A stretch of DNA of 33,232 bases, taken from Bacteroidia bacterium. Lineage in GTDB: Bacteria > Bacteroidota > Bacteroidia > B-17B0 > Aurantibacillaceae. The DNA is taken from NCBI GenBank assembly GCA_020846335.1, contig JADLED010000259.1:1-33232 (forward strand), read 5' to 3'. The notes beneath the pieces are model-generated. The model made no database searches and had not been told where the DNA came from. It saw nothing but the letters and a program-made list of their open reading frames with translations. Shown here piece by piece: positions 1-33,232 of this stretch; position 1 is the stretch's first letter; each line of letters starts with the position of its first letter. The translations under genes were made by a program, and so were the position numbers.

Positions 1-1194
1 ATTGTCCCAACACAAAGGCGATTGTTTGTTGGCATCCAGATGACTGAGCATAACCGTGGCCACCAACCATGGACTGTGTTCCAGTTGTTTGGTGAGTTCA
101 ACCGGGTAATTAAGTTGAGGTGATAGTATTTTTGCCACCACAAAAGGCGGCACTGCCAACACACACTGTTTACAAAGCACCCGTGTAATGGTATTGTTGG
201 TAAAGTTTTTTACGAGTAACTCCACATTATCGTTCACAATACTTATCGATTCCACCAAGCAGGAGGTAGTTATGTGATTACTCAATTTCTTTTCGAACAG
301 TTTAACCAGATAGCCATTACCTTCAGGCCAGGTTAATATGCGCGAGGCATCGGTGTTTGCGGGCTCTGCGCGGTGCGATGCAAAATAATTGATGCCTGCC
401 CAGGCCGAAACTCTGGCGATGCCTCCGCCGTAATCATCGCGGCAACAATAATTGAGATACCATAACAGGTGCGGGGAAGTAAAGTTATTCTGTGCTAAAT
501 ACTTTTCGAATGTGATTTTATCTAAAAAGTCGAAGTCTTTGTCGGTGGATGCTAATGCGCATGGCATTTCGAAAAAATATTTTCCGTCGCTTCCTTTCTT
601 TTCTTTAAAAATCTTTATCCAATCAAAAAAAAGTTTCGTTTCCAATTTTTCTTCTTTACTCAGGCCGTATTCGGGTACCAAACCTTCCTGAAAAACACCT
701 CTGATATACAAGCGTTCTTCTGGGTCGAAACACAAATCGGTTTCATTAAAAACAGGTCTTCCTTTTTCATCAAAGCTTTTAATAATGCCCTGTTCATTTA
801 AAAAGGCCATTAATTCTTTGTTGGCAGGATTGGGCATGGTGAGGTAATGCGCACCATGCGGGTATTCACTCAGCGCATTTTTTCCTGAACCTGAATTTCC
901 CCCGGCCTTTTCGCCAAGTTCGTAAATGGTAAAATTGTGTATTCCCTTATTTTTTAAATTATAGCCTGCCGATAAGCCCGAAATGCCTGCTCCAACAATT
1001 ACCACCTCTTTATATATTGTTTCGCCGGTTTTAAATTGTTGCTTTGCATCACGCAGTTGATGGGCTCTGCCGCTGTTGTCGGGTTTAAAGCGGATGTTAA
1101 TTTCAGAAGCATTTTTTGCAGGGATACATTTTGTTAATGTAATTCCGGCCAATCCTGACAAGGTGTATCTTAAAAATTTTCTCCGCGACAGCAT
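1..1194 (-). CDS. Exported FAD-dependent amine oxidoreductase (partial, C-terminus beyond window)
   Basis: The frame is open from the ATG at 1194 to the window edge (398 codons), so the C-terminus is missing. The N-terminus carries a twin-arginine signal (SRRKFLR, residues 3-9) followed by a short hydrophobic stretch and a cysteine at residue 23 (LTKC), which could be a poor lipobox. Residues about 55-70 give the Rossmann FAD motif VVIVGAGISGLSAGYN, as in flavin amine oxidases and NAD(P)/FAD oxidoreductases. The Tat signal implies folding with FAD in the cytoplasm and export. The start lies 1 nt after the stop of the spermidine synthase homologue, so the two are almost certainly co-transcribed. 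Inference: it oxidises a polyamine or a polyamine-modified envelope component. The substrate cannot be read from the sequence. Confidence 0.85.
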   Translation of the reverse strand, partial: MLSRRKFLRYTLSGLAGITLTKCIPAKNASEINIRFKPDNSGRAHQLRDAKQQFKTGETIYKEVVIVGAGISGLSAGYNLKNKGIHNFTIYELGEKAGGNSGSGKNALSEYPHGAHYLTMPNPANKELMAFLNEQGIIKSFDEKGRPVFNETDLCFDPEERLYIRGVFQEGLVPEYGLSKEEKLETKLFFDWIKIFKEKKGSDGKYFFEMPCALASTDKDFDFLDKITFEKYLAQNNFTSPHLLWYLNYCCRDDYGGGIARVSAWAGINYFASHRAEPANTDASRILTWPEGNGYLVKLFEKKLSNHITTSCLVESISIVNDNVELLVKNFTNNTITRVLCKQCVLAVPPFVVAKILSPQLNYPVELTKQLEHSPWLVATVMLSHLDANKQSPLCWDN

Positions 1195-1195
1195 G

Positions 1196-2692
1196 TTAAT
1201 ATTCGCTCCATTCTTTTTCAAAATGTTCCACCAACACCTGATTATCCAAGCGCTGCACATCGGTGGTATTTTTTACCATGTCGGCCGGAAAGGAGCTCAT
1301 TTGGGTAAATTCGTTGCGCGTAAAATACCTGAGTTGAGAGGGCAATTGAGCGGTTGCATTGTTGCTGAGTTGGTTTTCTGAAAAAAGAAAAAAGCCCCAT
1401 TCGCCAAACGAAGGTACATAAACGTGATAAGGCAGGGTGTTGAAACCGGAAGCCTTTAAGGTATTGTTTACACACCAATAAGATAGCGGAGCTACCAAAG
1501 GTGAGGTGCTTTGCACAACGCCAACCGAGTTGGGATTCATTACTTTTTTAAGAAAATGATAAAACGCGGTGGTATATAATTTTCCAACCGAATAGCCCGA
1601 AGGGTCAGGAAAATCAACGATTACCAAATCATAGGTGTTTTTGGTTGACTTGAGCCATTCAAAGGCATCGGCGTTAATGATTTCCAATTTTGGATTTGTG
1701 AACGAGTTATGGTTGAGTTGAGTGAGTACATGGTTGGCAGAAAAGAGTTCGGTGAGTTTTTTATCCAAATCAACCAGGGTTATTTTTTCCACGCCGGGAT
1801 ATTTAAGTACTTCGCGGGCTGCCATGCCATCGCCACCACCTAAGATAAGCACCGACGAACTTTTTTTTGCAAAGGCTGTCATGGGGTGTACCAGTGCTTC
1901 GTGGTAGCGGTATTCGTCCTGCGAGCTAAATTGCAAATTGTTATTGAGGTAAAGCCGAATATCGGATTTTTTACGTGTTATCACAATGCGTTGGTAGGGC
2001 GAAGAAGTGGAGTAAATAATATTCTCGCCAAACATGTGGCTTTCCGAAAAGCTCATAATTTCGTTGGAATAAACAAAGCCCATTAACAACAATAATAGCA
2101 CAACAAAGCCCTGCACCACCAACAGCGCCTGCCTCCGGATTTCGGATTTAAAATAATAACTCAGGTAAATGGCTAAAGACACATTCATCATGCCGAATAA
2201 AACAGAGGTGCGAATGAGCCCCAAAAACGGAACCATGATAAGTGGAAAGAGCAGTGATGCCAACAAGGCGCCAATGTAATCGAAGGTAAACACTTTAGAA
2301 ACGAGGTCCTTAAACTCGATGCGGTTGTTTAAAATCCGCATGATGAGAGGTATTTCGAGCCCCACCAAAGTGCCGGTGAGTAATACAATAAAGTAGAGCA
2401 GAAAGCGGAAGGATTCAACATAATTAAAACACACAAACAAAATTATGGAACTGAAGCCGCCAATAAGGCCGGTGATGATTTCGATTTGAATAAATGTGGC
2501 CAGCAGATTTTTTTTAATGTATTTGGAAAGAAATGCGCCAATGCCCATTGAAAACAAATACACGCCAATAACGGTTGAAAATTGCGTTACGGAATCGCCC
2601 AGCAAATAACTGGAAAGGGTACCTGCCACCAATTCGTAAATAAGGCCACAGGTGGAGATGACAAAAATGGTAAAAAAAAGTAAGTATTGCAT
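1196..2692 (-). CDS. Membrane-anchored spermidine synthase-like aminopropyltransferase
   Basis: 498 residues. The N-terminal 210 residues are very hydrophobic with about seven predicted membrane spans (roughly 1-28, 36-58, 68-90, 97-120, 136-156, 160-180, 188-208). The C-terminal part is a polyamine aminopropyltransferase domain: YHEALVHP (263-270), the SAM-type nucleotide loop GGGDG (285-289), DLD (308-310), and the acidic catalytic motif DFPDP (360-364, more often DLPDP or DSSDP). The terminal PSFGEWGFFLFS (427-438) is typical of the long membrane-fused branch of this family. The usual reaction moves an aminopropyl group from decarboxylated SAM to an amine, releasing methylthioadenosine. 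The gene follows DUF350 with a 4-nt gap. Membrane anchoring suggests an acceptor at or in the membrane; free putrescine remains possible. Confidence 0.9.
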   Translation of the reverse strand: MQYLLFFTIFVISTCGLIYELVAGTLSSYLLGDSVTQFSTVIGVYLFSMGIGAFLSKYIKKNLLATFIQIEIITGLIGGFSSIILFVCFNYVESFRFLLYFIVLLTGTLVGLEIPLIMRILNNRIEFKDLVSKVFTFDYIGALLASLLFPLIMVPFLGLIRTSVLFGMMNVSLAIYLSYYFKSEIRRQALLVVQGFVVLLLLLMGFVYSNEIMSFSESHMFGENIIYSTSSPYQRIVITRKKSDIRLYLNNNLQFSSQDEYRYHEALVHPMTAFAKKSSSVLILGGGDGMAAREVLKYPGVEKITLVDLDKKLTELFSANHVLTQLNHNSFTNPKLEIINADAFEWLKSTKNTYDLVIVDFPDPSGYSVGKLYTTAFYHFLKKVMNPNSVGVVQSTSPLVAPLSYWCVNNTLKASGFNTLPYHVYVPSFGEWGFFLFSENQLSNNATAQLPSQLRYFTRNEFTQMSSFPADMVKNTTDVQRLDNQVLVEHFEKEWSEY

Positions 2693-2696
2693 TTAC

Positions 2697-2912
2697 CTAG
2701 TGAATGGCCGATGCAATGATGATGGCAATGGCCAAAATGTAGGCAGCACCCATAATTGCCACCGCCATGTTTTTATGTTGAATAATTTCTTTCCAAACAT
2801 TTTCGGGTGTAATTTTTTCGATGATGTAAAACGAAATTACCAGAATGATGATGCCTAAAACGGAATAAACCACTGAGGCAAGAATGGCTTTGAGTTGTAA
2901 TAAATCTGTCAT
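2697..2912 (-). CDS. DUF350 family small membrane protein
   Basis: 71 residues with two hydrophobic spans (about 11-30 and 48-70) separated by a short polar loop containing ITPENVWKEI and HKNMAVAIM. This matches the DUF350 (YjfL-like) pattern as I recall it: a TP-x-x-x-x-x-EI loop, a conserved N-x-A-x-A-I segment, and a second helix ending in IIIASAI. The molecular function of DUF350 is not established. ATG start at 2912; it ends 4 nt before the spermidine synthase homologue and starts 14 nt after the preceding small gene, so it sits inside the operon. DUF350 is a recurrent neighbour of DUF4178 and aminopropyltransferase genes in several phyla, from memory. Confidence 0.8.
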   Translation of the reverse strand: MTDLLQLKAILASVVYSVLGIIILVISFYIIEKITPENVWKEIIQHKNMAVAIMGAAYILAIAIIIASAIH

Positions 2913-2926
2913 AATTATTTGTTGTT

Positions 2927-3109
2927 TTATTTGTGATAAATGTGTGAATTAGCGCCACGACCCGATTGCGTGGGTTTAAAATGTTCGGTGCTGGTTCCTG
3001 TAAACACCCGGTTTTCCGTTACATCGTAATAAATTAATGCGCCTGCGGCAACACCGGTAATAATGAGCCAAGCCCATTGCGCTGCGAACATATTTTTTAA
3101 TTCATTCAT
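2927..3109 (-). CDS. Small single-span membrane protein, unrecognised
   Basis: 60 residues: a short cytoplasmic-type N-terminus (MNELKNMFAAQ), one membrane span (about 12-28, WAWLIITGVAAGALIYY), then a polar tail rich in Ser, Thr, Gly and His. No family was recognised. Support for it being real is positional: it fills the space between DUF4178 and DUF350 with gaps of 11 and 14 nt, is on the same strand, and has membrane-protein composition. In actinobacterial versions of this neighbourhood another short membrane protein family (DUF4247) occurs in a comparable slot, from memory; no similarity to it is claimed. Confidence 0.65.
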   Translation of the reverse strand: MNELKNMFAAQWAWLIITGVAAGALIYYDVTENRVFTGTSTEHFKPTQSGRGANSHIYHK

Positions 3110-3120
3110 AGTTGTAAGTT

Positions 3121-4401
3121 TTATAAACCCAATCGTTTGTTTTCAAAATTGGCTCCCAGCACCATCACTGCAATTGCAATGACTCCATAAATTAACATTA
3201 TTATCCAAAAATTCCAGGCGGTGGCTGTTTGGCCAATGACCGTGGCCGAAAAGGTTTTGGATCTGCCAATAGCGTTGCTGCCGTAAATTTCGGCTTCTAT
3301 ATGATATGTGCCCGGAGTAATGTTGCCAACGTATTCTGTTTTTTTACTGCTTCCTTCGGTCCAACTACCATCTGAATCAACACCTGCATATAATTCAATA
3401 CCGGTTACAAAACTTTTTTCTTCGCCGGTATCGTCGTTAATAATGGTAATGGCCGCCTCCATCCAATCGTTATAAACGTTTGCGTTGCATTCAAAGCGAA
3501 GTTCTATTGGGTTATTGCCTAATACTTTAAAAGATTCTGTTACCACTTTGGCAGTTTTAACCGAATCAGTAATTTCTGCTTTTATTGAGGGGTAATTGGT
3601 TTCTGTTTCCATTGATGGCGCCAAAATCAAGTGTGTGAGCAAGGCCAGGGCAAAAAACACCAATGCTAAACGTCCAAAGCGGCCGGGTTTAATGCCGAAA
3701 TAAAATGGCTGGTAATCGCCAATGCCGTCCATTTCCGGTAAATTCACCAGCTCTTCTTCAAAGGCGTTTCGCAGTTTGCTTTCTTTAAGATAGATGCCAT
3801 TAAAGTACTCGTTGCGCCCCTCATAATATTCGTTGGTAAAAACGTGTGGTGGATTTGTGTATTCGCGCGTTACACGTTTGGAAACATCCACAATGTCGTA
3901 ATAAAATTGCCCGACAAAAGCGGTGGCCTTGTGCTTGTAGCTGGCCAGCAGGTCATAACCCAGGGTGTCATCGTGTTTCAGGTAACTGTCTTTTGGGTCG
4001 TAATTTTTTGGTTTCTCGCAAATTGTAAACAAAGACCAATGGCCATAGGCCTGATTCAGGTAGGCAGGCTCTCCATTTTCGCTAATAAGAGTGTATTCTT
4101 CCCACTTTATTGTGTGACCGCCTAGTTGTTGTTTTCGGGCAAAACCAACCAGAGTGTATTTTATTCCAAAAAAAGTGCATTTGCTGTAAAGAGGCAGAAT
4201 GGGCTTAATGCCTTCGTTTTTATGTTTGGAAATTTTGTTCTGTAGTTTGTCGTTTTTAGAAAACACGCTGCTGCATTTTGGGCAGGCGTATATTTCAATC
4301 TTATCTTGAAAATACAGCGGGGTTTCGTGATTGCAACGCGAACACCTGAAGTTTTTGCCTTTTGGGCCATCCATTATATTTTCTTCCCACGAAGCAATCA
4401 T
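3121..4401 (-). CDS. Zinc-ribbon DUF4178 protein with two membrane spans and an ectodomain
   Basis: 426 residues. In order: a zinc ribbon with paired CxxC motifs (Cys20/23 and Cys40/43); a DUF4178 module (about 70-215) recognisable from KWEEYTLISENGEPAYL and the following GHWSLF; a membrane span (about 243-261); a segment of about 135 residues rich in alternating beta-strand pattern, with DSDGSWTEGSS and GNITPGTYHIEAEI, resembling a beta-sandwich; and a second span (about 399-419) with a short basic tail. This puts ribbon and DUF4178 in the cytoplasm and the sandwich outside. The ATG overlaps the speD stop by 1 nt (TAATG), suggesting translational coupling. An internal ATG at residue 10 is an alternative start. 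Function is unknown; a sensor or scaffold role is inference. Confidence 0.82.
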   Translation of the reverse strand: MIASWEENIMDGPKGKNFRCSRCNHETPLYFQDKIEIYACPKCSSVFSKNDKLQNKISKHKNEGIKPILPLYSKCTFFGIKYTLVGFARKQQLGGHTIKWEEYTLISENGEPAYLNQAYGHWSLFTICEKPKNYDPKDSYLKHDDTLGYDLLASYKHKATAFVGQFYYDIVDVSKRVTREYTNPPHVFTNEYYEGRNEYFNGIYLKESKLRNAFEEELVNLPEMDGIGDYQPFYFGIKPGRFGRLALVFFALALLTHLILAPSMETETNYPSIKAEITDSVKTAKVVTESFKVLGNNPIELRFECNANVYNDWMEAAITIINDDTGEEKSFVTGIELYAGVDSDGSWTEGSSKKTEYVGNITPGTYHIEAEIYGSNAIGRSKTFSATVIGQTATAWNFWIIMLIYGVIAIAVMVLGANFENKRLGL

Positions 4402-4757
4402 TAACGGATGTGTTCTTTTAATTCATAGTTAATTGATTCGAAATATGCGATTATGTTAGCTGAAATATTTTTGGTTACATCGTTATTGTATTTTTGGTAG
4501 TTCGATAAAAACACATCGCAGGTGCAATAGTTGTGCTCGGGCCAGGTGTGAATGGAAATGTGCGATTCGGTTAAACAATGTACAGCCGTGTAACCCGCAT
4601 CCCCATCAAATTTATGTGATACTTTACCCAGTTGCGAAAGTCCAAAATTGGAAATTTGTTCTTCTATAAAAAGCATCCAAGCCGCCTCATCTTTTAATTT
4701 AATGGCGTTTTCGGAATGTATTCCTAATAAAATATGCAAGCCGGGTTTGTAGTTCAT
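4401..4757 (-). CDS. speD: S-adenosylmethionine decarboxylase-type pyruvoyl enzyme
   Basis: 118 residues from the ATG at 4757, the normal size for the short prokaryotic class. A TTG 33 nt upstream would add 11 low-complexity residues and is less likely. The motif CLTESHISIHTWPE (61-74) contains the Glu64-Ser65 self-cleavage site that forms the pyruvoyl group, and His70 matches the processing histidine. By alignment from memory with the Thermotoga and Bacillus enzymes, the catalytic cysteine of the DVFTCG motif falls at Ser85 here (DVFLSN), while Cys78 and Cys80 lie just before it. Classical role: decarboxylates SAM to give the aminopropyl donor, which fits the aminopropyltransferase in the same operon. 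The altered motif leaves another amino-acid decarboxylase activity possible. It is the first confidently called gene of the operon. Confidence 0.88.
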   Translation of the reverse strand: MNYKPGLHILLGIHSENAIKLKDEAAWMLFIEEQISNFGLSQLGKVSHKFDGDAGYTAVHCLTESHISIHTWPEHNYCTCDVFLSNYQKYNNDVTKNISANIIAYFESINYELKEHIR

Positions 4758-5074
4758 AGTGCCGAATTTATTACTTTTTTTTTGCAACAAGGTATAAATC
4801 GCTTGAGAAAATCCGAAACAGAATCATTTTTAAAAAATGCACCTGCAATTAAACTCAGCAAGGAAAAACAAAAATAATACTCACAAATCCCTCCATAAAA
4901 ATTACTTTTTGGCATTTGGGGCAAAACTTTAATCATGGTCAGAAATATACCTAAGTACAAACGCAGATTAAGGAAGCTGGGTGCTTCTCTATCAGTATTC
5001 GGATACAATGCTAAATCAGGCAGTTTCACAACCATATTTTTTCTGAAAATAAATGATTTATTGCAATACTGCAA
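4754..5074 (-). CDS. Possible small protein overlapping speD start, unrecognised
   Basis: An open frame of up to 106 codons whose TGA overlaps the speD ATG in an ATGA arrangement, typical of coupled genes. A shorter start at Met14 is possible. The translation has two moderately hydrophobic stretches and a Lys/Cys-rich end (CCKKKVINSA). No family was recognised and codon choice looks less biased than in neighbouring genes. It may be chance, a decayed gene, or a real small membrane protein at the head of the polyamine operon. Confidence 0.2.
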   Translation of the reverse strand: MQYCNKSFIFRKNMVVKLPDLALYPNTDREAPSFLNLRLYLGIFLTMIKVLPQMPKSNFYGGICEYYFCFSLLSLIAGAFFKNDSVSDFLKRFIPCCKKKVINSAL

Positions 5075-5521
5075 ATGCTAATTCCAAAAAACACGGAATC
5101 AACGACTCTTTAAATACCTTCATTTAGGTTAACGTGAAGGCTTAGATTAAATCGCTGATGGCCGTAATAGTTATAATAAATCGTCAATCCACTTCTTATG
5201 GATACTATTCGCAATTTAACAGTGTCATGTTTTCTTTCGTGCTTATGTGACATTATCCAAAATAATTAGCCAAATCATTTAATAATCAGCAAAGCAAGGG
5301 CTAGCAAACCCTCTGATAAGAAGGTAAACAATTATTGACCTTATTTTCAAATGCAACTTTGAATCACTTCATTCATAAATTTGATGTCAAACAACCCATA
5401 TTCAAATTGCTAATACTTATAATTTTGGGCGATTGCACTGATGTTGGAACTATTTTTCAGGGTTTAGGTTAAAGACAATATAATCAGGCTTTGGAATAAT
5501 TAATTTGTTTATTTTTATTAA
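5075..5521. other. Divergent intergenic region, no gene seen
   Basis: AT-rich DNA between the leftward polyamine operon and the rightward VCBS-repeat gene. It must carry promoters for both. One TAnnTTTG-like box (TAATTTTG, 5420-5427) faces right but lies 95 nt from the ATG at 5522 with no clear -33 partner. A weak inverted repeat, CCTTCA at 5117-5122 with TGAAGG at 5135-5140, was seen. No RNA gene was recognised. Confidence 0.4.
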
Positions 5522-6877
5522 ATGAAAAACCTAATACTTTCTCTCTTTTTATTCGTGTCTTTCCAGGCTGTTTGTCAACCATGTTTTACCAGCAGTTCAC
5601 AGTTTTCAAGCGGAATTTATTCCGATCCCTTAGTGGTTTCAGATTTTAATGGTGATGGGAATGCGGATTTGATTATCGGCAATCACTTTGGCCCACAGGT
5701 GAGTTTACTATTTGGTAATGGCAATGGCGGCTTTAGTTCACCAACTGCATTTTCCACAGCAGGATCTACCCGTGGTTTGCTTGCAAAAGATTTAGACAAT
5801 GATGGTTTAAAAGATATTGTTGTTTGCGGTAGCTCTGCGAGTGTGGCCATTCTCAAAGGACTTTCCGGTGGAAGCTTTTCGGTCATGGGTCAGTACAACT
5901 GGGGCTCACAAATATCAGTAACAGGTAATGATTTTAACGGTGACGGATTTGCTGATTTGGCATTTTGTAATTCGAATGGAAGTTTTGGTGGAGTAACCGT
6001 TCTCAAATCGGCTGGTTCTGGTAGTTTTGGGGCACCTTCAGGATTTTCAGTAAGTGGCGGTCCCTATTCAATCATTTCTTCCGATTTTAATCAGGATGCC
6101 AAGCCGGATCTTGCAACCGCAAATGTTAACGCAAATAACGTTTCCTTTTTTCAGGGTAGCGGAACAGGTAGCTTCGTTTTTTTAGACAGTGTTCATGTAA
6201 CAACTCCGGTGGATATTCTGGCTGCCGACTTTAATGGCGATGGGCGAATGGACATTGCAGCCGCGAGCCTTGCAAAGACATTAGGCATTCACATATTTCA
6301 CAAAACGGCTGCGGGTAGCTTTTCACTGGCGGGCAACTTTCCTTTATTGGGTCAGCCAAATAAAATGGCTTCAGCCGATTTCGATAACGACGGTTTTCTG
6401 GATTTGGCAATTACACTATCTACATTTACCAATACGCTTAATTTGGTGGCGGTACTAAAGGGCAATGGCTCAGGTAGTTTTTTACCGGCGACTAACTTTT
6501 CAACTCACCCAATGCCCACGGGTTTGGCAACCGGCGAATTTAACAGCGATGGAAGGATTGACCTTGCCGTTACGCATTATACTTTAAATACAGCCTCACT
6601 CCTATTAAATTGTTCTATAACAGGTTTGTCGGATTTTAATTCGGAGTCATCCATTGAAATATGGCCAAATCCTGGCACAAAAGCATTTAACATTCGGACA
6701 GGGATTTCCGGTAATTACAATGTGCAAATAATAAACAGTATTGGTCAAGTTTTGTTTACTGGTCAAAGCAGCGACAGCCATTCCATTTCAATAGAAAACT
6801 TTCCCACCGGAATGTACACAGTTGTTTTGAGCACCTCTGATATTTTAATAAAACGTAAGGTTATTATCGAGCATTAG
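5522..6877 (+). CDS. Secreted VCBS/FG-GAP repeat protein with T9SS type A sorting domain
   Basis: 451 residues. Signal peptide at 1-19 (hydrophobic core, VCQ end). The body carries about seven repeats built around the calcium-binding loop DFNGDGxxD: DFNGDGNADL, DLDNDGLKDI, DFNGDGFADL, DFNQDAKPDL, DFNGDGRMDI, DFDNDGFLDL and EFNSDGRIDL, each preceded by the Gly/Ser-Phe strand typical of VCBS/FG-GAP beta-propellers, so a seven-bladed propeller is likely. Residues about 377-451 form the C-terminal sorting domain (IWPNPG near its start, then IINSIGQVL, FPTGMYTVVL and IKRKVIIEH) used by the type IX secretion system. Expected at the cell surface or released. The ligand is unknown; adhesion or glycan binding would be guesses. 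Confidence 0.9.
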   Translation: MKNLILSLFLFVSFQAVCQPCFTSSSQFSSGIYSDPLVVSDFNGDGNADLIIGNHFGPQVSLLFGNGNGGFSSPTAFSTAGSTRGLLAKDLDNDGLKDIVVCGSSASVAILKGLSGGSFSVMGQYNWGSQISVTGNDFNGDGFADLAFCNSNGSFGGVTVLKSAGSGSFGAPSGFSVSGGPYSIISSDFNQDAKPDLATANVNANNVSFFQGSGTGSFVFLDSVHVTTPVDILAADFNGDGRMDIAAASLAKTLGIHIFHKTAAGSFSLAGNFPLLGQPNKMASADFDNDGFLDLAITLSTFTNTLNLVAVLKGNGSGSFLPATNFSTHPMPTGLATGEFNSDGRIDLAVTHYTLNTASLLLNCSITGLSDFNSESSIEIWPNPGTKAFNIRTGISGNYNVQIINSIGQVLFTGQSSDSHSISIENFPTGMYTVVLSTSDILIKRKVIIEH

Positions 6878-6896
6878 ATCATAGCCTGTCGTCGAA

Positions 6897-7328
6897 TTAC
6901 GGATAATAAATCACCACTTTAAAACTGGCGGTGGCCGGAGCCGGTGGCGTTCCGTGGTCTTTGTAGGTATTCAATTTTATAATTCCCTTTTCGAAAGAGT
7001 ATTGCGTAAAAATGTCTGATACGGCGTAAGGCAGCGGCCACCAGTAGCCGTCCACAAGTATATAAACTTTTACTTCGCCTTTGGCCACCACGTTATCTGT
7101 AATCTCGGCCACATAGGCCAGGGCCTGCCAGTTTCTGCCCACCGCGCTCCAGTCTTTGGCCGCCACACTAAACACGGTGCTGCTAAATTGTTTGGCGTTA
7201 CCGGTTCCGCCGGGTGTGCCCGGGTCGCCTTTGGGGCCGGGCACCTGCTTGGTGCATGCCGTTGTTAGTAGTGCCAAAAAAGACAAAACAATCACGGTTT
7301 TTTTACCAAAAATTTTTATTACCTGCAT
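6897..7328 (-). CDS. Lipoprotein with short collagen-like motif (paralogue B)
   Basis: 143 residues from the ATG at 7328; a TTG at 7337 would add three residues. Type II signal peptide with lipobox LTTAC, followed at once by a Gly-Pro-rich stretch PGPKGDPGTPGG resembling three or four collagen triplets. The remaining part of about 100 residues is beta-rich (VKVYILVDGYWWPLPYAVSD, then IFTQYSFEKGIIKL) and closely parallels the upstream neighbour, showing tandem duplication. The start follows the neighbour's stop by 11 nt, so they form an operon. Function is unknown; anchoring in the outer membrane or periplasm follows from the lipobox. Confidence 0.8.
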   Translation of the reverse strand: MQVIKIFGKKTVIVLSFLALLTTACTKQVPGPKGDPGTPGGTGNAKQFSSTVFSVAAKDWSAVGRNWQALAYVAEITDNVVAKGEVKVYILVDGYWWPLPYAVSDIFTQYSFEKGIIKLNTYKDHGTPPAPATASFKVVIYYP

Positions 7329-7339
7329 CGTTTTCAATT

Positions 7340-7861
7340 TTAATGATTGTTGGATGAGTTGTTTTTATTTTCGGAAAGCGCTTCGTTTGTTGAATGATTA
7401 CCGGCCATGCGGGCACTTTTACTCAATATTACCAAACGGTAGTAACCTGTTTCAGGACGTGGAATTTTTTCGCCATGCACATCGGATTGTATGAGCTTGA
7501 GGGTTCCTTCAGAATAACCGTATTGAGTGTATAAGTCGGCGTCGATGTAAGGCAATTCAAACCAGGCACTTCCAATTTGATAATACAGTTTTACACTGCC
7601 GCTGTTTGCCGCTTCTTTTGTGATAAGTGTAGTGCTATAGGTGGACTGCCAAAGGCTTGAGTCGGCAGAGGTGGGTTGCCATTGCGTGGTGCCTATTACA
7701 AACACATCGGAATTAGAAATATTGGTATTGCCGCCATTGCCCGGCGTTCCGGGGTCGCCCTTTGGCCCCTGAATTTCCTTTTTTTTGCAGGAACTAAAGG
7801 TTATTGCTAAACTAAAAATAAATAGAACTGCTACTTTTAATATTTTAAGCTGATGCTTCAT
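7340..7861 (-). CDS. Lipoprotein with short collagen-like motif (paralogue A)
   Basis: 173 residues with ATG at 7861. Type II signal peptide ending in TFSSC, then KKK and the motif QGPKGDPGTPGNGG. The domain after it has the same order of elements as the downstream paralogue: a Trp-containing strand (TTQWQP), VKLYYQIGSAWFELPYIDAD, LYTQYGYSEGTLKL, and a final YYRLVILS strand. A polar Asn/Ser-rich tail of about 25 residues follows that the paralogue lacks. Members of this type (lipoprotein, GPKGDPG linker, beta domain) recur in Bacteroidota, from memory, but have no assigned role. It is the first gene of the two-gene operon. Confidence 0.8.
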   Translation of the reverse strand: MKHQLKILKVAVLFIFSLAITFSSCKKKEIQGPKGDPGTPGNGGNTNISNSDVFVIGTTQWQPTSADSSLWQSTYSTTLITKEAANSGSVKLYYQIGSAWFELPYIDADLYTQYGYSEGTLKLIQSDVHGEKIPRPETGYYRLVILSKSARMAGNHSTNEALSENKNNSSNNH

Positions 7862-8382
7862 TGGCTGTTATTTTTTTTCAGCCTTAATATACAAAAATTA
7901 TGCCGTTGATAAGTACAACAATGAAATACCATTAAAAAATGTGCTCATTCCCTAACTACCGAAACAAATCAGGTCTTAATAAAACAGACCTGATTGTTCG
8001 GTATCACACACAACCAGAAATTGAATTACACGATCAACTCCTTAATTGACTATAGTCCTGATAAACGCATTTAGTTGGGTAGATTAAGTTTATTTTTATT
8101 GCTAAGGATAGTCAGTTGCACGAACACCAAAAAAACCGCGAAGTTCGGGTTGAAATAAGAAAGGGACAATTGGTAGCCTGACTGAACACTATTTGTAGGC
8201 TCCTTCAAACAATTCACTCTCTTTGTTAGGCCTTGTTGAAAGACTTTTTCGGCTCTTTAAAAAAATGCCTAAAAATTTCAGAAAACAGGGCAGGCTTATT
8301 TGAATGAAGGTAATTATATTCTTCTTTCGACTTAACACCTTTATTTTATGATTGCCTACTATTAAATCTTACATTCGTAGAA
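7862..8382. other. Divergent intergenic region, one strong hairpin, no gene
   Basis: About 520 nt of AT-rich DNA between two divergent lipoprotein genes. The only structure noticed is the long inverted repeat at 7959-8001, listed separately. A partial -7-like box (TACATTCG, 8370-8377) lies immediately before the ATG at 8383; if used, the transcript would be nearly leaderless. Confidence 0.4.
7959..8001. repeat. Long imperfect inverted repeat (hairpin)
   Basis: The left arm at 7959-7976 (CCGAAACAAATCAGGTCT) pairs with the right arm at 7986-8001 (AGACCTGATTGTTCGG), 16 pairs with two single-A bulges, around a 9-nt loop. No T-tract follows on either strand and it lies between divergent genes, so it is not an ordinary terminator. 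Confidence 0.7.
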
Positions 8383-8883
8383 ATGAAAAAGGAGCATTTG
8401 ATTCTTTTTAAATCAGGATTGATTGTTAGTGTGTTTTTTACGATGGCCATTTTCGGCTGTAAAAAACCAGATAGTTCAACAACTTCAGAGTCTTGTACAC
8501 TTGATTGTAAAAATGGAGGAACCTGGTCCGACAATGCCTGTAACTGTCCGCCGGAATGGTCGGGAGCAAACTGCGAGACTTATTACACCGACACATACAA
8601 AGGCGTTTACAGTTCGAATAACTACAACTGCGGCATGGGAGTTGGAACTCAGAGTTATTTGGTTACGGTTGATCAGGGAAACAGGAATCGTATTAAGATA
8701 GGAGCCATATTGGCTGACATGACCGATCTTACTCATTTTGTTATTCCGCAGCAGCCAACGTTTATTGGTGGTTCGGGCACCATTGACGGAAAAAACATGA
8801 ACCTCTCTTTTACGTTTACCTCTACTACATTCACAAATGTGGTATTAACCCAAAGTTGCAGTGCAAGTTTTACCAAAAACTGA
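8383..8883 (+). CDS. EGF-like lipoprotein
   Basis: 166 residues. Type II signal peptide ending at the lipobox-like AIFGC with a following KK, then a Ser/Thr linker and an EGF-like module (about 38-66) with six cysteines in the expected order, including CKNGGTW, CNCPPEWSGANC. The remaining 100 residues are a beta-rich domain with two more cysteines (YNCGMG and TQSCSASF near the end) that may form a disulfide. EGF-plus-beta-domain lipoproteins of this size occur in Bacteroidota; the role is unknown. It stands alone on its strand. Confidence 0.8.
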   Translation: MKKEHLILFKSGLIVSVFFTMAIFGCKKPDSSTTSESCTLDCKNGGTWSDNACNCPPEWSGANCETYYTDTYKGVYSSNNYNCGMGVGTQSYLVTVDQGNRNRIKIGAILADMTDLTHFVIPQQPTFIGGSGTIDGKNMNLSFTFTSTTFTNVVLTQSCSASFTKN

Positions 8884-9063
8884 TTTCGATTTTAATTTGT
8901 CTGGATAAGTTGCCTTATACTGAAATGATAGACGTGGTTTAGTTTATCAGGTTTACTTTCTTTATTGTTTGGACATGCTCTTGTTGCCAAGCTAAATAAA
9001 GTGCGGGTTAAGGTATTTTGTTTTTAAATTCGTTCATCAGGTTTGACTAAGTCAATAAAACAA

Positions 9064-9086
9064 AAAACCCGCCAAAGGCGGGTTTT
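9064..9086 (-). terminator. Rho-independent terminator downstream of tRNA-Cys
   Basis: Perfect 10-bp stem AAAACCCGCC (9064-9073) and GGCGGGTTTT (9077-9086) with a 3-nt loop. Read on the minus strand it ends in a run of six T residues (9062-9067), placing it 4 nt beyond the 3' end of the tRNA. Confidence 0.85.
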
Positions 9087-9090
9087 GCTG

Positions 9091-9161
9091 AGGTCCCATC
9101 CGGATTCGAACCGGAGTAGCAGCTTTTGCAGAGCTGAGCCTAGCCGCTCGGCCACAGGACC
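9091..9161 (-). tRNA. tRNA-Cys (anticodon GCA)
   Basis: The 71-nt minus-strand sequence folds as a tRNA. The acceptor arm is GGTCCTG with TGGGACC, followed by discriminator U, the identity base of tRNA-Cys. The anticodon stem CAGCT/AGCTG encloses the loop CTGCAAA, giving anticodon GCA. The T arm is TCCGG-TTCGAAT-CCGGA. No CCA is encoded. Confidence 0.95.
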
Positions 9162-9297
9162 ATTGAAATTATAGATGTTAAATTGGAAATTATAAATGTG
9201 TTTAATTCAACATTTATCATTCATCATTTAACATTTCTAAGAACGGGTAGCAAAAATAGGATTTTTTTAGCAATTTGCAGGGAACTATTTTAAAAAA

Positions 9298-10440
9298 ATG
9301 CAAATTAATTCCAAATTGCCCAATGTGGGCACCACCATTTTTACGGTAATGAGCGCGCTGGCCCGCGAACACAATGCCATCAACCTTTCGCAGGGCTTTC
9401 CTGATTTTGATTGCTCACCCAAACTGATGGAGCTGGCCAACAAATACATCCGTTCGGGCTTTAACCAATACGCACCCATGCCCGGCACACAGGCCCTGCG
9501 CGAACGTATTGCTGAAATTTTAAGTACGTGTTATGGCGCTTCTTATCACCCCGAAACCGAGATTACCGTTACCGCGGGCGCCACACAGGCCATTTACACC
9601 GCGCTGGCCGCCTTTGTTGGGTCGGGCGATGAAGTAATTGTGTTTGAACCTGCTTACGATTGTTATGTACCAGCAATTGAATTGCAGGGCGGAAAGGCCG
9701 TGTATTCGCAATTAAACGCCCCCGAATTTGCCATTAATTGGGCCGATGTGCGGTCGAAAATAACTTCGCGCACAAAAGCTATAATAATTAATTCGCCCCA
9801 TAATCCAAGTGGAACCACTCTTAGCCAAGCCGACATTGCCGAACTGGAGCGCCTTGTAGCCGGCACTAACATTTTAGTGATTAGCGACGAAGTTTACGAG
9901 CACATGGTATTTGATGGACAAAGTCACCAAAGTGTGGCCATGAGCAAAACCTTGGCGGCACAGTCCATTTTGGTGTCATCATTCGGAAAAACCGTACACA
10001 CCACCGGTTGGAAAATTGGATATGTGGCCGCCCCAAAAGAAATAATGGTGGAGTTCAGAAAAGTGCATCAGTTTTTGGTGTTTGTTGTAAATCACCCGCT
10101 GCAACTGGCTTTGGCCGATTTTTTAGCGGATAAGGACAACTACCTTCAACTCAAAAATTTTTACCAGCAAAAACGCGATTTGTTTTTACGCCTTACACAA
10201 TCCTCAAAATTAAAACCTTTGAAAACCGCTGGCACTTATTTTCAGTTGATGAGTTATAGCGCGATTAGTAACGAGAACGACAGCGAATTGGCCGTTCGCT
10301 TAACGAAGGAGAAAAAACTGGCCACCATACCACTATCGGTGTTTTACAGCCAAAAAACAGACAATAAATTATTGAGATTTTGTTTTGCCAAAAAAGACGA
10401 AACCATTGAAAAGGCCGCAGAAATTATTTGCGCCCTGTAA
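9298..10440 (+). CDS. Class I aminotransferase, methionine/kynurenine type
   Basis: 380 residues, a full-length fold type I PLP aminotransferase. Visible motifs: NLSQGFPDFDCS (29-40), the glycine-rich AGATQAIYTAL (93-103), NSPHNPSG (165-172) with the PLP-contacting Asn, ISDEVYEHMVFDG (195-207) with Asp and Tyr, and the Schiff-base lysine Lys231 in SSFGKTVHTTGWK. LLRFCFAK near the end supplies the substrate-carboxylate arginine. The wording resembles E. coli YbdL (methionine aminotransferase) and the kynurenine aminotransferase branch. It could perform the last transamination of methionine salvage, or general amino-acid transamination. ATG start right after an AT-rich leader; no operon partner. 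Confidence 0.9.
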   Translation: MQINSKLPNVGTTIFTVMSALAREHNAINLSQGFPDFDCSPKLMELANKYIRSGFNQYAPMPGTQALRERIAEILSTCYGASYHPETEITVTAGATQAIYTALAAFVGSGDEVIVFEPAYDCYVPAIELQGGKAVYSQLNAPEFAINWADVRSKITSRTKAIIINSPHNPSGTTLSQADIAELERLVAGTNILVISDEVYEHMVFDGQSHQSVAMSKTLAAQSILVSSFGKTVHTTGWKIGYVAAPKEIMVEFRKVHQFLVFVVNHPLQLALADFLADKDNYLQLKNFYQQKRDLFLRLTQSSKLKPLKTAGTYFQLMSYSAISNENDSELAVRLTKEKKLATIPLSVFYSQKTDNKLLRFCFAKKDETIEKAAEIICAL

Positions 10441-10455
10441 AAATAAAAAACAGAA

Positions 10456-10659
10456 TTATTCAGCGCCGGGTTGCTGGCTTTGGCTTTGCTTGCGGTAGCG
10501 CATTAAACGCATGGTCCAATAACCTAAAAGGCTGATTACAAAAATGGAAATTAAAATGTTTGGACCCTGGCCCAGAACCCTCATGCCCTTGAAAATCATT
10601 TGAAAAAAAGCACCGGTTCCTTCAAAAACATCTGTCCAGGTAATCATTAACATTTTCAT
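10456..10659 (-). CDS. Small membrane protein, probable DUF6341 type
   Basis: 67 residues: an amphipathic N-terminal part (TWTDVFEGTGAFFQMIFKG), one membrane span (about 34-52, NILISIFVISLLGYWTMRL), and a basic Gln-rich tail. Several ATG codons lie close together at the start; the first is used here. The pairing with the divergent multi-span gene starting at 10783 recalls the DUF6341/DUF6427 pair near uracil phosphoribosyltransferase genes in flavobacteria, from memory. No function is known. It converges with the aminotransferase, whose stop is 15 nt away. Confidence 0.55.
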   Translation of the reverse strand: MKMLMITWTDVFEGTGAFFQMIFKGMRVLGQGPNILISIFVISLLGYWTMRLMRYRKQSQSQQPGAE

Positions 10660-10782
10660 AGTAGTGTATTTAATTTGGTATGTATTCTGTTTGGTATTCG
10701 TTATTTAAAACAACGCCTTATATTGCTATAATTAGTATGTTTACAGCTACAAAAATAAAAATAATTTCATAACAAAAAAATT

Positions 10783-11769
10783 GTGTTTGCAGGCCTGCTA
10801 AATAAAGGGTTACGGGGAAGTTTGGTGCTTTTGGCGGCCATTTTTGTTCTGACTTTTTTGGCCAGCTATTTATCGTTGGTTTCTATTGAGCAGGACAATT
10901 ATCCCAATCTTTTTTACAATTATTTTTCGGGTACAATTCAAAGCAAAATACTGGTTACCCTGCTCAATTATTTATTTATTGGCCTTGGTGTTTTTTTAAT
11001 TAGCCTTATTGCCGTTAATCAGGAAGTGGTTGAGAAACAAAATTACTTTCCGGTTTTTCTGTATCTGTTACTCAGTGCGGCCTGTGTTCATCCAAGCAAC
11101 CTTACACCTCAAATATTAACCAATATTTTTATTCTGTTTTCGGTTTATAAACTTTTGGATTCTTACCGCAAGGACGATGTGCTTAAAAATATTTTTGATG
11201 CGGCTTTGTGGCTGTGTGTGTCGTTTTATTTTTCGGCTTCCAGCATCATTTTTTTTCCGTTTTTTTTTATTGTTCTTTTTATCCTTCGTCCTTTCTACTG
11301 GCGTGAGTGGGTAATTGCGCTGCTAGGCTTTGTTACACCTGTTTATATTTACGAGTGCATGGCTTACCTCAGCAATTTTAACCGCTGGTATTTGTTCGAG
11401 TCGGCGCAATTGTATTTTTCTTCCATTAAAATTCCGGTACTGAGCGAATATTATCTTTTGCTCACACTCTCATTGCTTCTGCTATTATTTGTATCCCTGG
11501 CACATGCACTTACAAGAGGATTTGGTAATAAAGTAAAAAAACAACGCTCTAAATCCATTTTGCTCTGGTATTTATTTTTTGCATCGCTGAGTCTGTTTTC
11601 CGGAGGTGCCAACGGTTCGGTTATTATTGCCTCCTTTGCATTTCCACTTTCCTTTTTTATCGGCGATTTTTTGTACAACATGAAACAGATAAAAATTGCC
11701 AATACCTTGCTGGCCGTACTATTGCTGGGAGTGTTGATAGTTTTCTTAGCGCAATTTGGTGCCATCTAA
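10783..11769 (+). CDS. Multi-span membrane protein, probable DUF6427 family
   Basis: 328 residues with about eight to ten hydrophobic spans and almost no soluble domain. The start is a GTG at 10783; no in-frame ATG exists nearby and the N-terminus (FAGLLNKGLRGSLVLLAAIF) looks complete. The conserved-looking features are polar residues between early spans (EQDNYPNLFYNYFSG), the loop LLDSYRKDDVLKNIFDAALW, and RPFYWREWVIALLGFVTPVY. The latter two recall DUF6427 proteins of flavobacteria, which are uncharacterised. It is divergent from the small membrane gene at 10456-10659, consistent with a functional pair. Confidence 0.65.
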   Translation: MFAGLLNKGLRGSLVLLAAIFVLTFLASYLSLVSIEQDNYPNLFYNYFSGTIQSKILVTLLNYLFIGLGVFLISLIAVNQEVVEKQNYFPVFLYLLLSAACVHPSNLTPQILTNIFILFSVYKLLDSYRKDDVLKNIFDAALWLCVSFYFSASSIIFFPFFFIVLFILRPFYWREWVIALLGFVTPVYIYECMAYLSNFNRWYLFESAQLYFSSIKIPVLSEYYLLLTLSLLLLLFVSLAHALTRGFGNKVKKQRSKSILLWYLFFASLSLFSGGANGSVIIASFAFPLSFFIGDFLYNMKQIKIANTLLAVLLLGVLIVFLAQFGAI

Positions 11770-11874
11770 AGGCAAAACTATTCCAACCAATTAAGAAACG
11801 AATGGCACCACGTGTATAGTTAATGCCCTTTTAACTATGACTGTGCTTAGTTTTAATCTAAAATTCATCCCCTT

Positions 11875-13608
11875 ATGAAAAAAATCTACTACCTTTTATT
11901 TGTTTGCATTCAAGCCAATGCGCAAATTTCGTTTAACACCACGCCCAAATACCTTGATGTGAACAGGGTAAAGGCAAGAATCAACAACGTAAATAATAAA
12001 TTCTGGAACATCGCCAGTACCGGTAATGCCTCTTACGAAGTGCCCAAAGGAAGTGGTGCCCACGCACAGTTTGCCAACAGTATTTGGATTGGCGGCTTTG
12101 ATGCAGGCGGGCAGTTGCACGTTTCGGCCAACACCTACCGGCAACTTGGCACCGATTTTTGGGCGGGACCATTGGACACCACTAACATAGGTGCCTATAG
12201 TTTTAGCAACAGCACCGTTTACAATAAATTGTGGAAAGTTAGCTGTAAGGACATTAACGATTTTATGACCGCTTATAGCAATGGCTGGATTAGTGCAGGC
12301 ACCTACACTACTCCACCAGACATTGTGAATTACCCGGCTTACGGCATCAGCAACTTTCAGAAAAAACTGGAACCCTATTTTGATGTGAATGGCAATGGAG
12401 TTTACAATCCTGTAGCAGAGGGTGATTATCCCATTATTAAAGGACATCAACAAATCCTGTCCATTTATAACGACCAACAAGGTAATCATGGCGAAACGCA
12501 GGCTCCGGCCATGGGTTTAGAAATTCATGAGCGGTCTTATGCTTATTATGATGCCACCCTGCCAGACAGTATGAAAGCGGTTAATCACACCACCTTTTAT
12601 CACTACACCATCTACAACCGTAGTAATACCAGTTATTTCAACACCTATATTGGCGATTGGTCGGATGTGGATTTAGGGTATTACCTGGATGATTACATTG
12701 GTACTGACACCATTAACAGTTTTGCCTATTGTTATAACGCCGATGCAATTGATGAAACAGCCCAAGGCACCACAGGCTATGGCAATAAACCACCGGTAGT
12801 TTCTCACGCCATTATTAAAACACCCTGCACCAACGATGGTGTGGATAATAATCACAACGGCACAACCGACGAAGTGGGCGAAGAGTTTTTAATGGACCGC
12901 ACCACCTATTATAATAATAACATTGGTGCCTTCCTGCCTCAAACCACCAACCCACAAATTGCCCTGCACTATTATAATTACATGGCCGGTAAATGGAAGG
13001 ATGCCTCGCCCTTTACTTACGGCGGTGATGCGTATGGCGGAGTAAAACCCACCAATTACGTGTACACCGGCAACCCTGTAACTAACAGTGGCTGGACGGA
13101 AAGCAGTGCCGGTAATCTTGCCGGCGACCGACGCATTATTTTTAGCAGCGGGCCCTTTACTTTTCCGGCAAACAGCAAAATAGAATGGGCCTATGCCGTG
13201 GTGTTTAGTCAGGATACGGCTCAAAGCGTGAATACCATCACGCAGTTCAATTCCCGCGTTCAGCGCGATGTGCGCAATGTGCGTTATTACGATCAGCAAC
13301 ACCAAATGCCCTTATGCACGCCTGCCCTTACCATTACCACTGGTGCTAAGGAATTTAAAGGTTCTGTATTAAACGGTGTGGTATATCCCAATCCGGCACA
13401 ACATAAAATCAGTATTGAGTTAACGGAAAAAGTTAATCACGCCGTTATAAAACTGAGCGATGTAAGTGGTCGCTTATTGAAAGAAATTAGCGCTAACGAT
13501 TTTTCTAAAACGACTTTGGATGTTTCGGATTTGCCTGGTGGGGTTTATTTTGTTGAAGTGAAGAGTGGGAACTACGTACTCACACAAAAAGTGATTAAGA
13601 ACAACTAA
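11875..13608 (+). CDS. Large secreted protein with T9SS type A sorting domain
   Basis: 577 residues with a short signal peptide ending ANAQ (1-17). The body begins with a segment seen in many Bacteroidota surface proteins (NSIWIGGFDAGGQLHVSANTY) and contains two calcium-type acidic loops: FDVNGNGVYNPVAEGDYP and DGVDNNHNGTTDEVGEE. The last 76 residues (502-577) are a sorting domain: VVYPNPAQHKI, LSDVSGRLL, LPGGVYFVEVKSG, LTQKVIKN. The protein should cross the outer membrane by the type IX system and be retained at the surface or released after cleavage of this domain. No catalytic motif was recognised. A strong terminator follows at 13643. Confidence 0.88.
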   Translation: MKKIYYLLFVCIQANAQISFNTTPKYLDVNRVKARINNVNNKFWNIASTGNASYEVPKGSGAHAQFANSIWIGGFDAGGQLHVSANTYRQLGTDFWAGPLDTTNIGAYSFSNSTVYNKLWKVSCKDINDFMTAYSNGWISAGTYTTPPDIVNYPAYGISNFQKKLEPYFDVNGNGVYNPVAEGDYPIIKGHQQILSIYNDQQGNHGETQAPAMGLEIHERSYAYYDATLPDSMKAVNHTTFYHYTIYNRSNTSYFNTYIGDWSDVDLGYYLDDYIGTDTINSFAYCYNADAIDETAQGTTGYGNKPPVVSHAIIKTPCTNDGVDNNHNGTTDEVGEEFLMDRTTYYNNNIGAFLPQTTNPQIALHYYNYMAGKWKDASPFTYGGDAYGGVKPTNYVYTGNPVTNSGWTESSAGNLAGDRRIIFSSGPFTFPANSKIEWAYAVVFSQDTAQSVNTITQFNSRVQRDVRNVRYYDQQHQMPLCTPALTITTGAKEFKGSVLNGVVYPNPAQHKISIELTEKVNHAVIKLSDVSGRLLKEISANDFSKTTLDVSDLPGGVYFVEVKSGNYVLTQKVIKNN

Positions 13609-13642
13609 TTTTAATACTTATTACCCGTTAAAAGCAAATAAA

Positions 13643-13676
13643 AAAGCCCTTCTGAATTTAATTTCGGAAGGGCTTT
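13643..13676. terminator. Rho-independent terminator, probably bidirectional
   Basis: Stem AAAGCCCTTC (13643-13652) with GAAGGGCTTT (13667-13676) and a 14-nt loop that can pair further. It sits 35 nt after the T9SS gene stop. A-rich 5' and T-rich 3' flanks would let it act for both convergent genes, although gltX ends over 300 nt away. Confidence 0.75.
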
Positions 13677-13764
13677 GTTATTCTTGTCGAGTTTCGTGCC
13701 TGGCTCTTTGCGCGAACTACTTCTATAATTGTATTGCGTAAAGTCGAAGTAAACTCAGTAGAAT

Positions 13765-13909
13765 TATCGAGACGAGTACTGTAAATTCTCGGCGAGTCGT
13801 TCTCGATATGCAAAATGAAAAGAGGCACATTTTGCAACTCGAACTGACCTCTCATTGCAGGTCACGTCGAGTAATCAGGCCGGCCTCTTTAGCCTGATGT
13901 ATCGAGACG
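13765..13909. repeat. Cluster of hairpins bounded by TATCGAGACG repeats
   Basis: TATCGAGACG occurs at 13765-13774 and 13900-13909, and the inverted form TCTCGATA at 13801-13808. Between the last two lie three hairpins: TGCAAAATG/CATTTTGCA (13809-13817, 13828-13836), TGACCT/AGGTCA (13845-13850, 13859-13864), and ATCAGGC/GCCTGAT (13874-13880, 13892-13898), the last also holding the palindrome AGGCCGGCCT (13877-13886). Apart from this cluster and the terminator, 13609-13998 holds nothing recognised. Confidence 0.6.
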
Positions 13910-13998
13910 CTCACGATAATGTAAATGGAGAATGTTATCGTTACAATTTATGCCAGAAGCAACAAAAAAGAAATCGAATTGACTCCGACCATGTTGAA

Positions 13999-15516
13999 CT
14001 AACTCAAGGTACTCAAAGCTATATTCAACCTGTTCAGCACTTCTTCTTTACCTATCAGCGCGAGCATGTCAAACAATTGCGGACCACCTGCCACTCCACT
14101 AACCAACACACGCAGTACCTGCATGTCCACCTTGCCCACTTCGGCTTCGGCATCGTGAAAGGATTTAGTAATATTGTCCACTGTCCAGTCATTAACCGCA
14201 GTGAATTTTGCAGTCACCGCCGAGTAAATGGCTTTGCTTTTATCGTTCCATTTTTTGGTCATTACTTTTTCATCGTAAGCTGTTGGTGCTTCAAACACGT
14301 ATTTGCCATGGTTCCAGAACTCGTGCACAAACTGAACTTTTTCTTTCACCAGTCGGCAAAAATCCGCTAAAAAAGCGTCGCTGCGTTCGTAACCTTTTTC
14401 CTTGAGTATTGGCTTAAACACTTCGGCCAGTTCGGCATCTGTGTGTTTACGCAGGTATTGCTGATTGAACCATTTTGCTTTTTCGGGGTCAAATTTAGCT
14501 CCACTTTTGTGTACCCGCTCAAAATCAAACAGGGCTGATAATTGTTCGAGACTAAAAATTTCTTCGTTGTTGCCGGGGTTCCAGCCAAGCAGTGCCAAAA
14601 TGTTCACAAAGGCTTCGGGGTAATAGCCGGTTTCTTTGTAACCAATGTAAGGCATGGCTTCACGCGGATCATGCCAACTCAAGGGGAACACCGGGAAACG
14701 GGCTTCGCGTTTGGAAATTTTTCCGTTACCATCCGGGTTCAAAATCAAGGGCAAATGCGCCAGTTTAGGCATATCGTTTTCCAAACCAAGGTAACGGTAA
14801 ATTAATATGTGTGCCGGTGCGCTTGGCAACCACTCTTCGCCACGCACAGCATGCGAAATTTTCATTTCAATATCATCTACAATGTGCGCCAAATGGTAGG
14901 TTGGCATTCCATCGCTTTTCAATAAAACTTTATCATCCACCTGGGCTGAATTTACCACTACCCAGCCGCGAATAATATCATTGAAACGAATCTCTTCGTT
15001 GCGTGGCACCTTTAAGCGAATCACGTATTTTGCACCACTGTCGAGCAGCTTCTTCACTTCGTCTTCGGGCAGAGTAAGCGAGTTGCGCATGTTTTGTCGC
15101 GTAACAGCATTGTATTGAGGTGCCACTACTTTCGCGGCTTCCAACCGTTTACGCATTTCATCCAATTCTTCAGAAGTATCAAAAGCATAATAAGCATGAC
15201 CCGACTCGATTAAGCGGTCGGCATATTTTTTATAAATGCCTGATTCTTTACGCTCGCTTTGGCGGTAAGGGGCATGAGGCCCATCACCAAAACCCACACC
15301 TTCGTTGGGCGAAATACCGCACCATTTAAGCGCATTAATAATGTATGCTTCGGCACCCTCTACAAAACGGGTCTGGTCGGTATCTTCAATACGCAAAATA
15401 AAATCGCCGCCATGTTTTTTGGCGAATAAATAATTAAACAGGGCTGTGCGCACACCGCCCATGTGCAGGCCGCCGGTTGGACTCGGGGCAAACCTTACTC
15501 TCACACGTTTTTCCAT
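13999..15516 (-). CDS. gltX: Glutamyl-tRNA synthetase
   Basis: 505 residues from the ATG at 15516, giving the canonical start MEKRVRVRFAPSPTGGLHMG. The open frame extends 21 codons further upstream but that would overlap the divergent gene. Class I synthetase signatures: the HIGH-type motif HMGG (18-21), the family motif LRIEDTDQTR (41-50), VRGEEWLPSAPAHI (224-237), and the KMSKS-type loop KISKR (266-270). The C-terminal anticodon-binding domain is complete (VAGGPQLFDMLALIGKEEVL near the end). It charges tRNA-Glu with glutamate. GluRS and GlnRS can look alike, but HMGG with the RIEDTD pattern favours GluRS. Confidence 0.95.
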   Translation of the reverse strand: MEKRVRVRFAPSPTGGLHMGGVRTALFNYLFAKKHGGDFILRIEDTDQTRFVEGAEAYIINALKWCGISPNEGVGFGDGPHAPYRQSERKESGIYKKYADRLIESGHAYYAFDTSEELDEMRKRLEAAKVVAPQYNAVTRQNMRNSLTLPEDEVKKLLDSGAKYVIRLKVPRNEEIRFNDIIRGWVVVNSAQVDDKVLLKSDGMPTYHLAHIVDDIEMKISHAVRGEEWLPSAPAHILIYRYLGLENDMPKLAHLPLILNPDGNGKISKREARFPVFPLSWHDPREAMPYIGYKETGYYPEAFVNILALLGWNPGNNEEIFSLEQLSALFDFERVHKSGAKFDPEKAKWFNQQYLRKHTDAELAEVFKPILKEKGYERSDAFLADFCRLVKEKVQFVHEFWNHGKYVFEAPTAYDEKVMTKKWNDKSKAIYSAVTAKFTAVNDWTVDNITKSFHDAEAEVGKVDMQVLRVLVSGVAGGPQLFDMLALIGKEEVLNRLNIALSTLS

Positions 15517-15522
15517 AGTTTG

Positions 15523-15530
15523 CAAAGATA
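15523..15530 (-). promoter_or_regulatory. Candidate Bacteroidota -7 box for gltX
   Basis: On the minus strand TATCTTTG matches the TAnnTTTG -7 consensus exactly, 6 nt before the gltX ATG, implying a nearly leaderless transcript. No convincing TTG -33 element was found at the expected distance. Confidence 0.45.
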
Positions 15531-15578
15531 GGTGAAATGTTCTATTTTGGGATAAATTTATAAACGAATAACTGACCA

Positions 15579-15914
15579 ATGCCCGAAAAAGATTTTTTTG
15601 AAATGGTGTATCAGGTGGTGCGGCTCATTCCGAAGGGTCGCGTTACCAGTTATGGCGCTATTGCTACATATCTTGGGGCCAAAGGTTCGTCGCGGGTGGT
15701 GGGTTATGCCATGAACGGGGCACACCGGGTAAAACCAAAAGTGCCTGCACACCGGGTGGTGAACCGAAACGGACTGCTTACCGGAAAACATCATTTTGAA
15801 ACGCCCTATGCCATGCAGGAATTATTGGAAAAGGAAAAAATACGTGTGAAGGAAGATAAGGTGGTGAATTTTAAACAACTTTTTTGGGACCCATCTTTTG
15901 AACTCAAACTTTAA
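15579..15914 (+). CDS. Alkyltransferase-like (ATL) DNA repair protein
   Basis: 111 residues, the size of the C-terminal DNA-binding domain of O6-alkylguanine-DNA alkyltransferase. Family features: IPKGRVTSYGAIATYLG (17-33), the SSRVVGYAMN segment (37-46) with the arginine finger Arg39, and PAHRVVNRNG (56-65). The active-site cysteine of the PCHRV motif is alanine (Ala57), so it cannot accept an alkyl group. That defines ATL proteins, which bind O6-alkylguanine and flag it for nucleotide excision repair; E. coli and fission yeast versions have Trp here. ATG start; divergent from gltX, and its end overlaps the next gene by 17 nt, suggesting an operon. Confidence 0.9.
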   Translation: MPEKDFFEMVYQVVRLIPKGRVTSYGAIATYLGAKGSSRVVGYAMNGAHRVKPKVPAHRVVNRNGLLTGKHHFETPYAMQELLEKEKIRVKEDKVVNFKQLFWDPSFELKL

Positions 15915-17448
15915 TAATAAAGGCATTAAAAAACCAAACATATTTGACATTTTAATTTACAGCCTTATTCTTGGCTGGGTGCTGTATTACCGCTATCAGG
16001 TGTTAATGGCCTTTTCGTTTGTATATACCGACAGCGACCAAAACATTATGTGGGAAGGCTTGAGAAATTACTCACGCGGCGAATTTCACGAACCAAGGTT
16101 TTATGGGCAGGCCTACAATACTTTTTTGGAAGCACTGTTGGCTGTGCCCCTGTATTGGAAAGGAATGGCGCCATACGTGGCTCTGCCCTTTGTAACCATG
16201 CTGTTAACGCTCGTGCCATTTATTGTGATTTCGTTTTTTACTTTTTTAAAACGCTCGGTATTTTTTGGTTGTGTTATTTTATCCTTACCGCTGTTGCTTC
16301 CACCCGAATATGCCTTTATTACCAGTATGCCCAGAGGTTTTGTTACAGGTATTTTTTTCGCGGGCCTGGGTTGCATTGGCACTTTTTATCCCGACAAAAA
16401 ATGGAGTTTTTTTTACTCCGCTTTAATGGCCATGTTGGCTTACACGGTTAATTCCAATGCGGTGTTACTCTCGCTGCCTTGTTTGTTTTATTTGTTTTTG
16501 ATGAACCTTAAAAAACCCTGGTTTTATGCCTTGTCAGGTGCAGGAATTTTGTTAGGTGGAATCGTACATTTTGCATTAAACTATTTTTACACAAGTCATC
16601 CCTTTTACAATTTGCATGGCATTACTCTGGAATATTCTTTTGGTGCAGTGGCCAATTCATTAAAAGATTTTCCTGCTTTTTTTGGAACGAACACACCTTT
16701 GCTCTGGAAAAGTGGATACGCATTATTAATTAGCTTTTTAGTTATTGGATTGTATTTTCTCATTAAAAAAGAATACAGAAAAGCCCTGCCTGTTTTAATA
16801 ATGCCTTTGGTAATTGTGCTCACACTTGGTGTTAACAAAGTACATGATGGTACCGATTCTGTTTTTTTTCACCTTTCGCGCATGTACCTTTCTTTGCCGC
16901 TTGTTTTTGCTTTTTCCTTATCGCTTTTTAGTCCGGATTTTGAACCCAAAATTTATTATTTATGGTTGTTGGTGCCCCGCAGTTACTATCACTCACAGCT
17001 TGGCCAATTGGAAACAAGTGTGCAAAAAAACGTGGAACACACCGGCCGAGAAATTGTGCTGGTAAGTAAAATTGAGCCCATTTTGATGGATTGCGAACGT
17101 TTGGCTTCAGTTTGTAAAATACACAAAGTGGACTTGTTTGTGGTAGCCAATCATTTTTATTTTGATGCTTACGCACATGGCTGTACCAGTTGTATGGAAG
17201 AATTTCCGAAAACACTAAATCCCCGCTACGAGCGTCGTACCTGGCGTTTGTTGGAAGACGAAAATAAAGTTTACAAAACGGTTATGTTTATTGACATGGA
17301 CAATCACATAGGCGATGGTCAAACCATTATTAAAAAAATTCCGGAAACGGTGGATTTGTATTTGGTGGAGAATAACAGGCTAAAAACTATGGAGTTGTTG
17401 GATTCGTTGCATGTGAGTTATAGGGTGTTTAGGGATGGAAGGGACTGA
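15898..17448 (+). CDS. GT-C-like multi-span membrane protein
   Basis: 516 residues from a TTG at 15898, the only reasonable start, inside the 3' end of the ATL gene. One span near 17-40 is followed by a loop with VYTDSDQNIMWEGLRNY and FYGQAYNTFLEALL, resembling the acidic first loop of GT-C glycosyltransferases such as the ArnT/PMT type. Eight or more further spans run to about residue 350. A soluble C-terminal region of about 165 residues follows, with a cysteine pair (CTSC) and MFIDMDNHIGDGQ. A polyprenyl-phosphate-sugar transferase role is inference. The stop codon TGA lies in the second unit of a 9-bp tandem repeat, so the C-terminal residues GRD are repeat-encoded. Confidence 0.7.
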   Translation: MNSNFNNKGIKKPNIFDILIYSLILGWVLYYRYQVLMAFSFVYTDSDQNIMWEGLRNYSRGEFHEPRFYGQAYNTFLEALLAVPLYWKGMAPYVALPFVTMLLTLVPFIVISFFTFLKRSVFFGCVILSLPLLLPPEYAFITSMPRGFVTGIFFAGLGCIGTFYPDKKWSFFYSALMAMLAYTVNSNAVLLSLPCLFYLFLMNLKKPWFYALSGAGILLGGIVHFALNYFYTSHPFYNLHGITLEYSFGAVANSLKDFPAFFGTNTPLLWKSGYALLISFLVIGLYFLIKKEYRKALPVLIMPLVIVLTLGVNKVHDGTDSVFFHLSRMYLSLPLVFAFSLSLFSPDFEPKIYYLWLLVPRSYYHSQLGQLETSVQKNVEHTGREIVLVSKIEPILMDCERLASVCKIHKVDLFVVANHFYFDAYAHGCTSCMEEFPKTLNPRYERRTWRLLEDENKVYKTVMFIDMDNHIGDGQTIIKKIPETVDLYLVENNRLKTMELLDSLHVSYRVFRDGRD

Positions 17449-17557
17449 AGGGACTGAAGGGACTGAAGGGACCGAAGGGACAGAAGGGACAGAAGGGATA
17501 AAAGGGACTCAAGGGACAGAAGGGATGGAAGGGACAGAAGGGACGGAAGGGACAAGA
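17432..17557 (+). repeat. 9-bp tandem repeat, 14 units of GGGACNGAA
   Basis: Fourteen uninterrupted 9-bp units. Three adjacent GGGACTGAA units (17441-17467) are followed by variants with C, A or G at position 6 (GGGACAGAA most often) and degenerate units GGGATGGAA and GGGATAAAA; the final unit is GGGACAAGA. It begins in the last codons of the upstream gene and supplies its stop codon. Unit length is a multiple of three, so copy changes keep frame. Confidence 0.95.
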
Positions 17558-17628
17558 TTCAGGAATCAAAATTTAAGGTTTTAAAGCGAACTCGTTTTGA
17601 AGAAAGGAATTATTTAGATAATTCAGTT

Positions 17629-17991
17629 TTACACCTTCCCCGTCCTTTTCTCAGCCAACTTGAGGGCCTGTTTAAACAAATCGTTTAGCTTTTTAATGGG
17701 AATATCCTTATCAGGTGCTATCAAAAATATTTTTATGAATTCACGTTTTTCCTGCAACAAATCTTTGTGAGTCATTTGTTGCGAATCGAAAAAACCTATG
17801 TAGGGTACTTTCAATTTTTTATGTTGCCATAAATAACACCACATTTTACCATTGTAATAATAAAAGGGCATGCCGTATTTCCAATGCTCGCTAACCTTGT
17901 CGGACTGAGATAGAATATACCCTCTCAAATAAAGCAAACAACTTTTATCTGGTTCGGTTCGGCTAAGAAAAAAAGAATCAATGGCGTTCAT
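17629..17991 (-). CDS. DUF1801 domain protein
   Basis: 120 residues with ATG at 17991. The pattern LSRTEPDKSCLLYLRGYIL, then HWKYGMPFYYYNGKMWCYLW and VPYIGFFDSQQMTHKDLLQE, matches DUF1801 (YdhG-like), a small alpha/beta fold common in Bacteroidota. Some relatives have been named iron chaperone-like on structural grounds, but a biochemical role is not established. The Lys-rich C-terminal part (AEKRTGKV) is usual for this group. No operon partner; the gene stands between the tandem repeat and the bestrophin gene. Confidence 0.8.
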   Translation of the reverse strand: MNAIDSFFLSRTEPDKSCLLYLRGYILSQSDKVSEHWKYGMPFYYYNGKMWCYLWQHKKLKVPYIGFFDSQQMTHKDLLQEKREFIKIFLIAPDKDIPIKKLNDLFKQALKLAEKRTGKV

Positions 17992-18074
17992 TGTGGATTG
18001 GCTTTTACTCTAATCGAAATAAAACACTGTGCACCCCTGCATCTCCCGTTCGTTGTGCTGAAAAATTTAGTTTT

Positions 18075-19037
18075 CTACAACAACACATCGTGCACGGGTT
18101 TAATTTTTTCAGGCAAATTATCTTCACCCAACATGTCTTTCAAATCAATTTCAATGTTCCGGATAATGGTATAAATGGGTACATCGTTCAATAAACCCTC
18201 AAATGGATTTTCGCTGTAATCGCCAATGTATTCCATCAACGAAAATATCCACGACACAATCATGTTAAACGGAATCAACAACCAAATCATGCCTTCACCC
18301 AGATTTTTAAATTCGCTGATCATGCCAAACGGTAACAAAATAGTGAAAATGATAATGAAAATGGTGCTCGAAGTGGCGAATTGGCGAGGCAATGGTGTGT
18401 TTTTAATGCGTTCGCTACGCCCCTGCTCGCCATACAATTCCGTAATGTGTTTTTGCAATTCCATGTGGCGGTAATCGTCAATCAGTCCGGCACGTTTTAG
18501 TTCCATCAGGTGTTGCGATTGTTTGTCGAGCAATTGCACCGGCGCATTTTTTTTACTACGTATCCACACATGTTCTTCGGCACTTAAAAATGGTGAGAGT
18601 TCATCCTCAAAAGAACCGTAAGCAAATTTTTTTTCAAAATAATTACGGTACCAGGTGTTAACCTTTTTTTGATGCTCCCATTGTGTGCGTTGCCACATGG
18701 CGTGTTTTAAAGAATATAACCAGGCAATGTGCCGGTAGATAAGTGTTTTAACCTCGGCATCAATTTTTGGCTTGTGAACCGGCACTTTTGCAAATTCATC
18801 CGTAACAAAAGCCCTTGCCGATGCTGCAAAGGCACGGCTAATGTTGGTAATACCGCCCCATATTTTGCGTGCCTCCCAACTGCGGTCGTAAGCCTGATTG
18901 TTTTTAAAGCCTACATAAAAAGCAACGGCCGTACCGATTAACGATACCGGCAACCAGGGAATGGCAACCCATCTCCAACCCAGATACTCATAAACAAACA
19001 TGGCAAACAATCCAGTTATTAACGACAACAACAACAA
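18075..19037 (-). CDS. Bestrophin-family ion channel
   Basis: About 320 residues from a TTG at 19037. Bestrophin signatures: WRWVAIPWLPVSLIGTAVAF, the channel-neck segment VGFKNNQAYDRSWEARKIWG, and later spans ending in MIVSWIFSLMEYIGDYSENPFEGLLNDVP, close to the acidic calcium-clasp-like region of the family. Prokaryotic members form pentameric cation or anion channels in the inner membrane. The start is doubtful: homologous-looking sequence continues upstream in frame (IKRQISPLLIYFFTWRL) to a TAA at 19086-19088, with an ATG directly before that TAA and no ATG after it. The real start may be a rare codon, or the N-terminus may have been shortened by the stop. Confidence 0.85.
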   Translation of the reverse strand: MLLLSLITGLFAMFVYEYLGWRWVAIPWLPVSLIGTAVAFYVGFKNNQAYDRSWEARKIWGGITNISRAFAASARAFVTDEFAKVPVHKPKIDAEVKTLIYRHIAWLYSLKHAMWQRTQWEHQKKVNTWYRNYFEKKFAYGSFEDELSPFLSAEEHVWIRSKKNAPVQLLDKQSQHLMELKRAGLIDDYRHMELQKHITELYGEQGRSERIKNTPLPRQFATSSTIFIIIFTILLPFGMISEFKNLGEGMIWLLIPFNMIVSWIFSLMEYIGDYSENPFEGLLNDVPIYTIIRNIEIDLKDMLGEDNLPEKIKPVHDVLL

Positions 19038-19100
19038 GCGCCATGTGAAAAAATAAATCAGGAGGGGACTTATTTGTCTTTTTATTTACATAAACGTGTA

Positions 19101-19754
19101 TTAAGAATTTGCTAATTTTTTAATATCCTTTACTTCCAGAATCTTTTTGGAGTAGCCCACCGAAGAGGCTTTAATCATGGCCTGTCCCAATTCGGCCAGT
19201 GTTGACACAAAGCCCGGAAATACCAGTTTGAAGAAGGGGTACATCCATTTTATGTACTTGTAATATTTCAGGGTATTTTTTAATCCTTTAGTGGGTTGCA
19301 TATAGCCCGGCCTGAACATATAGGAATTTGGAAATAATTTAATTAGGTCGTTTTCGGTTTTACCTTTTACGCGTGCCCACATGCTTTTGCCTTTCTCACT
19401 GCTATCGGTAGCTGCACCAGAAATGTAACAAAAACACAGTTGCGGATTGGCCTGAGCCAAGGCATTTGCAAATCCCAGAGTTAAAGTATGGGTCATTCTG
19501 GTATAATCGCTTTCGTTCATGCCCACTGAGGAAACACCTAAACAAAACAAACAAGCCTGATAGCCGCTTAGTTTCGGAGCTATGGTTTTTAAATCAAAAA
19601 AATCGGCATGAATTATTTCTTTAAGTTTAGCATGTGTTGTGCCACAGGTTTTTCTGCCCACCACTAAAACCTCACTTATTAAAGGCGACAGAAGGCACTC
19701 GTGCAATACCCCTTCGCCAACCATGCCTGTTGTTCCTGTTAAAATTATTTTCAT
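19101..19754 (-). CDS. NAD(P)-binding atypical SDR / epimerase-like protein
   Basis: 217 residues with ATG at 19754. The N-terminal Rossmann motif TGTTGMVGEGVLHECL (6-21) and VLVVGRK after the second strand show an NAD(P)-binding atypical short-chain dehydrogenase of the HTATIP2/YwnB-like kind. FCYISGAATDSS holds the serine position of the fold, and ARVKGKTENDL replaces the usual YxxxK, so the catalytic Tyr seems absent and oxidoreductase activity is doubtful. Members often act as NADPH sensors or have unknown roles. It starts 18 nt after the pirin stop, so the two are probably co-transcribed; the bestrophin gene follows on the same strand. Confidence 0.8.
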   Translation of the reverse strand: MKIILTGTTGMVGEGVLHECLLSPLISEVLVVGRKTCGTTHAKLKEIIHADFFDLKTIAPKLSGYQACLFCLGVSSVGMNESDYTRMTHTLTLGFANALAQANPQLCFCYISGAATDSSEKGKSMWARVKGKTENDLIKLFPNSYMFRPGYMQPTKGLKNTLKYYKYIKWMYPFFKLVFPGFVSTLAELGQAMIKASSVGYSKKILEVKDIKKLANS

Positions 19755-19772
19755 TGCTAAATTGTTGTTTTT

Positions 19773-20642
19773 CTAATTTAATACTCCAAATTTACCCGCA
19801 TTAAACTCATCAATTGCTTCATACAATTCTTCGCGCGTATTCATTACAAATGGGCCGTACTGGGCAATGGGTTCGTTAATTGGCAGGCCACTCAACAATA
19901 ATATCACACTGTTTTTTGTTGCATGAATGTTTATGCCATCACCTAAATTCTTAAATAACACAAACTCGTGCTCAGATGCCGTTTTGCCATTTACTTCAAC
20001 CGCACCTTCCACCACCAGCATATTGCAGTTATGATTTTGCGGCACCAGGGTGTTTAATTTTCCATTTTCGTTCAGTCGGATATCGAACACATTCATTTGG
20101 GTGAAGGTTTTGGCCGGGCCTTTTACGCCATTGCATTCACCGGCAATTACATTTACCGTTCCTCCATTATTGTCCAAAATAACTTTACCCATTTGCGCGG
20201 CTTCAATGGCCTGATAGCCGGCCGGAGCGAGCTTATTGGCGCGGGGCAGATTTACCCACAATTGCACCATTTGAAAGGCTCCACCTGTTTTAGAAAAATT
20301 TTCTTCGTGATATTCCTTGTGCAAAATTCCAGCGCCTGCAGTCATCCATTGCACATCGCCCGCATTAATAACGCCGCTATTGCCCTTGCTGTCGTGGTGC
20401 GCCACCGAACCCTTGTAGGCAATGGTCACGGTTTCAAAACCCTTGTGCGGGTGCGAGCCAACACCCCGTGGTGTATCGGAGGGCCCAAAATTAAATTCAG
20501 GATTAAAATCCAACATCAAAAACGGACTCACGCGCATTCGGTCGTTAAAACCCGTTGGAAAATAATTATACACTCTAAAACCGTCGCCCACCATGCCGTA
20601 ATTGGCCGGACGTTTAAACACTTGTTCTATTTCTTTTATCAT
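19773..20642 (-). CDS. Pirin family protein
   Basis: 289 residues, full length for the pirin bicupin family. The N-terminal cupin has the complete metal site: His64 and His66 in GVGSHPHKGFETVTIAY, then His108 and Glu110 in AGAGILHKEYHE, the HxH...HxE ligand set that holds iron in pirins and quercetinases. The second cupin (about 170-270) has lost metal ligands, as is usual. The ending PINEPIAQYGPFVMNTREEL is a family hallmark. Bacterial pirins are described as quercetin 2,3-dioxygenases or metabolic regulators; which applies is not visible. ATG at 20642, first gene of the leftward pirin-SDR unit. Confidence 0.93.
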   Translation of the reverse strand: MIKEIEQVFKRPANYGMVGDGFRVYNYFPTGFNDRMRVSPFLMLDFNPEFNFGPSDTPRGVGSHPHKGFETVTIAYKGSVAHHDSKGNSGVINAGDVQWMTAGAGILHKEYHEENFSKTGGAFQMVQLWVNLPRANKLAPAGYQAIEAAQMGKVILDNNGGTVNVIAGECNGVKGPAKTFTQMNVFDIRLNENGKLNTLVPQNHNCNMLVVEGAVEVNGKTASEHEFVLFKNLGDGINIHATKNSVILLLSGLPINEPIAQYGPFVMNTREELYEAIDEFNAGKFGVLN

Positions 20643-20884
20643 TTCCGCTGTTTCTTACTAAGGTCTAAATTAAACAATAGATTGTTATTTTGTTTTCAAA
20701 ACAAAAACTAATAAATCCTAATGTATATCTTTCTGTTTACGACTGTTTCCGAATAAATTGGATTCATTCCACATGCAAATTACTTTCAAAATTAAGGTGC
20801 GTCTTCCAATTTTATGTTACTACAATTTAATATGTGTTGAAATGCCTGCGATTTTAATTAAATTAGTAGTGTTAGAAACCTGAA

Positions 20885-23299
20885 TTGGAAAATAGCTTTT
20901 TACATTTGATAAATAACGGTGGCACTGCCGGTTCGCTGATTCGCACAAAAAACTGGGCCAATACCAGTATGGGCAGAGCGCAGGAGTGGCCCACAGTACT
21001 AATTAATCAGTTAAATTTTCTTCTCAATTGCAACAGTCCCATGTTTTTACTTTGGGGCGAACAACTTTTATTTTTTGGCAACGATGCACTATTTGAAACC
21101 GGGTATTTTAATAATAAACAAAGTCAACAACTAATCGGTGAATCCACGGTTAATGTTTTTGGTAAAAGCTGGGCTCAAATTGAACCTATAATCACAAGAA
21201 TACTTCAGGGTGATAACTCGTTGATCGGGCATCCTCAAAACCTTTTTTTTAACTCTGAAAACGGCGAGCAACCAGAACCGCTTAACACTTTATTTTGCGG
21301 CATTTACAACGAGTGGGGCAAGGTTGCAGGTGTATTAGCCATTACCGATAAAAACCATCTGCCTTCAACCTCTACCTTTAACAGGTTACGTTTGCCTGAA
21401 ATTGAAGAAAAAATTTCCAAGCTGAATTCCATCGTTCAATCGAGCGACGATGCCATTATTACCATGAATATGGATGGAACCATTACCAGTTGGAACGAAT
21501 CGGCGGAACGTATTTTTGGTTATAACTCAGCCGAAATGGTTGGTTTTAAATCCACAGCCACCTTGCCTGCCGACAAAAACGAAGAAGCCGTTTACTTGTT
21601 AAGTTCGGTAAACATGGGTCAAAAAATCAGCAATTTAATTACACGCCGGCTTCACAAATCAGGTAGTGTGATTGATGTGGCCATTAGCGTGTCGCCAATT
21701 TTCGACACCAAAGGAACTATTAAAGGTCTGTCGAAAATTGTACGCGACATTACTTACCAAAAGCGTAACGAACAGCTCATCATTGAAAATGAAGAACGGC
21801 TTCAACTGGTGCTAAGCGTGAGTGATTTGGGCACATGGGAACTTGATTTGCAAACCAACGAAATACGTTATTCAAAAAAATACCTCGAAATACTTGGCTA
21901 CAAAGAGCCACAGGCCTTTACCCATGCAGAGCTCCTAAAACACGTTTACCCCGATGACTGGGAAGTACGTGAGCGTGCCATGAAAAATGCCGTGAGTGAA
22001 GGTGTGTTGAATTATGAATTCAGATTGATGCGACACGATGGTTCGCTGCGATGGATTGAGGCGAAGGGACAGGTGTTTTACGACAACGAAAAAAAACCCG
22101 CTAAACTAATTGGCACATTCAGAGATATTACCGAGCGCCGTCACCGCGTGGATGAGTTGCGCGAAAGTGAACAAAAATTCAGGATTTTGGCCGACTCTGT
22201 GCCGCAGTTAATCTGGACGGGCGACACAAACGGCAACCTCAATTATTTTAATTTATCGTTATTTGAGTACACTGGGTTAACACCTAAACAAATTCATAAA
22301 GACGGCTGGATACAAATTGTGCACCCCGACGACCGTTTGGAAAGTGTGAAACAATGGGCCGCAGCCATTAACGAAGGTGTTCCCTTTCTTACCGAACACC
22401 GATTCAGACGCTACGACGGCGAGTACCGCTGGCATTTAAGCCGCGCCTTGCCACAAAAGGATGCTCTGGGTCAAACACAGATGTGGGTGGGCACCAGCAC
22501 CGATGTGCACGACCAAAAGGTATTTTCGGAGGAGCTTGAAAAAAATGTACAGGCGCGCACCATCGAATTAAAAAATGCGATTAAAGAGCTGGTAAAAACC
22601 AATCAGGAGCTGGAACAGTTTGCCTATGTGTCGAGCCACGATTTGCAGGAACCTTTGCGCAAAATACAAACCTTTTCGGGCATACTTTCTTCAGGAAAAG
22701 ACATTAGTTCTGAATCAAGAATTTACCTCGACAAAATTAATGCTTCGGCCAGTCGTATGTCGGAGTTGATTAAGGACTTACTCAATTATTCGCGCTTATC
22801 AAAAAAGGAAGCCTTGTTTTCTGAAACCGACCTTAATCTGGTGCTTGACAAAGTGAAAAATGATTTCGAAGTATTGATTCAGCAAAAAAAAGCCATAGTG
22901 TTAAGCACACGGTTACCTCTGGTAAAAGCCATTCCCATTCAAATGAATCAGCTCATTTACAATTTAATTGGCAACGCTTTAAAATTCTGCGACCAAAAAC
23001 CCTTTATTGAGATTTCATCAAAAAAAGCCTCACCTCAGGAATTAAGTACCATTCAGGGTGCCAACGACAAAGGAAATTACCACCACTTAATGTTTAAAGA
23101 CAATGGCATTGGTTTTTCGCAGGAATACGCGCAACAAATCTTCACCATTTTTCAGCGCTTAAACGACATTCAAAAATACAGTGGCACCGGCATTGGTTTA
23201 GCCATGTGTAAAAAAATAGCCGAAAATCATAACGGATTTATTAAAGCTGATAGTGCACCTGGAAAGGGTTCTACCTTTCATGTGTTTTTGCCTTATTAA
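20885..23299 (+). CDS. Soluble multi-PAS sensor histidine kinase
   Basis: 804 residues from a TTG at 20885, three codons after an in-frame stop, so no longer start is possible. No membrane span. Domains: a divergent PAS-like region (about 30-160), PAS (about 178-292, with IVQSSDDAIITMNMDGTITS), PAS/PAC (about 303-420, ending GTFRDITERRH), PAS/PAC (about 428-545), a coiled linker, HisKA with phospho-acceptor His585 in SSHDLQEPLRK, and HATPase with N box NLIGNALKF (693-701), G1 DNGIGF (739-744) and G2 GTGIGLAMCKK (767-777). No receiver domain and no adjacent response regulator, so the partner is elsewhere. The signal is unknown; the third and fourth PAS units have PxDD motifs (PDDWE, PDDRL) typical of the PAS_3 type. 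Confidence 0.92.
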   Translation: MENSFLHLINNGGTAGSLIRTKNWANTSMGRAQEWPTVLINQLNFLLNCNSPMFLLWGEQLLFFGNDALFETGYFNNKQSQQLIGESTVNVFGKSWAQIEPIITRILQGDNSLIGHPQNLFFNSENGEQPEPLNTLFCGIYNEWGKVAGVLAITDKNHLPSTSTFNRLRLPEIEEKISKLNSIVQSSDDAIITMNMDGTITSWNESAERIFGYNSAEMVGFKSTATLPADKNEEAVYLLSSVNMGQKISNLITRRLHKSGSVIDVAISVSPIFDTKGTIKGLSKIVRDITYQKRNEQLIIENEERLQLVLSVSDLGTWELDLQTNEIRYSKKYLEILGYKEPQAFTHAELLKHVYPDDWEVRERAMKNAVSEGVLNYEFRLMRHDGSLRWIEAKGQVFYDNEKKPAKLIGTFRDITERRHRVDELRESEQKFRILADSVPQLIWTGDTNGNLNYFNLSLFEYTGLTPKQIHKDGWIQIVHPDDRLESVKQWAAAINEGVPFLTEHRFRRYDGEYRWHLSRALPQKDALGQTQMWVGTSTDVHDQKVFSEELEKNVQARTIELKNAIKELVKTNQELEQFAYVSSHDLQEPLRKIQTFSGILSSGKDISSESRIYLDKINASASRMSELIKDLLNYSRLSKKEALFSETDLNLVLDKVKNDFEVLIQQKKAIVLSTRLPLVKAIPIQMNQLIYNLIGNALKFCDQKPFIEISSKKASPQELSTIQGANDKGNYHHLMFKDNGIGFSQEYAQQIFTIFQRLNDIQKYSGTGIGLAMCKKIAENHNGFIKADSAPGKGSTFHVFLPY

Positions 23300-23372
23300 A
23301 TGATTGGAAGGCAATGCTAAAAGAGCGACATTGTGAAATCGCCCAATCTCTCCAAAATTAAAATGTACTATT

Positions 23373-24311
23373 TTAGAATTTAACCGTGCGTATTTTTTTG
23401 CCACGGCTGCGCGTGTACCGCGATTTGAAAGAAATACCGTAAGAAACACTAATGGTCATGTAAGAATCCTTGTTGTTTGGATTGCCTCTGGGTGCTTTGT
23501 TAATGGGGTCACCCTTAGCATCTGCACCCTGCCAACCGTAGTTTTTAAACATGCCATCGGGTTGTGTAGTGAGTTCGGGGTTGCGGTTAGATAAAGCGAT
23601 GGCTGTTGCACTTGGTAATTCGGAAGGATTTTTATACACAGTTGAAATGTCGTCCAAATAATCGGTGTTGGTATAACGCCAGTTAACTTCCAAGCCTATG
23701 CGGTGCGACTTACGACGCGATTTATTAATGCCAACGTACATGCCAAAACCAAAAGGAATGCAGTAACCTACTCTTGAATAAGTAACACCTTCTGTTTTAA
23801 CCGGCTGCAATGGAATGTAAGAACCCTGGTAAAGTGTTTTGGGGTTGTGGTAAAAAACACCCATGCCAGTGAATAAATAAGCGGTTAAGTAAGTGGTGGC
23901 CCTGCGGTATATACCGCTTGGATTGGCCGAACTGTAAAACAACCAATTGATGGTGGTTTCCATGTCGTAAATATCGTTTCTGAAACTCAGGTTTCTGTAG
24001 CGCCTACCGGGATTAGTGGAAAGGTTATCGGCACCGGCAATCCTCAAATAATTAAGAGAGGCCTTAACCGACAATTGAGGGTGAAATTTATAGCGCACAA
24101 AAACCCCTTCTGTCCAACGCGATTTGGCAAATTTTAAATCAACAATAAATGGTCGTCCGGCTTTATCTTTACCGCCAATTTCGCCCAGATAATTGGCAAC
24201 ACCTGTTAATACGCCATACTCCATCTTATACCCTTTTTGAGCTTCTGATTTTGTAACCATAGCAAAAAAAAGTACAAGGGAACCGAGAGCACGTATAAGG
24301 GTCTTAGACAT
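23373..24311 (-). CDS. Outer membrane protein, DUF6089 type
   Basis: 312 residues with a signal peptide (1-24, ending SEAQ). The mature protein starts with GVLTGVANYLGEIGGKDK and RPFIVDLKFAKSRWTEGVFVRY, characteristic of the DUF6089 beta-barrel proteins of Bacteroidota, and shows alternating aromatic strands to the end (SYMTISVSYGISFKSRYTR). The final residues are basic (RSRGKKIRTVKF), ending in Phe as outer membrane barrels often do. In other genomes this family often lies near BamA and undecaprenyl or NAD kinase genes; here it stands alone, convergent with the kinase gene. Function is unknown. Confidence 0.82.
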   Translation of the reverse strand: MSKTLIRALGSLVLFFAMVTKSEAQKGYKMEYGVLTGVANYLGEIGGKDKAGRPFIVDLKFAKSRWTEGVFVRYKFHPQLSVKASLNYLRIAGADNLSTNPGRRYRNLSFRNDIYDMETTINWLFYSSANPSGIYRRATTYLTAYLFTGMGVFYHNPKTLYQGSYIPLQPVKTEGVTYSRVGYCIPFGFGMYVGINKSRRKSHRIGLEVNWRYTNTDYLDDISTVYKNPSELPSATAIALSNRNPELTTQPDGMFKNYGWQGADAKGDPINKAPRGNPNNKDSYMTISVSYGISFKSRYTRSRGKKIRTVKF

Positions 24312-24330
24312 TGTTTTATTTAAGAAGCAT

Positions 24331-24338
24331 CAAATATA
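24331..24338 (-). promoter_or_regulatory. Candidate -7 box for the DUF6089 gene
   Basis: TATATTTG on the minus strand matches TAnnTTTG exactly, 19 nt before the ATG at 24311. A -33 TTG could not be identified with confidence. Confidence 0.45.
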
Positions 24339-24463
24339 TTAAATTTTTGCTTTGGTTTTTGATATTGTTAGCCAATTTGTTAAAAATTGAAATAAACCAA
24401 TTAATTGCGTGTCAATAAATTACTCAATAATGTAGTAACAAATGCTTCTACCAGCCTTATTAA

Positions 24464-25567
24464 CTAGCGGGGTGTTTTGTTTTCTTTGGCCATGAGTATA
24501 AAAACCGGAAAATGGTCGCTGTAGCCACCCGTGTAAGCCCCGCCACTGTAAGTTCTGAAGGGATAACCCCTGAAGTTGCCAAAATCGCTTTTTAGAAAGG
24601 ATTTGTTGTAAATTTTTACCTTGTAATACTGCCAGCTTTCGAAACCATTCGGCACCAATGGTTGGTTTAATATTATCTGGTCAAACAGATTCCAACTATC
24701 CTGCCAGGCAAGGGTGCCAATTCCCTCTTTATAGGGTTTCTCCATTGGGTTAAAAAATTCATCCACTTTGGCATCTTTTACATCGGCGTAGGTGCGAATG
24801 TGTTTTTTTACACAGTCATTAACGGGGTCGTCGTTTAAATCGCCCATTATAACCACTTTGGCTTGCGGATTGGTGGTGGTAATACTGTCGGATATGTGAC
24901 GGGCCACCTTGGCTGCTCCGTTGCGGTTGGGCCTGCTCAGCATTTCGCCTCCACGGCGCGAGGGCCAATGGTTAACCAATACCGTTAATGGTTCACCTAC
25001 AAACAAGCCACTAACCACCAAAATATCGCGGGTTTTGTGCGAGGTGTCGGTAACCAAATGCACGGCATAAGAAACCGCTTTTGTTACCTTAAAATAAGCC
25101 GGGTTATAAATAAATGAGGGATCCACGCCACGGGCATCCGGTCCTTCGATGTGAACAAACTGGTAGTTTCTTTTTTTAAGTTTAGGCGAATTAATAAGGT
25201 CTTTCACCACGCTTTTGTTTTCTATTTCACACAGTCCCACAATGGCAAGTCCGTCGGGTGTAACGTCGGTGGCCATTTGCGAAATTACCTCAGCCAGGTG
25301 TTCTATTTTGGTGCGGTAGCGCGAACCCGTCCAGGCGTTGGTGCCAAAAGGAGTAAACTCCTCATCATTTTTCCACTTATCATTTAAGGTGTCGTAAAGA
25401 TTTTCAACATTCCAGAACCCAATGCCCGAAATATAATATTGCTTGTCCTTATCCAGTTTTTGAGCATGCACATTACAGAAACAAAGCAGGAATAGGCAAA
25501 AGACATGGGTTTTTAATTTGAAGGTATTGAAGTGGTTGTACGAAAATAAGAGTTGAATGTTGCCCAT
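24464..25567 (-). CDS. Secreted endonuclease/exonuclease/phosphatase-fold enzyme
   Basis: 367 residues; the N-terminus has a basic stretch and hydrophobic core ending NVHAQ (about 17-36), a signal peptide. The metal-dependent EEP (DNase I-like) active site is complete: FWNVENLYD (51-59), the catalytic Glu114 in GLCEIEN, NHWPSRRGG (199-207), GDLNDDP (242-248) with Asp/Asn, and the terminal SDHFPV (350-355). The RSxGxE-like loop seen in this bacterial subgroup appears as WPSRRGGE. Substrates of the fold include DNA, RNA, phosphoinositides and sphingomyelin; the subgroup with NVENLYD is usually annotated as nuclease. It is divergent from the TonB receptor and may serve the same uptake locus. Confidence 0.88.
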   Translation of the reverse strand: MGNIQLLFSYNHFNTFKLKTHVFCLFLLCFCNVHAQKLDKDKQYYISGIGFWNVENLYDTLNDKWKNDEEFTPFGTNAWTGSRYRTKIEHLAEVISQMATDVTPDGLAIVGLCEIENKSVVKDLINSPKLKKRNYQFVHIEGPDARGVDPSFIYNPAYFKVTKAVSYAVHLVTDTSHKTRDILVVSGLFVGEPLTVLVNHWPSRRGGEMLSRPNRNGAAKVARHISDSITTTNPQAKVVIMGDLNDDPVNDCVKKHIRTYADVKDAKVDEFFNPMEKPYKEGIGTLAWQDSWNLFDQIILNQPLVPNGFESWQYYKVKIYNKSFLKSDFGNFRGYPFRTYSGGAYTGGYSDHFPVFILMAKENKTPR

Positions 25568-25760
25568 ATATATTGCTAGTGTTTGTGAAGATATAATTGC
25601 CTGATGACAAAGCTTGTTACTGAACCAAAAATAATGAATTAATTAAACAGTACTTATAATTTGCATGGATTTAATGTGAAGCTGTTTTTTTGCGAATTTT
25701 ATTAACCTTAAAATAATTCAGAGCTAATAAATACCTATGCTGGTAGTATCGAAATATTTT

Positions 25761-25768
25761 TATATTTG
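25761..25768 (+). promoter_or_regulatory. Candidate -7 box for the TonB receptor operon
   Basis: TATATTTG matches TAnnTTTG exactly, 37 nt before the ATG at 25806 and 109 nt before the ATG at 25878. No clear -33 element. It lies in the divergent region shared with the nuclease gene. Confidence 0.4.
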
Positions 25769-25877
25769 TCTGTCTTAAAATGAAGTGAACACCCTAGAGG
25801 CCTAAATGCGAATGAAAAACTTTGCTTTTATCCGCCAAAACCGCTTCCGCAACAAGATTAATTTTATTTATTACGTT

Positions 25878-28466
25878 ATGACAGGGCATAGCAAACAACA
25901 ACAAATTAAGTTTCTACACAAACATGGCCGCTTATGCGCTGCAATGATTTGTCTGGCTCTTACCGTACCGTTTAACGGATTAAGGGCACAGGTTGACACG
26001 AGTAACACCAGTTTACCACCGCAGGACACGGTGCAAACCAATCCAAATATTCCAATTTTTAGCACCAATGGTGGTGATGCTGAATCGGATGCAGACCAGC
26101 AGGACATGTCGTCCTTGTTGCAATCGAGCCGTGATGTGTTTACACAGTTTGCCAGTTTTCAGTTCAGCGCTGGTTATTACCGAATGAGGGGATATTCGTC
26201 AGAAAACCAACAGGTAATGATAAACGGCGTAAACGTGAACAACCTCGAAACCGGCTATAGTTCCTGGAGCAGTTGGGGCGGTTTAAACGACGTGACACGC
26301 TATGTTGAAAACCGTGTTGGGGTAACCGGCAGTCGATATGGTTTTTCGGGGCCGGGTGGTTATACCAATATTGATTCAAGGGCTTCCTCTTTTAAAAAAG
26401 GAACCAATGTGTCTTATGCCAGTGCCAATCGTATTTTCAGGCATCGGTTTATGGCCACCTACTCTACCGGCCTTATGAAAAACGGATGGGCACTTACGGC
26501 TTCGGCTTCCAACCGTGTGGGCAATCAGGTGTATGTGCCGGGCACTTATTTTAACGGCAGTTCGTATTATCTTTCCATTGATAAGAAATTAAAAGACAAA
26601 CACCTGTTTAGTTTTACCGGATTTGTGGCGCCAATTGAGCAGGGACGCAGCACTTACCAGCGATCGGAAACCTATCAGCTTGCCGGTAGTAATTATTACA
26701 ACAATTTGTGGGGTTATCAAAACGGAAAGGTGCGCAATGCCTCAGTTAGCCGCACGCGCCGACCAATGATGATGTTATCATACATTAACAACCTGAGCGA
26801 GGCTTCGCGTATTACCACTTCTTTATATTACACTTTTGGCAAAAACAGCATCAGTTCGATTGGTTTTAATGATGCTACCAATCCAAATCCCGAATTTTAT
26901 AAATACCTGCCAAGCACCTATTACGAAAAAGGAGACACCATTACCGGAAATTATTTCACCAACAAATGGCTCACAGATGTGAACAGCAGGCAGGTTGATT
27001 GGGACCGAATGATTGCCCTCAACCGCGCCAATATTTATGCCCTGCCCTCACAATTAGGGCAAACCATAATAACCAACGAAACCCGCGCCCGCTACATTGT
27101 TGAGAACCGTGTAGAAAACCTCAGCAATGTGGGCATTAACAGCGTTTACAACACCCGCATAAAAGATTTGTTTTTAAGTGCCGGCCTAAATGCCAACCTC
27201 TACAAGAATCGCAAATACAAAGAGGTGGAAGATTTGCTGGGTGCCACATATTGGCTGGATTACGACCGCTTTGCCTTGGGGCAGGGTGTGGATGCAAATG
27301 TGCAGCAAAACGATATTAGTAATCCGGACCGCAAAGTGTATCAGGGCGAAAAGTTTGGCTATGATTATGCCATTAACGTAAACCGTGCCGAAGGCTGGGC
27401 TCAGGCCGAACAAAGTTTTAAAAAGGTGGATCTGTTTGCCTCAGTATCTTTATCAAGCTACAGTGTTTGGCGCGAAGGTTTTGTAGCCAATGGAAAATTT
27501 CCTACCAGCAGCAAAGGGACTAGTGCCAAACTTAATTTAATTAACTACGGTGCCAAAGGTGGTATTACCTACAAAATTAATGGAAGGCATTCGTTAACTG
27601 CCAATGCCAGTTATTTAACACGCCCACCCGAGGCCAACAATATTTTTATTGGCCAGCAAGTGCGTAATGATTTAGTGAGTGGTGTTGGCAGCGAAAAAGT
27701 ATTGGCCGGTGATCTTAATTACATTATTAAATACCCTGGGTTTAAATTAAGACTGACAGGTTACTATACTCAAATTAATAATCAGGTTTGGGTGCGTTCT
27801 TATTACAACGACATATACAACACCTTCGTGAATTTGATTATGAAAGGGGTGAATCAATCGCATCAGGGAATTGAATTTAGTTTAGAGAAAACCTTGTTTA
27901 CCTCCCATGTTATTCAAACCGCATTCGGGCTCGGACAATTTGTTTACACCAACCGCCCAACACTCGATGCATGGCAATACAACAGCAGTGCCGCCGTGTT
28001 TACTGATCGCACGGTATATTTAAAAAACTACCGTGTGGGTGGTTCGCCGCAACTGGTATATGGCATTGGGTACAAATACAACGCCAAAAAATTCTGGTTT
28101 GCCGCGGTTAATTTTAATTTCTTTGATCAGATTTATGTAGAGCCTAACCCCGACCGCAGAACATTGGAAGCTGTGGATAAATACCTGAGCAACGAAACCA
28201 CCAGCTTTAGTAAAATTACTGCGCAGGAAAAACTGCCTTCGTATTTTACACTGAATGCCAATGGCGGAAAATCGTTTCGCTTGGCTCATGGCAAATATTA
28301 CCTGCGTTTAAATGTATCGGTAAACAATTTGCTTAATAATAAAACCAACATCATTGGTGGTTTTGAGCAATTACGTTGGGACCCTGCCTACCTCGACCGT
28401 TTTGATAACAAATACGTTTATATGTTGGGCACCACTTACATGGCCTCTGTTAATTTTAGTTTTTAA
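25878..28466 (+). CDS. TonB-dependent outer membrane receptor
   Basis: About 862 residues from the ATG at 25878, which gives a normal signal peptide (HGRLCAAMICLALTVPFNGL then RAQ); an ATG at 25806 would add 24 unlikely residues. The plug domain is shortened but recognisable: SSLLQSSRDVFTQFASFQFS, then YRMRGYSSENQQVMINGVNVNN, and GLNDVTRYVENRVGVTGSRYGFSGPGG compressed into one block. The rest is a 22-strand-type barrel with many alternating aromatics, ending YMLGTTYMASVNFSF with terminal Phe. There is no carboxypeptidase-like N-terminal domain. The receptor imports a substrate using TonB energy; its identity is suggested only by neighbours, a DUF5689 lipoprotein 9 nt downstream and a divergent secreted nuclease-fold enzyme. 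Confidence 0.9.
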   Translation: MTGHSKQQQIKFLHKHGRLCAAMICLALTVPFNGLRAQVDTSNTSLPPQDTVQTNPNIPIFSTNGGDAESDADQQDMSSLLQSSRDVFTQFASFQFSAGYYRMRGYSSENQQVMINGVNVNNLETGYSSWSSWGGLNDVTRYVENRVGVTGSRYGFSGPGGYTNIDSRASSFKKGTNVSYASANRIFRHRFMATYSTGLMKNGWALTASASNRVGNQVYVPGTYFNGSSYYLSIDKKLKDKHLFSFTGFVAPIEQGRSTYQRSETYQLAGSNYYNNLWGYQNGKVRNASVSRTRRPMMMLSYINNLSEASRITTSLYYTFGKNSISSIGFNDATNPNPEFYKYLPSTYYEKGDTITGNYFTNKWLTDVNSRQVDWDRMIALNRANIYALPSQLGQTIITNETRARYIVENRVENLSNVGINSVYNTRIKDLFLSAGLNANLYKNRKYKEVEDLLGATYWLDYDRFALGQGVDANVQQNDISNPDRKVYQGEKFGYDYAINVNRAEGWAQAEQSFKKVDLFASVSLSSYSVWREGFVANGKFPTSSKGTSAKLNLINYGAKGGITYKINGRHSLTANASYLTRPPEANNIFIGQQVRNDLVSGVGSEKVLAGDLNYIIKYPGFKLRLTGYYTQINNQVWVRSYYNDIYNTFVNLIMKGVNQSHQGIEFSLEKTLFTSHVIQTAFGLGQFVYTNRPTLDAWQYNSSAAVFTDRTVYLKNYRVGGSPQLVYGIGYKYNAKKFWFAAVNFNFFDQIYVEPNPDRRTLEAVDKYLSNETTSFSKITAQEKLPSYFTLNANGGKSFRLAHGKYYLRLNVSVNNLLNNKTNIIGGFEQLRWDPAYLDRFDNKYVYMLGTTYMASVNFSF

Positions 28467-28475
28467 ATTTTGAAT

Positions 28476-29738
28476 ATGAAAAAGATAAGCAACAACCTTT
28501 TAATTTTATTTGCAGTACTAACCATGTTTAACTCCTGCAAAAAAGAATACGATTTGCCTCCTGTTAAATCGGCGGCCGAGGCCAACAAGATTAACATTGC
28601 CAATATTAAGGCAAAGTTTAAAACCAACCTGAGTTATAAATTTAAGGCCGACAGTAGTTTGTATTGTGTGGTTACCGCAGATGAAGTTAGTGGAAATTTA
28701 TACAAGGATATTTTTGTGAAAGACGCCACCGGTGCGCTGCATGTGAAACTGATTAACAGTGGTGGTTTATTTATTGGTGATAGCATTCGCATAAATATTA
28801 AAGGCGCAACCTTAAACGATTATAACGATTTGGTTCAACTCGATTCGGTTGACAGCGAAAAAAACATTGTGAAACTGGCCAGTGGTTATAATCCTACTCC
28901 AATGGTTACAACCATTGCCAACATTCTGGCCAACACTTCTGCTACCAGTTCCATTCAATCCAGACTGGTGCAGTTAAATAATGTGGAGTTTGTAAGCGCG
29001 GATCAAAATCAACCTTTTGCCGATGCAATCGGAAAAGCATCACTAAACCGCATTTTAAAAAGTTGTGATGGTAAAACCTTAACTGTAAGAACGAGCGGCT
29101 ACTCTAATTTTGCGGCCCGGTTAACACCAGGTGGCAATGGTACTTTTATAGGAATTGTAAGTAATTTTAATGGCACCATGCAAATGTTGGTGCGCAATGC
29201 CAATGAGTTGATAATGAATGGCACCCTGTGTGGTGGTGGCACCAATACCAACACGGCCGGAACCTATTTAAGCAAAAATTTTGACGACAACTCAACAACC
29301 AGTGGCGGCTGGACCAAACAAAATGTGAGTGGTACCATTGATTGGACAACAGCTACTTTTGGTGGACAAACCTTTGCTAAAATCTCCAACTTTGTGTCGA
29401 GTGCCAATGTGCCTTGCGAAACCTGGTTAATTTCGCCGGCCATAAATTTGAGCAGTTCCACAGCACCTATGCTTTCGTTTAACAATGCCTATAAATTTAC
29501 AGGTGATGCTCTGGAGGCTTATGTTTCTACCAATTACACCAGTGGTTTGCCATCTACTGCCACCTGGACCAAGGTTAACTTTACTTTATCTTCGGGCAAT
29601 TACGTGTTTGTGAGTTCGGGCCTAATTCCTTTGAGCGCCTACAAATCGGCCACTACCCGCATTGCGTTTAAATACAAAGGCACTGCCGCCGATGGTAGTA
29701 CCTGGGAGATAGACGATGTGCTGGTAAAAGAAAACTAA
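28476..29738 (+). CDS. DUF5689 (OB-fold-like) lipoprotein with C-terminal jelly-roll
   Basis: 420 residues from the ATG at 28476; a TTG at 28470 is less likely. Type II signal peptide with FNSC then KK. Residues about 40-245 fit DUF5689: INIANIKAKFKTN, then VVTADEVSGNLYKDIFVKDA, GALHVKLINSGGLFIGDSIR, a pattern like the OB-folds attached to extracellular nucleases. The C-terminal 150 residues (KNFDDNSTTSGGWTKQNVSG and later WEIDDVLVKEN) resemble the choice-of-anchor J/MAM-like jelly-roll. It follows the TonB receptor with a 9-nt gap and likely acts as its surface-exposed partner. A terminator follows directly. Confidence 0.82.
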   Translation: MKKISNNLLILFAVLTMFNSCKKEYDLPPVKSAAEANKINIANIKAKFKTNLSYKFKADSSLYCVVTADEVSGNLYKDIFVKDATGALHVKLINSGGLFIGDSIRINIKGATLNDYNDLVQLDSVDSEKNIVKLASGYNPTPMVTTIANILANTSATSSIQSRLVQLNNVEFVSADQNQPFADAIGKASLNRILKSCDGKTLTVRTSGYSNFAARLTPGGNGTFIGIVSNFNGTMQMLVRNANELIMNGTLCGGGTNTNTAGTYLSKNFDDNSTTSGGWTKQNVSGTIDWTTATFGGQTFAKISNFVSSANVPCETWLISPAINLSSSTAPMLSFNNAYKFTGDALEAYVSTNYTSGLPSTATWTKVNFTLSSGNYVFVSSGLIPLSAYKSATTRIAFKYKGTAADGSTWEIDDVLVKEN

Positions 29739-29741
29739 TTG

Positions 29742-29771
29742 AAGGGCGGAGTAATTTCCGCCCTTTTTTTT
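29742..29771 (+). terminator. Rho-independent terminator after the receptor operon
   Basis: Perfect 9-bp stem AAGGGCGGA (29742-29750) with TCCGCCCTT (29757-29765), 6-nt loop, followed by a run of eight T residues (29764-29771). It begins 3 nt after the DUF5689 stop codon. Confidence 0.93.
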
Positions 29772-30017
29772 GTGTGATTGCATTGGTTACTGAAAAAACC
29801 GATTTCTACAAGAAGGCATCAGATCCACGTTCTTAAATCAGTTGAATACCATTGACTTTTTAGATAGCCGGTTGAGCTATACAAAAATTGAAATTGCGTA
29901 AGTAATTCAAAAGACTCGCGACGACTTGCGCAGAAGCAGGTAAGTCCGTAAATTGGAATTGCAAAAAAGGGCTAATGGCTCCAAAACTATAGCTGGAACA
30001 ATATGGCAATACAGTTC

Positions 30018-31181
30018 ATGAAACAATTAATAATACTGTTCCTTCTTCTTTCAGGCATTCTAATACATGCACAGGTAAACAGCTCCTGGAATGTGTTGTT
30101 ATTAGAAAAAGGTAACAAATTGGAGTTGAAGCCCGACATGGCAGCTCTGAGTAAAACCGGTTTTTATTTATACAAAAATTGTGTTTATGAAATTATCCTA
30201 AAAAATAAAAAACAAATAGGCGGACGCTTAGTAGGTATTAAACCCGACACTCTTTTTTTTACAAATTTTTTCAATTCGAACGCTGCCAATTGGGCAAATG
30301 CAAAACTTGACACGTTAGCTGTTTATTACAAAGACCTTGACAAATTGAATCTTATCTCTGACAGAGCAACGGGCTGGTACATTAAGTGCTCGTTTGATAA
30401 TTATGATTTTATCTTCAAAAAAGATACTGTTAATTATTTCTTTCCAAGTAACTGGGAGGTGATTTATGACAATGACCCTACGCCTTATGAATTGGTTGCT
30501 CACATGACTGCCCAGGGCGTTAGCACATTATTTGAAGAAAGCGGAAGAACCTATTATTTCTATGGAACGGGAATGACAAAGCCCGATCGTTCGCAAATGG
30601 ACGACAGTTACAATAAGAAAAATGTTTTTTGGTTCACCCCTTGTAAAGTAGAAGAAATAAACGGGCTTGCTCTGGGCCTTCACGCAAAAAATATTAAAAA
30701 CGAATTGTTTAACGAACGCGACTCATTAATTATTCGTGGTCTGAATCTGGAAATAAATCCGTTTGCCATTTTTTCATTATTAAATCCACGATTAAACGGA
30801 CCTTATCCCGACAGTTTAAACCTTTACAACGAAAACTTTAAAAAAGACTGGCAGGTAAAAATCTATGGCATGAACTTAAGTTTGGTGAACACAATCAATG
30901 AAATGCGAATCAAAGGATTTAATCTCACCGGACTTTTAACGGTTGTTGACGAAATACATGGTGTAAGCATTTCTGGAATAAATAATTTCTCATACATCTT
31001 GAATGGTGTTAGTATTGCCGGACTTCGCAACCGTGCAACTTTTGCAAGGGGTGTTCAGATTGGGCTCTTTAACAAATCGACAGAACTCAGAGGTTTTCAA
31101 ATTGGATTATGGAATGTTAATGGTAGACGCTCCTTGCCCTTTATTAACTGGCAGTTTAAAACAAGACCTAAAAAACAATAA
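30018..31181 (+). CDS. Exported protein with C-terminal GxxIGL-type repeats, unrecognised
   Basis: 387 residues from the ATG at 30018, which begins a clean signal peptide (MKQLIILFLLLSGILIHAQ); an ATG at 30003 would add five residues. The middle is an unrecognised globular region with strand-like YEIILKNKKQIGGRLVGIKP. The last 90 residues contain a repeat of about 19-20 residues: IKGFNLTGLL, IHGVSISGIN, LNGVSIAGLR, ARGVQIGLFN, LRGFQIGLWN, ending NGRRSLPFINWQF. The latter units recur in many Bacteroidota proteins and suggest a small beta-solenoid. No catalytic site was seen. It stands alone after the terminator at 29771, with 250 nt of featureless DNA downstream. Confidence 0.7.
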   Translation: MKQLIILFLLLSGILIHAQVNSSWNVLLLEKGNKLELKPDMAALSKTGFYLYKNCVYEIILKNKKQIGGRLVGIKPDTLFFTNFFNSNAANWANAKLDTLAVYYKDLDKLNLISDRATGWYIKCSFDNYDFIFKKDTVNYFFPSNWEVIYDNDPTPYELVAHMTAQGVSTLFEESGRTYYFYGTGMTKPDRSQMDDSYNKKNVFWFTPCKVEEINGLALGLHAKNIKNELFNERDSLIIRGLNLEINPFAIFSLLNPRLNGPYPDSLNLYNENFKKDWQVKIYGMNLSLVNTINEMRIKGFNLTGLLTVVDEIHGVSISGINNFSYILNGVSIAGLRNRATFARGVQIGLFNKSTELRGFQIGLWNVNGRRSLPFINWQFKTRPKKQ

Positions 31182-31432
31182 GGGCATACCCTTACTTGCT
31201 GATGGAAATAAAGCCAAAGACTTAATATCCTGAATTTTTTTTAATGAGTACAAAATGAAACAAGCAATAGGATGTCAGGTTTTTTTGTAGATTAATCCCC
31301 TGCTGTTTTCATATGCAAAGGATTTGACAGTTCTTTCAAAATGCTTAATTTTAGTTTAGCTTATAGGGCTGGTACACTTGAAGCAGCGGTGGTGAAGGTT
31401 TTAAAGGCCTGACTCTAAAATATTATTCTAAA

Positions 31433-32092
31433 ATGGAAATAACTTTTAAGACAAGAAACTTTTATCCCGACGAGTTACGCGTTTTAAAAACATTGAAGAC
31501 TAACAAGGAAAAACAGGGCCGAAGCAAAATTAAATTCTATCACTTTATTATTGCTGCATTTATTGGTGCTGGATTTACCTGTATCACCACAATTATTCCG
31601 GACAGTTTTTGGACACTCCTTTTTGGAACATTGGCCGTGTTAGCATTTACATTCATCGTTTTTGCACCATACGAAATTTATAAATCAAAAAAGCAGGAGC
31701 GGGAGTTCTTACAATCTGTCGGCCTTTACATCGAACGAGGAACTGTTGACACCTTTATTGTGAATGCAAGCAGAATTGCCATTGCTGATGAATTTGAAGA
31801 CGAGTCGGATCTTTATATTATTGAAATTGGTCCAGAAAAATTACTCTATTTGTGGGACAGTGCCTATACTATGAATAAAAAATTTCCCTGCCTGAACTTC
31901 GAAGTATATGAAGAGAATTTCTTTAAACTTTTTGGCAGGCAGATTTATACACTAAGTGAGCGCATAAATCCAATTAAAATTGATAAAAAAGCCAAATGGA
32001 ACTACATGAAAAAATTTGGTGCACCGGATCTTTTAACAATAGAAACTAAAAATTTTGACGAGCTTATCGAAGAATATAATAACTGCGTTTAA
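31433..32092 (+). CDS. Two-span membrane protein with cytoplasmic C-terminal domain, unrecognised
   Basis: 219 residues, ATG start. A charged N-terminus of about 35 residues precedes two membrane spans (about 37-56 and 60-80), then a soluble domain of about 135 residues containing RGTVDTFIVNASRIAIADEF and LYIIEIGPEKLLYLWDS. The latter is reminiscent of proteins that couple an acidic loop to a hydrophobic strand, but I cannot assign a family. The positive-inside rule (KSKKQERE after the second span) puts both termini in the cytoplasm. It is first in a rightward series of three membrane-associated genes spaced about 105 nt apart. Confidence 0.6.
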   Translation: MEITFKTRNFYPDELRVLKTLKTNKEKQGRSKIKFYHFIIAAFIGAGFTCITTIIPDSFWTLLFGTLAVLAFTFIVFAPYEIYKSKKQEREFLQSVGLYIERGTVDTFIVNASRIAIADEFEDESDLYIIEIGPEKLLYLWDSAYTMNKKFPCLNFEVYEENFFKLFGRQIYTLSERINPIKIDKKAKWNYMKKFGAPDLLTIETKNFDELIEEYNNCV

Positions 32093-32197
32093 ACCAATGG
32101 GCTGTGTAAAACGGTGCAAATAATCGCTTGATTTGGCGCAAAATAGAAATCGAGAGCTTATATTTCACTATTAACACGAATAGAACAAATTCTAATT

Positions 32198-32686
32198 ATG
32201 TTTAACAGGTACAAAGCAACAGTTATAGGTTTAATTTTTACAACAAGTTGCTTACTTCTATACTACACGTTTGTTATACCCTTTATAATTATGTTACCGG
32301 TTTCGCTTACACTTGAATTAATATTTAAAGGAGTCTATCCCGATCAGGACTACGCAATCATTGGCCGGGGAATAATTATTTCGCTTATAATTTTGCTTGT
32401 AACTATTTCCATTGCCTTCCTTTTGAAATTTAACCAACAATTAAGGGAGTTCAAAAATTATAAACCGACACAGGTATTAATCTATATGATTTTACTTCAG
32501 TTTGTTGTTCATCCACTGGTTTTTTACATTAACCTTTCTTCCAACTGGTCAAAAGCTGAAGACGGGCAATTTATTTTATCCATCAACGAAACGTTTCAAA
32601 TGAGTAGCTTCGCCTTTCTAATCCTTGGTTTATTGATAGACGGTTTAAAATTAATTCAATTAAAGAATACTCCGAACGACAAATAA
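32198..32686 (+). CDS. Four-span membrane protein, unrecognised
   Basis: 162 residues, ATG start. Four hydrophobic spans (about 9-40, 48-74, 89-110, 135-153), basic residues at both ends and short loops. LKFNQQLREFKNYKPTQVLIY between spans two and three is the main polar part. No family was recognised and no channel or transporter motif is visible. It lies between two other membrane-associated genes on the same strand, which may form a loosely spaced group. Confidence 0.6.
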   Translation: MFNRYKATVIGLIFTTSCLLLYYTFVIPFIIMLPVSLTLELIFKGVYPDQDYAIIGRGIIISLIILLVTISIAFLLKFNQQLREFKNYKPTQVLIYMILLQFVVHPLVFYINLSSNWSKAEDGQFILSINETFQMSSFAFLILGLLIDGLKLIQLKNTPNDK

Positions 32687-32791
32687 ATCTAAACAACAGG
32701 TGGTTCATACAATCAAAACAGAACATAATAAATCGGGCACAAAATCGTTTTTAAAAAACTTAGGACATAAACATTGTTCCTTTATTTTACA

Positions 32792-33232
32792 ATGAAATTT
32801 ACAAGTTCAACTTATACTTTTCTAACAATCGCTCTTGTGCTAATGGCAGTGGTTTTGACCTATTACTTCACCACACAAACAAAACCTCACCAACAACTTA
32901 AGGGTTACGAGGTTTTCTTTCCATACAAATGTTCTGATGGAGACATGGTTGACGAATTTATTAGATCCAGAAAATTTAAAACCTACGTTCTGAATACCAA
33001 CAATGCCTATAATGACTCGGTTATTAAATTGGTTCGTGAAGCATTAAAAAAAATTAAACTAACAAACGATAGTATTAACGGTGTACATGTGCAATTCTCA
33101 GACAACACGTCGTATAAATACTACCTGCAAACAATTGAGATATGTGTTGAAAACACAAAACTATTCTTACCCTTTGAAAATAACATTTACGCGGCTTGCA
33201 GAACTAAGTATCAAAAAATAAAAGACTCTTTA
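32792..33232 (+). CDS. Signal-anchored protein, unrecognised (partial, C-terminus beyond window)
   Basis: The frame is open from the ATG at 32792 to the window edge (147 codons, no stop). One N-terminal span (about 9-27, TFLTIALVLMAVVLTYYFTT) looks like a signal anchor, followed by a soluble region beginning GYEVFFPYKCSDGDMVDEFI and containing YVLNTNNAYNDSVIKLVREA and VHVQFSDNTSYKYYLQTIEI. The arrangement suggests one anchor helix with an extracytoplasmic alpha/beta domain, somewhat like a biopolymer-transport accessory, but no family can be claimed. Truncation prevents a length comparison. Confidence 0.65.
   Translation, partial: MKFTSSTYTFLTIALVLMAVVLTYYFTTQTKPHQQLKGYEVFFPYKCSDGDMVDEFIRSRKFKTYVLNTNNAYNDSVIKLVREALKKIKLTNDSINGVHVQFSDNTSYKYYLQTIEICVENTKLFLPFENNIYAACRTKYQKIKDSL

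Follow-up and report, generated by a model that had tools for sequence, protein, structure and literature searches.

Membrane-SpdSyn fusions together with SpeD are reportedly widespread, fail to complement speE, and are often found beside DUF350 (Li et al. 2019, Biochem J); a role outside polyamine synthesis is said to have been proposed there, and the acceptor was reportedly not identified. The locus that we describe here likewise joins SpeD, a membrane-fused SpdSyn, and DUF350, and we add a small protein, a predicted topology, and a seventh gene. Ravi et al. 2024 (PMC11237479), who cite Li et al. 2019 as reference 89, describe an operon of 7TM-SpeE, DUF350, DUF4178, and a lipoprotein with PspA (Shewanella AAN56744-AAN56747), and they propose polyamine monitoring or the aminopropylation of other substrates. 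This PspA/CesT-Tir/7TM-SpeE group shares with our locus the combination of 7TM-SpeE, DUF350, and DUF4178 and the presence of a partner protein (there a lipoprotein), but its DUF350 has 8 transmembrane (TM) helices where ours is one 2-TM unit. Also, PspA and CesT/Tir are absent from our operon, from speD through the seventh gene, and our operon has in addition SpeD, the seventh gene, and an oxidase that bears a signal peptide. The passages on this group make no mention of a C-terminal lysine.

Two other systems are worth comparing. In YgiBC/YjfMC (DUF1190 plus a peptide-spermidine ligase, with DUF350 in yjf), an envelope partner with a conserved C-terminus also lies beside a polyamine-handling enzyme and DUF350. 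There, however, the enzyme is an amide ligase that acts on a carboxyl group and the partner ends in glycine; such a ligase is absent from our genome, as a profile search of it for the GSP_synth ATP-grasp family (PF03738) gave no match. The fungal 7TM N-terminal histidine methyltransferase NHMT, which is located in the ER and acts on the terminal residue of secreted proteins (PMC10349129), has an N-terminal 7TM region and an SpdSyn-like domain and is a precedent for the architecture. But SAM is the substrate of NHMT, and Ile stands in its GxG(D/E)G motif (PMC10349129), while our enzyme keeps Asp (GGGDG) and is encoded with SpeD; on these two grounds we rejected an NHMT-like, SAM-dependent methyltransferase. 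The neighborhood, then, is already partly described and the cluster itself is not new; our additions are the terminal lysine, its glycine counterpart, and the predicted outside topology of the transferase domain.

The window (the whole stretch of DNA that we analyzed, 33,232 nucleotides) is the entire contig C259 of a 4.31-Mb draft genome. By a check of open reading frames and sequences, six ORFs run on the minus strand from 4757 to the contig start, which is where a sequence-only reading had placed them. The features, in gene order, are:

4401 to 4757, minus strand: speD-like pyruvoyl decarboxylase, 118 amino acids from the ATG (PF02675)
3121 to 4401, minus strand: zinc-ribbon/DUF4178-like membrane protein, 426 amino acids, with CxxC pairs and hydrophobic segments; same-position homologues match PF13785
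2927 to 3109, minus strand: 60-amino-acid protein with a single TM helix, ending SHIYHK and without a family; the proposed acceptor
2930 to 2938, minus strand: codons for the C-terminal Tyr-His-Lys, the final one being AAA (2930 to 2932)
2697 to 2912, minus strand: DUF350, one 2-TM unit, 71 amino acids (PF03994)
1196 to 2692, minus strand: 7TM-aminopropyltransferase (7TM-SpeE), 498 amino acids, NF002956/PRK03612 family
1 to 1194, minus strand: FAD amine-oxidase-like protein with a twin-arginine signal, first 398 amino acids (PF01593)
contig C163 (L077), 8299 to 9354, minus strand: seventh operon gene (G7), a polytopic protein of about 350 amino acids, downstream of the oxidase in relatives too

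In gene order, the spacing is a 1-nt overlap and then 11, 14, 4, and 1 nt, so the coordinates and the family matches confirm the claim of a tight six-gene unit with gaps of 1-14 nt or overlap. The six genes are indeed present, but the contig start cuts the oxidase gene, and its C-terminal 139 amino acids and the seventh gene are found at the end of contig C163 from the same genome. When aligned to a relative's oxidase, the part in the window covers residues 15-411 and the end of C163 covers 413-548. The Pfam scores are all above the cut-offs (AdoMet_dc 69.5 bits, DUF350 51.7, Spermine_synth 128.6, and Amino_oxidase 39.7). The label of DUF4178 holds only by way of homologues: a Pfam search with the zinc-ribbon protein of the window gave no match to the DUF4178 model at E ≤ 1, while proteins at the same position elsewhere do match PF13785 (L058, 3.7e-8; L057, 3.5e-22; L060, 2.3e-19; and L165, 1.6e-12). 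From its N-terminus, this protein has a zinc ribbon, the DUF4178-like domain, a TM helix, a beta-rich segment, and a second TM helix. An alternative TTG start for speD, at 4790, is possible. The ORFs that flank the operon are apparently unrelated to it, and we rejected a reading as a defense system, for which PADLOC gave domain-level matches only (mad2, 51 bits). Elsewhere in the window (6897 to 7861, minus strand), two neighboring small lipoprotein-like genes have a collagen-like stretch (GPKGDPGTPG) in common.

The operon is patchily distributed. The transferase is above its cut-off in one of 36 genus relatives (one other genome) and in 25 of 345 Bacteroidota genomes. At 58% identity, the 7TM-SpeE proteins of the two genus members resemble each other no more than the window's protein resembles its counterparts in other families and phyla, a pattern that suggests horizontal transfer. 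Scanning our collection at 50% identity or above gave 80 loci from the Bacteroidota, Proteobacteria, Leptospirales, Acidobacteriota, Verrucomicrobiota, and others. Among the 73 loci with sufficient flank for a survey of gene order, 69 have DUF4178, 69 DUF350, 67 the small protein, 66 SpeD, 64 the oxidase, and 51 G7. In 37 of these 73 loci, the genes stand in precisely the order SpeD-DUF4178-small-DUF350-SpeE-oxidase-G7, and most of the others are minor variants, so the grouping is not due to chance. The families are kept together far beyond close relatives, so the lack of co-conservation that would have refuted the sequence-only reading did not show up. On the other hand, a betaproteobacterial lineage of 7TM-SpeE (L134, L142, L144, L151, L153, L156, and L157, some of them at contig ends) was found without the operon partners, the small protein included, and may have another role. 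Two variant clusters can be noted here. In Solitalea agri (L080, 5083 to 8913), DUF4178-DUF350 is duplicated in tandem within the operon. In the mixed cluster L071 (6531 to 8624), 7TM-SpeE and SpeD are joined by an ATP-grasp protein similar to GspS/YgiC and by a TM protein that ends in Gly-Gly (YGG).

To examine the end of the small protein, we chose at 82 loci the longest ORF lying between the genes for DUF4178 and DUF350, ignoring how it ended, and 74 of the 82 end in lysine; the remaining 8 hold a shorter alternative ORF that ends in HK. Counting these alternative frames, all 82 loci have a small protein ending in [HG]K in the gap. At two more loci (L062 and L122) there is no separate small gene, and the DUF4178 protein itself bears a tail that ends in HK, which is a fusion. 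A C-terminal lysine is rare in the neighboring families (DUF350, 0 of 85; SpeE, 0 of 100; SpeD, 1 of 75; DUF4178, 6 of 115; oxidase, 4 of 80), and the baseline among local ORFs is 13% for Lys and 1.5% for [HG]K. The 82 small proteins form 30 clusters below 40% identity, and the penultimate residue is His in 63 of 71 distinct proteins. Within the set that ends in HK or GK, information content peaks at the last three residues (4.3, 3.8, and 2.6 bits; the way the set was selected partly determines the first two figures), and the residues ahead of the final four vary widely. K/R residues are more numerous before the TM helix than after it in 42 cases, versus 3 with the reverse, so the 60-amino-acid protein is predicted to have its N-terminus inside and its C-terminus outside.

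The lysine codon is also biased (window 2930-2932 and loci L080-L159). It is AAA in 76 of 82 loci, which is above local codon usage, and AAG in 6; in GC-rich loci, AAA is found in 19 of 25 as against 8.3 expected. The preference for AAA may mean that part of the terminal-lysine pattern acts at the nucleotide level. We rejected a cause at the nucleotide level only, given the 6 AAG codons, the preceding His codons (divided 40/33), and the neighboring genes that seldom end in Lys. A conserved terminus proves nothing by itself, because the operon's SpeD proteins (loci L056-L159) also end in a particular residue, Arg, in 60 of 75 loci. The conserved lysine could have a role in binding instead of being modified.

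Partners in other kinds of clusters have their own characteristic ends. Other proteins adjoining 7TM-SpeE, which are dissimilar in sequence, end in GFGK, SGGK, SSGK, ESGK, and RVK; in particular, a second type of cluster, which has PspA-like proteins and larger members of DUF350, encodes a lipoprotein partner that differs in sequence and has GFGK, SGGK, or SSGK at its end. In E. coli, YgiB ends in MGG and YjfM in WGG, and their neighbors YgiC and YjfC bear the name peptide-spermidine ligase (Pederick 2023, as cited in PMC12568646). Further partners adjoining such ligases end in WGS, FGG, FGG, CCG, SGS, and VGG, so the partners in ligase-type clusters end in Gly or Gly-Ser, and we infer that ligases of the YgiC/YjfC type may act on exactly these C-termini. 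A ligase requires a carboxyl group and an aminopropyltransferase requires an amine, so that Gly in the ligase clusters and Lys in the transferase clusters each fit the chemistry of the cluster's enzyme.

The 7TM-SpeE protein belongs to the NF002956/PRK03612 family of polyamine aminopropyltransferases (655.4 bits over residues 2-497, cut-off 472). It is not a stand-alone soluble SpeE: TIGR00417 gives 137 bits, below the cut-off of 249.55, there are 7 TM helices, and the classical acceptor motif Asp-x-[ST]-Asp-Pro is absent. In an AF2 model (pLDDT 90), helices occupy about residues 1-207, which we read as seven TM segments, and an SpdSyn-like domain occupies about 222-498; Foldseek finds that this domain resembles solved aminopropyltransferases (1uir, E 1.1e-16). 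Averaged over 101 sequences, the number of K/R residues is 1.76 at the N-terminus, then 0.32, 1.99, 0.55, 3.47, 0.77, and 2.05 in the successive loops, and 1.73 in the 23 residues after TM7. The N-terminus and loops 2-3, 4-5, and 6-7 are rich in K/R, while loops 1-2, 3-4, and 5-6 and the stretch after TM7 are poor. Applied to seven helices with this alternation, the positive-inside rule predicts an extracytoplasmic catalytic domain. The residues for binding decarboxylated AdoMet (dcAdoMet) are kept, namely GGG[D/E]G, YHE, and both Asp of DxPDP. The GxG(D/E)G position is acidic in all 97 homologues that could be parsed (4 could not). At the acceptor motif, 101 of 101 homologues read D[FLV]PDP, where the two nearest solved enzymes have DLTDP.

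The SpeD of the window has the motifs ESH...IHTWPE. Compared with the class 1b SpeD of T. maritima, which has the pyruvoyl-forming Ser63, His68, and Cys83 (PMC10407285), the Ser and His are kept but there is a Ser at the position of the catalytic Cys83, as in 28 of 67 parsed sequences, and the TIGR03330 score is 62.9 bits against a cut-off of 75.65. This SpeD could be a neofunctionalized ornithine or arginine decarboxylase, but because an aminopropyltransferase is encoded alongside, AdoMet is the likelier substrate. The oxidase has a Tat signal (SRRKFL at the N-terminus) and an Amino_oxidase domain (PF01593, 39.7 bits). Its homologues have the RR motif in 50 of 79 cases, and the rest are SRKDFLK-like or mis-started; its similarity to a polyamine oxidase in the PDB is weak and covers the FAD-binding part only (E 4e-5). 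The seventh protein has no match in Pfam or NCBIfam and, although its AF2 model is confident (pLDDT 89.7), no PDB match below E 0.001 in a fold search. Its invariant residues (D50, H53, H108, H236, E284, E285, H329, and D333, numbered by the first aligned sequence) suggest that it is possibly a metal-dependent membrane enzyme.

From the gene content, the conservation, the terminal lysine, the predicted topology, and the active-site residues, all of which are read from sequence, we infer an acceptor, the export of dcAdoMet, an oxidation step, and a physiological role. The explanation that we favor, and to which we give close to an even chance, is that this is an envelope protein-modification operon, which uses dcAdoMet to aminopropylate the C-terminal lysine of the small membrane protein, to be oxidized later. 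SpeD would make dcAdoMet, which would cross the inner membrane, perhaps via the 7TM domain or DUF350. 7TM-SpeE would then move the aminopropyl group onto the amine in the side chain of the 60-amino-acid protein's final lysine. Because that side chain is an aminobutyl group, the protein would come to carry a tail that resembles spermidine. The flavin oxidase with its signal, the domain of the transferase, and the lysine tail would all be found outside the inner membrane, at its outer face, where the oxidase, with the seventh membrane protein, would oxidize or trim the tail. As for the DUF4178/zinc-ribbon protein, it probably spans the membrane as a scaffold or sensor. Several points count against this explanation: we know of no dcAdoMet exporter, the betaproteobacterial loci were found without the small protein, L071 is mixed, the lysine codon is biased towards AAA, and Ser replaces Cys83.

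More generally, there may be a new posttranslational modification, the extracytoplasmic aminopropylation of C-terminal lysines on small membrane proteins or lipoproteins, giving an anchored spermidine-like tail; dcAdoMet would be exported, and oxidation would follow at the surface. Such a modification would parallel a possible ligation of spermidine to Gly of the YgiBC type. We hold this tentatively, as something that falls somewhat short of an even chance. A limited literature search found no paper on aminopropylation of a C-terminal lysine.

The acceptor might instead be a membrane lipid or a surface polymer, which were among the options in the sequence-only reading, with the small protein as a subunit or regulator whose lysine tail binds a partner. 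The transferase is embedded in the membrane, and the association of DUF350 with PspA points to membrane homeostasis (PMC11237479), both of which would suit such an acceptor. We nevertheless think it unlikely, as it would leave unexplained both the C-terminal lysine that is common to dissimilar partners across cluster types and the C-terminal glycine of the ligase-type partners.

We are more doubtful still that this is an unusual but ordinary spermidine pathway, in which the membrane SpeE uses SpeA-derived putrescine and releases free spermidine and the other genes are accessory. It is true that the operon holds the genome's sole copy of SpeD and its only SpeE-domain protein above the cut-off, that the dcAdoMet-binding residues are retained, and that a speA-like arginine decarboxylase fragment is present on contig C188. 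(The genome also has lysA and one other PLP decarboxylase; no match to nspC in the genome reaches the cut-off.) Gene content by itself is therefore compatible with free spermidine. The sequence-only reading had stressed that there is no ornithine or arginine decarboxylase, which is correct for the operon but uninformative, because the speA-like gene lies elsewhere. Against free spermidine, the patchy distribution (1/36 and 25/345) implies that the operon is not housekeeping, the catalytic domain is predicted to be outside, and there is tight coupling to a protein that ends in lysine and to an oxidase with an export signal. Also, the fusions reportedly fail to complement an E. coli speE mutant, with spermidine absent (Li et al. 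2019). Alternatively, the small protein might be a RiPP-like precursor that is modified at its C-terminal lysine and oxidized, with a small molecule or cofactor as the released product. A short precursor-like gene with a conserved terminus does lie beside genes for a transferase, for an oxidase, and for a polytopic protein in which His/Asp/Glu residues are invariant, but we think this very improbable, as the conserved gene set has no protease, the sequence ahead of the last four residues is highly variable, and in the fused proteins of L062 and L122 the tail stays part of a large membrane protein.

Overall, the interpretation in the sequence-only reading is partly supported. The unit looks unlike a simple route to free spermidine, and its placement at the membrane and outside is supported. 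The suggestion that a polyamine is built onto or moved across the membrane is partly supported as regards the envelope, but it left the acceptor open, and the 60-amino-acid protein that ends in lysine is a better candidate. It was also right that there is no established mechanism, although the cluster, and with it the proposal that a substrate besides putrescine is aminopropylated, had already been published (PMC11237479).

Many bacterial genomes have 7TM-SpeE clusters annotated as spermidine synthesis, and with an acceptor residue now proposed by name, mass spectrometry can address directly what their acceptor is. If aminopropylation of the terminal lysine is correct, it would be a new protein modification and would give a reason for the link of DUF350, DUF4178, and PspA with polyamines in envelope stress; one principle would then span the ligase-type (Gly) and transferase-type (Lys) clusters. 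Finally, on contig C93 of G000 (L161, 244 to 2673), a PLP decarboxylase of the FslC/LysA type directly follows an ATP-grasp protein, and the two are possibly a small biosynthetic pair.
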